The notes beneath the pieces are model-generated. The model was not told the origin of the DNA, made no database searches, and worked only from the letters and a program-made list of their open reading frames with translations. A program made the translations under genes and the position numbers. A stretch of 64,000 nucleotides of DNA, from positions 620,001 to 684,000 of the forward strand of contig NZ_BMID01000001.1 of NCBI RefSeq assembly GCF_014641655.1. Reading direction: 5' to 3'. Numbering within the stretch: the first letter of the stretch is position 1; each line of letters starts with the position of its first letter. The DNA comes from Pseudoblastomonas marina (GTDB taxonomy: Bacteria; Pseudomonadota; Alphaproteobacteria; Sphingomonadales; Sphingomonadaceae). This document shows, piece by piece, positions 1-64,000 of this stretch.

Positions 1-953
1 CCGAGTTTCGCACCATCGTACAGCACATGGTCGGCCGGTCCGTTCCCCGGGTAGAGCCGGTCGAGATAGGAGATCATGCGCGTCATCGTGCGCGTATGGG
101 AATCGACGATATTGGTCGGGCGCGCGTGCAGCGTGATGTTCTGGTCCATGAACACGATCTCGCCGTCGTGCCAATCGTGATCGAAGATATATTCCTCGCG
201 GTTCACCAGTGACCAGAGATGTGCCTTGTACCTTTCACTTTCGGCCTTGGTCATACCCTTGAAATGACTGAAGCAATGGCTCGGGAAGCGCATGCCGACG
301 CGGCCCGTCACGGTACGGTCGACCAGCGCCGTTTCCATTCCGTCGAACGGGATCATGTTGTATCGGATGATCTCGAGGTGCCAGCCATCGATATCGGGGC
401 ACATGTCACCGCCATCCCAGGCCCAAACGCACCGGAGTTCGTCGACCATCGAACGATCCTCGTGGTTGAGCGCGTCATAGACGGGCGCGGTGCAGAGAAA
501 GGATGTGCGGCTGCTTTCCGATCCCCACAGGCTCATGAGGCCGACGATCCGCTGGTTGTCGTGATAGGCCTGCTGGTCGGCATGCCAATCGAGTTCGCCA
601 TTGGGGAACAGGCCGGTCGGTCGCCCGCGTTCGTTCTTCTCGAAACTGACCCGCGCCATGCCCCGCAATTCGCCCGATTCCTTCAGCCCGCTCGAGACCG
701 CGCCCATCGCGAGGAAAGCCTCGCGCCAGTGCTTGCCCGCCAGCCGACGCTCCATCACGTATCGATTGATGATCGGCATGCAGGGCTGGCCCCATAGCAT
801 CTGGATCTCGTAGAGACGCCGCTCGCTTACCTTCTGCCGTAAGAGCACGACGCATTCATGCGCCACCAGCCGGCCGAGCTCGCGGCAGGCCTCGTCGTCG
901 GAGAGGTCGATGTCGGACACTTCGACACCGTTGTTGAGCTGCGCGATCCTCAT
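1..953 (-). CDS. TauD/TfdA-family Fe(II)/2-oxoglutarate dioxygenase, 3' end beyond window
   Basis: About 317 codons are visible, read from ATG at 953 to the window edge; the C-terminus is missing. The family hydroxylates, desaturates or halogenates small molecules using Fe(II), O2 and 2-oxoglutarate in the cytoplasm. The facial triad is visible: His124-x-Asp126 (context DWHADQQ) and a distal His276 in the segment WHDGEIVFMDQNITLHAR, followed by a run with Arg288 and Arg292 that can bind 2-oxoglutarate. The start codon overlaps the stop of the radical SAM gene (ATGA), so the two are translationally coupled, and it is the last visible member of the P450-MBOAT-SGNH-radical SAM operon. The substrate cannot be told from sequence. 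Because the second triad residue is Asp, halogenase activity (which needs Gly/Ala there) is unlikely. Confidence 0.85.
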   Translation of the reverse strand, partial: MRIAQLNNGVEVSDIDLSDDEACRELGRLVAHECVVLLRQKVSERRLYEIQMLWGQPCMPIINRYVMERRLAGKHWREAFLAMGAVSSGLKESGELRGMARVSFEKNERGRPTGLFPNGELDWHADQQAYHDNQRIVGLMSLWGSESSRTSFLCTAPVYDALNHEDRSMVDELRCVWAWDGGDMCPDIDGWHLEIIRYNMIPFDGMETALVDRTVTGRVGMRFPSHCFSHFKGMTKAESERYKAHLWSLVNREEYIFDHDWHDGEIVFMDQNITLHARPTNIVDSHTRTMTRMISYLDRLYPGNGPADHVLYDGAKL

Positions 954-2122
954 TTGGTCAGTTCCATCCTCTTGCCGTGCGTTGCGGTGGGATCGTCGAA
1001 GTCGAACACGCTACCCGTCCTTACGTCAGGCACGGCTTCGTTCCTCTCGATCAGGAAGATGCGGCCGAGCGTATCGATCATGTCGAGCCATTCGCCGAAT
1101 GCGGCGGTATCACGGACATCGGCATCGCGCGGTTCGAACTTTGACGACCAGCCGCCCGAATACATCCGGCATTCGGAGCAGATCGTGTCCGATGTCCCGC
1201 ATTTCTCGAGCGCGGCGTGTTCGAGGTCGGTCTTGAAGTAGCGCATCGGCTCGACCATCCGCGAATGGCAGTCGCGCGCGATGCCGGTCTCCGGGTCGAT
1301 ATCGTAGAGCGGGCCGGATTGCGTGGCCCAGCGGTTGTAGGCGTGCGAGTAGACGACGGTTTCGGGGAAGTCCTCGATCACCTCGTCCATCACCCGGCGC
1401 GCCGCGGCGAGGCTATCGTCGTCCCAGCGCAGATTGTCCTCTTCGGACGAGATGCGGAAATACTTCCCGTCGGGTCCCATCCGCTCGGCGATCTTGCGGG
1501 CATAGCTCTGCGTCGGCGAATACATGTTGAAGGTCAGCGGCAGGTCGTGGTCGCGGCAGATTTCCGCCAGCCGCCGCACGTCGCCGAGATTGGTCCTCGT
1601 CAGCGTGTAGAGCATGATCGCACGCGGATCGCCGGCATAGTTGCGGATCGCCTTGGCGAAGGCGTTGGCGCCGCGCAGGCTGGTGTCGACCTCCTCGTCC
1701 ACGCCCCACACAGACACACCGATGCGATAAGGTATGGCGGGATCGAGCCTGATCGTCCCATTGGTGCCGATATTGCCGTGTGGGAAGTGCGTGGCCGCCG
1801 CGATCAGCCGCTCCTGTTCGAGCGCGGGCTCGGCGCCGACGAAATAGGCCATTGTGACCCCGCGCTCGCCCTCGGCGGCGAAGAATTCCTCCCACGCGGC
1901 GCGGTCCTGCACCTCGCGGCTCGGCGGCGCGAAATCGTCGGCGAAATAGTAGCAGCCTTCACAGAACAGGTTGCAGCGGGTCGCCACCTCGTAGAATGCC
2001 GGGCGGCGAAAGGCGCGGACGATGGCCTTGGCGCGGGTATAGCGATCGCGCAGCCGTGGGTCGGCGCGCAGCATTGCTGCCACCTGACCCAACCGTTGCT
2101 TGCGCTCCGTCCCGACGTGCAT
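950..2122 (-). CDS. radical SAM protein with C-terminal four-cysteine region
   Basis: A 390-residue radical SAM enzyme. Cys50, Cys54 and Cys57 (RCNLFCEGCYYF) form the CxxxCxxC motif that binds the [4Fe-4S] cluster and S-adenosylmethionine; a VGAEPA stretch at 95-100 stands where most members have GGEP. Four further cysteines, Cys285, Cys308, Cys315 and Cys318, form a C-x22-C-x6-C-x2-C pattern compatible with an auxiliary Fe-S cluster (SPASM/twitch-like, inferred). I chose ATG 2122 because the open frame upstream of it lacks family character and the protein then begins about 50 residues before the cysteine motif. Its stop overlaps the dioxygenase start. The family modifies peptides, sugars or lipids; no precursor peptide gene is visible nearby in the window, but the operon continues off the edge. 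Confidence 0.85.
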   Translation of the reverse strand: MHVGTERKQRLGQVAAMLRADPRLRDRYTRAKAIVRAFRRPAFYEVATRCNLFCEGCYYFADDFAPPSREVQDRAAWEEFFAAEGERGVTMAYFVGAEPALEQERLIAAATHFPHGNIGTNGTIRLDPAIPYRIGVSVWGVDEEVDTSLRGANAFAKAIRNYAGDPRAIMLYTLTRTNLGDVRRLAEICRDHDLPLTFNMYSPTQSYARKIAERMGPDGKYFRISSEEDNLRWDDDSLAAARRVMDEVIEDFPETVVYSHAYNRWATQSGPLYDIDPETGIARDCHSRMVEPMRYFKTDLEHAALEKCGTSDTICSECRMYSGGWSSKFEPRDADVRDTAAFGEWLDMIDTLGRIFLIERNEAVPDVRTGSVFDFDDPTATHGKRMELTK

Positions 2123-2195
2123 TGCTGCTTTCGACCCTGTTCCTCTTTCGAAACAGCGAGCTAGCGCAAATAACGACCCGGCGGAACCAAAAGAA

Positions 2196-3194
2196 TCAGA
2201 CGCAATCCGATAATGGGACGCGCCCATCGCGCTGGATTTTCGCTGCGAGCATGCGCGAAAATTCGCGCGCGCCGGGCGCATTGAGATGGGTCGCGTCGCG
2301 GAAATACTCGAAGCGCGCGGCGAACTCTTCGGTGTTCCAAAAATCCGCGATGATCGCTCCCCGGTCGGCAAGCCGATCGAGCAGGCGATCGAACCGCTCG
2401 GTCTGGCCCCAGCGGCGCGACGACACTTCGCGGCGAAGTTCGTCGAGATAAGGCGGAACGACGATCACGGCGCGGCTGCCCGAAGCCTCGACCTGCATGA
2501 CGGTGCGGAGGAGCGATGCAGAGGCGCGGTCGGGCACACCCGGGTCGTAATAGGCGACCTTGTGTGCATCTTCGCGCCACTGCGCCAGCTGGGTGTCGAC
2601 CAGTCGCTCGGCGGTGCGCGGGTCGATTGTCCGGGTGTCGGTGTCGATCGCGCGATCGGGCGCCGGGCGGCCCTGCCACAATCGAAGCAGCGCTTCATGC
2701 CACGGGTCGCGCAGATCGTGGCCGATCGCGGGCATCGCTTCGGACAGGAATGCCTGCCGCCAATCGCCCGCAATCGGATCCCACCGCCCCTCGCCGTGGA
2801 GAAAGCGATAGGTGGTGCGCCGACGGTTCGCGCCTGCGAGGGCGGGCAGGCCGTTGTCGTGCGACAGCGAGGTCGGGGTCACAACCACGAAGAACAATTC
2901 GGGCGGGGCGGGGCGGGCAAGGATCAGTTCGACCAGCGCTTCGATCTCGAAGGGGTCCTGGCCATTGTTGTAGAATTCCGCCCCGTTGAGGCACATCGCG
3001 TCGAAATCGACCGCGGTGCCGATCGACCCGCCAAGCGAAACAGCTTTGCTGCCGGCGATCGCAGCGAAGCGGTCCTGCATGAACTGCGGCGCAGTGGGTC
3101 CTGCCACCGGCACCCTCCCGGCAAGGTTGAGCGCGCCGAGCACCATGGCACCGAGCGCGAGGAAGAGCAGGGCGGAGCGGACGGTCCAGCGCAT
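2196..3194 (-). CDS. membrane-anchored SGNH-fold protein, probable partner of the MBOAT acyltransferase
   Basis: 332 residues. An N-terminal signal anchor (about residues 6-24) precedes a periplasmic SGNH/AlgX-like domain. The nucleophile motif is SLGGSIG with Ser57, and the catalytic Asp-x-x-His pair is Asp300/His303 in FRDATHLNAPG near the C-terminus. Its ATG overlaps the TGA of the MBOAT gene. In established systems (AlgI with AlgJ/AlgX, PatA with PatB, DltB with DltD) a membrane MBOAT hands an acyl group to a periplasmic SGNH protein that loads it on a polymer or lipid. By analogy this protein probably performs the transfer or esterase step; the acceptor is unknown. Sequence is distant enough that I do not assign it to one of those subfamilies. 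Confidence 0.75.
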   Translation of the reverse strand: MRWTVRSALLFLALGAMVLGALNLAGRVPVAGPTAPQFMQDRFAAIAGSKAVSLGGSIGTAVDFDAMCLNGAEFYNNGQDPFEIEALVELILARPAPPELFFVVVTPTSLSHDNGLPALAGANRRRTTYRFLHGEGRWDPIAGDWRQAFLSEAMPAIGHDLRDPWHEALLRLWQGRPAPDRAIDTDTRTIDPRTAERLVDTQLAQWREDAHKVAYYDPGVPDRASASLLRTVMQVEASGSRAVIVVPPYLDELRREVSSRRWGQTERFDRLLDRLADRGAIIADFWNTEEFAARFEYFRDATHLNAPGAREFSRMLAAKIQRDGRVPLSDCV

Positions 3195-4651
3195 CAGAAA
3201 TCGAAATACAGGAAGCCGCTGCCGGTGAACACGCCGAACACCAGGATGATCGCCGCGAGCCCCCACCAGAACGGCCAGGCGACGATCGCGCCTGCAGCTT
3301 CGAGGCGATCGAACACCGGGCGGCGGCTATCGAGCCATTGGTAGATTTCGAGTGCGGCTATGGCGAAGAGAAACAGTGCGCTGAGGTGGAGGGCGCCGAA
3401 GCCGGCCGACAGGCTCAGCGCATCGCCGGGCAGGTCCGCCATCTTGCCCCAGATCGTCCGCGTCTGCTCCCATCCCGGCGCGTTGACGATCGACCCGAGG
3501 AAGAGGAGGAAGAACCACAGCACGAGGCGATTGGCGCTGCGACCGAGGAAGCGCGCGCCGCGCGCACCCACGCCGATCCGCTCCAGCGCGCGCGACGTCC
3601 GCGCGAGCCCGCCGCGTTGTCGCCGGATCGCGCCTTCACCGATCATCAGGAGCCCCCCGACCAGGCCCGCCGCGATCCAGGTAGAAGCGGCGCCGTGCCA
3701 GAGCGCGACGAGCAGAGTGGTCAGCACGGTGGCGACGAAGCGCGACCAGATCCGGGTGCTGCGGGCGATCGGGATATAGACGTAATCGGTGAACCAGCGG
3801 GTCACCGTGATGTGCCAGCGCTGCCAGAACTCGGCGATCGAGACCGCTGCGAAGGGACGGTTGAAATTGCGCGACAGCGCGATCCCCATGATCAGGCTCG
3901 AGCCGATGGCGATATCGGCATAGCCCGAGAGGTCGGCATAGTAGCGGTAAAGCGCGCCCAGCGTGGCCAGCGTCACCGTGAGCGAGGTGTGTCCCTCGGG
4001 CGCGGCGAGGATCGGCGGGACCAGCAGGCCCAGCCGATCGGCGATCACGAGTTTCTTGAAATAGCCGACCAGGATCATCGCGCAGCCGATCGCGGCGCGG
4101 CGCAATTCGAACACCTGACGCTCGCGCAATTGCGGCAGCAGCTTGTAGGGGCGCTCGATCGGGCCGGCGAGCAATTGCGGGAAGTACATCACGTACACCC
4201 CGAAGATCCCGAGATGATCCTCGGCCTCGCGTTTTCCGCGATAGACGTCGATCGAATATCCCAGCGTCTGGAAGGTGTAGAAGGAAATTCCCAGCGGCAG
4301 GATCACGTCGGCCATCGTGAAATTGCCGATCCGCAGGTCGTAGAGCGTCGTCCCGGCAAGCAATGCGCTGTATTTGAAGAATGCCAGCGGGCCCAGATTG
4401 CACACCATGCTGATGGCGAGCAGCAGGCGTCGCCGCGCGCTGCCCTTTTCGGTGTGCATCATCGCCTTCGCGGCGTGGAAATCGACCAGTGTCGTGAACC
4501 ACAGCAGGGCGAGGAATTCGATCCGCCAGCTGGCATAGAAGATGTTGCTGGCGACCAGCAGAAGCACCCATCGCCACCGATGCGGCACGCAGAAGAACAA
4601 CACTGCGACCAGTGGCAGGAACAGCAGATAGTCGAGCGAGTGAAAGATCAT
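3194..4651 (-). CDS. MBOAT-family membrane O-acyltransferase (AlgI/DltB-like)
   Basis: 485 residues with about ten hydrophobic segments, the usual length for AlgI/DltB proteins. Family marks include the FYTFQTLGYSIDVYRG stretch (124-139), the YFPQLLAGPIERP stretch (156-168), the conserved histidine His280 in EFWQRWHIT, and the invariant catalytic His319 in LWHGAASTW. It should carry an acyl group (commonly acetyl) from a cytoplasmic donor across the inner membrane. It lies 21 bases after the P450 gene and overlaps the SGNH gene by four bases, so it is cotranscribed and probably works with that SGNH protein. Nothing for alginate, cellulose or teichoic acid synthesis is nearby, so the acceptor is more likely a dedicated small molecule, glycan or lipid made by this operon. 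Confidence 0.88.
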   Translation of the reverse strand: MIFHSLDYLLFLPLVAVLFFCVPHRWRWVLLLVASNIFYASWRIEFLALLWFTTLVDFHAAKAMMHTEKGSARRRLLLAISMVCNLGPLAFFKYSALLAGTTLYDLRIGNFTMADVILPLGISFYTFQTLGYSIDVYRGKREAEDHLGIFGVYVMYFPQLLAGPIERPYKLLPQLRERQVFELRRAAIGCAMILVGYFKKLVIADRLGLLVPPILAAPEGHTSLTVTLATLGALYRYYADLSGYADIAIGSSLIMGIALSRNFNRPFAAVSIAEFWQRWHITVTRWFTDYVYIPIARSTRIWSRFVATVLTTLLVALWHGAASTWIAAGLVGGLLMIGEGAIRRQRGGLARTSRALERIGVGARGARFLGRSANRLVLWFFLLFLGSIVNAPGWEQTRTIWGKMADLPGDALSLSAGFGALHLSALFLFAIAALEIYQWLDSRRPVFDRLEAAGAIVAWPFWWGLAAIILVFGVFTGSGFLYFDF

Positions 4652-4672
4652 CGGCCGTGCAGCGGGTCCCGG

Positions 4673-5914
4673 TCAATCACGCGAGTGCAGGAAGATCGGC
4701 GCATCGCCGACCGGGCGCAGCGTCCATTCGACATGACACTGTAACGGGCTCTCGGGGTTCGGCGAGAGGGAAAAGCGCTGGCAGGTCATCACCAGAAATA
4801 GTGCGAGCTCGACCAATGCGAGGCTCGATCCGATACAGCCACGCGGGCCCGAACCGAATGGCAGCCAGGCGGCGCGTCGTTCGCGCGTATCGTCTTGGGG
4901 GTCGAGGAAGCGTTCGGGCAGGAATGCGTCGGGCTGGTCCCATAAGCGTCGGTGCCGCTGCATCGCGTAGATCGCGACGATCGCAACCGATCCAGGCTCG
5001 AGCGTAACATCGCCGATGGTGAGCGGAACCCGTATCTCGCGCATCAATTGCAGGATCGGAGGAAAAAGCCGCAGCGTCTCGCGCACGATTGCACCGGCTA
5101 CGGGAAAATCGCGCAGTGAGAATGCGCCCGCCGTCCGTTTGGCAGCCTCGTCGCGGATCGCGTCCTGTAGCTCCGGTCGGTGGGCGACCAGCCACAGCAT
5201 CCAACCCAGCGCGACCGCGACGTTGTCGTGACCGGCATGGAGGAAGAGCGTCAACGTGTTCAGGTCCTTCGGGTCTGCCACGCCGTCGCGGCTCGCTTTC
5301 CAGTCGCGCGCCAGCCGCTCCGCCAGGGGCTGGAGGTGCACCAGTTCTTCCTTGAGCTCGATCGGGCACATGGCCGCGATCGTGCGGGCAGTGTCGTCGA
5401 TCCCCGGGGATCGGTGGCGGGCTTGGCGATCGCTGGCGAATATCGCCCGATACAGCGCGTCCAGGCTAAGTCGGCGGGTGTCGCGAAGCAGCGGGACCGC
5501 TCTTTTCGGACCGAGCGCGGCCCATTCGTCCATCATCTCGTCCCCGGCGAGCTCGAGCCGGGGTACGAGGCCGGCGGCGCGGTCCGCCGTGATCGGCTGC
5601 GCGATCGTACGACGCTGCCCGCGCCAGTCCTGCTGGTCGGCCTGGACAAGATTCTCACCGTAGCTTGCACCAAGGATCCGGTCCTGGAAGCGCGCCCGCG
5701 GAAAATTGTCGCTGCGATTCATCAGGATGGTCGACACCGCCATGGGGTCGGACACGAACGCCAGCGCCTGCCTTCCGGCCTTGGCCTGTACCACGCCGGT
5801 GTCGAGCAGGTCGTCGGGCCAATGGGCGAGCGGATCGCGCGCGACTCGACCGATCGCGGGCAGTTGCCCTTCGCCGGAGCCGTTCAACACCAGTTTCGGA
5901 GGCTCGAACGCCAC
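4673..5914 (-). CDS. cytochrome P450
   Basis: 413 residues with GTG start at 5914 preceded by a strong purine-rich ribosome site. The haem-binding loop is FGSGPRGCIG with Cys360 as the axial thiolate; the ExxR helix is ETLR at 279-282; the I-helix oxygen-activation segment reads LHAGHDNVA (225-233), with Asn where a Thr is common. No membrane anchor is present, so it should be a soluble bacterial class I enzyme fed by ferredoxin/reductase encoded elsewhere. It is the first gene of the operon with the MBOAT, SGNH, radical SAM and dioxygenase genes. The likely role is oxidation of a lipid or small molecule that the later enzymes further oxidise or acylate (inference). The AGxDN I-helix resembles fatty-acid or unusual hydroxylases, but no substrate call is justified. 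Confidence 0.92.
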   Translation of the reverse strand: MAFEPPKLVLNGSGEGQLPAIGRVARDPLAHWPDDLLDTGVVQAKAGRQALAFVSDPMAVSTILMNRSDNFPRARFQDRILGASYGENLVQADQQDWRGQRRTIAQPITADRAAGLVPRLELAGDEMMDEWAALGPKRAVPLLRDTRRLSLDALYRAIFASDRQARHRSPGIDDTARTIAAMCPIELKEELVHLQPLAERLARDWKASRDGVADPKDLNTLTLFLHAGHDNVAVALGWMLWLVAHRPELQDAIRDEAAKRTAGAFSLRDFPVAGAIVRETLRLFPPILQLMREIRVPLTIGDVTLEPGSVAIVAIYAMQRHRRLWDQPDAFLPERFLDPQDDTRERRAAWLPFGSGPRGCIGSSLALVELALFLVMTCQRFSLSPNPESPLQCHVEWTLRPVGDAPIFLHSRD

Positions 5915-5938
5915 CCTTGTCCCCCCTTGCGTCGCGCT

Positions 5939-5967
5939 GCCTTACGCGCGCTTCACTGGTCCGACAA
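5939..5967 (-). promoter_or_regulatory. candidate promoter of the P450 operon
   Basis: On the minus strand TTGTCG and TAAGGC are separated by 17 bases and sit just upstream of the GTG start of the P450 gene. The match to the sigma-70 consensus is only moderate. No terminator is seen between here and the window edge. Confidence 0.35.
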
Positions 5968-6077
5968 GCGATTGGGAACGGACGGAAAAGAAGTCCCATC
6001 GGGCGTCGGCGGCGCCCCGCGGCCGCATCGCCGCTTGCCAATTCGGCGCGTCCGCCCTAGAGCGCGCATCCGTCTGC

Positions 6078-6153
6078 AGGGGTGTAGCTCAGCTGGTAGA
6101 GCATCGGTCTCCAAAACCGAGGGCCACGGGTTCGAATCCTGTCACCCCTGCCA
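6078..6153 (+). tRNA. tRNA-Trp (anticodon CCA)
   Basis: A 76-base cloverleaf with a seven-pair acceptor stem (AGGGGTG/CACCCCT), D-arm with TAGCTCAGCTGGTAGAGC, anticodon loop TCTCCAAAA giving CCA, T-loop TTCGAAT, and an encoded CCA tail. In many proteobacteria this gene sits directly before secE; here about 7.9 kb separates them. Confidence 0.97.
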
Positions 6154-6251
6154 GACGATTGTCCGACATGTCCGCTTTTCGCCGGTTCGGTTTGCAACCG
6201 CGCCGGGCGCCGCGTATTGTTCCCCGGGGATCGCGACGCAAAGCGAGGGCC

Positions 6252-6866
6252 ATGGGAAACGAAAGCATCCGCTTTTTCCTGCGAGACGGGCGCATCTGGG
6301 TGCGCGGCGGCGAATATGCGGATAGCGTAGATCTCGGTCCTTCGGCGGAAGTCGGTGTCGCGATGGAGCGGTTCGTCGAGGAGCGCAGGCTGCGCGCGGC
6401 GCGCGCCGAAGCGGAACCGCCGGACGAATTCCCGCCGCCGCCCCAACCGTCACCGCCACCGCTCCACCCGCCAGCACCCGCTTCATTGCCCCCAAACTCG
6501 CCGGACCGGTCGGTGCTGCCGCCATCACCGGTCGCGCCCGAATCGCATTCCACCTCATCGCGACCCCGCTACCAGGTCGATCGCAGCGAACTCCGCCACG
6601 AACTGACGATCCAGGCCCGGATCGTCGCCAATTCGGGACCGCGCGACGTCACCGTGCTCGACCTTTCGGAAAGCGGTTGCCGCTTCGCGGATCGCTATCG
6701 CGGGCTCAATCCGGGCGACAAGATCACGATCAAGATCGGGCCGATCGGTCCGGTCCGGGCGACGGTGCGGTGGTGCGATCACGGCTATGTCGGGATCGCG
6801 TTCGACAACCCGCTCTACCCGTCGGTGCTGGAACACATCCGCGATCACTTCGACATCCGGAAGTAA
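6252..6866 (+). CDS. PilZ domain protein with proline-rich linker
   Basis: 204 residues from ATG 6252. The first about 60 residues include an acidic/arginine-rich helix, followed by a long proline-rich linker (about 60-100, repeated PP and PPP runs), then a C-terminal PilZ-like beta-barrel. The c-di-GMP signatures are present in recognisable form: an RHELTIQARI strand near 112-121 (RxxxR-like) and the LDLSESGCRF motif (the (D/N)xSxxG element). A role as a c-di-GMP receptor in the cytoplasm is therefore plausible. It lies just after tRNA-Trp and converges on the adhesin gene. The first arginine pair of the motif is less canonical than in classical PilZ proteins, so actual ligand binding is uncertain. 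Confidence 0.8.
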   Translation: MGNESIRFFLRDGRIWVRGGEYADSVDLGPSAEVGVAMERFVEERRLRAARAEAEPPDEFPPPPQPSPPPLHPPAPASLPPNSPDRSVLPPSPVAPESHSTSSRPRYQVDRSELRHELTIQARIVANSGPRDVTVLDLSESGCRFADRYRGLNPGDKITIKIGPIGPVRATVRWCDHGYVGIAFDNPLYPSVLEHIRDHFDIRK

Positions 6867-6926
6867 CCGTCCCGCTTTGCGGGCGGGGAAGCGGTGCCGC
6901 CGCGAGGCGAACGGCCCCGCCGTTGT

Positions 6927-9900
6927 TCAGAAGCCGATCGCCATGCCGACGCGGCCGCTCGCGCCCTCGTCGCCGGTATTGCCGGCAATCGCGCCCGACA
7001 CGTAGATCCGCGGGGCGACCCGCGCGGTCACTGCCGCCGAATAGCCCTGCTCGCCCTGGTGGGTCGCGCCGTTGACGCTGATCGAGACGGTGCTGTCGGG
7101 CACCACCATCGTACCGCCCATCGCCATCGCCGCGGCGACCCCGCCGCGCATCCGCGTGTCGAGATCCTCGAGCGCGAACTCCATCGTGTCGAGCCGGCCC
7201 GACAGCGCGAGCACGTCGCTGCTGAGCGCCTCGAACTGGGCGTCCGAGATAGCCGCGATGTAATCGACATTGGCGCGCACGGCATCGACCGAGGCGGCGG
7301 TTGCCGCCTGCTGGCGCCCGAGCACCCCGTTGGCGTCGACGGTCACGACATCGACCGGCCCCTCTTGGGCGGCGGTCGAAGCGTCGAGATCGCCGATCTT
7401 CACCGAACTGCCCGCGCCGCCGAGCACGACCTGGTCGTTGGCGGTGGTCACCGCGGCATAGCCGATCGCCGTGGCCCGCGCGTAGTCGGAGGTCGCGTTA
7501 TGGCCGATCGCGGTGGCGCTGGCATTTCGGGCCATCGCGGTGCGGCCGAGTGCGGTCGCGTTCTCGTCGGTCGCCTGCGCGCCGTTGCCGACCGCGGTCG
7601 CCTGCAGCGCCGGGGCGAATGAGGCGTAGCCGAGCGCCATTGCGTAATTGCCGCGTGCGGTGGCGAAGGACCCGAAGGCGAGCGTCCCGATACCCTCCGC
7701 GGAGGAACCCGTCCCGGCCGCGGTGGTCTGCAGGCCGGTGGCCTTGGCGCCGTAGCCGAAGGCGGTGGTGCGCAGGCCCGAAGAGACCGCATCGGCCCCC
7801 ACGGCGAGCGATTCATTGCCCGAGGCGATTGCTTCGCGGCCGACCGACACCGCGCTGGCGCCCGAGGCCGAGGCCCCCAGAGAGTCCTCGTCGGTCCCGT
7901 CGCCGCCGATCGCGACCGAATATTCGCCGGTCGCCTGCGCGCGGGTGCCGCCGGCGAAGCTGCGCGTCCCTGAGGCGTTGGCCTGCAACCCGACCGCGGC
8001 AGCATACTGCCCCGCCGCCGCCGAATAGGAGCCGATCGCCGAAGCGCCGGCCCCGGTGGCATTGGCCTGGTGACCCATCGCCGAAGACCACTGCGCATCC
8101 GCCACGCTCGACGAACCAACCGCCGTAGCCTGGGTGGTGGCGGAGCTATTCCCACCCACCGTTGTCGAGTTCACTCCCGATGCGACCGCATTGTGCCCGA
8201 TGGCCGTAGCCATAAACTGATCGGCTTTGGCGAAGCCCCCAAATGCACTCGCTGCGCTGGCTTGGGCCGATGAGCTGATACCGACTGCCACGGCCTGATT
8301 GTCGCTGATTGCACCCGTGCCCACCGAAACGGCTCCGTTGCGCGCGATGGCCTCACTGCCCATGGCAGTGCCACCCTGCGTCGCCTGAGCGTTGGGACCG
8401 ACGGCAATCGAATTGGACCCCGAAGTAGCGGCGTTGGATCCTACGGATATCGCATTTGCGTCGGTAGCAGACGCGTTTTCGCCGATCGCGACTGCGTCGA
8501 TGCCGGTAGCGCTCGCTGCCGCGCCATCGGAATTCACGTCGAGATAGATCGAGGCGGAGCCCGTGCCGCCACTACTGACGCCCGCGATCGCCGCGTTCAA
8601 TTGTGCGACGTTTACCGCATCGTAATCGCCGATCCCCGCATTTACGTTCGTGATGCGGCGCTTCACCCCTGCGGAGCCCACCGAAACCGTGTTTGTCTGG
8701 TCCGCGACCGAACCGGTACCGAGTGCAACCGACGATTCCGCGCTGGCTTCACTGCCATATCCGATTGCGAGCGCCTCGCGGCCCGTTGCATCGGCCTGAT
8801 ATCCGATCGCCGTGGCGATGAAACCGGTTGCCGAGCTTGATGAGCCGATCGCCGTCGTCACAACGCCGTCGGCAGTCGCATTGTTGCCCACCGCGAGCGT
8901 TCCAAATCCGCTGCCAGCGAAGCTACCCGAACCGATGGCGGTGCCATTGTTCTCAGCTTTCGAACCTCCGCCAATGCTCGTACCGCCATTGCTTGTCGCT
9001 TGAGCGGAATGGCCGATCGCCACCGACGCATCGCTGGCGGTCCCGCCGGAACTTCCCCCGCTGGAAATCGAATTGTAGCCGACGGCAACGCTGCCGTTGC
9101 CATTCGAAGAGGCATTGGGACCGAATGCGCTGCCGACTGCACCCCACGATCGCGAACCCGAACCGACCGAAACGCCGCCATCACGCGCATTGACGTCGCG
9201 ACCTATGGCAATCGAATCCCCGAAATCCGTACTCGCATTGGTACCCAGGGCGATCGCGTCGTCGTCATAGGCAATCGCATTGGTACCTTGCGCGATCGAC
9301 CGCGCGCCCTGAGCGCGGGCGTTCTCTCCGATCGCAATGGCGTCCTCGCCCGAGGCATCGGCCGCAGTGCCTGTGGAATTCACGTCGAGGAAGGAAAGGC
9401 TGGTGGCCCCTTCGGTACCGCCCGCCGCGATGGCGTTGTTCAATTGTTGCAGCGTTACGGCATCCGTCGCATCCACCGCGTCTGCCAGATTGGTGATGCG
9501 CCGCTTGGCACTCGAATTACCGACCGAGACGGTCATCGCCGCACCGACGGTCGAGCCCGCTCCGAGGGCCACACTGTCCTCAAACCCGGCGCCAGCATTG
9601 GCTCCCAAGGCAATCGAGCGTGCTCCAGTTGCGGACGCTTCGCCGCCGACCGCAACGGCATTTGTGCCGGTCGCGATGGCGCCATCGTAAAATACTGCAG
9701 CACCCCCAAAGTTGATCTTGGAGCCGATGGCGATCGAGCCTTGGCCGGCCTCGGAGTACATCCCGATCGCGATGCCTTGGTCACTTGCGTTGGCGCTGCG
9801 ACCTAGCGCGACGCCATTCTGAGCGGTCACGGTTGAATTGCCGATAGCAACCGCATTGGAAGCACCGCTGGCGCTGTCGCCGATCGCAATCGCGTAGGAC

Positions 9901-10241
9901 GTGGCGTTTGCGGAGCGTCCCAGAGCAATACCGCTCGTTCCGATCGAAGAGGCATAAGGTCCGACAGCAATGCCGTAATAGCTCGACGCCGAAGCCGCGT
10001 TACCGACGGCGACCGATTCGTAACCCGACGCGGTGCTTTCATTGCCCACCGCCGTCGCATCGGAACCCGCAGCACTGGAATCCACCCCGCACTCCAGCCC
10101 GTCATCGGCGGTGCTCGCGGTGGCATCCGGCCCGTCGTTCGTATTGCATTCGGGCGTGTCGTCGGCGCGGGCCGAGGTGGTGAGCGCGACGATCGAGGTG
10201 GCGGCGAGCAGCAGGCTCGCCGTCAGGCGACAGGTATTCAT
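6927..10241 (-). CDS. trimeric autotransporter adhesin (YadA-like), large
   Basis: 1104 residues from ATG 10241, which has a GGAGGG ribosome site 8 bases upstream. A signal peptide (about 1-25, ending ARA) precedes a mature N-terminus with a Cys-x18-Cys pair, then long stretches of the YadA-head 14-residue repeat (pattern A-x-A-x-G with S/N-G variants). Two neck/connector units (VSVGNSSAKRRITNL and VSVGSAGVKRRITNV, each followed by DAV and QLN) split the head into three blocks. The C-terminus is a short stalk plus a YadA anchor of about 70 residues ending in Phe, which would trimerise into an outer-membrane barrel. It mediates adhesion or autoaggregation by family knowledge. Codon and base use in roughly 8100-10100 looks less GC-rich than in 6930-8090. 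A paralogue lies at 21719-23572. Confidence 0.9.
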   Translation of the reverse strand: MNTCRLTASLLLAATSIVALTTSARADDTPECNTNDGPDATASTADDGLECGVDSSAAGSDATAVGNESTASGYESVAVGNAASASSYYGIAVGPYASSIGTSGIALGRSANATSYAIAIGDSASGASNAVAIGNSTVTAQNGVALGRSANASDQGIAIGMYSEAGQGSIAIGSKINFGGAAVFYDGAIATGTNAVAVGGEASATGARSIALGANAGAGFEDSVALGAGSTVGAAMTVSVGNSSAKRRITNLADAVDATDAVTLQQLNNAIAAGGTEGATSLSFLDVNSTGTAADASGEDAIAIGENARAQGARSIAQGTNAIAYDDDAIALGTNASTDFGDSIAIGRDVNARDGGVSVGSGSRSWGAVGSAFGPNASSNGNGSVAVGYNSISSGGSSGGTASDASVAIGHSAQATSNGGTSIGGGSKAENNGTAIGSGSFAGSGFGTLAVGNNATADGVVTTAIGSSSSATGFIATAIGYQADATGREALAIGYGSEASAESSVALGTGSVADQTNTVSVGSAGVKRRITNVNAGIGDYDAVNVAQLNAAIAGVSSGGTGSASIYLDVNSDGAAASATGIDAVAIGENASATDANAISVGSNAATSGSNSIAVGPNAQATQGGTAMGSEAIARNGAVSVGTGAISDNQAVAVGISSSAQASAASAFGGFAKADQFMATAIGHNAVASGVNSTTVGGNSSATTQATAVGSSSVADAQWSSAMGHQANATGAGASAIGSYSAAAGQYAAAVGLQANASGTRSFAGGTRAQATGEYSVAIGGDGTDEDSLGASASGASAVSVGREAIASGNESLAVGADAVSSGLRTTAFGYGAKATGLQTTAAGTGSSAEGIGTLAFGSFATARGNYAMALGYASFAPALQATAVGNGAQATDENATALGRTAMARNASATAIGHNATSDYARATAIGYAAVTTANDQVVLGGAGSSVKIGDLDASTAAQEGPVDVVTVDANGVLGRQQAATAASVDAVRANVDYIAAISDAQFEALSSDVLALSGRLDTMEFALEDLDTRMRGGVAAAMAMGGTMVVPDSTVSISVNGATHQGEQGYSAAVTARVAPRIYVSGAIAGNTGDEGASGRVGMAIGF

Positions 10242-10406
10242 GGTTTGACCCTCCATTCGGGCGAAAATGCATCGCCCCTTCCGCCGCGCATGGTGTTGAG
10301 CAGGGGTCTGAAAGACAACCTCTTTGCCGCCGCCCTTCCACAGCGCGCCGGCCACTGTGGCGAATCGGTCACGCCGGGGCCGGACGGCGGTCGCGCTGCC
10401 GCGGCG

Positions 10407-10432
10407 GGAACCGATTTCCGCAACCGGAGGTT
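10407..10432 (+). promoter_or_regulatory. EcfG-like stress promoter candidate
   Basis: GGAAC, 17 bases, then GGTT, one base off the alphaproteobacterial EcfG consensus GGAAC-N16/17-CGTT. It lies 39 bases before the ATG of the 49-residue gene, a suitable distance. Confidence 0.4.
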
Positions 10433-10471
10433 TATCCCCCCAAGACGGGAATGAAGATTGAGGAGAACAAC

Positions 10472-10621
10472 ATGGCTAGCGTCAGCTTTCGCAGCTCGCG
10501 CCCGGACTCATGGATTTCGCCGCGTCCGCATTCCGATCCTTCGGCGCGTTTCATGAAGCACGGTGCGATCCGCCCGATGGAACAGCCGGGATTCTGGGCT
10601 CGCCTTCTGGGCACGCACTAG
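10472..10621 (+). CDS. 49-residue conserved-type small protein
   Basis: A 49-residue frame from ATG 10472 preceded by GAGGAG at a good distance; an in-frame ATG at 10451 is possible but would lie before that ribosome site. The product is basic with Arg, Ser and Pro residues and ends in a PMEQPGFWARLLG segment, a short amphipathic tail of a kind I recall at the end of small sphingomonad proteins (memory, not a search). It has an EcfG-like promoter upstream and a strong terminator 52 bases downstream, so it looks like a complete one-gene transcription unit. No function can be given. It is too short for most automatic gene calls. Confidence 0.65.
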   Translation: MASVSFRSSRPDSWISPRPHSDPSARFMKHGAIRPMEQPGFWARLLGTH

Positions 10622-10673
10622 GACGGTGCGACCGGCGCGCTTCGGGTGCTCCGGAAAAGGTAGACGAAACGAA

Positions 10674-10706
10674 AAGGGCGCGGTGCCGATCCGGCACCGC
10701 GCCCTT
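10674..10706. terminator. rho-independent terminator, probably bidirectional
   Basis: A perfect 14-base-pair stem (AAGGGCGCGGTGCC) with loop GATCC. It sits between the 49-residue gene and the convergent symporter gene, flanked by A-rich sequence on one side and T residues on the other. Confidence 0.85.
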
Positions 10707-10735
10707 ATTCATTGGAGCCGGAAGCCCCCCGGGGA

Positions 10736-12259
10736 TCAGTATTCCTCGGGCTCTTCGGGCGTTTCTTCGTGGTATTCCTTGCCCGCGGTCCGATCGCCGC
10801 GCGACAGCGCGAAGACGACGCCCGAAAGCAGCGCGATCGCGAGGATGTTGGGCAGCAGCATCGTGGCGTTGGAAATGTCGCCGAGGCGCCAGACCAGCTC
10901 GCTCGGCTGCGCCGCGCCGATGAAGATCACCACGCACCACAGCACGCGCCAGGCCATGTGCAGCTTGCGCTCGCCGCTGCGGGTCGAACCCTTCACCCGG
11001 TCGTAGATGAAGGTGATCGCGCGTTCGCCGTAATAGCTCCAGGTGAGCAGGGTGGTGAACACGAACAGCAGCAGCGCGATAGAGGCGACCAGCGTCCCGA
11101 TCGGGATCGCGGCGATCTCGGCCGGGAAGGCGGCGGCGAAGGCGCCCGAGGTCATCTCGAAGCCGACGCGGTCCGACTGCCAGACATGCGGCACGATCTC
11201 GCCGGCGTTCGAGAACTCGCCGCGCACGGTCAGGATCACCAGCGCGGTCATGGTGCAGATCACGATCGTGTCGATGAACGTGCCGAGCATCGCCATGCGG
11301 CCCTGCTGCTCGGGATCGTCGGTCTGCGCCACGGCGTGCGCGATCGGGGTCGAACCCTGGCCCGCCTCGTTCGAGAACAGGCCGCGGGCGACACCCGCGC
11401 GGATCGCCATGATGATCGCCGCCCCGGTAAAGCCGCCGACCGCGCTCTGCGGGTTGAAGGCACCGTGGAAGATCAGCGCGAAGGTCTCGCCGAGGTCGCC
11501 GAAGTTCAGGATCAGCGCGATCGCGGCCATCACGATATAGGCCGCGGCCATGAACGGCACGACGCTTTCCGCGACGCGGCCGATCGACTTGATCCCGCCG
11601 ATGATGACGATGAAGACCAGCACCGCGACGATCAGCCCGCCGAGCCATTCCTCGATTCCGAACAGCTCGTTGAGGCCGTCGGCCACGGCATTGGCCTGGA
11701 TCGAGTTGCCGGTGACGAGCGCGCTGAACAGCGTGCCGATGCAGAACAGGATCGCAAGCCAGGTCCATTTCGGACCGAGACCCATCATGATGTAGGTCAT
11801 CGGACCGCCGCGCTTGACTCCGTCGGAGGTCGTTTCGCGATAACGGATTGCCAGCGAGCCCTCGGCGAAGGCCAGCGCCATGCCGAACAGGGCGGTGATC
11901 CACATCCAGAAGATCGCGCCCGGACCGCCCAATGCGATCGCGGTGGCGACGCCGGCGAGGTTACCCGTGCCGACCTGGCCGGAAAGCGCGGTCGAGAGCG
12001 CGGCGAAGGGCGAAATCTCGCCCGCGCCCGCACCCTTGCGGCTCGAGAACAGGCCCTTCAGCGCCGAGAAGAACTTGGTGATCGGATAGAAGCGCAGGCC
12101 AACCATCACATACAGGCCGACCCCCAGCAGGATCAGCGCCAGTGGCGGGAAGGGAATGACTTCCACCCCCTCCCATGTGCCGCCCCAGATGAGGTCGGAT
12201 ATGTTGGTGACCGGCTGGATCATGCGGTCGCCAAGCGAAGCAGGCTCGGTAGTGGCCAT
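10736..12259 (-). CDS. alanine/glycine:cation symporter (AGCS family)
   Basis: 507 residues from ATG 12259 with AAAGGGG upstream. It has about eleven membrane segments and the family signatures GQVGTGNLAGVATAIALGGPG in the first third and GLFSNEAGQGSTPIAHA in the middle. It imports alanine, glycine or a related small amino acid with Na+ (or H+) across the inner membrane. The C-terminus is a short acidic cytoplasmic tail (repeated Glu-Glu and Pro). The stand-alone gene shares its terminator with the small gene on the other strand. Substrate choice within the family cannot be read from these motifs. Confidence 0.92.
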   Translation of the reverse strand: MATTEPASLGDRMIQPVTNISDLIWGGTWEGVEVIPFPPLALILLGVGLYVMVGLRFYPITKFFSALKGLFSSRKGAGAGEISPFAALSTALSGQVGTGNLAGVATAIALGGPGAIFWMWITALFGMALAFAEGSLAIRYRETTSDGVKRGGPMTYIMMGLGPKWTWLAILFCIGTLFSALVTGNSIQANAVADGLNELFGIEEWLGGLIVAVLVFIVIIGGIKSIGRVAESVVPFMAAAYIVMAAIALILNFGDLGETFALIFHGAFNPQSAVGGFTGAAIIMAIRAGVARGLFSNEAGQGSTPIAHAVAQTDDPEQQGRMAMLGTFIDTIVICTMTALVILTVRGEFSNAGEIVPHVWQSDRVGFEMTSGAFAAAFPAEIAAIPIGTLVASIALLLFVFTTLLTWSYYGERAITFIYDRVKGSTRSGERKLHMAWRVLWCVVIFIGAAQPSELVWRLGDISNATMLLPNILAIALLSGVVFALSRGDRTAGKEYHEETPEEPEEY

Positions 12260-12381
12260 GTCAGGTATTTCCCCTTTGAACTCCCTTTGTGGCGGGGGTG
12301 CTAACGGCAGAACCGCGCGAATGCCAGCCTTTGTGGCGAGAAGGCACACAGCGGAGCGGCGCTGGACGCCCGCGAACGGGG

Positions 12382-13890
12382 CTAGGGGCGGTCCGGCCTG
12401 GCCAGCGCGAAGGCGATGCGGACCTGCTCGCGGAACAGTGGCGCGTAGGATCGCAGCTTGCCGGCATTTTCCGCGTCGAAGCCGGTGCCGCTCGCGACAT
12501 GCGCCAGCGCGCCCTCGATCCCGCGCTGGAGCAGCGTCCGGGCGAGCGCAAAATCGCGACTCCCCCGCGACACCGCCTTGGCGAGGCGGAGGTCGGCGGC
12601 GATATTGGCGTCTTCGTAGGGGTCGTAGAAGGCACGGGTTTCCCGGAGCTTCCGCGCTTCGGACAGGTCGCGCTCGGCCTCGTCCCAGCGCCGGGTCTCG
12701 AGCAGCGCCTCGCCGCGGGCGAGCAGCGCCTTCATCCGCATCGCCTCGAATGGCGGGGCATAGGCCCCCGCCGCGAGCTGCGCGTCGGCGAAGGCGAGGT
12801 TCTCCGCCGCGAGCGCGATCGTGCGTGCATGGTCCTCGGTGCTCGCGAGCGCTTCCATCAATGCGCCGCGCAGGAAGCTTTCGGCCATCGGGTTGGCTTC
12901 GAGCACCGGGTCGGCCAGCGCTTCCTCGAACACCGCGATTGCATCTTCGCCGCGTCCCGTCGCGGCGAGCGCCTTGCCGAGCATAAGCAGGTCGTTGACC
13001 TGCGTTTCGACGAGTCCGTCAGCGAGCGGATCGAGCATCGTGTCCCAATAGCGCAGCGCGACCTTCGGATACCCGGCCTCCTGCGCCTGCACCGCCAGCC
13101 GCCGCAGCGCGCGCACCACCGATGCCGCGCGCTCGGGATCCTCGAGCCGGGTGCGGAAGCCCGCGAGCGCGCTTTCCGCCGCGAGCACCGCTTCCTCGTC
13201 GCGACCCTGTTCGTAAAGCGCGCGGGCGAGGTCGGCGAAGTAGTCGGCAGTGTCGGTCCGGATCTCCGCGCTTTCGCTTCGTTCCACCGCGGCGATCGCG
13301 CCGCGTGAATCGGCCTCGGCGAGCGACCACAGCGCGAGGCGCCGTTCCTCGTTGGACCATTCCTCCGCGGCGCGCCGCGCGAGCATGTCGCCGCGCGCGG
13401 ACAGCAGCATCGCGGCTTCGCTCGGATCGCGATCGAGCGCGCGCGAACGTTCGAGCGCGAGGGTCAGCTGCTCGATTGCTGCGGGGTACCCAACCCCGCC
13501 CCAGACGATTCCGTCGCTCACCAGCCCCTTGATCGCGCTGGCGTAGAAATAACGGATCGTGGGCTCGTTGTGGCCGCCCAGCTCGTCGCGTTGTTCGGCA
13601 AGCTCGAGCCATTTCTCGGCCGCGGCGACGGCATCGCGCGGCTTGTCCCACGCCCAGGCGAGATAGAGCTGGAGGTAGAGCGGGTAGAGGCAGTCGCCCG
13701 AGCCCGGCCGTTCGCTCTCGCAGCGCTGCTCCTCTTCGGCGAGATAGGCGACGGCTTCCGGATATTCGCCCTTCAGCCGGGCCTCGTCGATCGGCCACGG
13801 CAACGCGGTCTCGTCTCCCTCCTGCGCCCCGACGGCGGCCGGGACCAGCACGGCGAGCAAAGCCATGAGCGGGAAGAGGATTCGCGACAT
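12382..13890 (-). CDS. secreted TPR-repeat protein
   Basis: 502 residues from ATG 13890; an in-frame GTG at 13899 is the alternative start. A clear signal peptide (LFPLMALLAVLVPAAVGAQ) is followed by an all-helical, Ala/Leu/Glu-rich protein with several TPR-like helix pairs (for example around the stretches DTADYFADLARALYEQGRDE and ETQVNDLLMLGKALAATGRG). It probably acts in the periplasm as a protein-protein scaffold. It precedes secE divergently, separated by about 200 bases. I do not recognise a specific family; another secreted TPR protein of similar size lies at 31922-33493. Confidence 0.75.
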   Translation of the reverse strand: MSRILFPLMALLAVLVPAAVGAQEGDETALPWPIDEARLKGEYPEAVAYLAEEEQRCESERPGSGDCLYPLYLQLYLAWAWDKPRDAVAAAEKWLELAEQRDELGGHNEPTIRYFYASAIKGLVSDGIVWGGVGYPAAIEQLTLALERSRALDRDPSEAAMLLSARGDMLARRAAEEWSNEERRLALWSLAEADSRGAIAAVERSESAEIRTDTADYFADLARALYEQGRDEEAVLAAESALAGFRTRLEDPERAASVVRALRRLAVQAQEAGYPKVALRYWDTMLDPLADGLVETQVNDLLMLGKALAATGRGEDAIAVFEEALADPVLEANPMAESFLRGALMEALASTEDHARTIALAAENLAFADAQLAAGAYAPPFEAMRMKALLARGEALLETRRWDEAERDLSEARKLRETRAFYDPYEDANIAADLRLAKAVSRGSRDFALARTLLQRGIEGALAHVASGTGFDAENAGKLRSYAPLFREQVRIAFALARPDRP

Positions 13891-13949
13891 CGCGGGCACT
13901 CTAACGCGGTGTTTCGTCCTGCCAACAGTCGCGATCGGTCATCGCACAC

Positions 13950-13977
13950 TTGCACAAGCGCGCCGCCGGGGTTAGAG
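13950..13977 (+). promoter_or_regulatory. secE-nusG promoter
   Basis: TTGCAC, 16 bases, TTAGAG, a good alphaproteobacterial housekeeping promoter, giving a leader of about 100 bases before secE. It lets secE-nusG be transcribed independently of the distant tRNA-Trp. Confidence 0.55.
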
Positions 13978-14007
13978 GCGAGGGCAATTCCGACATCGAT
14001 GGAAAAG

Positions 14008-14033
14008 CAGCCCCTCCCGGACTTGAACCGGGG
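14008..14033 (-). other. isolated tRNA T-arm-like sequence in the secE leader
   Basis: On the minus strand the sequence forms a perfect five-pair T-stem with the consensus loop TTCAAGT (14016-14032), followed by AGGGGC resembling an acceptor 3' strand. No matching 5' acceptor or anticodon arm is found upstream. It could be a tRNA remnant or a chance hairpin in the secE leader. Confidence 0.3.
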
Positions 14034-14086
14034 CGGCGCGGACCCCATCCCGGAAGAGACGAGTTTCACTTTTGGGATTTTGAACG

Positions 14087-14281
14087 ATGGCGAAGACCAC
14101 CCCCGGAGAATTCATCCGCCAGGTGCGGGCCGAAGCGTCCAAGGTTGTCTGGCCGACCAAGGCGGAAACGATCCAGACCGCGATCATGGTCGGCATCATG
14201 GTGCTGATCCTCGCGCTGTTCTTCTTCGGGATCGACAGCCTCTTCTCTTCCATCGTCGGCTGGCTGCTGCGGCTCGCCTGA
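14087..14281 (+). CDS. secE: preprotein translocase subunit SecE
   Basis: 64 residues, the short single-helix form typical of alphaproteobacteria. The amphipathic N-terminal segment carries the conserved EASKVVWPTKAET signature, followed by one membrane helix (about 33-60). It is part of the SecYEG channel in the inner membrane, where it clamps SecY. nusG starts 31 bases downstream, the classic gene order. A dedicated promoter is visible upstream. Confidence 0.96.
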   Translation: MAKTTPGEFIRQVRAEASKVVWPTKAETIQTAIMVGIMVLILALFFFGIDSLFSSIVGWLLRLA

Positions 14282-14312
14282 TCCCTAAACAAGCAACGGA
14301 CGACTGACACAC

Positions 14313-14849
14313 ATGGCCCGCTGGTACATCATCCACGCCTATTCCGGTTTCGAGAACAAGGTGCGCGACACGATCATTTCGGAAGCCGAACGGCTCGGCT
14401 TGTCCGACGCGGTCGAGGAAGTGCAAGTCCCGACCGAGACGATCACCGAGATCAAGCGCGGCAAGAAGGTCCAGACCGAACGCAAGTTCATGCCGGGTTA
14501 CGTGCTCGCCAAGCTGACCATGACCGACGATGTCTACCACCTGGTCAAGAACACCCCCAAGGTGACCGGCTTCCTCGGCAACAACAACAAGCCGCAGGCG
14601 ATTTCCGAACGCGAGGCCGCGCGCTATTTCGGCGGTGTCGAGGACGCCAAGAGCGCGCCCAAGCGCGAGATCAACGTCGATTACGAGATCGGCGACCAGG
14701 TCAAGGTGCTCGGGGGACCCTTCGCGAGCTTCAACGGCGTCGTCGAGGAGCTCGATTTCGACAAGCAGAAGGTCAAGGTTTCGGTCTCGATCTTCGGCCG
14801 CGCGACCCCGGTCGAGCTCGACTTCGAGGAAGTCGAACTAGTCAAGTAA
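14313..14849 (+). CDS. nusG: transcription termination/antitermination factor NusG
   Basis: 178 residues: an N-terminal NGN domain beginning [15 protein letters not shown], with the characteristic GYVLAKLTM strand, and a C-terminal KOW domain (about 120-178, [16 protein letters not shown]). NusG binds RNA polymerase, reduces pausing and links it to Rho or ribosomes. Normally rplK follows directly, but here a 5.3 kb block with its own genes separates them, and the next gene converges on nusG with only 18 bases between. Confidence 0.97.
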
Positions 14850-14867
14850 GGCCGCCGGCGCGACGCG

Positions 14868-16037
14868 TCAGCTTTCGAGTCCGAAACTCTCGTCGACCAG
14901 GCGCGCCGCGTGCGCTTCCTCGAGGCCGCGATCAATGTTGGCGATGACCGATGTCAGCGGCGCGTCGAGGCGATAGCAGAATTCGCGCGCCCGGAACTCT
15001 CGCACCGCATTGCCGCGCAGCATGACGGGGACGATCCGGGTCAGCAGCTTGGTGCCGAACCCTTCGTGCTCACCGCTGCCGAACCGTTCCGATGAATCTT
15101 CGGAGAGGCTCTCGTGCCACTCGAGCTCGAAGCGATCCTCGTCCGCGTCGTAGGTGACGATCTTCCAGGAGAGCGAGACCCGCGTGTCCTCGGTTTCGGA
15201 AAGATTGTATTTCTGCGCGTTGGTGGCGAGCTCGTGCAATGCCAGCGCGATCTGCTGCGCCGCTTCTGATCCGACGGCGATCGCAGGTCCCTCGATCGCC
15301 ACGCGGTCGGGGAAGACCTGAATCAGCGGTGCGAGCTGATCGCGCACCACCGTTTCGAGCTGCTCTGAAGCATTGTTTTCCGCCCGCTTGATCGTGGTCG
15401 TGGCCTTGGCCAGCGCGCGCAGGCGGGCGAGCAGGGTCGCGACGAATTCCTCCTTGGTGCCGGAATCCTTGGCGCTCTGGCTGGCGAGCGAGCTGACCAC
15501 CGACAGCAGGTTGCCCGAACGATGCACCGCCTCGCGCGCCTGAACCGCGAGGTTGGCATTGAGGCTCTGCAGTTCCTCGGTCCGTTTCTCGACCTGGTCC
15601 TCGAGCGTGGCGAGCGTCGCCTCGTGCGCGGCGATTTCGTCCTGCAACTGCTTGTTCGCTTCGCCCATCTGGCCGGGCGAAGGGAGTGCGACGAGCGTCG
15701 GGACGAGCCGGAAAAGCACCACCGCGGTGATCGCGGAAACGATGCCGGTGGCAAGCTTGAGCGCGCCGATCCACGGATAGATCGGCCACCACAGCGTGAC
15801 GATCCCGGCAAGGTGAGTGAAACCGCACAGCAGGATGAAGCTGGCGAACAGCATGACCAGCCCAGGATGCGGGACGTCCTTGCGCTGCCGCAGGACCGTT
15901 ATCAGCGCGAGCGGGATCGCCATGTAGGACAGGAAGATGAGCAGGTCCGACCCGGCCCACAGGATCACCAGCCACGGTTGCCATAACAGGCACATGCCGT
16001 GCGGCATGTAGTCGCCATATTCGATTATGTGGCGCAT
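14868..16037 (-). CDS. HWE histidine kinase with ethylene-receptor-type sensor domain
   Basis: 389 residues from ATG 16037 (CGGAG upstream). Residues about 20-112 form three membrane helices that match the plant ETR1/cyanobacterial ethylene-binding domain. All seven residues known to matter for copper and ethylene binding in ETR1 have equivalents at matching spacing: Asp31, Tyr38, Ile41, Pro42, Ile68, Cys71 and His75 (IPLALI and LLCGFTHL stretches). A coiled coil (about 127-165) follows, then an HWE/HisKA_2 kinase: phospho-acceptor candidate His172 (VHRSGNLL), N-box [11 protein letters not shown] with Asn273, and a W-x-E motif near EWHES. Unlike ETR1 there is no GAF domain. No response regulator is adjacent, so its partner is elsewhere. 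Ethylene binding is inferred, but residue conservation is strong. Confidence 0.85.
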
Positions 16038-16102
16038 TCTAAATTCTCCGACCCCCGGATTGCCGCGCAATCCGGGTAAGCCGATAGGCCTCTTTCGAGG
16101 CG

Positions 16103-16726
16103 ATGAACAGTTCGGCCTTTGACTTCGCGGCTGAAACAGGCATCGGTGGATTGGTGAAGACGCTCGCCGCCTCGCGCCCGTTCCTGTGGCTCGTGCTCGC
16201 GCTGCCGGGCGCGTGGATCCTTTATCGCTGGGCGGCGACACCAGAAGCCTACGGCTATGGCCATGCGATCGGCGACAGCGGCGACTGGGCCGCATGGCTG
16301 CTGCTGGTGACGCTCGCGGTGACCCCGGTCCGGCTCGCGCTCCGCAAGGCGCGGGTGGCGATCTGGCTGATGCGGCATCGGCGCGATCTCGGGGTGGCCA
16401 GCTTCGCCTATGCCGCCGGGCACACCGTGATCTACCTCGTTAACAAGGCGGGGCTCCGCCCGGTGCTGGCCGAGGCGGGATCGCCCGACATGCTGACCGG
16501 CTGGCTCGCGCTGGCGCTGTTCGTGCCGCTCGCCGCGACCTCGAACGATATCGCGGTGCGCGCGCTCAAGCGGGCATGGAAGCGGCTCCACCGGCTGGTC
16601 TATCCGGCGGCGGTGCTGACCTTCGTGCACTGGGCGCTGGCGGCCTTCGATCCGACCACGGCCTACATCCATATCGGGATCCTGGCCGCGATCGAATCGG
16701 TGCGGGTCTGGCTCCAGCGCCGCTAG
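16103..16726 (+). CDS. msrQ: MsrQ/YedZ-like haem-binding membrane protein
   Basis: 207 residues with about six membrane helices and a ferric-reductase-like core. Conserved histidines include His107 (FAYAAGHTVIYL), His163 (RLHRLVY) and His176 (VHW), the pattern that holds b-type haem in MsrQ. In the known system MsrQ passes electrons from the quinone pool or a flavin reductase to periplasmic MsrP, which repairs methionine sulfoxide. No msrP is within the window, so the symbol is tentative. The gene is divergent from the ethylene-type kinase with 65 bases between the starts. Confidence 0.7.
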   Translation: MNSSAFDFAAETGIGGLVKTLAASRPFLWLVLALPGAWILYRWAATPEAYGYGHAIGDSGDWAAWLLLVTLAVTPVRLALRKARVAIWLMRHRRDLGVASFAYAAGHTVIYLVNKAGLRPVLAEAGSPDMLTGWLALALFVPLAATSNDIAVRALKRAWKRLHRLVYPAAVLTFVHWALAAFDPTTAYIHIGILAAIESVRVWLQRR

Positions 16727-16735
16727 GCGGAGGGC

Positions 16736-17254
16736 TTACAGCGTGACGTATTGCCGGAAGCGCGCGACTTCGGCCTCGTCGACATACTTGCCGATCTCGC
16801 GGTTGAATTCCTCGATGTTCTCGTAGGGACGATATTCGAGGAATTCGCCGATCATGCGCTCGGTCATGCCCGGGATCAGCGCGATGTCCTCGCGGGTGGC
16901 GGTGTTGAGGTTGACCGGGACGAACACGTTCGCGCGCATCGCGGCGGCCTCTTCCTCGCCCAGCGTTTCCAACAGCACCGCGTTGAAGGCGGTGGTCGAG
17001 GCATAGGGCTGGCCGGCGACGATCGAGGCGGCGAGTTCTTCCGATGCGCCCGCGGCGGCAAGCTGCTCGGCGGTCGCGGTGTTCGCATCGAGCACGCCCG
17101 CAGTCTCGGTGTCCGCGGTGGTCGTGTCGGCATCGGCTTCGGCTTCGGCCATTTCCGCGGCGGCCGCTTCGTCGGGATCTTCGCCCGCATCGGCACAGGC
17201 GGACAGGGCGAGGGCAGAGCCGCTCAGGGCGGCCACGAAGACGAGTTTGCGCAT
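16736..17254 (-). CDS. lipoprotein with ComEA-like helix-hairpin-helix motifs
   Basis: 172 residues from ATG 17254. The signal peptide ends in a lipobox LALSAC, so the mature protein is lipid-anchored. An acidic Ala/Glu/Asp/Thr-rich linker leads to two helix-hairpin-helix-like segments: LDANTATAEQLAAAGAS and VNLNTATREDIALIPGM, both opening with the LNxAT pattern of ComEA. ComEA binds DNA outside the inner membrane during natural transformation; a DNA role here is inferred. It converges on msrQ with 9 bases between the stops. It has no competence neighbours in the window, apart from the CinA-like gene 6.6 kb away. Confidence 0.75.
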   Translation of the reverse strand: MRKLVFVAALSGSALALSACADAGEDPDEAAAAEMAEAEADADTTTADTETAGVLDANTATAEQLAAAGASEELAASIVAGQPYASTTAFNAVLLETLGEEEAAAMRANVFVPVNLNTATREDIALIPGMTERMIGEFLEYRPYENIEEFNREIGKYVDEAEVARFRQYVTL

Positions 17255-17446
17255 GGAGTAATCCTTCTTGGTAAAGCGTCGCAATAACGGGTTTGGCGGG
17301 TCGTGCGAACCCCCCGATGCGAGCATTGCAAGCATGGTGAACGAGGCACGGGAAATTCGGCAGGACAATCTTGGGTTTCGCTTAACTTCCGCCCCCTAGG
17401 GACCGTTAACGCGGGGACGCCCGCAGGACCGGATCCAGGAACATAA

Positions 17447-19498
17447 ATGCATTTCTTCAACCATCTCCTGCACGACCACGATCTGGCGCTGATCCTGCTG
17501 GCTGCGGCGATCTGCGCGGCGGGCTGCTATGTCGGCGTCGGCCTGTCGCAGCGCGCGGCGAGCGAACGCGGGACCGCGCGCTGGCACTGGTGCTTCCTCA
17601 CCGGGATCGTCGCCGGCTGCACGATCTGGGCGACCCATTTCATCGCCATGTTCGGCTATCGCTCCCCGGTACCGGTGTCGCTCGACGGGGTACTGACCCT
17701 GCTGTCGGCGCATATCGCGGTGGTCGGGAGCTGCGCCGCGGTGGCTGTCGCCACCTTGTCGCGCCGGCTCTGGGCCTCGGCAACTTCGGGGCTCCTGTTC
17801 GGCCTGACCATCGCGGCGATGCACTATACGGGCATGTCCGGCTATGTGTTCGCGGGAGCCGAGGTGCGCTGGGATTACGGGCTCGTCGTCGTCTCGATCG
17901 CGCTCGGCACCGCGCTGGCCGCGGCGGCCAATTTCCGGCTCTCCGGGTCCGACGGTACCAAGGTGGATATCGGGTCGGTCGCGCTGTGGGTGGCGGCGAT
18001 CGTAGCCCTTCATTTCACCGGGATGGCATCGATGACGATCGCACCGCTGGCTGGTACGGTGGTGACGGACGCGACCTATTCGGGGGTCGGCGGGAACGCG
18101 CTGGCCGGCGCGATCGCTACCATCAGCCTTATGATCGTGGGGCTGGGCCTGACCACCTCGCAGACCGATCGCCGCCAGCAATTGCGCTCGCGCCTGCGGC
18201 TCCAGCACCAGGCGATGCACGATGCGCTGACCGGCCTGCCCAATCGCAGGGCTTTCGGTCGCGCGCTCGCCAAGCGCAGCGCCGCCGCCGAGGCCACCGG
18301 TGCCGCCTTCGCGCTGCTCGTCGTCGATCTCGACAATTTCAAGCCGGTCAATGACGGCATGGGCCATGCCACCGGCGACGAGGTGCTCAAGCGTGTCGCG
18401 CACCGGCTCGAATGCGCCGCTCGGCCCGGAGATTTCGTCGCCCGCGTCGGCGGTGACGAATTCGCGATCCTCCTCGACGGGGTGCGCGATTCCAGCGCCG
18501 CGGGGAGCGTGGCCGATCGCGTGATCGAGATCCTCGGGCGCCCGTTCCTGATCGGAGAGCAGATCGCCGAGATCGGGGCCTGCGTCGGGATCAGCCTCGC
18601 GCCGCATCACGCGACCAATCCGTCTCGCCTGGTCAATCACGCCGACCATGCGCTCTATTCCTCGAAGCGCAGGGGCAAGGGCCGCTGGCAGGTTTTCGAC
18701 GATACGCTGCTCGAAGCGATCGAGCGCCGCCGGGTGCTCGAAGCCGCGCTGCGCCGCGCCGCGGTGCGCGAGGACTTCGACGTCGTCTACCAGCCGATCG
18801 TCGATTCTTCGACCGACGAGCTGGTCGGTGCGGAGGCCCTGGCGCGGTGGAGCCCGGCCACCCACGGAGCCGTTCCGCCCGCCGAGTTCATCCCCATGGC
18901 CGAAGAGCTCGGGCTGATCGGGCGGATCGGTATGACGGTGCTGCGCAAGGCCTGCCGCGAGGCGATGAGCTGGCCCGATTCGATCAAGCTCTCGGTCAAC
19001 CTGTCGCCGGTCCAGATCCTCGATCCGCGCCTTGTCTCGGGGGTCGCCGCGGTGCTCCACGAGACGGGCCTGCCGCCGCAACGGCTCGAGCTCGAAATCA
19101 CCGAGACCGCGCTGCTCGGCGACGACGAGCTCGCGCTGCGTACGCTCAACCGGCTGGTCGCGCTCGGGGTCAATGTCTCGCTCGATGATTTCGGGACCGG
19201 CTATTCCTCGCTCAGCTACCTCCACCGCTTCCCGATCAGCCGGATCAAGATCGACGGGAGCTTCGTCAACCAGGCGCCGGTCGATGCGAACAGCGCCTCG
19301 ATCGTGCGCGCCATCGCCGAACTGGGCAAGAGCATGGATTTGCAGATTACCGCCGAGGGCATCGAAACCGCCGCCCAGCGCGAATTCATCACCAGCCACG
19401 GGTGCCAGAACCTCCAGGGATTCCTGATCAGCCGACCATTGTCGGAAGCCGAATTTTCAGATCTGTGCAGAGCAGCGGGACAGGAGCGCGCGGCATGA
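17447..19498 (+). CDS. MHYT-GGDEF-EAL c-di-GMP turnover protein
   Basis: 683 residues. The N-terminal seven-helix MHYT sensor has three characteristic repeats: WATHFIAMFGY (61-71), AAMHYTGMSGY (123-133) and ALHFTGMASM (188-197), proposed in the family to bind metal and sense O2, CO or NO. The GGDEF domain is intact (GGDEF at 335-339, substrate-site DNFKPVND) and carries an inhibitory RPGD site five residues upstream. The EAL domain is also intact (EAL at 463-465, DDFGTGYSS loop). Both synthesis and breakdown of c-di-GMP are therefore possible. Its stop overlaps the start of the BLUF gene (ATGA), so the two products are made together. Confidence 0.93.
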   Translation: MHFFNHLLHDHDLALILLAAAICAAGCYVGVGLSQRAASERGTARWHWCFLTGIVAGCTIWATHFIAMFGYRSPVPVSLDGVLTLLSAHIAVVGSCAAVAVATLSRRLWASATSGLLFGLTIAAMHYTGMSGYVFAGAEVRWDYGLVVVSIALGTALAAAANFRLSGSDGTKVDIGSVALWVAAIVALHFTGMASMTIAPLAGTVVTDATYSGVGGNALAGAIATISLMIVGLGLTTSQTDRRQQLRSRLRLQHQAMHDALTGLPNRRAFGRALAKRSAAAEATGAAFALLVVDLDNFKPVNDGMGHATGDEVLKRVAHRLECAARPGDFVARVGGDEFAILLDGVRDSSAAGSVADRVIEILGRPFLIGEQIAEIGACVGISLAPHHATNPSRLVNHADHALYSSKRRGKGRWQVFDDTLLEAIERRRVLEAALRRAAVREDFDVVYQPIVDSSTDELVGAEALARWSPATHGAVPPAEFIPMAEELGLIGRIGMTVLRKACREAMSWPDSIKLSVNLSPVQILDPRLVSGVAAVLHETGLPPQRLELEITETALLGDDELALRTLNRLVALGVNVSLDDFGTGYSSLSYLHRFPISRIKIDGSFVNQAPVDANSASIVRAIAELGKSMDLQITAEGIETAAQREFITSHGCQNLQGFLISRPLSEAEFSDLCRAAGQERAA

Positions 19499-19965
19499 CC
19501 GAACGCTTCGACCTGACCGACCAACCGGGCGCACCGCTCCTGCGTCTGTTCTACACCAGCAGCGCGATCGCCCGGCTGGGCGCGCGCGAACTGGCGCTGG
19601 CTTGCGAGAAGCGGAATCGCGAGGCCGGGATCACCGGCGTGCTGCTGCGGGTCGACGCGACCTACCTGCAGGTCATCGAGGGCGCGCCCAAGGCGGTCGC
19701 CGAGACCTTCGAGCGGATCTGCTGCGACCTGCGCCACCGCAATCTCGCCCTGCTCGAGATCGAACCCGCAGACGAGCGGATCTTCGGCGATTGGTCGATG
19801 GCGCATGTCGGCGACAGCGAAAGCCTCACCATCGCGCTGCGCGACGACCTCGAGGACATCCGCCTGCTCGCCGGGGTCAACGCGCACAACACGGTGCTGC
19901 GGATGCGGCAGCTGCTCGACGCGGTTCGCGCCCGCGACCTGGAAGTGCGCAACTGCGCGGCCTGA
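19495..19965 (+). CDS. stand-alone BLUF blue-light sensor
   Basis: 156 residues from ATG 19495. The BLUF fold binds FAD and responds to blue light. Key residues are in place: Tyr20 (RLFYTSSA), Asn41 (KRNREAGITGVLL), Gln59 (YLQVIEG), and the Trp100/Met102 pair in DWSMAHV. A helical C-terminal tail of about 45 residues, ending NCAA, may contact a partner. Since the start overlaps the stop of the MHYT-GGDEF-EAL gene, the partner is probably that enzyme, which would make a two-protein version of the fused BLUF-EAL sensors known in other bacteria (inference). Confidence 0.92.
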   Translation: MTERFDLTDQPGAPLLRLFYTSSAIARLGARELALACEKRNREAGITGVLLRVDATYLQVIEGAPKAVAETFERICCDLRHRNLALLEIEPADERIFGDWSMAHVGDSESLTIALRDDLEDIRLLAGVNAHNTVLRMRQLLDAVRARDLEVRNCAA

Positions 19966-19987
19966 GCGTCGCGAGCGGCCGAATCGC

Positions 19988-20015
19988 TTGCAAAATCCGG
20001 CGAAATCGCTATCTG
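19988..20015 (+). promoter_or_regulatory. rplKA promoter
   Basis: TTGCAA, 16 bases, TATCTG, about 122 bases before rplK. It gives the ribosomal genes their own transcription start, needed because the normal read-through from nusG is interrupted by inserted genes. Confidence 0.6.
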
Positions 20016-20136
20016 CGCGGCTTCCCAGCTACCAGCATCGGGAAATCCACGCGGGAGGCGCCGGCGACGGCGCCGTCTGGACCGCTTAACATGAGCCCGG
20101 TTTCGCGCCGGGCGACAGTGCGAAAAGGAGGCCATC

Positions 20137-20568
20137 ATGGCCAAGAAGATCGAAGGTTACATCAACCTTCAGGTGCCCGCCGGCACCGCCAATCCCTCCC
20201 CGCCGATCGGCCCTGCGCTCGGTCAGCGCGGCGTCAACATCATGGAATTCTGCAAGGCCTTCAACGCCGCCACGCAGGACCTTGAAAAGAACGCCCCGAT
20301 CCCGACCAAGATCACGGTCTATGCCGATCGGAGCTTCACCTTCGAAACCAAGTCGCCGCCCGCCAGCTACATGCTGAAGAAGGCCGCCAAGGTGAAGAAG
20401 GGCTCGGGCGAGCCGAACAAGACCAAGGTCGGCACGATCAAGGCCAGCCAGATCAAGGAAATCGCGGAAGCGAAGATGAAGGATCTGAACGCCAACGATA
20501 TCATGCAAGCGATGAAGATCATCGAGGGCTCCGCGCGCTCGATGGGCCTCGACGTGGTGGAGGGCTGA
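20137..20568 (+). CDS. rplK: 50S ribosomal protein L11
   Basis: 143 residues, the normal size. The N-terminal part carries the conserved [19 protein letters not shown] segment that contacts 23S rRNA and the GTPase-associated centre; the C-terminal domain has the [20 protein letters not shown] region. AGGAGG-like sequence precedes the ATG. rplA follows two bases after the stop, as in most bacteria. The leader upstream may hold the L1 autoregulatory site, though I could not define it. Confidence 0.98.
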
Positions 20569-20570
20569 TC

Positions 20571-21272
20571 ATGGGCAAGATGACCAAGAAGCAGAAGCTC
20601 GTCGCCGAGAAGGTCGACAGCGAAAAGCTCTACTCGTTCGACGAAGCCATGACCGTGCTGCGCGAATTCGAGAAGATGACGAAGTTCGACGAGACCGTCG
20701 AAGTCGCGATGAACCTCGGCGTCGATCCGCGCCACGCCGACCAGATGGTCCGCGGCGTCGTGTCGCTGCCCTCGGGCACCGGCAAGGACGTCAAGGTCGC
20801 GGTGTTCGCGCGCGGTGACAATGCCGACGCGGCGAAGGAAGCCGGTGCGGACGTCGTGGGCGCCGAAGATCTCATGGAAGACATGCAGAACGGCAACCTC
20901 GATTACGACCGCGTGATCGCTTCGCCCGACATGATGGGCGTCGTCGGCCGTCTCGGTAAGGTGCTCGGTCCCAAGGGCCTGATGCCGAACCCGAAGCTCG
21001 GCACCGTGACCCCCAACGTCGCGCAGGCCGTCAAGGACGCCAAGGGCGGCCAGGTCGAATATCGCGTCGAGAAGATGGGCATCATTCACTCGGGCATCGG
21101 CAAGATGAGCTTCGACGATGCCGCGCTGAAGGCCAACTTCAAGGCGCTGACCGAAGCGGTGGTCAAGGCCAAGCCGTCGGGCGCCAAGGGCAAGTACGTC
21201 CGCAAGGTCTCGCTGACCTCGTCGATGGGCCCGGGCCTCAAGCTCGACCTCTCCGAAGTCGAGGGCGCGTAA
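20571..21272 (+). CDS. rplA: 50S ribosomal protein L1
   Basis: 233 residues, full length. The conserved [20 protein letters not shown] stretch and the [21 protein letters not shown]-terminal region are present. L1 builds the L1 stalk and represses its own operon by binding leader RNA in other bacteria. A terminator follows, so rplJ-rplL-rpoBC are not cotranscribed here. Confidence 0.98.
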
Positions 21273-21301
21273 GCCACCATATCATCGGATATGCCGATTA
21301 C

Positions 21302-21337
21302 AGGGGCCGGGGGAGCAATCCTCCGGCCCTTTGTTTT
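21302..21337 (+). terminator. terminator of rplKA
   Basis: A GC stem (GGGGCCGGGGGA paired with TCCTCCGGCCCT, one G-T wobble) with a short loop, followed by a TTTGTTTTGG tract. Confidence 0.85.
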
Positions 21338-21403
21338 GGATAAAAGGAGATGGGCAGGCGTTGATCGGGTGAAGCTGCAAGCAATTCCCCGAAAGGAAAG
21401 ACC

Positions 21404-21583
21404 ATGTCCTCTCTCTGGAGCCTCGCCACGATCCTCGGTCCGATCCTGCTGATCGGGTTCATCATCTGGGCCTATGTCAGGAACAGGCAGGCCCCCGACA
21501 GCACGGTGCGCAAGGCCGAACGCGGCGCGCGCGAGCTGCGCGAGGAACTCGACCAGGAAGAATACGACCGCGGCGAGCGCTGA
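21404..21583 (+). CDS. small single-helix membrane protein, 59 residues
   Basis: 59 residues with GAAAGGAAAGACC before the ATG. One N-terminal membrane helix (about 7-25, ATILGPILLIGFIIWAYV) is followed by a charged cytoplasmic tail rich in Arg and Glu that ends EEYDRGER. It lies between the rplKA terminator and the second adhesin. It could tether or regulate a membrane complex, but I do not recognise it. Confidence 0.65.
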   Translation: MSSLWSLATILGPILLIGFIIWAYVRNRQAPDSTVRKAERGARELREELDQEEYDRGER

Positions 21584-21665
21584 CGCGCCGTATACGGTGC
21601 CGGTTACGTTCGCGCTGCCGACCGGCGCGCTGCATCGGCCAGCATTTGGATTGCGCAAAAGAGAA

Positions 21666-21693
21666 GGGCCGGGGTGCTTGCGCACCCCGGCCC
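21666..21693 (-). terminator. terminator of the second adhesin gene
   Basis: A perfect 12-base-pair stem (GGGCCGGGGTGC) with loop TTGC; read on the minus strand it is followed by a T-rich run (TTCTCTTTT). It lies 26 bases after the adhesin stop. Confidence 0.85.
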
Positions 21694-21718
21694 CACTCAT
21701 CCTGGTCCGCAGGTTGAG

Positions 21719-23572
21719 TTACCAGGCGATCTGGAAGCCGCCGCGGGCGCCGACTTCACCGCTGTCGAAACCGACACCGAGACCGGCCGAGATCGAAGCG
21801 TTGTCACCGACACGGGCGCTCAGCGCCACCGTACCGGCACCACGGTCGGCGAAGTAGCCGACGCCGCCCGACAGGCCGAAATTGGTGCCTGCCGGCAGGG
21901 CCGGGCTTTCCATCGCGAGACCCATCGCGACGCCTTCGTTGGCGCGGCTGATGTCGATGCTGTTCTGCGCGGTCAGCGCTTCGAGCGTCGTGGTCCGGGC
22001 ACCGAGCGCGCTGATCGCGGCAGTGTTGGTCCCGATCAGCGCGGTGTTCGACGCGATCGCGGCGGTGTTGCTCGCCACGGAGGCCGAGGTGGCCAGCGCG
22101 GTGCGGCCCAGCGTGCCATTGGTGTCGGTCGTCACGGCGAAGATCGTGCCGGTCTGGCTCGACGTGCTCGTGCCGAGGCCGGCGATCACCACCTGGCCGG
22201 CATTGGTCGCGGTCGCGCCGTTACCGATCGCGACCGAGTTTGCACCGGTTGCACGCGCGAGGTTGCCAATGGCGACCGAGGCGCTGCCCGAGGCGTTGGC
22301 CGAGTCACCCGCGGCGAACGAGCTCGCGCCCGAAGCGTTGGCGAGCACGCCGACCGCGGTCGAGCGCGTGCCGGTGGCGAAGGCGGCATTGCCGAGACCG
22401 GTCGAGAAGTCGCCGCGCGCCTGCGCCGAGGCGCCGACGGCGGTGCCCGAACGGCCGGTGGCGTTGGCGAGGTAGCCGAGGCCGGTGGCGTAGGTGTTCG
22501 AGGCGTTGGCGGCTTCGCCGAGCGAGGTCGAGAACTCGCCGCTGGCGATCGCGAGGTGGCCGATCGCCGTCGCGCGCTGCGCGGTGGCTTCCGAACGCCA
22601 GCCATAGGCGGTCGCGCCGGCGCCGATGGCGAAGGCCTGGCCGCCGACGACGGTGGTCGACGGGCCGCTGGCACGGGTCAGGCGACCATTGCCGGTGCCG
22701 TCGCCGCTGCCGATGGCGATCGCATCGGTGCCTTCGGCGGTCGCTTCGTTACCGATCGCGACCGAACGCTCGCCCGAGGCGACCGCGTTGTAGCCGCTGG
22801 CATAGGAGAAATCGCCGGTCGCGAAGGTGAAGCCACCCTGCGCGATCGAACCGATGCCCGAAGCGGTCGCGTTGCGACCGAGCGCGATGGCCTGGCGACC
22901 CGAAGCGTTGGCGTCGGTACCCTGGGCGATCGCATCGTCGGCCGACGAACGCGAACGATAGCCGATCGCGATCGCACGCTCGGCCGAAGCGAAGGCGTTG
23001 TAGCCGCTGGCATAGGCGAAATCGGCGGTGGCGAAGGAGAAGCCGCCCATGGCCGTCGCACCGATGCCGGTGGCGGTGGCGTTGCGACCCATGGCGACAG
23101 CCTGACGGCCATTGGCGACGGCATCGCGGCCGACGGCCACGTCGTCATTGTTCACAGCGCGCGCGGTGTAGCCGATGGCAACGCCACCTTCTTGGAGCGC
23201 GGTGGCGAAGGCGCCGACTGCGGTCGCGCCGAGGCCCGTCGCGTTGGTGCCGCGACCGATCGCGGTAGCCTGGAGCGCCGAAGCGTTGGCCTCGGTGCCG
23301 ACGGCAGTCGCGCTCGCGCCGCTGGCGGACGATTCCGAACCGACGGCCGTGCTGTCTTCGCCATTGGCAGTCGAATTCTCACCGCAAGCCAGCGCGTCGT
23401 CGCCGACCGCTGTTGCGCCGTTGACGCCGTCACCGGCATCGAGAATTCCGTTGTTGTTGGTGTCGGTAAGACACGCTTCCTGCGCGGCGGCAGGCGTGGC
23501 GATAAGCATGGCCGAGCCGGCACAGCCGGCCAGCAGCGCAGCTGCGAGCTGCTTCGTGTACATCGAATTCAT
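21719..23572 (-). CDS. trimeric autotransporter adhesin (YadA-like), shorter paralogue
   Basis: 617 residues from ATG 23572, preceded by GGAAGAGG at about 9 bases. Signal peptide to TPAAAQ; the mature start has Cys, then a DTNNNGILDAGDG loop that looks like an EF-hand or thrombospondin-type Ca2+ loop, then a second Cys before the head repeats begin. The head is one unbroken array of YadA-type repeats (AVGxxAxAxG). A short coiled stalk (NTAAIASNTALIGTNTAAIS) and a C-terminal anchor of about 70 residues ending in Trp complete the protein. Compared with the paralogue at 6927-10241 it lacks neck modules. The 293 bases upstream (23573-23865) have no gene; they hold the promoter region and lower-GC sequence. 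Confidence 0.92.
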   Translation of the reverse strand: MNSMYTKQLAAALLAGCAGSAMLIATPAAAQEACLTDTNNNGILDAGDGVNGATAVGDDALACGENSTANGEDSTAVGSESSASGASATAVGTEANASALQATAIGRGTNATGLGATAVGAFATALQEGGVAIGYTARAVNNDDVAVGRDAVANGRQAVAMGRNATATGIGATAMGGFSFATADFAYASGYNAFASAERAIAIGYRSRSSADDAIAQGTDANASGRQAIALGRNATASGIGSIAQGGFTFATGDFSYASGYNAVASGERSVAIGNEATAEGTDAIAIGSGDGTGNGRLTRASGPSTTVVGGQAFAIGAGATAYGWRSEATAQRATAIGHLAIASGEFSTSLGEAANASNTYATGLGYLANATGRSGTAVGASAQARGDFSTGLGNAAFATGTRSTAVGVLANASGASSFAAGDSANASGSASVAIGNLARATGANSVAIGNGATATNAGQVVIAGLGTSTSSQTGTIFAVTTDTNGTLGRTALATSASVASNTAAIASNTALIGTNTAAISALGARTTTLEALTAQNSIDISRANEGVAMGLAMESPALPAGTNFGLSGGVGYFADRGAGTVALSARVGDNASISAGLGVGFDSGEVGARGGFQIAW

Positions 23573-23865
23573 ATTGGTAAACCTCTTCCTGATTACGGAC
23601 CAGAAAGCCGTTTGCGTCCCCTGTTTCCCGTCCGCAAAGCAACGTTTGCCCGGGGACCATTGCTGCCCCCTCCGCGCCCGTCGCTTCGGTCCAAAAAAGA
23701 ACACCCGCGGCTGCTACCCCGAAGAAGTTCGCGGCAGCATGGTGCGTGGTAGAGATTAACCGAGCGGTTGCAAGGAATTAAGCCGTTGAATTTGGCGGTA
23801 ACTCGAGATTAACGCCGAATTGTCCCAATACGGGTCAGTCTGGCGGCAAAGTTCCCGTAGAGTGC

Positions 23866-24627
23866 TCAGATACCGCCGGGCGTGAAATCGAAGCCGGCCG
23901 TGGCGAGCGCATCGCACAGCGTATCGACCGCACTGCCGAGCTCGTCGCGATCGGTCGAGCGGATCACGAAATTGGCGCCGACCTTGCCCTCGCGGAAGAA
24001 GGGATAGGAGCCGATCTGGCATTTCTCGTGCGCCTTTTCGACCTGGCGGAGGATATCGGCGACCTCGCTTTCGGCGGTCCAGCAGCCGATCGTCTCGTCG
24101 ACCAGCGGGGTGCCGCCTTCGAGGGTGCCGGTGAGCGCGTCGAGCATCCCCGCGGTGATGTGCGGCACGCCCGCCATCAGGTGGATATTGCCCAGCTTGA
24201 TGCCCGGCGCGCCCGACATGCGGTTGGGAATCAGCTCACCGCCCTCTGGCACGCGCGCCATCCTCAGCCGCGCCTCGGTCAGCCCGCCGGGCTTGTCGGC
24301 GTAGTACTGCTCGAGGATCGCGCGCGCCTCGGGATGGACGATCACGTCGACGCCCAGCGCCGCGGCGACCGCATCGACGGTGATATCGTCATGCGTCGGC
24401 CCGATCCCGCCGGTGGTGAAGAGATAGTCGTAGCCCTCGCGCAGCGCGTTGACCGCCTCGACGATCCGTTCGAGCACGTCGGGTACCACGCGCACCTCCG
24501 ACAGGCGGATGCCCTGCACCTGCGTCCAGCTGGCGATCTGGGCGATGTTCTTGTCGTGGGTGCGGCCGGACAGGATCTCGTCGCCAATCACGATCAGCGC
24601 GGCGGTGTAGATGCGGGAATCGGACAT
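23866..24627 (-). CDS. CinA-like MoaB/Mog-domain protein
   Basis: 253 residues. The N-terminal MoaB/Mog molybdopterin-binding fold shows ALIVIGDEILSGRTHDKN and the nucleotide/pterin loop TTGGIGPTHDDIT (around 71-83). The C-terminal part matches the middle region of CinA, but the nicotinamide-nucleotide deamidase domain of full-length CinA is missing, as in many alphaproteobacteria. Some members of this group have pyrophosphatase activity on ADP-ribose or related dinucleotides; a competence role is doubtful. It ends 44 bases upstream of the monooxygenase stop and seems a separate unit reading from a start at 24627. Confidence 0.85.
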   Translation of the reverse strand: MSDSRIYTAALIVIGDEILSGRTHDKNIAQIASWTQVQGIRLSEVRVVPDVLERIVEAVNALREGYDYLFTTGGIGPTHDDITVDAVAAALGVDVIVHPEARAILEQYYADKPGGLTEARLRMARVPEGGELIPNRMSGAPGIKLGNIHLMAGVPHITAGMLDALTGTLEGGTPLVDETIGCWTAESEVADILRQVEKAHEKCQIGSYPFFREGKVGANFVIRSTDRDELGSAVDTLCDALATAGFDFTPGGI

Positions 24628-24671
24628 GGCGCGGATTTAGGGAGCCGATGCGGCGCTGGCTACTCTTTGGG

Positions 24672-26165
24672 CTATTCGGCGGGCTCGAGCGTTTCGCTTT
24701 TCGCGTCGGGAGCAACCTTCGCCTTGCCGAAGGCGAGGATCCCGTCCTCGACCGCGCCGGTCTTCATGTCCTTGCGGTCGCGGACATATTCCTGGTTGAG
24801 CCGCCACGGCATCGCGGTCGCGTTCTTCGGCATGATGTGCTTCGAGCGCTGGATGTAGCCCGAGGAGAAATCGAAGATGTCGTCCTCTTCCAGGCCATGG
24901 TCGTCGGGCAGCACGGGGGTGGCGAGATCGGCGCCTTTCTCGGCCATCCGGTTGAGCACGCGGCAGGTATATTCGGAGACGAGATCGGCGCGCAGCGTCC
25001 AGCTGGCATTGAGATAGCCGAACACCGCCGACAGGTTGGGCAGGTTCGAGAACATCGCTCCCTTGTAGTAGAAGCGCTCCTCGAATTTCACCGGCTCGCC
25101 CTCGACCGAAACGTCGATCTTGCCCGCCATGGCGAGCTTCAACCCGGTCGCGGTGATGATGATGTCGGCCTCGACCAACTCGCCCGATTTAAGGCGAATG
25201 CCGCGCTCCTCGAACTTGTCGATATGGCCGGTGGCGATGCTCGCGCGGCCCTCGCGCATCGCGCGGAACAGGTCGGCGTCGGGCACCAGGCACAGCCGCT
25301 GGTCCCACGGATCGTAGGGCGGGGTGAAGGCCTGCTCGTCGAACTTGTCGCCAAGCTCGGCGCGGATCTTCTTGAACAGGAAGTCCTTGACCTTCTCCGG
25401 CTTGCTGCGCGCGCGCTTGAAGCCGATGTCCTGCATCGTGACGTTCTTCCAGCGCGTGATCTTGTAGGCGGTCTCGGCCGGCAGCACCTTGCGCAGCCAG
25501 TTGGCGAGCCCGTCCTTCGCCGGGCGCGAGAAGTAATAGGTCGGGGTGCGCTGGAGCATGGTGACGTGCGCGGCCTTGTCCGCCATCGAGGGAACGATCG
25601 TCACCGCGGTCGCGCCCGATCCGATCACCACCACCTTCTTGCCCGCATAGTCGAGATCCTCGGGCCAGAATTGCGGGTGGATCACTTGGCCGCCGAAGCC
25701 GCTGGTGTCGAACCCGGCATCGTGCGGCTCGTCGTAATCGTAATAGCCCGAACCGAGATAGAGCCAGTTCGCGGTGACGATGTCGCCGCCTTCGAGCGTC
25801 ACCGTCCAGCGCGCACTGTCGACGTCGAAATCGGCCGATACGACCTTGCTGTTGAAGCGGATATGGTCGCGGATCCCGCGCTCGTCGGCGATGCGATGAA
25901 GGTACTCGAGGATCGCGGGCCCGTCGGCGATCGATTTCTCGTGCGTCCACGGCTCGAACGCGAAGCCCAGCGTGTGCATGTCGCTGTCCGAGCGGATGCC
26001 GGGATAGCGGAACAGGTCCCACGTCCCGCCGAGCTTCTCGCGCCGTTCGAGCAGCCCGTAGGAGCGGTCGGGACACATCATCTCGAGATGCGCGGCCATG
26101 CCGATGCCCGAAATGCCTGCGCCGACGATCAGGACGTCGAAATCGGGAACGGTGGTATCGGTCAT
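24672..26165 (-). CDS. Baeyer-Villiger-type flavin monooxygenase
   Basis: 497 residues from ATG 26165 with AAGGAG upstream. The FAD-binding Rossmann motif GAGISG is at 15-20; the Baeyer-Villiger fingerprint FxGxxxHxxxW is present as FGGQVIHPQFW (157-167); the NADPH Rossmann motif is GSGATA (182-187). It likely inserts one oxygen into a ketone or oxidises a soft nucleophile with NADPH in the cytoplasm. The segment upstream of the start has a short ACAC/GTGT dyad near 26182, perhaps a repressor site. The next gene (CinA-like) is downstream. Substrate unknown; alkane, steroid or terpenoid ketones are typical of this group. Confidence 0.9.
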   Translation of the reverse strand: MTDTTVPDFDVLIVGAGISGIGMAAHLEMMCPDRSYGLLERREKLGGTWDLFRYPGIRSDSDMHTLGFAFEPWTHEKSIADGPAILEYLHRIADERGIRDHIRFNSKVVSADFDVDSARWTVTLEGGDIVTANWLYLGSGYYDYDEPHDAGFDTSGFGGQVIHPQFWPEDLDYAGKKVVVIGSGATAVTIVPSMADKAAHVTMLQRTPTYYFSRPAKDGLANWLRKVLPAETAYKITRWKNVTMQDIGFKRARSKPEKVKDFLFKKIRAELGDKFDEQAFTPPYDPWDQRLCLVPDADLFRAMREGRASIATGHIDKFEERGIRLKSGELVEADIIITATGLKLAMAGKIDVSVEGEPVKFEERFYYKGAMFSNLPNLSAVFGYLNASWTLRADLVSEYTCRVLNRMAEKGADLATPVLPDDHGLEEDDIFDFSSGYIQRSKHIMPKNATAMPWRLNQEYVRDRKDMKTGAVEDGILAFGKAKVAPDAKSETLEPAE

Positions 26166-26310
26166 GCGTCTCTCCTTGCTGACACTGGTGTAAGCTAGCA
26201 TCGGCGGCGAGGCAAAAAATTTATTCCGCGATGGATTATCGCCGTCGCGTGATCCGTTGTCCCGGCATGCAAGGCCCCGCCAGGCGGGCCGCAACTAGGG
26301 AAACAGACCG

Positions 26311-26649
26311 ATGAAAAAGACCGCCATTCTCGCCTTCGCCGCCTTCGCTTCGCTCGCCACCCCGGTGGCAGCCGGGACCGAGGCGCCGATGACCTACGAA
26401 GAAGAATATGCCCGCGTCGAGGAACGCGCGATCATCAACGTGCCGATCGCCGGAATCGAGAACGAGCTGTGGTTCGACTACCGGCTCGACGTGATCAAGG
26501 CGCAGAAGAAACTGAACGAGAAGCTGCGCGAAGCCGACAGCATCAAGGACGAGCGCCGCTCGTGGGAGCGCTATGCCAACGAACTGCAGAAGCGCCGGAT
26601 CGCCTATGTCGAGGCGATGGCCAAGCTTGGCTTCCGCCTCGCCTACTGA
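26311..26649 (+). CDS. small secreted protein, unknown function
   Basis: 112 residues with a clear signal peptide (KKTAILAFAAFASLATPVAAG). The mature protein is highly charged and helical, beginning with an acidic MTYEEEYARVEERA stretch and ending KLGFRLAY. It has no cysteine. A strong terminator follows, marking a single-gene unit. I do not recognise the family; the shape suggests a periplasmic helical-hairpin protein. Confidence 0.7.
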   Translation: MKKTAILAFAAFASLATPVAAGTEAPMTYEEEYARVEERAIINVPIAGIENELWFDYRLDVIKAQKKLNEKLREADSIKDERRSWERYANELQKRRIAYVEAMAKLGFRLAY

Positions 26650-26666
26650 GGCACGGCGACCCAATG

Positions 26667-26697
26667 AAAAAGGCGGCCCGCAACGGCCGCCTTTTTT
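26667..26697 (+). terminator. rho-independent terminator
   Basis: Stem AAGGCGGCC/GGCCGCCTT with a six-base loop and six T residues, 17 bases after the secreted-protein stop. It can also act for the convergent anti-sigma gene. Confidence 0.9.
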
Positions 26698-26723
26698 GTG
26701 TCCGGCTTCGAACGGAAAGGGGG

Positions 26724-27425
26724 CTAGTCGCGCCAGCCTTTGGCCCTGGCCGCCGCCTCTGCCTCGGCATCGAGCCCGCCGCCTCTTGCCATCTCCTGCG
26801 CCGCGGCGAGGATATCGGACACGTCGCTGCCGGCCTGGCGATACTCGCTCGCGCCGGCCTCGCTGCCCGTGGCGAGCCGCTCGAGCTGCCAGCCATCGGC
26901 CTCGCGGCAGGCGATGCCCGAAACCTCGGGCGCGGTGAAGGCGCGGCAGTAATCGCCTTCGGCATTGGCGAAACTCAGCAGGATGCGCGTGTCGGCATCG
27001 GCGCGCTGGGTCGCGCTCAGCTGGCTGTCGAGCGCGCTGGCGAGCTCGCCAGAAAGCGCGCCCGGAGCATCGTCCGATCCGCCGCGCGGCAACACCACCG
27101 CCAGCGCGAGCGAGGCGGCGAGGGCGGGACCGGCGATCCAGCCCCAGCGCGGGATCGTGCGCCTCGTTTCCTTGCGCTCGCGCGCGGCGTCGAAATCGAC
27201 CACTTCGGCCTCGCGCGGCTCGAGCGGCGCGGTGAGCGTCTCGGGCAGTTCGCGGTCCATCAGCGGGGCGAAATGCGCCGAGAGCTTCGCCGACAGTGCA
27301 CGATGTGCCTCGACCTGGCGTTGCAGCGCGGGATCGGCGGCGATCGCGGTGGCGACCGCGTCGCGCTCTTCGCCGTCGAGCTGGTCGTCGGCGAAGGCGG
27401 CGATCTGTTCGGGGGTCGGGGTCAT
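26724..27425 (-). CDS. anti-sigma factor, membrane-anchored
   Basis: 233 residues. An N-terminal cytoplasmic anti-sigma domain (about 1-60; starts TPTPEQIAAFADDQLDGEER) lacks the HxxxCxxC zinc motif, so it is a non-zinc type. One membrane helix follows (about 95-112, GWIAGPALAASLALAVVL), then a periplasmic domain with two cysteines that may form a disulfide and sense envelope conditions. Its ATG overlaps the stop of the sigma gene, the standard arrangement for a sigma/anti-sigma pair. It should hold the sigma factor at the membrane until a periplasmic signal relieves it. Confidence 0.85.
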   Translation of the reverse strand: MTPTPEQIAAFADDQLDGEERDAVATAIAADPALQRQVEAHRALSAKLSAHFAPLMDRELPETLTAPLEPREAEVVDFDAARERKETRRTIPRWGWIAGPALAASLALAVVLPRGGSDDAPGALSGELASALDSQLSATQRADADTRILLSFANAEGDYCRAFTAPEVSGIACREADGWQLERLATGSEAGASEYRQAGSDVSDILAAAQEMARGGGLDAEAEAAARAKGWRD

Positions 27426-27886
27426 GCCGCGTCTCCGATCATCTGCATCAGCGCGTCGCGCCCGCGCACCAGCCGCGAATTGAGCGTGCCGACCGGGCAG
27501 CCGACGATCTCGGCCGCTTCCTTGTAGGCATAGCCTTCGACCATCACGAGCAGCACGGCTTCGCGCTGGTCGTCGGGCAGTTTCTGCATCGCGCGGTCGA
27601 TATTGTTCAGCTCGACCCGTGCTTCCTGGCCGCCTTCGCCGCCCACGCGTTCACCCGCGTCGGGATCGACGAAGGTCTGGCCGCGACGGGCGCGGGAACG
27701 GGTTTCGTCGATCCAGATATTGCGCATGATCCTGTACATCCAGCTGTCGAGGCGCGTGCCCTCCTGCCACTTGGCACGGTTGGCGAGCGCGCGTTCCACG
27801 GTCATCTGGCACAAGTCGTCGCCGTCGCTCGGATGCCCCGCGAGACCGGTCGCGAACCGTCGCAACCGGGGCAGGATCTCGAGCAT
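27422..27886 (-). CDS. ECF sigma factor
   Basis: 154 residues, with region 2 (about 1-65: DDLCQMTVERAL and WMYRIMRNIWIDETRSRAR) and region 4 (about 100-150: LPDDQREAVLLVMVEGYAYKEA, helix-turn-helix CPVGTLNSRLVRGRDAL). It directs RNA polymerase to a distinct promoter class. No upstream in-frame ATG/GTG/TTG before the TAA near 27928, so the start is firm. The minus-direction copy of a palindromic promoter lies 45-71 bases upstream (27931-27957), consistent with autoregulation, and the anti-sigma gene follows directly. The same promoter type precedes the subtilase and the PRC-barrel protein. Confidence 0.92.
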   Translation of the reverse strand: MLEILPRLRRFATGLAGHPSDGDDLCQMTVERALANRAKWQEGTRLDSWMYRIMRNIWIDETRSRARRGQTFVDPDAGERVGGEGGQEARVELNNIDRAMQKLPDDQREAVLLVMVEGYAYKEAAEIVGCPVGTLNSRLVRGRDALMQMIGDAA

Positions 27887-27925
27887 GGACTGTTCGAACG
27901 TGTCGGCCAGTTTTCCGCCTTTCAG

Positions 27926-27957
27926 GGATTAAACGAAGCGCGCGGGCCGTTTAATCC
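27926..27957. promoter_or_regulatory. palindromic divergent ECF promoter
   Basis: Perfect inverted arms GGATTAAACG (27926-27935) and CGTTTAATCC (27948-27957) with a 12-base spacer. Read either way this gives GGATTAA, 15 bases, CGTTT: a -35 and -10 in each direction whose boxes overlap. Starts would fall about 30 bases before the subtilase and 38 bases before the sigma gene. The same GGATTAA-N15-CGTTT recurs at 29248-29274. Confidence 0.75.
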
Positions 27958-27989
27958 ATGGTAAATGTGAAAAAGGCAAAGGGGTCCCC

Positions 27990-29222
27990 ATGCAGCGACT
28001 GTCGATAATCCTTGCGGTGGCGTTCGCGCTGGCGGCGCAGGCCGTCGCCGCGCAGGTCGCGGTGCCGCGCCTGCCGCCGGTCGACGGCGTGGTCGGCGGG
28101 CTGGCGGAGACGGTCCGCGAGACCGCCGACCCGCTGCTCGAGACCGCCGAGGAACTGGCGCGCGATAGGCTGCGCTCGATCGACCGGCTGGTGCGCCGCA
28201 ATCGCGACGCGATCGAACGCGACCGCGAGGGCGCGCCCGCGCGGCGCGGCGTGCTGCTGCTGCTCGATCCCAGTGCCGCCACGCTCGATGCGCTGTCGAC
28301 CGGCGGCTTCGCGATCGGCGCGCGCGAGGATATCGCGGGGATCGACCTGTCGCTGGTGAGCATCCGGGTCCCCCGGACGATGAGCCTCGCCGAGGCGCAG
28401 GCGCTGGTGCAGCGGCTCGCGCCGGGAGCCGAGATCTCGCCCGACCATCTCTATTTCACCGCCGGTTACGAAAGCGCGCCGGTTCCTGCGGCTCCTCCCG
28501 CTCCGGCTCCGGCCCCAGCCCCAGCGACGATCGCGACCCATATCGGGGTGATCGACGGTGCCCCGGCGAAGCGGCTCGGGATCGGCAATATCCGCGGTTT
28601 CGCCAGCGGCGCCCCGCGTGCAAGCGACCATGGCAGCGCAGTGGCGGGCTTGCTGGTGGGCGAGGGCGCGCGGCGCATCAGCGTCGCGGACGTCTATGGC
28701 AGCGACAAGGCGGGCGGCAATGCGCTCGCCATCGCGCGCGCGCTCGGCTGGCTGGTCGAGGAAGGCGCGCAGGTGGTGTCGATCAGCCTCGTCGGCCCGA
28801 ACAACGCCGTGCTCGGCCGCGCGATTGCGGCGGCCCGGCGCAAGGGCGTGACCCTGGTCGCGGCGGTCGGCAATGACGGTCCGGCCGCGCCGCCCGCCTT
28901 CCCCGCGTCCTATCACGGCGTGATCGCGGTCACCGGGGTCGATCGGCGCGACCGGGCGCTGATCGAAGCCGGACGCGCGCTGCATCTCGACTATGCGGCT
29001 CCGGGCGAAGTGGATGCCTGGGATGCGCGGGGCAAGCGCCGCCGTATGCGCGGCACGTCCTTCGCCACGCCGCTGGTCGCGGTGCGCGCCGCCGCCGCCA
29101 TCGCCGCGGGGCGCAAGGTCCGTCCGGCGCTCGATCGCGAGGCGCGCGACCTCGGCAAGAAGGGGCCCGACGACGCCTATGGGCGCGGCCTGCTGTGCGG
29201 CTCCTGCGGCGGTCGCAAGTAA
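27990..29222 (+). CDS. secreted S8 subtilisin-like serine protease
   Basis: 410 residues with a signal peptide (about 1-20). An N-terminal region (22-160) resembles a propeptide or inhibitor domain, and a Pro/Ala linker (about 163-180) leads to the catalytic domain. The triad is Asp189 (HIGVIDGAP), His214 (SDHGSAVAG) and Ser357 (GTSFATP), with oxyanion Asn295 (AAVGNDG). The mature C-terminus has a Cys pair (LCGSC). The catalytic domain is short for an S8 enzyme, but all residues are intact. It is divergent from the ECF sigma gene across a shared palindromic promoter, so it is a direct target of that sigma factor (inference from promoter copy). It may act in envelope stress or in cleaving surface proteins. 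Confidence 0.9.
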   Translation: MQRLSIILAVAFALAAQAVAAQVAVPRLPPVDGVVGGLAETVRETADPLLETAEELARDRLRSIDRLVRRNRDAIERDREGAPARRGVLLLLDPSAATLDALSTGGFAIGAREDIAGIDLSLVSIRVPRTMSLAEAQALVQRLAPGAEISPDHLYFTAGYESAPVPAAPPAPAPAPAPATIATHIGVIDGAPAKRLGIGNIRGFASGAPRASDHGSAVAGLLVGEGARRISVADVYGSDKAGGNALAIARALGWLVEEGAQVVSISLVGPNNAVLGRAIAAARRKGVTLVAAVGNDGPAAPPAFPASYHGVIAVTGVDRRDRALIEAGRALHLDYAAPGEVDAWDARGKRRRMRGTSFATPLVAVRAAAAIAAGRKVRPALDREARDLGKKGPDDAYGRGLLCGSCGGRK

Positions 29223-29247
29223 TTTTCGAAAAATTTTGCAGCGGCGT

Positions 29248-29274
29248 GGATTAAGCCGCGCCGGGCATCCGTTT
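29248..29274 (+). promoter_or_regulatory. third copy of the ECF promoter
   Basis: GGATTAA (29248-29254), 15 bases, CGTTT (29270-29274), the same elements and spacing as in the palindromic promoter at 27926-27957. It lies about 50 bases before the ATG of the PRC-barrel protein. Confidence 0.7.
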
Positions 29275-29323
29275 CCTCACTGTAGCGGCCGCGACGCCGC
29301 GCGAAACACAGGAAGGAAACGAC

Positions 29324-30187
29324 ATGAACAAGCTCCTCATCTCGATCGCAGCGGTGGCCCTCGTCCCCGCAACCCCGGCAGCTGCGCAGGTCCTCGGCGG
29401 CAGCGGCGGTATCCTCGGCGGCGCGACCGGCACGGTGACCGGCACGCTTTCGAACGGCCCGCTCGGCCCGGTCGATAGCGTGCTCACCGGTCGCGGTTCG
29501 GCGCGCGGCGATGCGCGCAGCAATGCCCGCGTCGATCGTCGCAGTGGCCGGGTCGATGCCGATGGTGGTGCCAATGGCGGCGCGACCGGCGCGGTTGCCG
29601 GCGTGCTCAACGCCCCGATCGGTCCGGTCGGCGGCGAGGGCTCGGGCAGCGGCAACGCCTCGGGCGAAGGCAGCGCGAGCGCGCAGCTCATCGGCACCGA
29701 CGGCGCGCGTTCGCTGGTCGGCCGGACCACCGCGACCGCGCGCGGCGCGGCGCAGGGTGTGACCTCGCAGGCACTGGGTACCGCACAGGCGGCGCGTGGC
29801 GCCGCTGGCGGGGCGGCGTCCGGGTCGGCTAGCGCCACCGGCAGCGGCTCGGGCGCCGGTTCGGGCACATTGGGCCTCGGCCAGCAGATGCTCGCCGCGG
29901 CCGGCAGCGGTGCGGCGGCGGGCGAAGGCGCCTTCGCGGTCGCCCCCGGCATGCCGGTATTCGCCCCCTCGGGCGCTCGGCTCGGCGAGGTGCGCGAAGT
30001 GGTCGCCGACCGTCGCGGCCAGGTCCGCCAGCTGGTCGTCAGCAATGGCGAGACCTCGCAGGTGATCGGCTCCGACGCGCTCAGCGTCTCGGGCAACGCA
30101 TTGGTCGCGGGCGAAGGTCAGGGCGAAGCGACTGCCCGTTCGCAGCCCGCCGACCGTCCCGCCCCCGAGGGTTCCGAAACCCCCTGA
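29324..30187 (+). CDS. Gly/Ala/Ser-rich secreted protein with PRC-barrel-like domain
   Basis: 287 residues with a signal peptide (NKLLISIAAVALVPATPAAAQ). Most of the mature chain is low-complexity Gly, Ala, Ser and Thr with Arg/Asp patches, including the repeated motif of Asn or Gly-Pro-Leu/Ile-Gly-Pro-Val (SNGPLGPVDS and NAPIGPVGG). A C-terminal PRC-barrel-like unit (about 209-250: GMPVFAPSGARLGEVREVV) follows. An ECF promoter lies upstream and a strong double hairpin downstream. It is probably an extracytoplasmic structural protein under control of the neighbouring sigma factor. Function unknown. Confidence 0.75.
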   Translation: MNKLLISIAAVALVPATPAAAQVLGGSGGILGGATGTVTGTLSNGPLGPVDSVLTGRGSARGDARSNARVDRRSGRVDADGGANGGATGAVAGVLNAPIGPVGGEGSGSGNASGEGSASAQLIGTDGARSLVGRTTATARGAAQGVTSQALGTAQAARGAAGGAASGSASATGSGSGAGSGTLGLGQQMLAAAGSGAAAGEGAFAVAPGMPVFAPSGARLGEVREVVADRRGQVRQLVVSNGETSQVIGSDALSVSGNALVAGEGQGEATARSQPADRPAPEGSETP

Positions 30188-30210
30188 TCCGTTTCGGCAA
30201 CCCTACCCCT

Positions 30211-30305
30211 CCGGCGCCCCGCGTATCCCCCCTCCAAGCGGGGCGCCATTGCGGGCGGGTCCTGGCGCCCCGCGGTCTCTTCCCCCGCGGGGCGCCTTCT
30301 TTCTT
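30211..30305 (+). terminator. two tandem GC hairpins, terminator
   Basis: A first stem pairs GGCGCCCCGC with GCGGGGCGCC near 30211-30247; a second, GGCGCCCCGCGG with its complement (30264-30296), is followed by TTCTTTCTT. Both use the same stem sequence, so alternative pairing between them is possible. It also separates the LuxR gene on the other strand. Confidence 0.75.
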
Positions 30306-30307
30306 GG

Positions 30308-31033
30308 TCAGGCGTAGATGAGGCCGAGCTTGAGCCCCTTGACCGTCGCCCCGATCCGGTCGCGCGTGTCGAGCTTGTCGAACAGGCGCTTGACGTAGGT
30401 CCCCACCGTCTCGGGCGAGATCCCGAGCCGCGCGGCGATCTCGATATTGCTGCAGCCTGCGGCGATCTGTTCGAGCACTTCCTGTTCGCGCTTCGAGAGG
30501 CCGACGGCGTGCTGCTCGGACGTCTCGAGCAATTCGCAGATGCGATGATGGGCCGCTTTCGCCAAGGCCTCGACCGCGCTGACCCTGTCGTCCTTGACCC
30601 CGACCGCTTCGTCAAAGGCGAATGCGGCAAATCCCTTGCGATTATGCGGGCCGTAAAGCGGGATTCCCACGCCGTGGTCGAACCCGTGCTCGGCCATCGC
30701 TGCGAAGTAACGCTCGTTTTCCTCGGTCGCCTCGCCGCTGTCGCGTATCCCTGCGATCGCCGATCGGAGGGTCATCGTGCGGCCCGTCTCGACGATGTAA
30801 TCGGGGATCGGGTCCATCGACCGGAATGCGGGATCGCGATAGAGCAGTTTCCAGGCTTCGGGCGCGCCTTCGCTGCACAATTGTATATTGGGCGCGGTCT
30901 GGCGCGCGAAGCGGGGCGTGAGGTGGTAGGACGCAGCCCTCGGGCCGAATGTTCGGCACGCGCGCAACACGTAGTCGCAAACCAGCGCGATATCATCCAA
31001 TCGGGCGATGGCGGCGATGGTGTCCTGCATCAT
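30308..31033 (-). CDS. LuxR-type autoinducer-binding regulator (LuxR solo)
   Basis: 241 residues from ATG 31033 (ATG 31030 also possible; TTG 31048 would extend it). The N-terminal autoinducer-binding domain keeps the pattern W-x3-Y...D-P (APEAWKLLY and MDPIP), and a conserved Gly in FDHGVGIPLYGP. The C-terminal GerE/LuxR helix-turn-helix is clear (LSKREQEVLEQIAAG, NIEIAARLGISPETVGTYVKRLFDKL). No luxI synthase is in the window, so it is a solo. It may bind an exogenous acyl-homoserine lactone or another small molecule. It is divergent from the MarR-like gene across a 290-base AT-richer region. Confidence 0.85.
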   Translation of the reverse strand: MMQDTIAAIARLDDIALVCDYVLRACRTFGPRAASYHLTPRFARQTAPNIQLCSEGAPEAWKLLYRDPAFRSMDPIPDYIVETGRTMTLRSAIAGIRDSGEATEENERYFAAMAEHGFDHGVGIPLYGPHNRKGFAAFAFDEAVGVKDDRVSAVEALAKAAHHRICELLETSEQHAVGLSKREQEVLEQIAAGCSNIEIAARLGISPETVGTYVKRLFDKLDTRDRIGATVKGLKLGLIYA

Positions 31034-31130
31034 TACTCGTCCGGTCAATGGGCCAATTCTGAAGGCGTCGTTCAGTGAATCTTCAATCTGGCCCCTTTAA
31101 TTCTTGCAATACGAGTTGGATTGAACGCTG

Positions 31131-31154
31131 GAAAAGAAAAATCGTTTCTTTTTC
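31131..31154. promoter_or_regulatory. imperfect A/T-rich palindrome in the LuxR upstream region
   Basis: GAAAAGAAAAATCG followed by its near-complement TTTCTTTTTC forms a dyad in the AT-rich gap between the LuxR solo and the MarR-like gene. It is a candidate operator or stem; nothing else coding is seen in 31034-31321. Confidence 0.3.
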
Positions 31155-31321
31155 AATTGTTTCTCTCGCTTGTCCCCAAATCGCGGGACTTTTCAATGGC
31201 ATCGCCGGGCCATAGCCCGAATCGTATTGCCGGCACAACGACACGCCGCGCCTCGAACTCGACTGGTCTTGAAATCCCGCCCCTTGGTCGTCTCCGCGGC
31301 CGTTTTACGCATTGGTGATAC

Positions 31322-31858
31322 ATGTTACGGAAATTGGGCAAAGCACAGCACGTGGCCGAATTGCGGCACCAGGCGCGACAGATGTCGCGGCATGCCTGGT
31401 CGCTGCTGCGGATGGCCGACAGCCTTGCCCGCGAGGAAGTTGCCCAGAACGACCTCGCCGATCCATCGACCGCGTCGGCGCTGGCCTACGAGCACGAACA
31501 GCTGCTCGCGGCGATGGCCGGACGGCTGCTCGACGAGCGCGCCAGGCGGCGCAAACTGTTCCCGAACCGCATGTTCGACGAGGCCGGGTGGGACATGCTG
31601 ATGATCCTTTATCGCAACCGGGTGCAGGGGCGGCGTTCGCTTCCCCACAACGTCGCGATGGAAATCGAAACCACCGTGCGCGTGGTCGAGGACCTCGCCA
31701 AGGAGCTGATCTCGGACGGCCTGGTCGAATGGTGCAGCCGCTTCCACTTCATCCGGCTGAGCGACGAAGGCGCAGCGCGGATCCGCGATTTCTTCCTCGA
31801 CGAGGATCGGGCGCCGGAAGCCGGCGAGTCCGCCGTGCCCGAACGCAAATGCGCCTGA
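31322..31858 (+). CDS. MarR-like winged-helix protein
   Basis: 178 residues. The first half is helical and Arg/Ala/Glu-rich (LRHQARQMSRHAWSLLRMAD). The second half reads as a MarR-type winged helix: GWDMLMILYRNR, recognition-helix region AMEIETTVRVVEDLAKELISDGLVEW, then the wing and dimer end RLSDEGAARIRDF. It probably represses or activates a target not seen here. The start is ATG 31322 with only weak ribosome-site sequence. It faces away from the LuxR solo, and the gap has an A/T-rich dyad that could serve either. Confidence 0.65.
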   Translation: MLRKLGKAQHVAELRHQARQMSRHAWSLLRMADSLAREEVAQNDLADPSTASALAYEHEQLLAAMAGRLLDERARRRKLFPNRMFDEAGWDMLMILYRNRVQGRRSLPHNVAMEIETTVRVVEDLAKELISDGLVEWCSRFHFIRLSDEGAARIRDFFLDEDRAPEAGESAVPERKCA

Positions 31859-31921
31859 GCCACGACTTGGCTTAACCCGCCGACCTGCTAGTCTCCTGCC
31901 TTGACGGGAGGGGACGCAATC

Positions 31922-33493
31922 ATGAACTCGACATTCGTAGCCGCGATGGGCGGCGCCATGCTCCTGTTGGCGGCACCTGCCGCCGGCCAGGAAGCCGACG
32001 ATGCCGATGCGGCAACCGTGGCGAACTTGCGCGCGCTGCCGACGGACGAGTTGCAAGAGCGAATCAACCGCGCTTTCGGCGGGGATCGGCCATGTGCCGA
32101 AAAGCTCCCGCTCGTTACCGAAATGGCCCGGCGCAAAGCCAACGACAATAAATTCCAGAACGCGTTCTTCGCGCTCCAGATCCAGTGTGCGCTGGAAAGC
32201 CGCGCATACGGGGAGGCGCTCGAATTGCTCGAGGACAAGGATCCCGCGGGCGAGATTTTCAGCCTTGGGCTCGGGATAGACCTCGCCGTGGCTACCGACC
32301 AACCGCAGGCGACCCTGACCTGGCTCGAACGCGCAATCGATGCTCGCGATCGGGAAACGCTGGGCGAGATGGATCGGAACAGGTGGTTCGGTCTCGGCCG
32401 AATGCTGACCGATGCTGGGTTCGGCGATCGTTTCGATGAGCTGCGACTGCAGATCGTCGACAGCAAGCTGATCGAGGTGATGGATCGCCGGATCACCGCG
32501 TCGATCGCGCTCGGTGCATTCCGCGCCAAGATGGCTTCGGGCAATGCGACCGAACTCGATGCCGTCCTCGCTTACCTGCCAGGTCAGACCCCCTATGTCG
32601 GCTTGCTCGCGGACCGGCGATACGAAGCGGCATGGCCAGCGCTCGAACGTTGGGTCGGTCCGAACATGCGCGAAGCGACCGCGCGACATGTCGCCGAGGA
32701 AACGCAATATTTCCGCGCCAACGAAGACGATTCGGCGGCGTTTCAGGACCTGATGCACGCGCTTTACTTCGCAGGCGAATACGAATCCGTGGTCGAGATG
32801 GTGGAGGCGCGCATCGATGCGGATGCCTTCGCGGAGAACTTCGACGAGGATGAAGGCTGGGCGCTGAACCTGGCCGCCTATTCGCTCGATGTCCTAGGCC
32901 GCCGGGTCGAGGCCGATGCCATTTTCGACCGGTTCACCGCAGTCGAAACTGCCGAACATCCGGATGTTCTCAATTTCATCATCAACCGGGCGTCGCGACT
33001 GGTCGGACAGAGGCGCTGGGACCTCGCGGAAGCCGCCGTCTCGGATGCGGAAGGATTGCCCGAGAATTTCCTCACCGATTACGCGAAGTCACTGATTGCG
33101 CGCGATCGCGCCTGCCTGGCCTTCGCTACGGGCGATGCGTCCGCAGCGGAAGCGGCACTGGACACCCTTCGCGAGGTCGGAGCCGATGCGCCGCACGTGG
33201 TCGCCATGGGGCTGCAATGCACCGACCGGTCGGACGAGGCGGCGCAATTGCTGGTGGCGGCGCTGGACGAAGACGGTCAGCGGGCAAATCTGATCGAGGA
33301 GCTCCAGCCCGAAGCGTTCGATCTCTTCTATACCCGATCCGAATTGCCGCAGCCGCGCGATCTGCTGGCCACGCATCCCGCGCTGGCGGCAAGGCTGGCG
33401 GAGTATGCGCGCATCCTGCCCGCGGAACTCTATCCCGTGGCGGCCTCGAAACGCGCCACGTTGCGGGCTGCTCAGTCGGCCGGCACGCCGTAG
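31922..33493 (+). CDS. secreted TPR-like repeat protein
   Basis: 523 residues from ATG 31922 with GGGAGGGG upstream (an in-frame TTG at 31901 is the alternative). A signal peptide ends AAPAAG, followed by a helical, acidic protein with about ten TPR-like pairs and a few cysteines spread through it ([29 protein letters not shown]). Probably periplasmic. The 3' end overlaps the convergent rimO 3' end by 22 bases. No specific family recognised. Confidence 0.75.
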
Positions 33494-34839
33494 AGGTCGT
33501 GCGCGTCGGCATCCTCAACCGTGACGTCGATGATGTCGCCCGCCGCGAGCGTCTCGGCGACATTGCGCAGGTACACCGCGCCGTCGATCTCGGGGGCGTC
33601 GGCCTGGCTGCGCGCGGTCGCGCCGATATCGCCGTCCTCGTCGGGCTCGCCGACCTCGTCGACGATTACCGGTAGGGTCTTGCCGACCTTGGCCTGCAGC
33701 TTGGCGGCGGAGATACGCTCGGTCACTTCCATCAGCCGCGCATAGCGCTCTTCCTTGACCGCTTCGGGCACCGGATCGGGGAGGTCGTTCGCCTGCGCGC
33801 CCTCGACCGGTTCGAAGCGGAAGCCGCCGACGCGGTCGAGCTGCGCTTCCTCGAGCCAGTCGAGCAGGTACTTGAAATCGTCCTCGGTCTCGCCGGGAAA
33901 GCCGACCACGAAGCTGGAACGCACGGTGAGGTCGGGGCAGATCTCGCGCCAGCCCTTCAATCGTTCGAGCACCTTGGCCTCGTTCGCCGGGCGCTTCATC
34001 GCTTTCAGGACCGAGCGCGCGGCGTGCTGGAACGGGATGTCGAGATAGGGCGTCACCAGCCCTTCGGCCATCAGCGGGATCACCGCGTCGACATGGGGGT
34101 AGGGGTAGACGTAGTGCAGCCGGATCCACGGCGGCACGCCGTCCGCCGTCCGCAGGCTGCCGAGCTCGCGCGCGAGGTCGGTCATGTGCGCGCGCACCTC
34201 GCGGCCCTTCCAGTCGCGGCTCTCGTGGCGGATATCGACGCCGTAGGCCGAGGTATCCTGGCTGATGACGAGCAATTCCTTGGTCCCCGCCGCAACCAGC
34301 TTCTCCGCCTCGCGCAGCACCGCGTCGACGCGGCGGCTGGCGAGCTTCCCGCGCAATTGCGGGATGATGCAGAAGGCGCAGCTATGGTTGCAGCCCTCGG
34401 AGATCTTGATATAGCCGTAGTGGCGCGGGGTGAGCTTGATGTCGGGCTGCGGGATCAGGTCCACGAAAGGCCCGCGCGCGGGCGGCGCGGCCTCGTGCAC
34501 GGCCTCGACCACTTGCTCATACTGGTGCGCGCCGGTCACCGCGAGCACTTGCGGGTGCGCGGCGCGGATCGCCTCGGCATCCTCGCCCATGCAGCCGGTC
34601 ACGATCACGCGCCCGTTCTCCGCGATCGCCTCGCCGATCGCCTGGAGGCTTTCCTCCTTGGCGCTATCGAGGAAGCCGCAGGTGTTGACGAGCACCACGT
34701 CGGCGCCGGCATAGTCGGGGCTCATCGCGTAGCCGTCGGCGCGCAGCCGCGTGAGGATGCGCTCGGAATCCACCAGCGCTTTGGGACAGCCAAGGCTGAC
34801 CATGCCCACCTTCGGGGCGTCTTCGATCCGTGTTGCCAT
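33472..34839 (-). CDS. rimO: ribosomal protein S12 methylthiotransferase RimO
   Basis: 455 residues from ATG 34839. The N-terminal UPF0004 domain binds one Fe-S cluster through Cys18, Cys54 and Cys83. The radical SAM core has Cys150, Cys154 and Cys157 ([14 protein letters not shown]), and a C-terminal TRAM domain (about 390-455) binds RNA or the S12 substrate. It adds a methylthio group to an aspartate of S12 (Asp89 in E. coli). Length and domains are normal. Its end overlaps the TPR gene on the other strand by 22 bases. DUF1761 is divergent upstream. Confidence 0.95.
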
Positions 34840-34915
34840 GATGGGCCGCGCCACTACACGTTTCGCGCGGGTTGCGCTAGACGGTGATTGGGGTCGCCCG
34901 AGGGGAGAATACGGG

Positions 34916-35326
34916 ATGAACATCTTCGACGTGAATTGGCTGGCGGTGGTTCTGGCCGCGCTCGCGGGATTTGTCGTGGGCGGGATCTGGTACGGGCCCG
35001 TGATGGGGAAGAAATGGATGGGCGCGGTCGGGCTGACCGAGGAGCAGGTCAGGTCCGGCAATATGGGCCTGATCTACGGCGGCGCCTTCGCCTTCTCGCT
35101 GGTGGCGAGCTGGACGCTGGCTCACACTTTCGCGACCTATGCGGCCGACCTGTCGATATCGGTCAAGGTGCTGACGGCGTTCGGGGTCGCGCTCGGCTTC
35201 ATCGTCCCCGCGATCGGGACCAACTACCTGTTCAGCCAGAAGAGCAAGGCGCTGTTCTTCATCGATGCCGGCTACTGGCTGCTGTTCTATATCGCGATGG
35301 GACTCGTCCACGCCTATCTGGGCTGA
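34916..35326 (+). CDS. DUF1761 membrane protein
   Basis: 136 residues with four membrane helices; starts [19 protein letters not shown], with the [14 protein letters not shown] segment typical of DUF1761. It lies between rimO and the potassium-channel gene, the latter convergent with 15 bases between. The start at 34916 follows a GGGGAG ribosome site. Function unknown across the family. Confidence 0.85.
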
Positions 35327-35341
35327 CCGGGATGAACGCGC

Positions 35342-36451
35342 CTAGGCCTCGTCGTCGGGTGCGCCGGGCGGGTTGATCTCCACCCCCGGCGCGTCGCCCA
35401 GCTCTTCGCCGTCGGTGGTCGGGATGATCTCGACCACCACGTCGCCCTTGCGCAGCGACTGGCACTCGTCTTCCCAGAAGCCGAGGGCCTTGCCGTCGCG
35501 ATAGACGCGCAGGCCGCGGCCGCCGGTGGTGAGCTCGTAGATCGCCTTGCCGCATTCTTCGGCGGTGACCTCGCGCTCGACCAGCTGGACCCGGCCCGAG
35601 ACCGAGGCGAGGTCGGCGAGGTATTCGGCGATATGCGCGCCCTTGGCCGAGCCCGCCAGCAGCAGCCCGGTGAAACGCACCGGGTTGATCACGTTGTTGG
35701 CGCCCGCCTGCCGCGCGAGCAGTTCGTTGTCGTCGGCGCGCACGACGACCGAGATGTGCAGCTTGGGCGCGAGGTGGCGCACTGTCAGCACGATCAGGAT
35801 CGAGGTATCGTCGCGCCCGGCCGAGACGAGCACCGCCTGCGCGCGCTGGATCCGCACCGCCTTCAGGGTCTCGTCGCGGGTGGCATCGCCGACCAGCACG
35901 TTGCAGCCGAGCCGCTCGGCCTCTTCGAGCCGGGCCTCGCTGCCGTCGACCACGACGATGCAGTGCGGGTCGATCCCGCGTTCGATCAACTCGCCGACCG
36001 CCTCGGAGCCGGAGATTCCGTAGCCGAGGACGACGATGTGATCGTCGAGCTGTTCCTGGATACGTTGCATGCGGAATTTCTCCCAAGAGCGCTTGATGAC
36101 GAAGTTGTAGGCGGTGCCGACGAAGATGACGAAGACGAGCACGCGGATCGGGGTCACGATCAGCGCCTCGACCAGCCGCGCGCGATCGCTGACCGGGGCG
36201 ATGTCGCCGAACCCGGTGGTGGTGATCGAGATCATGGTGAAATAGATCACGTCGAGGAAGCTGACCTCGCCGTCGACCGCGTCGACCAGGCCGCCGCGAT
36301 CCCACCAGTGGACCATGATGACGATGAAGACGAGGAACAGCGCGGCAGAGGTGCGGATGCCGATATCGGCCCACACCGGCACCTTTACCGCGCGCTTCAA
36401 TGGCTGGAAGCGCTCGCGCCTCGCCTTCTTGTTGGCCGACGATCTGCTCAC
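35342..36451 (-). CDS. two-helix potassium channel with RCK/TrkA-N domain
   Basis: 369 residues. Two membrane helices (about 32-50 and 95-118) flank a pore loop with selectivity filter TTTGFGD (77-83). A cytoplasmic RCK domain follows (VVLGYGISGSEAVG dinucleotide motif around 135-148) with a TrkA-C-like domain at the C-terminus. This is a Kch/MthK-like ligand-gated K+ channel of the inner membrane. It starts 7 bases after surE, so serS-surE-channel form an operon on the minus strand. Confidence 0.9.
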   Translation of the reverse strand: MSRSSANKKARRERFQPLKRAVKVPVWADIGIRTSAALFLVFIVIMVHWWDRGGLVDAVDGEVSFLDVIYFTMISITTTGFGDIAPVSDRARLVEALIVTPIRVLVFVIFVGTAYNFVIKRSWEKFRMQRIQEQLDDHIVVLGYGISGSEAVGELIERGIDPHCIVVVDGSEARLEEAERLGCNVLVGDATRDETLKAVRIQRAQAVLVSAGRDDTSILIVLTVRHLAPKLHISVVVRADDNELLARQAGANNVINPVRFTGLLLAGSAKGAHIAEYLADLASVSGRVQLVEREVTAEECGKAIYELTTGGRGLRVYRDGKALGFWEDECQSLRKGDVVVEIIPTTDGEELGDAPGVEINPPGAPDDEA

Positions 36452-36458
36452 CGATTGA

Positions 36459-37223
36459 TCACCGCGGGAAGGTCTCCTCGAGCGCGCTCAATTCCGCCTC
36501 GCAAGTGAGGTCGAGCTGGAGCGGGGTGACCGCGATAAAGCCATCCTCGATCGCTTCCAAGTCCGTTGCGTGACCGGGCGTGTGTTCGATCCCGTGGAGG
36601 CCGAACCAGTAATAGCGGAAACCGCGCGGGTCGCGGCCCTCGACCACCGAGCCGCGGGCATAATCGTGGAAACCCTGGCGCACCGCGCGGATGCCCTTGA
36701 CCTCGCCGGCGGGAATCGCGGGGAAGTTGATATTGATCAGCCCGCGCTCGCGGCGCGGCAGGGCGAACAGCGGCTCGAGCACTTTCGGCCCCCATTCGCG
36801 CGCCGCCCCGAACGGCACGTCGTCCCCCATGCCCTCCTTCGAGTAGACCTGGCTCAGCGCGATCGAGCGAATCCCCGCGAGCGCTCCTTCCATCGCCGCC
36901 GAGACGGTGCCCGAATAGGTGATGTCGTCGCCCAGGTTCGCGCCGCGATTGACCCCGGACAACACCACGTCGGGCGGGCTCGGGAGCACTTTCTTCAGTC
37001 CCATCGTGACCGCGTCGGTCGGCGTGCCGGTGACCGAGAAGCGCCGCTCGCCATGCTTGCGCAGCCGCACCGGGCTGGTGAGCGTGAGCGAATGGCCCGC
37101 GCCCGAGGCCTCCTCGGCCGGGGCGACCACCCACACGTCGTCGGAGAATTCGCGCGCGATCTCTTCGAGCACCGCGATGCCGGGCGCGTTGATGCCGTCG
37201 TCATTGGTCACGAGGATGCGCAT
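36459..37223 (-). CDS. surE: 5'-nucleotidase SurE
   Basis: 254 residues from ATG 37223. Metal-binding residues are in [10 protein letters not shown] (Asp8-Asp9), Ser in APAEEASGAGHSLTL, and Asn in SGVNRGANLGDDITYSGTV. SurE removes phosphate from nucleoside monophosphates in the cytoplasm, especially under stress. The start overlaps the serS stop (ATGA) and the channel gene follows 7 bases on. The pcm and nlpD neighbours common in other bacteria are absent. Confidence 0.96.
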   Translation of the reverse strand: MRILVTNDDGINAPGIAVLEEIAREFSDDVWVVAPAEEASGAGHSLTLTSPVRLRKHGERRFSVTGTPTDAVTMGLKKVLPSPPDVVLSGVNRGANLGDDITYSGTVSAAMEGALAGIRSIALSQVYSKEGMGDDVPFGAAREWGPKVLEPLFALPRRERGLININFPAIPAGEVKGIRAVRQGFHDYARGSVVEGRDPRGFRYYWFGLHGIEHTPGHATDLEAIEDGFIAVTPLQLDLTCEAELSALEETFPR

Positions 37224-38506
37224 CAGGCCGCGGCCTCCAGCTTGTCGATCCCGCCCATATAGGGCTTGAGCGCCTCGGGCACGGTCACGCTGCCGTCTTC
37301 GTTCTGGTAGTTCTCGAGCACCGCGACCAGCGTGCGCCCGACCGCGAGGCCCGAACCGTTGAGCGTGTGGACGAAATCGGTCTTCTTGCCGCCGTCTTCG
37401 GGACGATAGCGCGCGTTCATGCGGCGCGCCTGGAAAGCGCCGGTGTTCGAACACGAGCTGATCTCGCGATAGGCGCCCTGGCCGGGCAGCCAGACCTCGA
37501 GGTCGTAGGTCTTGCGCGCCCCGAAGCCCATGTCGCCGGTGCACAGCAGCATCTTGCGATAGGGCAGGCCGAGCGCCTGCAGCACGCCCTCGGCGCACTC
37601 GGTCATCCGCTCGTGCTCGGCCTCGGAATCCTCGGGGCGGCAGATCGAGACCAGCTCGACCTTCTCGAACTGGTGCTGGCGGATGAAGCCGCGCGTGTCC
37701 TTGCCCGCCGCACCCGCTTCGGAGCGGAAGCACGGGGTGAGCGCGGTCAGCCGGATCGGCTCGGCGAGGTCGTCAATAATCTCGCCCATAACCGAACTGG
37801 TTAGGCTGACCTCGGAGGTAGGGATCAGCCAGCGACCGTCGGTGGTCTTGAAACTGTCTTCGGCGAACTTCGGGAGCTTGTCGGTGCCGTACATGGCGGC
37901 GTCGTTGACCAGCACCGGCGGGGCACACTCTAAATAACCGTTCTGGTTAACCTGCCGGTCGAGCATGAATTGCGCGATCGCGCGGTGGAGACGCGCCATC
38001 CCGCCGCGCAGGAAGGTGAAGCGCGCGCCGGAAATCTTCGCGCCGGTCTCGAAATCCATGCCCAGCGCGGGCCCGAGATCGGCGTGCTCGCTTGGTTCGA
38101 AATCGAACGCGCGCTTCTCGCCCCAGCTCGACACCTCGACATTGTCCTCCTCGCCTTCGCCCTGCGGCACGTCGTCGGCGGGGAGGTTGGGGATCGTTTC
38201 GAGCATGGCGGTCAGCTTGGCGGCGACCGTGCGGCCGTCCTCCTCCATCTGCGGCATGGTCTTCTTCAATTCGGCGACTTCGGCCTTGAGCTGTTCGGCC
38301 TTGTCGGTGTCGCCCTGGCCCATCGCCTGGCCGATCGCCTTCGAAGCCTCGTTGCGGCGGCTCTGCGCTTCCTGGATGCGCGTGGTCAGCGCGCGGCCCT
38401 CGGTATCGAGGGAGAGGATCTTGGCGGAGGCCGGTTCGAGTCCGCGCCGTGCGAGCGCCGCGTCGAAACCTTCGGGATCGTCCCGGATCAGGCGAATATC
38501 GTGCAT
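37223..38506 (-). CDS. serS: seryl-tRNA synthetase
   Basis: 427 residues from ATG 38506, normal length. An N-terminal coiled-coil arm (about 30-105) grips the tRNA-Ser extra arm, and the class II catalytic core follows with motif 2 ([19 protein letters not shown]) and motif 3 ([21 protein letters not shown], ending ...[16 protein letters not shown]). It charges tRNA-Ser. Start of the minus-strand operon with surE and the K+ channel. Confidence 0.97.
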
Positions 38507-38568
38507 GGCCAGCGCTATGGAGCCTTTCGCGCCGCACCTCAAGCGGGTGCGAGGGCGCGACGAATTGG

Positions 38569-38594
38569 GGAACGCTGGCGACCGTCCAACCGTT
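38569..38594 (+). promoter_or_regulatory. EcfG-type general stress promoter
   Basis: GGAAC (38569-38573), 17 bases, CGTT (38591-38594): an exact match to the consensus for the alphaproteobacterial general stress sigma factor EcfG. It lies 24 bases before the ATG of the glycine-rich small protein. Confidence 0.7.
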
Positions 38595-38618
38595 GGAGCG
38601 GCAAAGGAGAATTGATTT

Positions 38619-38891
38619 ATGATTGGCAAGATGATCGGAGCACTCGTCGGCGGCAGGGTTGCCGAACACGCACGCGGAGTCGGCGGGCCCACCGGGGCCG
38701 TGCTGGGCGTGGTTGCGGCCAGCGCGCTGCGCCGGATTAGCCTGCCCACGATGATCGCATTGGGCGCGGGCGGCTACATCGCGAAGAAGTATTTCGACCG
38801 GCAGCAGGCCGATGACGCGAAGCCCAAGGCTCTCGAGGACAAGTCGGTCTCCACGACCAAGGCCAAGACGGGCGAACCCGTTTCGGCCTGA
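38619..38891 (+). CDS. small glycine-rich membrane-associated stress protein
   Basis: 90 residues. The first half is hydrophobic with glycine-zipper spacing ([31 protein letters not shown]), the second is charged ([17 protein letters not shown]). AAAGGAG precedes the ATG. The exact EcfG promoter upstream puts it in the general stress regulon (inference). A terminator follows 20 bases on, so it is a single-gene unit, divergent from serS. No function known to me. Confidence 0.75.
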
Positions 38892-38910
38892 CCACGGTTC
38901 CATAGCGAAG

Positions 38911-38946
38911 AGGCGGGTGCGGCGACATGTCGCGCCCGCCTTTTTC
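38911..38946 (+). terminator. rho-independent terminator
   Basis: Stem AGGCGGGTGCGGCGACA with its near-perfect complement and a TTTTT run directly after. Confidence 0.85.
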
Positions 38947-39009
38947 GTGCGCGCGATCGGCGCCACGCGCGAATCGTGCATTAGGTTGCGGTCGATCTGG
39001 TTCGGGGAA

Positions 39010-39084
39010 TGGTGGGCGCGGCAAGGATTGAACTTGCGACCCCACCCGTGTGAAGGGTGTGCTCTACCACTGAGCTACGCGCCC
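39010..39084 (-). tRNA. tRNA-Val (anticodon CAC)
   Basis: 75 bases on the minus strand: acceptor stem GGGCGCG/CGCGCCC, D-arm TAGCTCAGTGGTAGAGC, anticodon stem CACCC/GGGTG with loop TTCACAC giving CAC, T-loop TTCAATC, and an encoded CCA. Confidence 0.96.
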
Positions 39085-39190
39085 GTCTCTCGACAGAGGC
39101 GGCCCACTAGCGCCGCGCGGCGCGATTGACAAGCATGTGATTGCTGCGGGCGATTGACAAGCGGCGGGCCCGCCGCCAACAGCGCGCGCC

Positions 39191-39508
39191 ATGACCGATA
39201 CTCCCGACACCGCCCCCGACAGCATCGAAACCCCCGGCGCGCAGGACGTGCCCCCCGATCGTCTCTCGGTCGAGGCCGGCAGCGAATATTTCGACGTCGA
39301 GAAGCTCCAGCGCGGGGTCGCGATTTCGTTCAAAGGCTCGCGCCGCACCAATGTCGAGGAATATTGCATTTCCGAAGGCTGGGTGCGCGTGCAGGCGGGC
39401 AAGACCCTCGATCGCAAGGGCAAGCCGCTGACGATCAAGCTCAACGGCCCGGTCGAGGCCTGGTACGAGGATCTCGGCGAGGACGCCCCGCACGCCAAGG
39501 CGGGCTGA
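39191..39508 (+). CDS. DUF3297 family protein
   Basis: 105 residues. The recognisable core is PPDRLSVEAGSEYFDVEKL followed by GVAISFKGSRRTNVEEYCIS and EGWVRVQAGKTLDRKGKPL. Cytoplasmic, acidic N- and C-termini, no signal. DUF3297 is found widely in gamma- and alphaproteobacteria and has no established role. It is divergent from tRNA-Val and reads away from it. Confidence 0.85.
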   Translation: MTDTPDTAPDSIETPGAQDVPPDRLSVEAGSEYFDVEKLQRGVAISFKGSRRTNVEEYCISEGWVRVQAGKTLDRKGKPLTIKLNGPVEAWYEDLGEDAPHAKAG

Positions 39509-39657
39509 CGGCGCCGTTCGCAACGGTCCATCGCACACACATATTCGGCTCGTCGATAATCGCGGCGCGTTGCGCGTCGTTCATCGATTTCGGCTAATTC
39601 CTGAACCACGGTTTCGCGCCCCGAACTCGCGGAACGACAGGAATGGAGACCGAATCT

Positions 39658-40134
39658 ATGTTGAAGAAGATCACGCTTTCGGCGAGCGCGCTGCTGGCAG
39701 CGGCATCGCTTGCTACCCCCGTCTCGGCGGCCGAACTGCCGACCATCGGCGCAAGCGCCTCGACCTATGCGACCGTCCAGGCGGACGGCGCGATGACGCT
39801 GGCGCACCACAAGCGCGGCCATCGCCCGCGCGGGCATTTCCAGGGGCGCGGCAATCCGCACCGCACCGCCTATCGCTATCCCGAATACACTCCGCGCAGC
39901 GGCTACGGCGAACGCGCCACCTATGAAACCCGCGCGTGGCAGGGCGAGGACGGGCGCTATTACTGCCGCCGCAGCGACGGCACCACCGGCCTGCTGATCG
40001 GCGGCGCGGCGGGGGCGTTGCTCGGTCGCGAGCTGACCAAGAACGGCGACCGCACGCTGGGCACGATCCTCGGCGCGGTCGGCGGGGCGCTGCTCGGGCG
40101 CGAGATCGAGAAGCGCGCGGTGCGCTGCCGCTGA
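39658..40134 (+). CDS. secreted protein with C-terminal glycine-zipper 2TM domain
   Basis: 158 residues from ATG 39658 (ATG 39643 would add five residues). Signal peptide LKKITLSASALLAAASLATPVSA. A His/Arg/Tyr-rich middle (HHKRGHRPRGHFQGRG, then RYPEYTPRSGYG) is followed by two glycine-zipper helices (GLLIGGAAGALLGRELTKNG and GTILGAVGGALLGREIEK), the family found in outer-membrane or surface-associated proteins. Ends in CR with two cysteines. Likely periplasmic or envelope-associated. Confidence 0.8.
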   Translation: MLKKITLSASALLAAASLATPVSAAELPTIGASASTYATVQADGAMTLAHHKRGHRPRGHFQGRGNPHRTAYRYPEYTPRSGYGERATYETRAWQGEDGRYYCRRSDGTTGLLIGGAAGALLGRELTKNGDRTLGTILGAVGGALLGREIEKRAVRCR

Positions 40135-40153
40135 TCCACGATCCGGCGTATGA

Positions 40154-40190
40154 GAAACGGCGTCTCCGGTCCTCCCGGGGGCGCCGTTTC
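40154..40190 (+). terminator. hairpin after the glycine-zipper gene
   Basis: GAAACGGCG pairs with CGCCGTTTC across an about 19-base region; only a weak T tract follows. Probable terminator. Confidence 0.5.
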
Positions 40191-40280
40191 CCGTTTCGGG
40201 ACAAGCGCCGGGCGGGTCTTCGCCTCGGCGCATGGCCGCTGTATGTGGAGGCATAAAGAACATTGGATGAGGATCATGCC

Positions 40281-40982
40281 ATGCGCGCCCGCTTTCTTTT
40301 CGCCGCTCCCCTGCTTACGCTCGCCGCCTGCAGCGGGGGCGAGGACGCGGCCGATGAAAACGCCGAGATGGATCCGGCCACCGCCGGCGCGCTGGGCGAG
40401 GACATCATGGTCGATCCCGACCGGCTCGACCAGTCGGGGGCCGACGGCGCGCTGGCGGGCGGCGACCCGGCCTCCTCGGCGGTGCCGATGGACGACGAGA
40501 CCCGCGAACAGGTCAACCGCGCACGCGAGGAAGCGCGCCAGCTGGTCGGCGGGCGGATCAACCAGGCACCCGCGCCGGGCGATGCGCTGACCCGCACGAT
40601 GATCGCGGCGGCGCAGGCGATCCAGCGCGGGAACAGCGGCGTCGATTGTTCGCAGGGCGCCGACTATTCCGCCGCCTGGGCCGATCGCATGCCTGAACCC
40701 TTCACCGTCTATCCGCGCGGCGCGGTGCTCGAGGCGGCGGGGAACGACGACGAAGGCTGCGCGCTGCGCGTCACGACCTTCACCACCGCGGTACCGCAGC
40801 AGGAAGTCGTCAACTTCTATCACACCCGCGCGCGCAATGCGGGCTTCTCGGCGGACCTGATGGAGAAGGACGGCGAGACCGTGATCGGCGGACGCAAGGG
40901 CGACGCGGCCTATTACATCGCGGTCGGGCGGCAGGCCGACGGCCGCACCAAGGTCGAATTGCTGGCCCGCGCCGGGTCCTGA
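40281..40982 (+). CDS. lipoprotein of unknown function
   Basis: 233 residues from ATG 40281 (an upstream in-frame TTG at 40263 is less likely). Signal peptide ends in lipobox LAAC (MRARFLFAAPLLTLAAC). An acidic Asp/Glu-rich linker precedes a globular C-terminal domain (about 100-233) with one Cys pair (VDCSQG and EGCALRV) that could bridge. The C-terminal half (VVNFYHTRARNAGFSADLM) resembles a small alpha/beta fold. Not recognised. It converges on astD with 22 bases between the stops. Confidence 0.75.
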   Translation: MRARFLFAAPLLTLAACSGGEDAADENAEMDPATAGALGEDIMVDPDRLDQSGADGALAGGDPASSAVPMDDETREQVNRAREEARQLVGGRINQAPAPGDALTRTMIAAAQAIQRGNSGVDCSQGADYSAAWADRMPEPFTVYPRGAVLEAAGNDDEGCALRVTTFTTAVPQQEVVNFYHTRARNAGFSADLMEKDGETVIGGRKGDAAYYIAVGRQADGRTKVELLARAGS

Positions 40983-41004
40983 CCCGGCCGCGCGGGCGGG
41001 GGGT

Positions 41005-42414
41005 TTATTCCTCGAGCCCGACGCCGATATTGGCGCGCGGTTGGTCCATTTCGGTCGAGGCGACCGGATAGGCGCAGTAATCGGCGGCATAGAATGCGGC
41101 CGGGCGATGGTTGCCCGACAGGCCGATCCCGCCGAAGGGCTGGCTCGAACTCGCGCCGTTCGTCGGCCGGTTCCAGTTGACGATCCCGGCGCGGATATTG
41201 GCCCAGAAGCGGTTGTAGTCCGCCGGGCTGCCGCCGATCAGCGAGGCCGAGAGGCCGAACCGCGTGCGGTTGGCCTCGGCGATCGCCTCGTCGAGGGTCG
41301 ACACCTTCACCACCTGCAGGATCGGGCCGAACAGTTCGACGTCGGGGCGCTGTTCCATGTCCGTCACGTCGACGATCGCGGGGGTCAGGAAGGGCTTGCC
41401 CTCGACCTTCTTGGTCAGGTGCCGGATCGCCTTGCCGCCGTGGGTGATGAGGTAGACGAAGCTCTCCATCAGCCCGTCGGCGGTCTGGTTGTCGATCACC
41501 GGGCCCATGAACGGGGCGGGATCGGCGAAGGGCTCGTCGACGATCAGCCGCCCGGTCAGCGTCTTCAGCTTGTCTAGAATCGCATCGTATTGCGTGTCGC
41601 GCACGATGAGGCGGCGCGCGGCGGTGCAGCGCTGGCCGGCGGTGGTGTAGGCGCTCTGCGCGATCAGCGCGGCGGCATCGTCGAGCAGCGGGGTGTCCCA
41701 CAGCACGATCGGGTTGTTGCCGCCCATCTCGAGCGCGACGATCTTGCCCGGATTGGCGGCGAGCTTGCGGTTGATCGCGATCCCCGCCTGCGCGCTGCCG
41801 GTGAACAGCACCCCGTCGACGCCCGGATGCTTGACCAGCGCCTCGCCCTCGTCGCGCGAGCCGATCAGCAGCTGGACGACGCCCGCGGGCACGCCTGCCT
41901 CGTGGAACGCGGCGACCAGCGCCTGGCCGACCGCAGGGGTCTTTTCGCTCGGCTTGAAGATCACGCAATTGCCCGCGATCAGCGCGGGCACGATGTGGCC
42001 GTTGGGAAGGTGCGCGGGGAAATTGTACGGGCCGAGCACCGCCATCACGCCGTGCGGCTTGTGGCGGACCGAGGCCTTGCCCTGCATCGCGTTGTCGAGC
42101 GTGCGCTGCGGGGTGCGCTCGGCGTAGGCGCGGACCGAGATCTCGACCTTGTTGATCACCGCATCGACTTCGGTGCGCGCTTCCCACAGCGGCTTGCCGG
42201 TCTCGCGCGCGATCAGTTCGGCGAAATCGTCGGCCGCCTTGCGCATCTCGTTGGCGAAACGGCGCATCAGCTCGATGCGGTTGGCGAGCGGCTTGGAAGC
42301 CCAGTCGGCCCAAGCGCGCCGCGCGGTCGCGACCGCCTCCTCGACGTCGCCGGTCTGGCCGCGCCACAATTCCTCGCCCGTCGCGGGCTCGAACGATACG
42401 ATTTCGGAGCTCAT
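41005..42414 (-). CDS. astD: succinylglutamate-semialdehyde dehydrogenase AstD
   Basis: 469 residues. Aldehyde dehydrogenase fold with catalytic Cys in AGQRCTAARR and general-base Glu in ALEMGGNN. Subfamily marks of AstD include GPYNFPAHLPNGHIVPALIAGN and NWNRPTNGASSSQPFGGIGLSGNHRPAAFYAADYC. It makes N-succinylglutamate in the arginine succinyltransferase pathway, with NAD+. The other ast genes are not in the window. Family resemblance is very strong, although not every such homologue is physiologically tied to arginine. Confidence 0.92.
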   Translation of the reverse strand: MSSEIVSFEPATGEELWRGQTGDVEEAVATARRAWADWASKPLANRIELMRRFANEMRKAADDFAELIARETGKPLWEARTEVDAVINKVEISVRAYAERTPQRTLDNAMQGKASVRHKPHGVMAVLGPYNFPAHLPNGHIVPALIAGNCVIFKPSEKTPAVGQALVAAFHEAGVPAGVVQLLIGSRDEGEALVKHPGVDGVLFTGSAQAGIAINRKLAANPGKIVALEMGGNNPIVLWDTPLLDDAAALIAQSAYTTAGQRCTAARRLIVRDTQYDAILDKLKTLTGRLIVDEPFADPAPFMGPVIDNQTADGLMESFVYLITHGGKAIRHLTKKVEGKPFLTPAIVDVTDMEQRPDVELFGPILQVVKVSTLDEAIAEANRTRFGLSASLIGGSPADYNRFWANIRAGIVNWNRPTNGASSSQPFGGIGLSGNHRPAAFYAADYCAYPVASTEMDQPRANIGVGLEE

Positions 42415-42485
42415 CCGGTCCTCAATTCCCCTGGGTGTCGCGCGCCATAGTAGAGCGCGCGGCTTAACGCAAAATGTGTCGGAGT

Positions 42486-43883
42486 CTACGCCAGCGGACG
42501 ACCTGCAGGCGAGATCGTTCCGAGCGCCGCTCCATGCGCGCGGATCCGCTCGATCTCGGTTTCAAGCACCGACCAGTCGTCGTCGCGGTCGATCGCGGCC
42601 CAGATTGCCTCGACCCGCTCGATCACCAGCGAGGGTGCGTCGTCGGGCAGCGGTTCGGCACCCTCGACGAAGCTGCGCGCGGCGAGCAGCGTCTCGAACT
42701 CGGTCCCGGGCTGGCCGCGCCAGCCGCGATAGCGCGCGAAGGCCGCGTCGGGCGCTTCGCCGGTCGCGACCATCTGGCGCTCCATCGCGCCGATCAGCGC
42801 GGTATCCGATTCGCCGTCCTGCGGCATCACGCCGAGCCGCCAGAGCCAGCGGCGGCGCAAGGCTGCCTCGTAGAGCCCGCCATAACGATCGAGCGCGGCG
42901 ACCAGCGGGTCGCTGTCGGCGAGCGCGCGCAGCGCGACGGCGAGCTGCATGCAGTTCCAGTGCACCGCCTCGGGCTGGCGAGCGAAGGCGTAAAGCCCCT
43001 GGTGGTCGAAATAGGCGGCGGTGAAGCTCGCATCCCATTTGGGCAGGAAGCGCCACGGGCCGTAATCGAAGCTTTCGCCGGAAATATTCATGTTGTCGGT
43101 GTTGAGCACGCCGTGGACGAAGCCCGCGACCATCCACGCGGCGGCGGTATCGGCGAGCCGCTCGACCACCTGGTGGAGCAGGATCACGGCGGGCTGGTCG
43201 CGCCCCGGGGCGTCCTCCGGCGGCGGCGGGCCGGGGTATTGTTCGAGGCAGTAATCGACCAGCTGCGCCATGTGTTCGGGTTCCTCGAGCACGGCGAGCC
43301 GCTGGAAGGTACCGATGCGGATATGGCCGTGCGAGAGCCGCGTCATCACCGCCGAGCGGGTGGGGGAAGGCTCGTCGCCGCGCTCCAACTGCTCGCCGGT
43401 CTCGATCACGCAGAAGGTCTTGCTGGTATCGACCCCGCGCGCCTCGAGCAGTTCGGTCGCGAGGATCTCGCGCACCGCGCCCTTCAGCGTCAGCCGCCCG
43501 TCGCCCCTGCGGCTATACGGGGTGGTGCCCGATCCCTTGGTGCCGAGATCGACCAATCGGCCCGCGTGGTCGCGCAGCTGCGCGAAAAGGAAACCGCGCC
43601 CATCGCCGATCTCGGGATTGTACACCCGGAACTGGTGTCCGTGATAGGCGAGCGCGAGCGGCTCGGAGAGATTGTCGGGCAGCGGTTCGAAGCGCCCCAG
43701 GTGCCGCACCCAGTCCTCGTCGCGCCAGTCCTGCAAACCCACCGAACCGGCCCAGCGCCGATTCGCGAAGCGCAGCCGGGTCTCGGGGAATTGCGCCGCC
43801 GCAACCGGCGTCGCGAGCCACTCGGCCAGCTGCATGATTTGCGGATCGGGACGGTAGGTGACGGGTTGCTCTGGAGGACGCAT
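42486..43883 (-). CDS. selO: protein adenylyltransferase SelO
   Basis: 465 residues from ATG 43883; an upstream ATG at 43934 would add 17 residues, but family starts match RPDPQIMQLAEWLATP. The pseudokinase core is visible: YHGHQFRVYNPEIGDGRGFLFAQL, GTKGSGTTPYSRRGDGRLTLKG, and NTDNMNISGESFDYGPWRFL. SelO AMPylates protein hydroxyls and affects redox proteins. There is no selenocysteine here. It is divergent from the alpha/beta hydrolase with 73 bases between. Confidence 0.93.
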   Translation of the reverse strand: MRPPEQPVTYRPDPQIMQLAEWLATPVAAAQFPETRLRFANRRWAGSVGLQDWRDEDWVRHLGRFEPLPDNLSEPLALAYHGHQFRVYNPEIGDGRGFLFAQLRDHAGRLVDLGTKGSGTTPYSRRGDGRLTLKGAVREILATELLEARGVDTSKTFCVIETGEQLERGDEPSPTRSAVMTRLSHGHIRIGTFQRLAVLEEPEHMAQLVDYCLEQYPGPPPPEDAPGRDQPAVILLHQVVERLADTAAAWMVAGFVHGVLNTDNMNISGESFDYGPWRFLPKWDASFTAAYFDHQGLYAFARQPEAVHWNCMQLAVALRALADSDPLVAALDRYGGLYEAALRRRWLWRLGVMPQDGESDTALIGAMERQMVATGEAPDAAFARYRGWRGQPGTEFETLLAARSFVEGAEPLPDDAPSLVIERVEAIWAAIDRDDDWSVLETEIERIRAHGAALGTISPAGRPLA

Positions 43884-43956
43884 ATCGCCAAGGGTGGGGG
43901 CACGGCGCGGCAAGCGCAAGCATGCATGAGCCACAAGGGATTCAGGCGGGAGCTCG

Positions 43957-44835
43957 ATGAGCGACGAACACGACCATTTCGAGGAAAAACACTGGACCAG
44001 CCCCGACGGGCTGAAACTGCATTTCCGCGATTATGCCGGGCCCGACGCGTCCGATCTTCCCCCCGTGGTCTGCCTGCCCGGCCTGACCCGCAATTCGCGC
44101 GATTTCGAGGATCTGGCCGATCACTTGCGCACCCGTACGCGCGTGATCTGCCCGACCATGCGCGGTCGCGGCGACAGCGAATACGCGCCCGACAGTGCGA
44201 CCTACGTGCCGCAGCAATACGTCGCCGACTTGCTCGCGCTGTTCGAGCAGGAGGGAATCACCCGCGCGGTGTTCGTCGGGACCTCGCTCGGCGGAATCCT
44301 CACCATGCTGCTCGCGGCGGTGAAGCCCGACCTCGTCGCGGGCGCGCTGGTCAACGATATCGGCCCCGAGATTTCCGCCGACGGGATCGCGCGGATCCGC
44401 GGTTATGTCGGGCAGGGCGGCAGTTTCCCGACCTGGATGCACGCCGCGCGCGCGCTCGAGGAAGGGCAGGGCGATATCTTCCCCGATTTCACGATCGACG
44501 ATTGGCTGGTGATGGCCAAGCGCAGCATGACCGTCGGCACCAACCAGCGCATCGTCCCCGATTACGACGCCAAGATCGCCGAGCCCTTCGCCGGCGACAG
44601 CGCCGAGGGCGGGACCGACCTGTGGAGCCCGTTCGAGGCGCTCGGCAAGAAACCGCTGGTCGCGGTGCGCGGCGAGACTTCGGATATCCTGACCGCCGAC
44701 ACGCTCGAGCAGATGCAGGCCAGGGCCGACGATATCGAAATCGTGATCGTGCCTGGCGTCGGCCATGCGCCGTTCCTCGACGATGCCGGGTCGCTCGCCG
44801 CGCTCGATCGCCTCCTCGACCGCGCCAAGGCGTAA
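43957..44835 (+). CDS. alpha/beta-fold hydrolase
   Basis: 292 residues. Catalytic elements: nucleophile elbow GTSLGG, acid Asp in RGETSDIL, His in GVGHAPFLD; the oxyanion HG-like motif is LPGLTRNSRDF. Cytoplasmic. It probably hydrolyses an ester, lactone or C-C bond. The GT4 gene begins 12 bases after it, so they form an operon. The substrate cannot be told. Confidence 0.88.
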   Translation: MSDEHDHFEEKHWTSPDGLKLHFRDYAGPDASDLPPVVCLPGLTRNSRDFEDLADHLRTRTRVICPTMRGRGDSEYAPDSATYVPQQYVADLLALFEQEGITRAVFVGTSLGGILTMLLAAVKPDLVAGALVNDIGPEISADGIARIRGYVGQGGSFPTWMHAARALEEGQGDIFPDFTIDDWLVMAKRSMTVGTNQRIVPDYDAKIAEPFAGDSAEGGTDLWSPFEALGKKPLVAVRGETSDILTADTLEQMQARADDIEIVIVPGVGHAPFLDDAGSLAALDRLLDRAKA

Positions 44836-44847
44836 GGAACCGAGACG

Positions 44848-45981
44848 ATGGCGAAGAAGGTCCTGCACCTCCATTCGAGCTTCGACGTGGGCGGCAAGGA
44901 AATGCGCTCGGTCCGGCTGATGGAAGCCTTCGGGCGCAAGCTCGAGCACACGGTGGTCTCGGCCGAGCCGGGCGCGCTGAGCGCGGGCCACGGGATGAAG
45001 AAGTCGGTCCAGGTGAGATACCCGGTCCATTTCCCCTCGCTCAAAGGCAAGCCGACCCCGGGGCGGCTGCAGAAGCTCGCCAAGGCGATGGCGGGCTTCG
45101 ACCTGATCCTGACCTACAATTTCGGCGCGATGGACGCGGTGATGGCGCACACGCTGTTCGCCGACCTTCATTCGCTGCCGCCGCTGGTCCACCACGAGGA
45201 CGGGTTCGACACCGACGAAACGAAGAAGCGCAAGTGGACGCGCAACTGGTATCGCCGGATCGCGCTAGGCCGCGCCTCCGGGCTGGTGGTCCCTTCGACC
45301 GGGCTCGAGCAGATCGCCAAGACCGAGTGGCAGCAGCCCGCATGGCGCGTCCAGCGGATCGTCAACGGGATCGACACCGCGCGCTATGGCCGCAAGGCGA
45401 AGGCCGACGCGCTTCCGGGCCTCGTCAAGCGCGAGGGCGAGCGCTGGATCGGCACGCTGGCGGGGCTGCGCAAGGTCAAGAACCTGCCGCGGCTGGTCGA
45501 GGCGATGAAGGACCTGCCCGAGTTCTGGCAGCTGGTGATCGTGGGCGAGGGTAGCGAGCGCGACGAGATTCGCGCCGCGGCGGACCGGTTCGGCGTCTCG
45601 GACCGGGTCCACATGCCCGGTTTCGTCGAGGATCCTGCGACCGTGCTCGGGCTGTTCGACATCTACGCGCTGTCGTCGGACAGCGAGCAGTTCCCGCTCT
45701 CGGTGGTCGAGGCGATGGCGAGCGGGCTGCCGGTCGCCTCGCCCGATGTCGGCGACGTGAAGGCGATGCTCGCCAAGTCCAACCGCGACTACGTCTCGGT
45801 GCCGGGCGACACGAAACATCTCGGTGAAATGCTCGCCGCGCTCGCCGAAGACGAGGCCGCCCGCGCCGCGATCGGCGAAGCGAACCGCCAGCGCGCGCGC
45901 GATCGATACGACGAACAGGCGATGATCGACGATTACCGCGCGATGTATGCCCGCGCGCTCAAGGTCCCGCGCTTCCCCTGA
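44848..45981 (+). CDS. glycosyltransferase family 4
   Basis: 377 residues. Two Rossmann halves: N-terminal VLHLHSSFDVGGKEMRSVRL and C-terminal donor-binding region with EGSERDEIRAAADRFG, PGFVEDPATVLGLFDIYAL and SDSEQFPLSVVEAMASGLPVASPDVG, the GT4 E-x7-E sugar-nucleotide motif (here EQFPLSVVE). It transfers a sugar from an activated donor to a polysaccharide or lipid acceptor. The partner hydrolase lies directly upstream with AAGGA before the start. The acceptor is unknown. Confidence 0.88.
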   Translation: MAKKVLHLHSSFDVGGKEMRSVRLMEAFGRKLEHTVVSAEPGALSAGHGMKKSVQVRYPVHFPSLKGKPTPGRLQKLAKAMAGFDLILTYNFGAMDAVMAHTLFADLHSLPPLVHHEDGFDTDETKKRKWTRNWYRRIALGRASGLVVPSTGLEQIAKTEWQQPAWRVQRIVNGIDTARYGRKAKADALPGLVKREGERWIGTLAGLRKVKNLPRLVEAMKDLPEFWQLVIVGEGSERDEIRAAADRFGVSDRVHMPGFVEDPATVLGLFDIYALSSDSEQFPLSVVEAMASGLPVASPDVGDVKAMLAKSNRDYVSVPGDTKHLGEMLAALAEDEAARAAIGEANRQRARDRYDEQAMIDDYRAMYARALKVPRFP

Positions 45982-46118
45982 TCAGGCAGGCGCGACACGG
46001 GCATTCATGCCCGCTTCACCGCGTGCCCGACAGATCGATCCACAGCATCGCCCATTGAATTGGCGCGCGAGCGCGGTAAACAGCGCGCCACAGCAATTTG
46101 CCACGCGAAAGACAGATT

Positions 46119-46928
46119 TTGGCCCTTCCTCCGAACGACAAGAATTCCGCCCCCCAGCCGACCGACAAGAAGGCCGCGCGGGAAAGCGCCGAGCAGGACG
46201 GCTTCATGCGCGAAGTCGACGAGGCGCTGCGCGAGCAGCAGATGCAGGACGCGGCCAGGAAATACGGCCTCCCGATCGGCATCGCGCTCGTGGTGATCAT
46301 CGCCGGGGTCGGCGGCTGGCTGTGGTGGGACGGTCGCCAAACGGCCGAGGACGCTGATCGTGGCGAGCGCCTGACCATGGCGCTCGACCGGATCGAGAAG
46401 GGCAACGCCGCCAGCGCCGACGAGATGCTGACCCAGCTTGCGGGTGAGGACGACGCCAACGCGACCGCAGCGCTCGCGCGGATGACCCAGGCCGCGCTGC
46501 TGCTCGAGGACGGCAAGGCCGAGGAAGCCGCCAAGATCTATTCCGCGGTCGCCGCCGATGACGACGTGCCGCAGCAGCTGCGCGACCTCGCCACCGTGCG
46601 CGAAGTCGCCGCGCGGTTCGACGAACTGCCGCCCGCACAGGTGGTCGAACGGCTCAAGCCGCTCGCGGTGGCGGGCAATCCGTGGTTCGGCAGCGCGGGC
46701 GAGCTGGTCGCGATGGCCTATCTCAAGCAGGGCAAGGAAGACCTCGCCGGTCCGCTCCTCGCCGAAGTCTCGCGCGACGAGGACGTGCCGCAGACGATCC
46801 GCCGCCGGACCCGCCAGATGGCGGGCCTGCTCGGGGTCGATGCGGTCGACGATGTCGAGCGCACGCTCAACGAAAGCGAACTCGCCGCGCGCGGCCAGAC
46901 AGCCCCAGCGCCTGCGCCGCAGCAGTAA
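46119..46928 (+). CDS. YfgM-like TPR membrane protein
   Basis: 269 residues from TTG 46119, chosen because homologues begin with an Ala-Leu-Pro-Pro segment; a TTG at 46098 is an alternative. An N-terminal cytoplasmic helix (EVDEALREQQMQDAARKYG) precedes one membrane helix (about 52-70, IGIALVVIIAGVGGWLWW) and a periplasmic TPR_21-like domain. YfgM in E. coli binds SecYEG and periplasmic chaperones, and its gene stands before bamB, as here (3 bases apart). This makes it an outer-membrane-protein biogenesis helper. The Ribosome site is weak. Confidence 0.85.
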   Translation: MALPPNDKNSAPQPTDKKAARESAEQDGFMREVDEALREQQMQDAARKYGLPIGIALVVIIAGVGGWLWWDGRQTAEDADRGERLTMALDRIEKGNAASADEMLTQLAGEDDANATAALARMTQAALLLEDGKAEEAAKIYSAVAADDDVPQQLRDLATVREVAARFDELPPAQVVERLKPLAVAGNPWFGSAGELVAMAYLKQGKEDLAGPLLAEVSRDEDVPQTIRRRTRQMAGLLGVDAVDDVERTLNESELAARGQTAPAPAPQQ

Positions 46929-46931
46929 GGA

Positions 46932-48290
46932 ATGACCATGACCACGAACACGACCAGCCGCCTGCGCCCGAGTCTCCGATTGGCCGGAGCCGCGATGCTG
47001 GCGCTCGCCACCGCGGGCTGCGGGATTCTCGGCGGCAGCGACAAGCCCAAGACACCGACCGTGGGCGAACGCATCCCGGTGCTCTCGCGGATCGAATCGG
47101 GCGCGGTCGCCGACCCCTCGCTCGCCAGCGTCAGCGTGATCCTGCCCCCGGCCGCGGCCAATCGCGAATTCGCGCAGCCGAGCGGCGGCGCGTCGAATGC
47201 CTACGGCCACCTCGCGATCGGCGCCAACCCGGCCCCGGCCTGGACTGCGCAGATCGCCGGTAGCACCAACAAGGCGCGGCTCGCCTCCTCGCCCGTGATC
47301 GGCGGGGGCAGGCTGTTCGTGTTCGACACCGCGGGCACCGTCCACGCGTTCGACGCGACCAGCGGCGCGCCGGTGTGGCGCAAGCGCTTCAATGTCAGCG
47401 GTGACGGCGAGGGCGCCGAATTCGGCGGCGGGGTCAGCTACAATGCGGGCCGCGTCTACCTCACCACCGGGGTCGGCGAAGTCGCCGCGCTCGATGCCAA
47501 TACCGGCGACGAAGTGTGGCGCGTGAAGCCCTCGGGCCCGCTGCGCGGCGCCCCCACGCTCGCCTTCGACACCGTGTTCGTGATGACGCAGAACAACGAG
47601 ATCTACGCGCTCGATATCGGCGACGGGGCGGTCCAGTGGTTCGAATCGGGCGCGGTCGGCCAGGCGGGCGTGTTCGGCGTCGCCGCCCCGGCCGCGGCGC
47701 AGGGCACGGTGATCGCGGGCTACAGCTCGGGCGAACTCGCCGCCTATCGCTACGAGAACGGCCGCCAGCTGTGGGGCGATGCGCTCGCGCGGACCTCGGT
47801 CTCGACCTCGGTCGGCACGATCACCGATATCGACGCCGATCCGATCATCGACCAGGGCCGCGTCTACGCGCTCGGCCAGGGTGGCCGGATGGCGGCCTAC
47901 GAACTGGTCACCGGCCAGCGCATCTGGGAACTCAATCTCGGCGGGATCTCGACCCCGGCGGTCGCGGGCGAGTGGATCTTCACGCTCACCAGCGATAGCC
48001 AGCTGCTCGCGATCCAGCGCTCGTCGGGCAAGGTCAAATGGGTGGTCGACCTCCCGGCCTTCCGCAACATGGAAGACGAGAAGGACCCGATCTTCTGGAC
48101 CGGGCCGGTGCTCGCGGGCGATCGGCTGTGGATGGCCAACTCCGAAGGCCAGGTCGCCTATGCCAGCGTGAATGACGGATCGCTCGCCTACCTGACCCAG
48201 CTCAAGGCCAAGGTCTCGCTGCCCCCGATCGTCGCCAACAACACGCTCTACGTGCTCGACGACGGCGGCACGATCCGCGCCTACCGCTGA
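46932..48290 (+). CDS. bamB: outer-membrane assembly lipoprotein BamB
   Basis: 452 residues with lipobox ATAGC. Eight PQQ-like beta-propeller blades are visible as repeats of the pattern AxDxxTGxxxW (for example FDATSGAPVW, LDANTGDEVW, YELVTGQRIW, IQRSSGKVKW). BamB is a lipoprotein partner of BamA in the outer-membrane protein insertion complex. It follows the YfgM-like gene directly. der/engA, usual after bamB, is replaced by another gene. Confidence 0.92.
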   Translation: MTMTTNTTSRLRPSLRLAGAAMLALATAGCGILGGSDKPKTPTVGERIPVLSRIESGAVADPSLASVSVILPPAAANREFAQPSGGASNAYGHLAIGANPAPAWTAQIAGSTNKARLASSPVIGGGRLFVFDTAGTVHAFDATSGAPVWRKRFNVSGDGEGAEFGGGVSYNAGRVYLTTGVGEVAALDANTGDEVWRVKPSGPLRGAPTLAFDTVFVMTQNNEIYALDIGDGAVQWFESGAVGQAGVFGVAAPAAAQGTVIAGYSSGELAAYRYENGRQLWGDALARTSVSTSVGTITDIDADPIIDQGRVYALGQGGRMAAYELVTGQRIWELNLGGISTPAVAGEWIFTLTSDSQLLAIQRSSGKVKWVVDLPAFRNMEDEKDPIFWTGPVLAGDRLWMANSEGQVAYASVNDGSLAYLTQLKAKVSLPPIVANNTLYVLDDGGTIRAYR

Positions 48291-48334
48291 GCGCGCTTTT
48301 CTCGCGTTAACCATTACGTGCTAGGGTTCCGGCC

Positions 48335-49681
48335 ATGACAGCGGGGGCTTCGGCACGGGTGGCGGCGCGGCCGCCAAGCGACGTATCGTCGGCGGTCGGG
48401 CTGGTCGGCCTGCTCGGCCTGCTCGCCTGGATCGTCGTCGCGCGCGAATACCCGGCGATCGCCGATACGCTGGGCCTGCCGGGCCGCCGCGGCGTCTTGT
48501 CCGGCCCCAATGCCGCGCTGATGGGCCTGTTCGCCGCCGGGATCCCGATGGTGCTGTGGTCGGTGTTCGTCGAGAAGGTCCACCGCCGGGAAAGCACCGG
48601 GCTCGACTGGAGCCGCAAGCGCCCGCTCTCCGAAGCGGGCGATTTCACCATCACCAAGCTGGCAGGCCTGTGGGCGACCTGGGCGCTCCTCGGCGCGTTC
48701 TACTGGGTAGGGCGGTGGTACTGGCAGCCGCCCTATACCTTCGCGATGGAGGTGCTGGGCTGGCTCGTCGTCCCGCTGTTCCTCGTCTCGATCCCCTACG
48801 TTCTCTGGCTCGACCGCCACCTCAAGGACCCGCGCGATGCGTGCTGGCATTTCGGCGCGATGCTGATCGGGCGCGACGCGTGGGACGCGAGCGAGGTCAA
48901 GCGCCACCTGCGCGCGTGGTTCATCAAAGGCTTCTTCGGCGCCTTCATGATCGCGATCCTGCCCGAGGGCTTCCGGATCATCGTCGAGGCCGATCTCGGA
49001 CTGGTGATCGACGACCCGGTGCGGCTCGGGCTGATCCTCATCACGCTGCTGTTCGTGATCGACGTCCAGATCGGCGCGGTCGGCTACCTCGTCACATTGA
49101 AGCCGCTCGATGCGCATATCCGCTCGGGCAATCCGTTCGTCGGCGGCTGGCTCGCCGCGCTGCTGTGCTACCCGCCGTTCCTCATCATGGGCCCCGGCGA
49201 CGTGCTCGACTACCGCGTCGACACCGCCGAGTGGAATTACTGGCTGGCGGGCAACGACACGGTGCTGGCGATCTGGGCGGCATGGCTGGTGTTCCTCACC
49301 GCGATCTACGCCTGGGCGACGGTGGTCTTCGGGCTGCGCTTCTCCAACCTGACCTATCGCGGGGTCATCACGAACGGGCCGTACCGCTGGACGCGGCACC
49401 CGGCCTACCTGTCGAAGAACGTGTTCTGGTGGTTCGCCACGCTGCCCTTCCTCGTCACCAGCGGCAGCGCGACCGAAGCGATCCGCAACTGCGTGCTATT
49501 GGCGGTGGTCAGCGCGATCTATTACTGGCGCGCGCGGACCGAGGAAGCCCACCTGCTGCTCGAAGACCCCAAATACCGCGAGTACTACGACTGGATGGGT
49601 GAGCACGGCCTCGTCACCGCCAGGCTCCGCCGCCTCGGCCACGCGATCGCGCGGCGGGGGGCCGAGCCGACACCCGGCTGA
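48335..49681 (+). CDS. isoprenylcysteine carboxylmethyltransferase-like membrane protein
   Basis: 448 residues with about ten membrane helices. The last third has the ICMT/PEMT signature: GVITNGPYRWTRHPAYLSKN, followed by the EEAHLLLEDPKYREYYDW acidic motif, which in this superfamily forms the S-adenosylmethionine site. The first two thirds are an additional membrane region with no family I can name. Bacterial members methylate lipids or phenolics rather than prenylated proteins. It stands downstream of bamB where der is expected. Confidence 0.75.
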   Translation: MTAGASARVAARPPSDVSSAVGLVGLLGLLAWIVVAREYPAIADTLGLPGRRGVLSGPNAALMGLFAAGIPMVLWSVFVEKVHRRESTGLDWSRKRPLSEAGDFTITKLAGLWATWALLGAFYWVGRWYWQPPYTFAMEVLGWLVVPLFLVSIPYVLWLDRHLKDPRDACWHFGAMLIGRDAWDASEVKRHLRAWFIKGFFGAFMIAILPEGFRIIVEADLGLVIDDPVRLGLILITLLFVIDVQIGAVGYLVTLKPLDAHIRSGNPFVGGWLAALLCYPPFLIMGPGDVLDYRVDTAEWNYWLAGNDTVLAIWAAWLVFLTAIYAWATVVFGLRFSNLTYRGVITNGPYRWTRHPAYLSKNVFWWFATLPFLVTSGSATEAIRNCVLLAVVSAIYYWRARTEEAHLLLEDPKYREYYDWMGEHGLVTARLRRLGHAIARRGAEPTPG

Positions 49682-51052
49682 TCAGAAACTGTAGCGGTAG
49701 ACCCGGCTGACATCCTCGTTCCACTCGCCGTGATACTTGTCGAGCAGGCGCTGGGCGGGAACCTTGCCGCTGGCGACGATCTCGTCGAGCGTTTCGAGGA
49801 AGCCGGCCTCGTTGTCGCCCGAGGAATTGAGCCGCGCGCGGGTGTTGAGGCCCTTGCGGCAGATCGCGAGCACTTCCTTGCCGAGGTCCTGCAACGTACC
49901 GCCGCCCGGAATCGGTGCATCGAGCGCCTGTCTGGGGACCGCGTTGCGTAGGTCCTCGCGCTGTTCGACGGTCCAGTGCTTGACCAGGTCCCACGCGGCA
50001 TCGAGCGCGTCCTGTTCGTACATCAGCCCGACCCAGAAAGCGGGGAGCGCGCAGATCCGGCTCCACGGCCCGCCATCGGCGCCGCGCATCTCGAGGAAGC
50101 TCTTCAGCCGCACTTCGGGGAAGGCGGTCGAGAGGTGGTCCCACCAGTCGCTCTCGGTTGGTTTTTCGCCGGGGAGGACGGAGAGATTGCCGTCGAGGAA
50201 GTCGCGGAAGGACAGGCCGGCCGCATCGATATACTTGCCGTCGCGGAAGACGAAATACATCGGCACGTCGAGCATGTAGTCGGCCCAGCGTTCGTAGCCG
50301 AAGCCGTCCTCGAACACGAAGGGCAGCATGCCGGTGCGGTGCGGGTCGGTGTCCGACCAGATGTGGCTGCGATAGGAGAGGTAGCCGTTGGGCTTGCCCT
50401 CGGTGAAGGGCGAATTGGCGAACAAGGCGGTGGCGAGCGGCTGGAGCGCGAGCCCGGTGCGGAACTTCTGCACCATGTCGGCCTCGGACGAATAGTCGAG
50501 ATTGACCTGGATCGTGCAGGTCCGCAGCATCATGTCGAGGCCGAGGCTTCCGACCCGCGGCATGTGCCGCATCATGATCTCGTAGCGGCCCTTGGGCATC
50601 ACCGGCAGGTCGCTGCGCGCCTTGTCGGGCCACATGCCGAGGCCGAGGAAGCCGACCCCCATGTCCTCGGCAACCGATTTGACCTGCTGCAGGTGGCGGC
50701 CGGTTTCGGCGCAGGTATCGTGCAGGTTTTCCAGCGGCGCGCCCGACAGCTCGAGCTGGCCGGCGGGTTCGAGGCTGACCGTGCCGTCGTCGCCCGCCAT
50801 CGCGATGACCTTGCCGCCTTCCTCGACCGGTTCCCACCCGAATTCGCGCAGGCCGAGCAGGATATCGCGGATCCCGCCGGGTTCGTCGTAGGAGAGCGCG
50901 TGCTTGTCGTTCAGGCAGAACACGAGCTTCTCGTGCTCGGTACCGATGCGCCAGTCGGCTTTCGGCTTCTCGCCGCCCACGAACGGGGCGACCAGCTGCG
51001 TGCGGCTCTCGATGACCGGATCGGCCTCGGCGGAAATCTTGCGGGTGCTCAC
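49682..51052 (-). CDS. gshA: glutamate--cysteine ligase, plant/alphaproteobacterial type
   Basis: 456 residues. Conserved: GTEHEKLVFC, MMLRTCTIQVNLDYSSEADM, YRSHIWSDTDPHRTG and FLEMRGADGGPWSRI. It makes gamma-glutamylcysteine, the first step of glutathione synthesis. It lies 39 bases after rsmE and forms an rsmE-gshA operon, an order common in sphingomonads. No N-terminal transit sequence, as expected for the bacterial form. Confidence 0.95.
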   Translation of the reverse strand: MSTRKISAEADPVIESRTQLVAPFVGGEKPKADWRIGTEHEKLVFCLNDKHALSYDEPGGIRDILLGLREFGWEPVEEGGKVIAMAGDDGTVSLEPAGQLELSGAPLENLHDTCAETGRHLQQVKSVAEDMGVGFLGLGMWPDKARSDLPVMPKGRYEIMMRHMPRVGSLGLDMMLRTCTIQVNLDYSSEADMVQKFRTGLALQPLATALFANSPFTEGKPNGYLSYRSHIWSDTDPHRTGMLPFVFEDGFGYERWADYMLDVPMYFVFRDGKYIDAAGLSFRDFLDGNLSVLPGEKPTESDWWDHLSTAFPEVRLKSFLEMRGADGGPWSRICALPAFWVGLMYEQDALDAAWDLVKHWTVEQREDLRNAVPRQALDAPIPGGGTLQDLGKEVLAICRKGLNTRARLNSSGDNEAGFLETLDEIVASGKVPAQRLLDKYHGEWNEDVSRVYRYSF

Positions 51053-51091
51053 GAAAATTGCCCTAGAAAACCGAAAGCGGTGTGGGAAGGG

Positions 51092-51853
51092 CTATTCGGC
51101 CTGCTCGCCCGTCCAGTCCCCCGCCACCCCCATCCACAGCGCGGTCGCGGCGATCGCGGCGGTTTCGCCGCGCAGGATGCGCGGACCTAGCGTGATCGCC
51201 GCGGCCTGCGGATGCGCGCGGATCGCGGTGCGCTCTGCGTCGTCGAAGCCGCCTTCGGGGCCGATCAGCAGTGCCGCAGGGCCGGTGTGCCGCGAAAACG
51301 CCTCGGCGGCGGGCGTGCCGCCAAGCTCGTCGGCAAAGAACAATGCGCGGTCCGCGGGCCAGTCGCGCAGCAGCGCGTCGAGCGATTGCGGTGCGGCGAC
51401 CTCGGGCAACGCGGTGCGCGCGCATTGCTCGGCGGCTTCGGTGACGATCTTGGTCGCGCGTTCGCCGTTGAGCTTGTCCGCGACGCAGCGGCGGGTAACC
51501 ATCGGCGCGATCCGACGCACGCCCAGCTCGGTCGCCTTTTCGAGCACGAGGTCGAAGCGGTCCTTCTTGAGCAGTGCCGGGCAGAGCCAGAAGTCGGGCA
51601 CCGCCTCGCGCTCGCGCAGGTGCTCGACGGTTTCGAGGCAGATCGCGCGCTTGCCCGGTGCGGTGACCTTCGCCGCCCATTCGCCGGTCGCGTCGTCGCA
51701 CAGGATCACGATATCGTCGCGCCCGAGCCGCATCACGCGGTTGAGGTAATGCGCCGGGTTGCCCTCGAGCGCGACGCGCATCCCGGGCGCGAGTTTCTGC
51801 TCGACGAACAGGCGCGGGGCGGAGCGGGGAGGCCAGGCGGGGGTAGCGGGCAT
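51092..51853 (-). CDS. rsmE: 16S rRNA m3U1498 methyltransferase RsmE
   Basis: 253 residues. SPOUT fold with PUA-like N-terminus (HYLNRVMRLGRDD) and C-terminal SAM knot LLIGPEGGFDDAE ... LGPRILRGETAAIAA. It methylates uridine 1498 of 16S rRNA. First gene of the rsmE-gshA operon; divergent from ubiA with 40 bases between. Confidence 0.95.
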   Translation of the reverse strand: MPATPAWPPRSAPRLFVEQKLAPGMRVALEGNPAHYLNRVMRLGRDDIVILCDDATGEWAAKVTAPGKRAICLETVEHLREREAVPDFWLCPALLKKDRFDLVLEKATELGVRRIAPMVTRRCVADKLNGERATKIVTEAAEQCARTALPEVAAPQSLDALLRDWPADRALFFADELGGTPAAEAFSRHTGPAALLIGPEGGFDDAERTAIRAHPQAAAITLGPRILRGETAAIAATALWMGVAGDWTGEQAE

Positions 51854-51893
51854 GGCCTAGGCAGGTGGCACGGCGCGCGGTAGGGGGCAAGCG

Positions 51894-52802
51894 ATGAGCG
51901 ACCAGATCGTCCCCGACAGCGAACATCGCGGCCTCGTCGGCCGGCTGCCGCAATTCCCGCGCGACCTTGCGCAGCTGGCGCGGTTCGACCGGCCGATCGG
52001 CTGGTGGCTGCTGTTCTGGCCCTGCACCTTCGGCCTGCTGCTCGCAGGCGGCGAGGGCGAGTGGCAACTGCTGCTGTGGTTCCTGCTCGGCGCGATCGCG
52101 ATGCGCGGCGCGGGATGCGTCTACAACGACATCGTCGATGCCGATCTCGACCGGCAGGTCGCGCGCACCGCCGTGCGCCCGGTGGCGAGCGGGCGGGTGA
52201 GCAAGAGAGTGGCATGGGCGTGGCTCCTCGCCCTGTGCTGCGTCGGCCTCGTCGTGCTGCTGCAGCTTCGGTGGGAGGCGCAGCTGGTTGCGCTGGGCAG
52301 CCTCGCGCTGGTCGCGGCCTATCCCTTCATGAAGCGGATCACCTGGTGGCCGCAGGCGTGGCTCGGGCTCGTCTTCAGCTGGGGCGCGCTGGTCGGCTGG
52401 TTCGCGCTGCGGAGCGACCATCTCGACGTGCTGGCGGCGCTCTATGCCGGCTGCGCGCTGTGGGTGGTGGGCTACGACACGATCTACGCGCTGCAGGACC
52501 GCGAGGATGACGCGCTGGTCGGGATCCGCTCTTCCGCGTTGGCGCTGGGCAGGCGCGTGACCGGCGGCGTCGCGCTGTTCTACCTCGGCGCGCTCGCCTG
52601 CTGGGCGCTCGCCTTCTGGTGGCTGCGCGAGGATTTGCTCGGCTTGCTCGCGCTCGCCCCGATCGCGATCCACCTCTTCTGGCAGGTCGCGACGCTCGAC
52701 ACCGCCGACGGCCAGAGCGCGCTCGACCGCTTCCGTTCGAACCGCTTCGCCGGGCTGTTGCTGGCGCTTGCGTGCTGGGTGGTGGGGAACGCGGGGGGCT
52801 AG
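51894..52802 (+). CDS. ubiA: 4-hydroxybenzoate polyprenyltransferase UbiA
   Basis: 302 residues, about eight membrane helices. The two aspartate-rich Mg/prenyl-diphosphate motifs are NDIVDADLDRQVARTAVRP and YDTIYALQDREDD. It attaches the isoprenoid tail to 4-hydroxybenzoate in ubiquinone synthesis. The 3' end overlaps the convergent yhhQ stop by 4 bases. Confidence 0.95.
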   Translation: MSDQIVPDSEHRGLVGRLPQFPRDLAQLARFDRPIGWWLLFWPCTFGLLLAGGEGEWQLLLWFLLGAIAMRGAGCVYNDIVDADLDRQVARTAVRPVASGRVSKRVAWAWLLALCCVGLVVLLQLRWEAQLVALGSLALVAAYPFMKRITWWPQAWLGLVFSWGALVGWFALRSDHLDVLAALYAGCALWVVGYDTIYALQDREDDALVGIRSSALALGRRVTGGVALFYLGALACWALAFWWLREDLLGLLALAPIAIHLFWQVATLDTADGQSALDRFRSNRFAGLLLALACWVVGNAGG

Positions 52803-53530
52803 CGCGCCTTCGCAAACGGCGAGAAATCGGTGCCCTCGTCGTACACATCGACCCCCTCGCGCCGCTTGAGCCAGCCGACCACGGCATAGGTCAGCGGCGT
52901 CAGCAGCGCCTCCCAAGCAGTCTTGATCGCCCATTGCGACAGCACGACCTGCCACAGCAATTCGGGCGGCCAGCCGGCGAGCCCGTAGAAGGCGAGCGGG
53001 TAGAAGATCAGGCTGTCGAGTCCCTGGCCGACCACCGTCGAGCCGATCGTCCGGCTCCACAGGTGCTTGCCCGCGGTCCACACCTTCATCTTGGCGAGCA
53101 CGAAGGAATTGGCGAACTCGCCCGCCCAGAAGGCGACCATGCTCGCCCCCACGATCCGCCAGGTGTTGCCGAACACCTTCTCGTAGGCTTCCTGCCCGTC
53201 CCATCCGTCGGCGGGCGGCAGCGCGACCACCACCCACGCCATGAACGCCATGAAGGCGAGCGCGGCGAAGCCGGTCCAGATCACGCGCCGCGCGCGGGCA
53301 TAGCCGTAGACCTCGGTCAGGATGTCGCCGATGATGTAGCTGACCGGGAAGAACAGCACTCCCGCGCCGAACGACCATTGCGTGCCGCCGGGCAGGGTGA
53401 CGTAGCTCGGCTTGGCCGCGCCGATCAGGTTCGACAGCAGCAGGATCGCGACGAACGCCGCCATCACATAGGGAAAATAGCGAAATCCGCGCGCACTCTT
53501 GGCGTCGATCCGTCGGGGCGTCGTGTCCAT
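52799..53530 (-). CDS. yhhQ: queuosine precursor transporter (YhhQ/VUT family)
   Basis: 243 residues with six membrane helices and the family signature FFPVSYIIGDILTEVYGYARARRVIW. YhhQ imports preQ0/preQ1 for the queuosine tRNA modification. Convergent with ubiA, 61 bases upstream of tRNA-Arg. No preQ1 riboswitch is evident in the short leader. Confidence 0.9.
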   Translation of the reverse strand: MDTTPRRIDAKSARGFRYFPYVMAAFVAILLLSNLIGAAKPSYVTLPGGTQWSFGAGVLFFPVSYIIGDILTEVYGYARARRVIWTGFAALAFMAFMAWVVVALPPADGWDGQEAYEKVFGNTWRIVGASMVAFWAGEFANSFVLAKMKVWTAGKHLWSRTIGSTVVGQGLDSLIFYPLAFYGLAGWPPELLWQVVLSQWAIKTAWEALLTPLTYAVVGWLKRREGVDVYDEGTDFSPFAKAR

Positions 53531-53591
53531 AGCTGCGTTAGCTATCGCGGTTTGTGCCCGCGCGAAAGCGCGCTATTGGCGAGGGCGGCGC

Positions 53592-53668
53592 GCGCCCGTA
53601 GCTCATCTGGATAGAGCGCGAGACTTCTAATCTTGAGGCAGCAGGTTCGAGTCCTGCCGGGCGCGCCA
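53592..53668 (+). tRNA. tRNA-Arg (anticodon TCT)
   Basis: 77 bases: acceptor GCGCCCG/CGGGCGC, D-arm TAGCTCATCTGGATAGAGC, anticodon loop CTTCTAA giving TCT, T-loop TTCGAGT, encoded CCA. The low-GC amidohydrolase gene lies 1.2 kb downstream. Confidence 0.96.
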
Positions 53669-53679
53669 GCTTTTCAGGG

Positions 53680-54651
53680 TCAGGTCACGTCGAGCTCGAT
53701 ACGGCACTCGACCCCTTCGGGCGGGAATTCGAGGCTGGTCGAGGCCTGCGAGGCGAACACGCGCGAGATCAGCACTGTCCCGAAGCCCTCGCCCTTGGTG
53801 CCGTCGAGCCGCGGGCCGCCCTGTTCCTTCCACCGGATCGAGGCCGCGCGTTCGGTCCCCTCGATCGTCACCTCGACATGGCCCTCGTCGTTCGAGAGCG
53901 CGCCGTATTTGAGCGCGTTGGTGAGCAGCTCGTGGAACACCAGCGCGAGGCCCTGACCGGCCGAATCGCGCAGCACCGGCTCGTTCGAAGCCGCGATCTT
54001 CACACGGTCGTCGAGACCCGGGAAGGCGGACAATTCCGCCTCGAGGATGGTGCTGGGCCGGATCGCGGCGTCGGACTCGGCGACCAGCAGCTGGTGGCTT
54101 CGCGCGAGCGTCCTGACCCGCCCCTCGAGCGCTTCGGCGAAAGACGGGATGTCGTCGGCCTTCTTCGCCGAAAAGCGCACCATCGACTTGATCGTGGCGA
54201 GCATGTTGCGCACGCGGTGGTTGAGTTCCTCGGTGATGAGCCGGAGCCGGGCTTCGTTCTGCTTGGTGTCGGTGATGTCGATCACGTTGCCGATCAGTTT
54301 CACCGTCTTCCCGGCATCGTCCTGCAGCGGCCGGCCCGAAGCCCGGATCCAGCGTATCTCGCCGTTCGCGGTCGCGATCCGGCATTCGAACGACCATTCG
54401 CGGTTCTCCGCGATCGCTGCTTTCTGCAGCCGGTCGACCCTTGCCCGGTCCTCCTCGACGATGTGATCGAGGAACATGTCGTAGGTCCATTCCGCCAATG
54501 TTTCGGAATAGCCGAAGATGCGGTCGTGGACATGGTTGCGGACGGCGCGGCCCGAGCCGAGATCGAGCTCCCACACGCCGATGTCGCTCGCTTCTATCAC
54601 GAGGCGGAGGTGGTCGGCACTTCGTTCTTCGAACGGTCTGAGGTCGGGCAT
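53680..54651 (-). CDS. PAS-domain HWE histidine kinase
   Basis: 323 residues, no membrane helices, so cytoplasmic. A PAS_3-type domain (about 14-128) has no LOV cysteine motif. The HWE kinase region has phospho-acceptor His145 (ELNHRVRNMLATIKSM), the N-box FHELLTNALKYGAL, and WKEQGGP (the W-x-E element). It has no receiver domain and no adjacent response regulator. HWE kinases often feed PhyR in the general stress response, a fitting role given the EcfG promoter at 38569 (inference). Confidence 0.9.
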   Translation of the reverse strand: MPDLRPFEERSADHLRLVIEASDIGVWELDLGSGRAVRNHVHDRIFGYSETLAEWTYDMFLDHIVEEDRARVDRLQKAAIAENREWSFECRIATANGEIRWIRASGRPLQDDAGKTVKLIGNVIDITDTKQNEARLRLITEELNHRVRNMLATIKSMVRFSAKKADDIPSFAEALEGRVRTLARSHQLLVAESDAAIRPSTILEAELSAFPGLDDRVKIAASNEPVLRDSAGQGLALVFHELLTNALKYGALSNDEGHVEVTIEGTERAASIRWKEQGGPRLDGTKGEGFGTVLISRVFASQASTSLEFPPEGVECRIELDVT

Positions 54652-54673
54652 GGCGGGGTTTCTAATTCAGGCC

Positions 54674-54797
54674 GATTTGTCTGTCACCATCGGACGAAAT
54701 GATCTCCTTCGCGACCCGCGACCACCCCCGCCCGGTCGCCAGCCGGATCGGGCATCACAACCGGACCGACCGCTAACGACCCGATTGCAGACAAATC
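54674..54797. repeat. 10-bp inverted repeat bracketing a gene-free segment
   Basis: GATTTGTCTG (54674-54683) and its exact complement CAGACAAATC (54788-54797) flank 104 bases between the kinase start and the amidohydrolase promoter. The right arm overlaps the -35 box of the promoter at 54785. Possible operator or recombination scar. Confidence 0.45.
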
Positions 54798-54813
54798 CTT
54801 ATAGGGTTGATAT
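54785..54813 (+). promoter_or_regulatory. promoter of the amidohydrolase gene
   Basis: TTGCAG, 17 bases, TGATAT, 26 bases before the ATG. A better sigma-70 match than most promoters in this GC-rich window, in keeping with the foreign base composition of the gene it drives. Confidence 0.55.
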
Positions 54814-54839
54814 AGCTTCTGCGCTCAAAGGGGAGTGCC

Positions 54840-55838
54840 ATGAAAGCCTTTATCCCTCTCGCAACACTATGCCTCGCCGGGCCTGCTCTTGCTCAGCAAG
54901 CTCCCGTAATCGATATGCATATGCATGTTGAGCCTGTCGGCGATGACCCTCTAGTGAAATATTGTCTGCCACTGCAAGCGGTTGAACCACCGCTTGATCA
55001 TACCAGGCCCGTTGTAGATCAATATTTCCGAAGTTGGCTCAATCCCACTTGCGAGGAGTTTCTAGAGCCGGTTGCGAGCGACGAAGAGTTGCTGACGACA
55101 ACGCTGCTTCGGATGAGAGCCAACAATACGATTGCTGTTCTCCAAGGCGAAGCGGATCGAGTGCGTGAATGGATGGAGGCCGCTCCGGGACGCTTTATCC
55201 CGAGTCTCAAATTCAGTGTCGGACGCGATAATCATGAAGACGTCTCCTGGGTCAGGGAGGCCTTCGCTAATGGCGGTTTCATAATGCTCGGCGAGGTTGG
55301 GAATCAATATCGCGGGGTTGCTCCTAACGATCCAAGAATGGACGCAATATGGGCGATGGCTGCTGAGCTTGATGTTCCGGTCGGGTATCATAGTGGGCTT
55401 GGACCGCCGGGAATCACACCGACCCTCTACCCAAACTTTTCAGTAGCTGCCGGAAATCCATTGCTTTTCGACGATGTCCTGAAGCGACATCCAAACCTGC
55501 GGATATCAATCCAACACATGGCGATGGGTTTTCATGACGAGCTGAAAATGATGATGTGGACCTATCCGACGCTATACGTTGAATTAAGCGGGCCGATAAC
55601 CGGATCGGAGGACTTCCACTCCTACCTGAAGGACCTCATCGACGCTCGGCTGGAGAACCGAATCCTATTCGGTGTTGATGCTATGTTTTGGCCTGATCTG
55701 CTCGACCAGGCCATCGCGGAAATTGAGAATGCAGAGTATCTCAGCGAAGATCAGAAGAGGAAAATCTTGTTTGAGAACGCGGTAAGGTTCCTGAACCTCA
55801 ACCGCAACGATGCACTCGAGAGGGCCGTGAATAATTAG
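54840..55838 (+). CDS. secreted amidohydrolase-family (amidohydrolase 2) metal hydrolase, probably acquired
   Basis: 332 residues. Signal peptide MKAFIPLATLCLAGPALA, then a TIM-barrel amidohydrolase: N-terminal metal motif IDMHMHVE, a likely His in VGYHSGLG and another in IQHMAMG, and Asp in LFGVDAMFW near the end of the barrel. It probably hydrolyses or decarboxylates a cyclic or aromatic substrate in the periplasm. Base composition is much lower in GC than the neighbours (about half G+C by eye) and codons such as ATA, TTA, ACA and AAT are frequent. This marks recent transfer. It stands alone with its own promoter. Confidence 0.8.
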   Translation: MKAFIPLATLCLAGPALAQQAPVIDMHMHVEPVGDDPLVKYCLPLQAVEPPLDHTRPVVDQYFRSWLNPTCEEFLEPVASDEELLTTTLLRMRANNTIAVLQGEADRVREWMEAAPGRFIPSLKFSVGRDNHEDVSWVREAFANGGFIMLGEVGNQYRGVAPNDPRMDAIWAMAAELDVPVGYHSGLGPPGITPTLYPNFSVAAGNPLLFDDVLKRHPNLRISIQHMAMGFHDELKMMMWTYPTLYVELSGPITGSEDFHSYLKDLIDARLENRILFGVDAMFWPDLLDQAIAEIENAEYLSEDQKRKILFENAVRFLNLNRNDALERAVNN

Positions 55839-55975
55839 CTGACTCAATACCCATGGCTATGTCCGCCAACCACCCATAGTCGGACATTTCGAAGAGGCAG
55901 GTGCCCGTTGAAGCGGACTGTCCGTTCAGCACAGGCGCGGGAGCATGGAAACACGGTCGCGCCGCGCCTCCGCCC

Positions 55976-57250
55976 CTACCGCCACCCGCTCCACCACGCC
56001 CAGCGCAGGAAATCCTGGTTGTCGGCCAGCGCGCCCGCGCTCAGCACCGGCCAGAAATAGGCACAGGCGAGCACCGCGCCGATCGTCGCGGCATAGGCGG
56101 GCCAGCGCCTGCCTTCGTCCCACCACCGCCCGGTCACCAGCGCGAGCGCGGCCATCAGCGCGAGCGCGGGCAGCAGGTAGTGGAAATAGAACTGGACCGG
56201 CTTTTCGGCGATCACCCACAGCCCCATCAGCGCGGCCCAGGCGAGCGGCGGAGCGAGCCACAGCATCTCGCCCGAGCGCACCCAGCGCCAGCCGCACAAT
56301 GCCAGCGCGGCGAGGCCGAGATACATCGTCACCGGGTTGCCGATCAGCATTATCCCGCGCTGCGCACCGTCGACGACCTCGTAGAGATACCAGATCCCGC
56401 GCAGGTTGAAGATCCATTGCCACCACACGCTCTGGTAGGGGTGCTCCTCGACCACGCTCGCCTGCAGCCAGATCATCCGCTGGTGGTGGCCGATCACGTC
56501 GAAGGGCGAGAGCGGATCGGTGGCGTAGAAGAAGGCCGGGGCGAAGGTCAGCCAGTAGGCGGCGAGCGGCAGCAGGCCGAGCCACAGCGCGGCTTCGGCG
56601 AGCCGCATGCCGGGAACCGCACCGCCTTCCTTCGTCACCAGCCCGCGCGCGCCTTCATCGCGCAGCTTGGCCCACAGGAAGGCCAGCCCGGGCAGCACGA
56701 GCAGCGGGGCGACGCTCCACTTGGTGCCGAGCGCCAACCCCATCAGCACGCCCGCCAGCCCGAATTGCCAGCGCGCGCGTGTCGGCTCCCGTAGTCCTCG
56801 CACGAAGGCCCATGCGGCGAGCAGCGCGAACCCCGCCATCGGCCCGTCGAGCATGGCGTGGCGGGCATGGACGATCCACAGGAAGCTCGTCGCGAGCAAC
56901 ACGCCCGCGATCACGGTCGTCGCGCGCGAAAAGCTCGCCCACCACAGCAACCGCATGAAGCCGAACAGGCCGAGCACGCCCGAGGCCCACGGCACGATCC
57001 GCCAGCCGATCGGCCCATCGCCGAACAGCGCCATGCCGCCCGCGAACAACGCCTTGCCGAGCAGCGGGTGCTCGACATTGGCGGGGGCGACGAGATCGGC
57101 CAGCGTGCGCGCGGCGGGGATGTAATGGACCTCGTCGAAATAGGGTTTCGACGGAATGCCGAGCCGGATCGCGGCGAGCACCGCGAAGCCGAAGGCGATG
57201 CCCACGCACCACCAGAGCGGATCGGACTGTCGGCGTGCGGGCTGCTCCAT
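55976..57250 (-). CDS. PMT/GT39-type membrane glycosyltransferase
   Basis: 424 residues from ATG 57250; ATG 57277 would add nine residues. About eleven membrane helices. The first loop has the catalytic Asp-Glu pair in PYFDEVHYIPAAR typical of dolichyl-phosphate-mannose protein O-mannosyltransferases, and the conserved HARHAMLDGPM segment follows. It transfers a sugar from a polyprenyl-phosphate donor to protein or lipid on the periplasmic side. Divergent from the S9 peptidase with about 95 bases between. Confidence 0.88.
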   Translation of the reverse strand: MEQPARRQSDPLWWCVGIAFGFAVLAAIRLGIPSKPYFDEVHYIPAARTLADLVAPANVEHPLLGKALFAGGMALFGDGPIGWRIVPWASGVLGLFGFMRLLWWASFSRATTVIAGVLLATSFLWIVHARHAMLDGPMAGFALLAAWAFVRGLREPTRARWQFGLAGVLMGLALGTKWSVAPLLVLPGLAFLWAKLRDEGARGLVTKEGGAVPGMRLAEAALWLGLLPLAAYWLTFAPAFFYATDPLSPFDVIGHHQRMIWLQASVVEEHPYQSVWWQWIFNLRGIWYLYEVVDGAQRGIMLIGNPVTMYLGLAALALCGWRWVRSGEMLWLAPPLAWAALMGLWVIAEKPVQFYFHYLLPALALMAALALVTGRWWDEGRRWPAYAATIGAVLACAYFWPVLSAGALADNQDFLRWAWWSGWR

Positions 57251-57345
57251 CGCGGCCTGCCTATGCAATCGCGCCATGGCTCACAAGCATCTTGGCAAAC
57301 GGGACCAAGGGGTTATCGTGGCGCGCAGGGGAAGGGGGTCGCAGC

Positions 57346-59451
57346 ATGATCGACAGCGAACGAATCCGGGCGGCTTTCGCCGCGCTTGCGCTCGGGCTCT
57401 GCGTCGGGCTCGGCTGGACCGCGCCGGCGCTGGGCCAGCAAGCCGTGGCGGCGGAGACACCGCCGGCGGCAAGCGCTGCGGCGGAGGATGGTGTCGCGCC
57501 GTCGCCACCGCGAGCGGTCGACGCGGTCGCGCTGATTCCGACGGCCGATTTCGTCGGGCGCGTGCCGTTCACAAGCCCGACCCTGTCGCCCGACGGAAGC
57601 CGGTTCGCGCTGTTCATCGAGGAAGACGAGCGCAACAAGCTGGTGATCTACGACGCGGCGACGCGCCGGCCCAGCCGCGCGATCCTGCTGCCCGAAAACC
57701 TGCATCCCTCGCGCCTGCGCTGGGCCGGGCCCGACAAGATCCTCGTCAGCGTCCGCGCGATCACGATCGTCTACGGGGTGTTCCCGGTCCCCGTGTCGCG
57801 CCTGTTCGCGTTCGATCTCGCCAGCGGGAAGACCTTCTTCGTCGGGCGCGAGAAGCAGGGGCTGACCGGCGACGACGTGATCTACACCGACCCGGCGGGC
57901 GAATTCATCCTGCTGTCTTCCTCGAGCAAGCTGTTCGCTGATGCCGAGGTGCACAAGGTGTTCCTCGACGGGAGCGAGTTCGACGATACCGCCGTGCGGG
58001 TGCAGAAGCGCAAGGGCGATTCGGATACCTGGTTCGCCGACAATGAGGGCGTCGTCCGGCTCGGCATTCATTTCAACGGCAAGCGGCGCCGGATCTGGTA
58101 CCGCTCGAGCGCCGACGACGACTGGGACAAGGTCGCGAGCTTCAAGTATTACGACGATGCGGCCGAATACTGGAACGTCATCTCGATCTCGGCGGGCTCC
58201 GATATCGGCTACATCATGGCGAAGGGCGACGGGGGCCGGATCGCGGTCCGCGAATTCGATTTCCGCACCGGCGAGCCCGGGCGGACGGTCTACGAGCACG
58301 CCGATTGGGATCTCGAATCCGCCGCGGTCGACAGCGTGCACGGCCTGCTCGCGGTCAGCTACACCGACGATCGCGAGCGGACCGAGTGGCTCCATCCCGA
58401 ACTGGCGAAATGGCAGGGCGTGCTCGAGGAGGCGCTGGGCGGGGCCCAGGTGACGATCCGCCAGTGGTCGGCGGGGCTCGAACGGATGGTGGTGTGGACC
58501 GGGAGCGAGGCCGATCCGGGCGCGCTCTACATCTTCACCCCGGCCGAGATGAAGCTCGACCTGTTCACCAACCTCCTGCCGACGCTCGACCATACCCAGC
58601 TGGCGAGGTCGAAGGCGGTGACCTATGCCGCGCGCGACGGGACGAAGTTGCGCGCCTATCTGACCCTGCCGCGCGGGCTCGAGGCGAAGAACCTGCCGCT
58701 GATCGTGCTGCCGCATGGCGGCCCGTTCCACGTCCGCGACATGCTGGCCTACCATCCCGAGGTGCAATTGCTCGCCAATCGCGGCTACGCCGTGCTGCAG
58801 CCCAATTTCCGCGGCTCCTCGGGCTATGGCGAGGCGTTCGAGAAGCTCGGTTACGGCGAGATCGGGCGCGGCATGCAGGACGATCTCGACGATGCCCGGG
58901 CCTGGGCGATCGCGCAGGGCTATGCCGATCCCGCGCGCGTTTGCATGGTTGGCGGATCGTATGGCGGATACGCCGCGGTCTGGTCGGTGGTGCGCAATCC
59001 CGATCTCTACGTCTGCGCCGCGAGCTGGGCCGGGGTGACCGACTGGAAGGACATGCTCGATTACGACAAGGACTTCCTCGACCGCCGGGACGGCAAGCGC
59101 TGGACGATGATGGTCGAGGGCGAGGTGCGCAAGGGCGACCTCGACGAGGTCTCGCCGCGCGAATTCGCGCGCCGGATCGGCCGCCCGCTGCTGCTCGCGC
59201 ACGGCAAGAAGGACGACAACGTGCCGTTCAAGCAGCATATCCAGATGATGAAGGCGGTCGACGGCGCGCCGCATGTCGAGGAACTGGTGCTCGACAAGGC
59301 GGGGCACTCGCTGGTGCGCCCCGAGGACGAGCAGGCATGGTACGACCGGCTGCTCGCGTTCCTCGCCAGGCACAACCCCTCGGCGCGCAATCCCGCGCCC
59401 GTCCCGGAGACCCAGCCCGACGCCGAGGCCGAGCTCGCTAGCGCACCCTGA
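57346..59451 (+). CDS. secreted S9 prolyl-oligopeptidase-family peptidase
   Basis: 701 residues from ATG 57346 with GGGGG upstream. A signal peptide (about 1-27) precedes a beta-propeller (about 55-430) and a C-terminal alpha/beta hydrolase domain with triad Ser538 (GGSYGGY), Asp623/624 (GKKDDNVPF) and His654 (KAGHSL). It cleaves or deacylates short peptides in the periplasm, either as a dipeptidyl/acylaminoacyl peptidase or an oligopeptidase. A Pro/Ala/Glu-rich tail closes the protein. Single gene. Confidence 0.9.
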   Translation: MIDSERIRAAFAALALGLCVGLGWTAPALGQQAVAAETPPAASAAAEDGVAPSPPRAVDAVALIPTADFVGRVPFTSPTLSPDGSRFALFIEEDERNKLVIYDAATRRPSRAILLPENLHPSRLRWAGPDKILVSVRAITIVYGVFPVPVSRLFAFDLASGKTFFVGREKQGLTGDDVIYTDPAGEFILLSSSSKLFADAEVHKVFLDGSEFDDTAVRVQKRKGDSDTWFADNEGVVRLGIHFNGKRRRIWYRSSADDDWDKVASFKYYDDAAEYWNVISISAGSDIGYIMAKGDGGRIAVREFDFRTGEPGRTVYEHADWDLESAAVDSVHGLLAVSYTDDRERTEWLHPELAKWQGVLEEALGGAQVTIRQWSAGLERMVVWTGSEADPGALYIFTPAEMKLDLFTNLLPTLDHTQLARSKAVTYAARDGTKLRAYLTLPRGLEAKNLPLIVLPHGGPFHVRDMLAYHPEVQLLANRGYAVLQPNFRGSSGYGEAFEKLGYGEIGRGMQDDLDDARAWAIAQGYADPARVCMVGGSYGGYAAVWSVVRNPDLYVCAASWAGVTDWKDMLDYDKDFLDRRDGKRWTMMVEGEVRKGDLDEVSPREFARRIGRPLLLAHGKKDDNVPFKQHIQMMKAVDGAPHVEELVLDKAGHSLVRPEDEQAWYDRLLAFLARHNPSARNPAPVPETQPDAEAELASAP

Positions 59452-59454
59452 GGA

Positions 59455-60213
59455 TCAGCTCCCGAACAGCGTGAACGGTTCGCGGCAGAAGCCGCGGCCG
59501 TCGGGTGCCGAGCCGAGCGAGCCCGAGACGATGTGGAGCGTATCGCCCTCGCGCCGCACGGTCAGCGGGGCGCGGTCGTCGGGGAGGTAGTTGGAGCTCT
59601 CGACCTCGAGCGCGAGCGCGCCGCTCGCAGGATCGTATTCGTAGCTCCCGGCATAATCGCGGCGCGAGCCCATCGGCAGCCAGGTGACGTAGAAGCGCCC
59701 GCCCGCCGCGAGCCTGAAATCCACCACCGGCGCGGTGTCGACGGGGCAATCGGCGCGCTCCTGCGTCCACAGCCCGACCAGCGGATCGGCCGCGGCGGAG
59801 AACACGGTGATCGGCGCGGGGGCGATCTCGCGCCCGTCGAAAGTCGCGCGCAGCACGATCGCGGTGCCCGAGGGCGCGTCCTTGGCGAGCGTCGCGGTGA
59901 CGGTCCCGTCGTCGCGCCGCGCGAAGCGGACGAGATCGGGCCGGTCGGCGCTGACCGCGTCGATACAGCCCGGCGGCAGCGGGTCGAAATTGGAGGGGTA
60001 GGCGCTCTGCCCGGGCCGCAGTTCGATCGTCTCGCCGGCCTCGACCGAGCGCGGGTTGAGCCACAATATGATCCCCCCGCCATCCGGGTCGGTCGCGCAG
60101 GCCTCGGCGCCCGAAAGCGGCGCGGGCGGGAGCGATTGGGGCGTGACCATCGCGGCGGGACAGCCGCCGAGCAGCAGGAGCGCGGACCCGGCGAGCGCCG
60201 CGCGGGCGATCAC
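59455..60213 (-). CDS. lipoprotein of unknown function
   Basis: 252 residues from GTG 60213, which overlaps the apaG stop (GTGA), so translation is coupled. Lipobox LLLLGGC at about residues 12-18. The first half (50-140) resembles an Ig-like or beta-sandwich domain (IELRPGQSAYPSNFDPL); the second half (about 150-250) reads as a META- or lipocalin-like barrel (GLWTQERADCPVDTAPVVDFRL, repeated YEYDPASGALALEVES). Four cysteines pair plausibly. Not recognised further. Confidence 0.75.
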   Translation of the reverse strand: MIARAALAGSALLLLGGCPAAMVTPQSLPPAPLSGAEACATDPDGGGIILWLNPRSVEAGETIELRPGQSAYPSNFDPLPPGCIDAVSADRPDLVRFARRDDGTVTATLAKDAPSGTAIVLRATFDGREIAPAPITVFSAAADPLVGLWTQERADCPVDTAPVVDFRLAAGGRFYVTWLPMGSRRDYAGSYEYDPASGALALEVESSNYLPDDRAPLTVRREGDTLHIVSGSLGSAPDGRGFCREPFTLFGS

Positions 60214-60623
60214 TGCGCGGTTTCTCCGGCTTCGAGCGGGAAGAACGGGATCGCCGCCTCGAACCGCTGTCCGGTCTTCTCCCCGTCGACCACGACGAAT
60301 GTATATCGCCCCTCCATTGAGCCCCATGGCGTCGGCAGCGGGCAGCCCGAGACGTAATCGTGGCTCTCGCCCGGGCGCAGCACCGGCTGTTCGCCGACCA
60401 CGCCTTCGCCCTCGACGAGGTTCACCCCGCCGCCCGCATCGGTGATCCGCCAATGCCGCGTGAGCAGCTGCACCGCGCGGTCCGAGTGGTTCTCGACCCG
60501 CACGTGATAGGCCCAGAACCAGCGCGCTTCCTCGGGCGCGGACTGTTCGGGCAGGTAGCTGACGGAGACCCGCACGGTAATCCCGTCGGTCATCGCGGCG
60601 TGGTCGAAGAAGGAATCGAGCAT
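60210..60623 (-). CDS. apaG: ApaG-domain protein
   Basis: 137 residues from ATG 60623. Fibronectin-like fold with the signature VRVENHSDRAVQLLTRHWRITDA and HDYVSGCPLPTPWGSMEGRYTF. ApaG affects Co2+/Mg2+ sensitivity in enteric bacteria and binds pyrophosphates; its exact role is open. It is the first gene of a two-gene operon with the lipoprotein. Confidence 0.92.
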   Translation of the reverse strand: MLDSFFDHAAMTDGITVRVSVSYLPEQSAPEEARWFWAYHVRVENHSDRAVQLLTRHWRITDAGGGVNLVEGEGVVGEQPVLRPGESHDYVSGCPLPTPWGSMEGRYTFVVVDGEKTGQRFEAAIPFFPLEAGETAQ

Positions 60624-60773
60624 GGCGCGAAGGTAGCGGGAGAGGGGCGTCGGGGGCAAGGGTGGGAAGCGGGCCGCGCCTCGCCCGCGCGATTTGCCAG
60701 CGCCGCGCCTGCGCGCAATAAGAGCACTGCGCCCGCGCGCAACGAGGCGGGATCGCGAAGCGGGAGGGCGGAA

Positions 60774-61436
60774 ATGGACTTCATGAAGATCCTCAAGAGC
60801 CTCGAACAGGCGCTCTACGAGGTGATGGTGTGGCTGGTGTTCTACCCGCTCACCATGTGGCGCGTGATCACCCGCCCGGGCGAGATGATGGCCTATGCCG
60901 ACGACGAGCTCGACGACGAGGACGAGGACCGGTACTCGGACAAGCTCAGCCCGCCGATCTTCCTCGCGATCACGCTCGCGCTGTCGCACCTGCTCGAAAT
61001 CGCCACCGGCCAGTTCACCCGGCAGGAGGGCTTCCTTGGCGACGAGCGCAACCTGCTCGCCTTCCGCATGATCGTGTTCAGCGTGTTCCCGCTGGTGCTG
61101 TCGGTGCGGTTGCTGCGGCGCCAGGGCATCGCGCTCGATCGCAAGACGCTGCGCCCGCCCTTCTACGCCCAGTGCTACGTCGCCGCGCCGTGGGCGTTGG
61201 TGAGCGGTTCGGCGGTGCTCGTCGCCGTTTCGCTGCGGGGCGAGACGGTCGAAGCGCTCGGCATCGCGCTCGCCGCGATCGCGGCCGCCTGCGTGTGGTA
61301 CCTCGCGCTGCAGGCGCGCTGGTTCGCCCGGATGCTCTCGATCGGCATCTGGCGCGGCTTCGGCCTCGCCGTCCTCACCTTCGTCCAGGCGACCGTGCTG
61401 GTGCTGCTGCTGGGAACGCTGGTCACCGAGATCTGA
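60774..61436 (+). CDS. membrane protein, unknown function (parent of the pseudogene at 61762)
   Basis: 220 residues from ATG 60774 with GGGAGGG upstream. One N-terminal hydrophobic helix (LYEVMVWLVFYPLTMWRVI), an acidic segment (DDELDDEDEDRYSDKL), then four further membrane helices. A VRLLRRQGIALDRKTLRPPFY cytoplasmic loop is repeated in decayed form 0.4 kb downstream. Inner-membrane location; function unknown. Confidence 0.8.
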   Translation: MDFMKILKSLEQALYEVMVWLVFYPLTMWRVITRPGEMMAYADDELDDEDEDRYSDKLSPPIFLAITLALSHLLEIATGQFTRQEGFLGDERNLLAFRMIVFSVFPLVLSVRLLRRQGIALDRKTLRPPFYAQCYVAAPWALVSGSAVLVAVSLRGETVEALGIALAAIAAACVWYLALQARWFARMLSIGIWRGFGLAVLTFVQATVLVLLLGTLVTEI

Positions 61437-61761
61437 GCGGAATTATTTGTTTTCGACCCTCAGACGCCGGGCGGCGGACATCCGTCCGCCTTGACTTCGG
61501 CCTGACCGGCCGGCGTGCGGTCGCACGCGTGCGCGCTATCGCGCGCAAATTCTGGACGGACATTGCGAGATAGCGCCAAGCGGACACGACCAAGGCGGTC
61601 GCCCGCAGGCCGACCAGGCCAAGGCAAGCCCGACCGGGCGCCCGCAGGTGCCTCGGAGCGTAGCGGAGAGAATAGCACCGAGGATGGACCCGCGGATGCG
61701 GGTCCGGAACCAAAAAGACTCTCCCCCACGCCGCGCACCCCCTCGGGCGTTTTCGATCTAC
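61437..61761. other. gene-free stretch with hairpin-forming GC sequence
   Basis: No credible reading frame. Contains a GGACCCGC/GCGGGTCC hairpin near 61688-61707 and several GC-rich inverted motifs. It separates a membrane protein gene from its decayed duplicate and may be remnant DNA from the duplication. Confidence 0.6.
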
Positions 61762-61997
61762 CCTCTGTGATGTCGCTGCGGCTGCTGCGGCGCAAACGCG
61801 TGAGGTTGAACCGCAATACGCTCAGGTCACCGTTTTAGCTGCAGAGCTTTCCGGTAGCGGCCTTTGCGTTCGTCATCAGCGTGATGCCGCTTCTGGTCGC
61901 CGAAACGATGCCGGTTACCTCGGGATCTCTCGGGGTAATGCTGTCGATCATGCTGGCGGTGACGATCTGGTAGCTCGTCTAGGAGGCGCGATGGGTT
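61762..61997 (+). pseudogene. decayed partial duplicate of the 60774-61436 membrane protein gene
   Basis: The frame from ATG 61770 reads SLRLLRRKRVRLNRNTLRSPF, which matches the VRLLRRQGIALDRKTLRPPFY loop of the gene at 60774. It continues after an in-frame TAG (61836) with LQSFPVAAFAFVISV, then W-TAG-LV-TAG-EARW where the parent has WYLALQARW. The spacing between the two matching ends is nearly identical (about 44 residues). The 5' half is missing and three in-frame TAG codons interrupt the rest. Two of the three TAGs replace parent Tyr codons (TAC). Confidence 0.75.
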
Positions 61998-62088
61998 TCG
62001 CACCCCGCCGGCGGGGCTTTTCAAAAATGGATAAGAATATAAGAATATTTCGCATCGACCGATTCGTTCGATCGGGGGAGATGGTTTT

Positions 62089-62874
62089 ATGCATCGATTT
62101 GGGAAGATTGTTTCATCTTTCGCATGCGCGGCCTTGGTGGCCGCGCCGCTCGCGGCGGAAGATGCCAGCCAGCTGGTCGACATCAACGGATCGCTTGGCC
62201 GGGACGCGGAGCGCGCACTGCAGGATCGCGGCTTCGCGCATATTTCCACGCACAAGAACTCGATGGGCTACATCTACAGCTACTGGTGGGACGAGGCCGA
62301 TGGCGATTGCGTCCAGGTCGAAGTGTATGATGGCCGCGTGGAATCCATCACCGACGCTTCCGACGAGGATTGCGGCAAGCACGAGGGATCTGATGCCGGA
62401 GCAGCCGTGGCGGTGGTTGCTGGCGTTGCGATCCTCGGCGCGCTGCTGGCGCACAAGTCGCACCATCATGACGACGGCAAGCACGCAGAGGATGCGCAGG
62501 CGGAATCCGCATACGAGCGCGGTTACAATGACGGGCTCCACAACGCGCCCTATCACAACGCCGCGCGCTCCGATGCCTACTCCAGCGGCTACCAGGCAGG
62601 CGTGGACGAACGCAGTGCCAATTTGCGCTATCATTCCGGACGTGGCGGCTATGCGCAGACGGCCCAGTTCGAGGATCTGAGGGATGCCCGGGCCGCGGGC
62701 GGAATGTCCGAACTCGAACGGCGCGGATTCCGCCAGGTCGATAATTTCACGTCCGGCAACGCGCGCTATTCGATCCAGTGGCAACCGCAAACGCGCCAGT
62801 GCGTCCAGGTGACGATCGCCGATGGCCGGCTGTACGACCTGCGCGATATCCAGCAGCATCCCAAATGTCGGTGA
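62089..62874 (+). CDS. secreted protein with duplicated Cys-containing domain
   Basis: 261 residues with GGGGGAG before the ATG. Signal peptide [23 protein letters not shown]. Two copies of one domain flank a central hydrophobic helix: copy A (about 31-95) has RALQDRGF and [16 protein letters not shown] ending in Cys95; copy B (about 194-260) has SELERRGF and [16 protein letters not shown] ending in Cys260. The central helix (104-121) is followed by HHHDDGKH and repeated [17 protein letters not shown] segments. Its stop overlaps the next gene's start by 10 bases. Function unknown; envelope location likely. Confidence 0.8.
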
Positions 62875-63578
62875 GCGTGAAGATCCGGGCGCACCTGCCG
62901 TTCACGGCGCTGGCGGGCGTCGCGGTATTCGCCATGGCGGCGTGTTCCGAACCCGCCGCGGAAGGCGCGGCTCAGGATGCGGCAGCGGGCCGTCAGGCCG
63001 CCGCCATTCCCGACAGCCTCGCGCCTTTCGGCGACGGCTATCCCGCGGCCGGGGATCCGTGCCGCCAGCTGGGCGAGAGCGCGGCAACCTCCAACTATCT
63101 CGACGACAGCGCGCTGCTGGTCGGCTGCCCGACGCAAGAATCCGCCGAGGCCCTGGGCGGATCGGTGGTCGCGACGATCGACGGGGTCCGGCTGGTCTCG
63201 GTGCCTGCGGCGATGGGCGAGAACGGCCCGCCGCCGCCGCCCGACGAACCGGGCGACGCGCTGGTGGAAGGCACGGACTACAACGCCACGACCCAGCTCC
63301 CCTGCGGGTTCGGCGGCGCGGAGCCGAACGAGAGCTGCTTCGCCGGCGTCAAGCGCCGATGGGCGGAGGACGGCACCACGCTGGTCGAGGTGAAGAAGCC
63401 CGACGGGCGCACCCGCGCTATCTTCGTGCGGGGCACGACCCCCTATGGCGCCGACAGCGCCCAGTCCGACGGCTCGGCGGGATGGGATTTCGCGGTCGCC
63501 CGCTCCGGGGACCGGACCACGGTGACGTTCGGCCCGGAGACCTACGTGCTGGTCGACGCCTTCCTCGAAGGCGGCTGA
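62865..63578 (+). CDS. lipoprotein of unknown function
   Basis: 237 residues from ATG 62865, overlapping the upstream gene's end. Lipobox FAMAAC. An Ala-rich linker is followed by a mixed domain with four cysteines, including [27 protein letters not shown] and [12 protein letters not shown], that could form two disulfides. A second domain (about 165-237) begins [18 protein letters not shown]. It is coupled to the duplicated-domain protein upstream, suggesting a joint envelope function. Confidence 0.75.
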
Positions 63579-63588
63579 CGCGCGAAAC

Positions 63589-63825
63589 TCAGCGCTTCCA
63601 CAGCCAGTAGAGGATCGCCAGGTTGATCGCCGGGGCGAGGATCGCCGACGCCGGTCCGCCCAGGCCGATCTTGTCGGCGAGGAGGTTCCAGGGCAGGCCC
63701 AGCGGGATCAGGAACAAGCCGGAGAGCGGGTCCTGTTCCTGTCCGAACCAGCCGAAGGTGCCCACTGCCAGCAAGGCCAGCGCGATGGCGTAGAGGGCGG
63801 CGAACAGAATGACGACGATTTTCAC
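63589..63825 (-). CDS. small two-helix membrane protein
   Basis: 78 residues from GTG 63825, with GGGGGATC ribosome site. Two membrane helices: VVILFAALYAIALALLAVG and a C-terminal PASAILAPAINLAILYWLW. A short loop FGWFGQEQDPLSGLFLIPLGLPW lies between. Convergent with the lipoprotein. Nothing is recognised in 63826-64000, which includes its promoter region. Confidence 0.7.
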   Translation of the reverse strand: MKIVVILFAALYAIALALLAVGTFGWFGQEQDPLSGLFLIPLGLPWNLLADKIGLGGPASAILAPAINLAILYWLWKR

Positions 63826-64000
63826 GGTGTGATCCCCCACTGTGGAACGCCCGGGATAGGACCGGGCGGCCCGGGCTGCAATCGAATGGTGGCCCGCAAG
63901 CTCGCGGGCAGCTGCCCCAGCGCCCCCCCGAATATACCCCCGCGCCCTCCTTGTATCCCCGTGCGCGCACCCCATCTAAGGTGTAGCTACCAGTCGCGAT

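Follow-up and report, generated by a model that had tools for sequence, protein, structure and literature searches.

An operon joining a P450, a radical SAM enzyme and a dioxygenase to a Dlt/PatAB-type MBOAT-SGNH pair in Pseudoblastomonas marina: a candidate oxidative envelope-acylation system

Background

Known MBOAT-SGNH systems transfer simple groups such as acetyl or D-alanine. In Pseudoblastomonas marina such a pair shares an operon with a cytochrome P450, a radical SAM enzyme and a 2-oxoglutarate dioxygenase, raising the question of what is being oxidised, and whether it is the acyl donor or the acceptor. The operon lies at the left end of the window, by which we mean the whole stretch of DNA analysed (64,000 nucleotides; contig NZ_BMID01000001.1, positions 620,001 to 684,000). 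Open-licence PMC held no matching paper on the five-gene set, the family combinations or the related acyl-AMP-ligase cluster described below, in keeping with the first-pass annotation, which had regarded the set as undescribed.

Operon structure and conservation

Gene calls, and a conserved order elsewhere, bear out the five-enzyme minus-strand operon proposed in the first-pass annotation (Table 1). Both gene overlaps that it had noted are confirmed by the coordinates: base 3194 is common to the SGNH start and the MBOAT stop, and the dioxygenase ATG (953) overlaps the radical SAM stop (950). The operon had been thought to run on past the left edge into further genes; the extended flank showed instead that only 72 bases of it lie past the edge, where it faces a convergent serine-protease-like gene, and the full dioxygenase gene occupies L002:13928-14953. 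This leftward continuation is what fell away from the earlier interpretation, while the conserved operon, the intact enzymes and extracytoplasmic O-acylation stood.

Table 1. Operon genes and bordering tRNA, in window coordinates
Feature	Position	Strand	Details
Cytochrome P450	4673-5914	minus	GTG start, 413 aa; PF00067 173.9 bits
DltB-type MBOAT O-acyltransferase	3194-4651	minus	485 aa; PF03062 96.8 bits
SGNH-type acyltransferase, N-terminal membrane helix	2196-3194	minus	332 aa; conserved triad, DltD-like model
Radical SAM enzyme	950-2122	minus	ATG start, 390 aa; CX3CX2C, alignment of 9
TauD-like Fe(II)/2-oxoglutarate dioxygenase	1-953 in window, +72 bases beyond left edge	minus	341 aa; PF02668 48.8 bits
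tRNA-Trp bordering island	6078-6153	plus	ARAGORN

The gaps (21 nt P450-MBOAT, 73 nt SGNH-radical SAM, ~22 nt dioxygenase-protease) leave no room for a precursor peptide; none had been visible in the first-pass annotation. No internal stops were found in the operon genes, dN/dS against Erythrobacter orthologues was 0.15-0.42 (with dS near saturation), and the same gene order recurs in other genomes, all of which argue that the operon is not a product of chance. It is a real, complete and conserved five-gene operon, and the left flank shows no missing genes.

Two further Erythrobacteraceae-like genomes have the order P450-MBOAT-SGNH-radical SAM-dioxygenase, and in all five operon-bearing Brevundimonas examined the first four of these genes stand in the same order; the P450-MBOAT-SGNH-radical SAM order is kept across two bacterial orders. 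MBOAT, SGNH, radical SAM and P450 genes are also clustered in G421. For the high-GC loci L006 and L010, genes were called using a codon model derived at other loci. The core is really these four genes, the dioxygenase being seen only in Erythrobacteraceae-like carriers, with orthologues in L005 and L026. As to whether the genes might instead be scattered singly among relatives, the check in Sphingomonadales covered two diagnostic families, radical SAM and dioxygenase, whose close homologues were never apart and occurred in exactly the same two of ~349 genomes. Between carriers, P450 and SGNH are the fastest-diverging operon proteins (29-59% identity, versus 57-85% for MBOAT and radical SAM). 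Plasmids yielded no match to the SGNH protein.

The MBOAT-SGNH pair

The MBOAT matches TIGR04091 (DltB) with 133 bits, below the family cut-off, and its match in the PDB is DltB (2.9e-26). His319 is invariant across 10 aligned MBOATs, as are F480 and Y482. The last six residues, FLYFDF (F480-L-Y482-F-D-F485), form the FXYXXF acyl-shuttle motif, exact in 11 of 13 related MBOATs; the variants are FIYFGY in G247, where the last residue differs, and a shifted form, FVIYENF, in the plasmid copy SC52a. The SGNH protein has no match in Pfam. Its triad Ser57/Asp300/His303 is conserved in the alignment, and its AlphaFold model (pLDDT 78), with a helix at residues 5-25, has DltD as all five of its best PDB matches.

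In PatA, the C-terminal FXYXXF motif carries an acyl-Tyr intermediate (PMC12148441). The pair in the window resembles PatA/PatB in its MBOAT catalytic His, its C-terminal hexapeptide and a separate, membrane-anchored SGNH with Ser-Asp-His (PMC12148441), and differs in sharing an operon with a P450, a radical SAM enzyme and a dioxygenase. Likeness to the Dlt system of teichoic acid D-alanylation (DltA/B/C/D, DltX) is seen in the MBOAT, nearest DltB among solved structures, and in the SGNH model, nearest DltD; unlike Dlt, the window operon lacks a ligase and a carrier, has the shuttle motif fused to the MBOAT rather than on DltX, and is found in Gram-negative hosts with extra oxidative enzymes. 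Because of the FXYXXF motif at the MBOAT end and the DltD matches of the SGNH model, the two proteins are built like a periplasmic O-acyl transferase of the Dlt/PatAB type. The extracytoplasmic O-acylation first proposed for the pair is likewise supported, at the level of sequence and model, by the FXYXXF C-terminus among the 13 related MBOATs and by the DltD-like SGNH.

MBOAT-SGNH pairs of this sort commonly O-acetylate alginate, cellulose or peptidoglycan (PMC12148441), and the one in the window might be an ordinary O-acetylation pair for exopolysaccharide or peptidoglycan, with unrelated oxidative enzymes adjacent by chance. We regard this as improbable because genes overlap, their order is kept across two bacterial orders, and radical SAM and dioxygenase strictly co-occur in Sphingomonadales; moreover, no glycosyltransferase or polymerase was seen in or adjoining the operon (gene calls over ~94 kb, flanks inspected by eye and domain-searched in part). 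AlgI/AlgJ/AlgX and WssH/WssI, which also place an MBOAT and an SGNH protein in the Gram-negative envelope, are polysaccharide O-acetylation genes within polymer biosynthesis operons, unlike the window operon, which has no polymer biosynthesis genes.

The three oxidative enzymes

The P450 heme ligand, Cys360, lies within FGSGPRGC, and E279/R282 of the ExxR motif are invariant in the alignment. The I-helix reads AGHDN in all seven aligned operon P450s and AGHES in the G421 relative; Thr is canonical where AGHDN has Asn. In the radical SAM enzyme, C50/C54/C57 (CX3CX2C) are invariant in the alignment of nine, along with four C-terminal cysteines (285, 308, 315 and 318) whose conservation suggests one auxiliary cluster. 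Its Pfam score (19.8) is under the cut-off of 29.5 and its NCBIfam match is also weak; membership of the radical SAM superfamily is supported by CX3CX2C on a partial TIM barrel, the barrel coming from a low-confidence model (pLDDT 63) whose best PDB matches, viperin, QueE, DesII and TigE, are generic radical SAM folds. The dioxygenase carries the iron ligands HxD...H as H124/D126/H276, whereas a relative in Methylomagnum has H-x-N in place of HxD. Every catalytic residue named in the first-pass annotation for the five enzymes is present.

Radical SAM enzymes and P450s are frequent modifiers of ribosomal peptides, and the operon could be read as a tailoring cassette for such a peptide, lasso or other. 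The P450 has a distant NCBIfam match to ApyO, and in locus L008 of Brevundimonas poindexterae EaN21-13 genes for lasso B2, PqqD, a cyclase, an ABC transporter and an NTP-transferase lie directly upstream. There 9 bp separate the stop of lasso B2 from a possible start of the P450, and L009 and L011 have the same gene layout. However, the L007 operon of Brevundimonas has no adjacent lasso genes, lasso B2 is absent from all of G000 and from the L005 genome, and no precursor ORF would fit in the window operon. Lasso-peptide tailoring was rejected as a general role, with the lasso cluster upstream in three Brevundimonas species, and we hold ribosomal-peptide tailoring, lasso or other, to be very improbable.

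Related clusters and the proposed route

In place of the dioxygenase, all five Brevundimonas carriers have a B12-radical SAM gene directly beside the operon; it occurs in only 2 of 126 non-carrier Brevundimonas, and neither G000 nor the L005 genome has it. In the two non-carriers (G769/G872) it adjoins a fatty acyl-AMP ligase (FAAL), tandem P450, ACP, carbamoyltransferase, MBOAT and SGNH, and plasmid CP049029 holds the same FAAL-tandem P450-ACP-carbamoyltransferase set with MBOAT and SGNH. These sister clusters share with the operon an MBOAT-SGNH pair, a P450 and the B12-radical SAM family of the Brevundimonas operons; they differ in having other P450s and a carrier and ligase of their own, and in lacking the radical SAM family found in the window. 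Their FAAL/ACP/MBOAT/SGNH set resembles DltA/C/B/D, the acyl-AMP ligase and ACP being putative analogues of DltA and DltC. The tie between the operon and the ligase clusters consists of the B12-radical SAM gene and gene families, not close orthologues.

In Methylomagnum, a distant radical SAM-dioxygenase pair is flanked by an ACP on one side and an NRPS on the other, suggesting carrier-bound substrates. Gene calls found no ACP or acyl-AMP ligase in the window operon. A dedicated ACP was rejected as a candidate: each operon-bearing Brevundimonas encodes only one detected ACP, which would leave CoA or the housekeeping AcpP to carry the donor.

Our preferred reading, to which we give about an even chance, is that the operon encodes an MBOAT-SGNH system for envelope acylation in an oxidative form, with tailoring of a carrier-bound acyl donor. 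In the cytoplasm, the P450, radical SAM enzyme and dioxygenase would act on an acyl group in thioester linkage to CoA or ACP. The MBOAT would shift this group to its own Tyr482, within the C-terminal FXYXXF, on the periplasmic side, and the membrane-anchored SGNH would take it on Ser57 and transfer it to an envelope glycan or lipid, at a hydroxyl group. The acylation model is supported by the MBOAT His and FXYXXF and the SGNH helix, Ser-Asp-His and DltD matches, as well as by the gene order conserved across two orders, the DltA/C/B/D-like sister sets and the carrier-enzyme context in Methylomagnum. The direction of flow, tailoring of the donor and the class of acceptor are what we infer from directly observed genes, motifs, conservation and co-occurrence and from predicted folds.

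In the main rival to the donor model, it is the acceptor that the three C-H enzymes tailor. This would be a product of ordinary metabolism (a lipid, a terpenoid or a small molecule), and the MBOAT-SGNH pair would then add a common acyl group to it, for example acetyl, during or after export. The operon contains no ACP, ligase or acceptor gene, and its oxidative enzymes could equally modify an acceptor. Characterised carbamoyltransferases act on hydroxyl groups, and their presence in the related clusters favours this rival. So do the faster divergence of P450 and SGNH, as if acceptors differ, and the use of acyl-CoA donors by other, carrier-less MBOAT-SGNH pathways (PMC12148441), the operon having no ACP. 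The complete related clusters nevertheless encode proteins that activate and carry acyl groups, not ones that would build an acceptor, and the Methylomagnum pair adjoins carrier-protein enzymes. We judge acceptor tailoring rather unlikely; oxidation of the donor is what the related FAAL and ACP clusters point to.

More broadly, and at somewhat less than even chances, there may be a Dlt-like Gram-negative route that decorates the surface with oxidised, possibly C-methylated or carbamoylated, carrier-made acyl groups, in two related forms (the radical SAM-P450 operon and the FAAL-ACP-tandem P450-carbamoyltransferase cluster) and with an accessory enzyme that differs between groups (the dioxygenase in Erythrobacteraceae, the B12-radical SAM enzyme in Brevundimonas). 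If true, bacteria would be making complex acyl groups to display on their surface from genes that lie outside known polysaccharide or natural-product clusters, and such operons, having no classical scaffold-building enzyme, would probably be missed by standard cluster finders. The acyl-Tyr shuttle would give a direct mass-spectrometry readout of the acyl group.

Genomic context of the operon

The operon lies between aat and tRNA-Trp, ~8 kb apart here and 88 bp apart in the sister genome G001, which is without the operon. A nearby FAAL (L002:7363-9117) was rejected as a dedicated partner, since it is also present in operon-less G001 and is thus not specific. Identities to L005 are 85% (radical SAM), 81% (MBOAT) and 73% (dioxygenase) in the operon, against 88% (nusG), 79% (symporter) and 77% (FAAL) in the flanks, and the site is common to this genome and L005. 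A recent mobile island was rejected on these grounds; with similar operon and flank identities and a shared site, vertical descent followed by loss in G001 fits at least as well.

Operon structure and distribution

The operon at the left end of the window (see table) carries all the catalytic residues listed in the first-pass annotation, at the positions given there. It had also been described as running off the left edge, which proved to be an effect of the window boundary only: in the left flank (locus L002) the dioxygenase reading frame continues for 72 bases past the window edge and stops there, ~22 bases short of where a convergent gene terminates, so that the operon is complete. As the P450-MBOAT and SGNH-radical SAM gaps measure 21 and 73 bases, and the remaining two junctions overlap, no extra gene is hidden there, nor any precursor peptide, as previously noted.

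Besides the locus of the window, seven others came up when 84,980 species genomes were scanned; genome sampling in the comparisons was even but partial. The exact order P450-MBOAT-SGNH-radical SAM-dioxygenase was also present in an Erythrobacter MAG (locus L005) and in genome G247 (locus L026), and its first four genes followed the same order in five Brevundimonas loci. Genome G421 has carbamoyltransferase, MBOAT and SGNH genes divergent from radical SAM-P450, while G963, a more distant proteobacterium, has methyltransferase-radical SAM-P450 in two copies, one facing a carbamoyltransferase and the other followed by a further P450-like gene. The radical SAM gene adjoins a TPR protein in Acuticoccus and in genome G403. 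Co-occurrence held among Sphingomonadales: the radical SAM gene is in 2 of 349 genomes, and these are also the ones that carry a close dioxygenase (E ~1e-207, next dioxygenases ~1e-17); carriers in Brevundimonas numbered 5/131. A more distant branch of this radical SAM family, in Burkholderia/Tistrella relatives, was accompanied by PaaA-like diiron proteins and PaaI/MaoC-type genes.

Coordinates and composition of the operon and associated features
Feature	Location	Strand	Basis
Operon: cytochrome P450, DltB-type MBOAT, SGNH protein, radical SAM enzyme, TauD-like dioxygenase		minus	gene calls, domain searches
P450 gene	window 4673-5914	minus	
Inversion relative to congener G001	window 6154-38891		
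Adhesin-like (Hep/Hag-type) repeat proteins	window 6927-10256, 21719-23572	minus	by-eye judgement
Distant radical SAM branch	L013:9339-12145, L014:9980-11245, L029, L030		
FAAL, tandem P450 (~712 aa), ACP, NodU-type carbamoyltransferase	L060:1-9562, L061:9049-18998, L067:8448-21317, L068:14713-20478		
Distant radical SAM-dioxygenase pair between ACP and NRPS, Methylomagnum plasmid	L012:10392-19184		
Lasso-peptide-type cluster, Brevundimonas	L008:213-6174 (also L009, L011)		
Candidate lasso precursor ORF	L008:657-803		

Genomic site

In the operon-less congener G001, aat and tRNA-Trp are 88 bp apart; in the source genome this interval holds the operon and one protease gene. The operon of L005 likewise lies between tRNA-Trp and aat, with its flanks (ribosomal-protein/secE/symporter and recX/FAAL, fatty acyl-AMP ligase) kept. 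Identities of the radical SAM enzyme, MBOAT and dioxygenase were similar to those of flanking genes, so this family has probably had the locus for a long time, with frequent losses. The SGNH and P450 genes evolve faster. One breakpoint of the inversion lies beside the operon-bordering tRNA-Trp, on its far side. Both repeat proteins, with many repeats and signal-like starts, have a counterpart in G001.

Predicted functions and sister clusters

In work by Anderson et al., PatA, an MBOAT, was shown to acetylate the Tyr within its own C-terminal FXYXXF motif, and PatB could take an acetyl-Tyr hexapeptide as donor; the authors argue that this mechanism is common to other MBOAT-SGNH pairs (PMC12148441). 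Like PatA, the window MBOAT carries the motif, ending exactly in FLYFDF, and it was exact in 11 of 13 related MBOATs (G247 ends in FIYFGY, one plasmid copy in FVIYENF). The predicted SGNH structure (pLDDT 78) has a single N-terminal helix, and its best five PDB matches were all DltD, a likeness of fold family only, given low TM-scores (0.33-0.39). On anatomical grounds, acyl transfer across the membrane is thus well supported.

The P450 I-helix reads AGHDN in the window enzyme and in every other operon member aligned, with Asn where most P450s have Thr, a sequence mark of this subfamily. Four invariant C-terminal cysteines in the radical SAM enzyme are consistent with one auxiliary iron-sulfur cluster; its predicted structure was too poor for assigning function.

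A B12-binding radical SAM gene is convergent to the operon in all five Brevundimonas carriers and occurs in 7/131 Brevundimonas altogether, only two of which lack the operon (hypergeometric ~7e-8, a simple hand count uncorrected for relatedness). Since it was found in neither the source genome nor the L005 genome, the dioxygenase and the B12-radical SAM enzyme look like alternative accessory enzymes. In the two operon-less Brevundimonas that carry the B12-radical SAM gene, it abuts genes for FAAL, a 712-aa P450-like protein, ACP, NodU-type carbamoyltransferase, MBOAT and SGNH; the 712-aa protein looks like a tandem P450, as its two halves each align with the same P450-like protein from G963. 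Rhodobacteraceae plasmid CP049029 bears this set too, with two MBOAT-SGNH pairs, and Phaeobacter plasmid CP104105 bears its ligase-P450-ACP-carbamoyltransferase part, the cluster being plasmid-borne in these two marine Rhodobacterales. MBOAT-SGNH and B12-radical SAM genes accompany it in three of four loci. The set resembles DltA-DltC-DltB-DltD of the Dlt pathway but differs by its oxidative and carbamoylating additions; no paper on the cluster was found in open-licence PMC, an absence that does not prove novelty. By analogy with these sister clusters, the acyl donor would be the substrate of the P450, radical SAM enzyme and dioxygenase, although these may possibly tailor the acceptor instead.

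In the Methylomagnum locus, the radical SAM enzyme belongs to the same family as that of the window, the dioxygenase has H-x-N in place of H-x-D, and the NRPS comprises C-A-T, sulfotransferase and TPR regions. The lasso-type cluster, which in three Brevundimonas lies immediately upstream of the P450 gene, contains PqqD, cyclase, ABC transporter, NTP_transf_5 and B2 genes, and the candidate precursor ends in GSDGITSAS.
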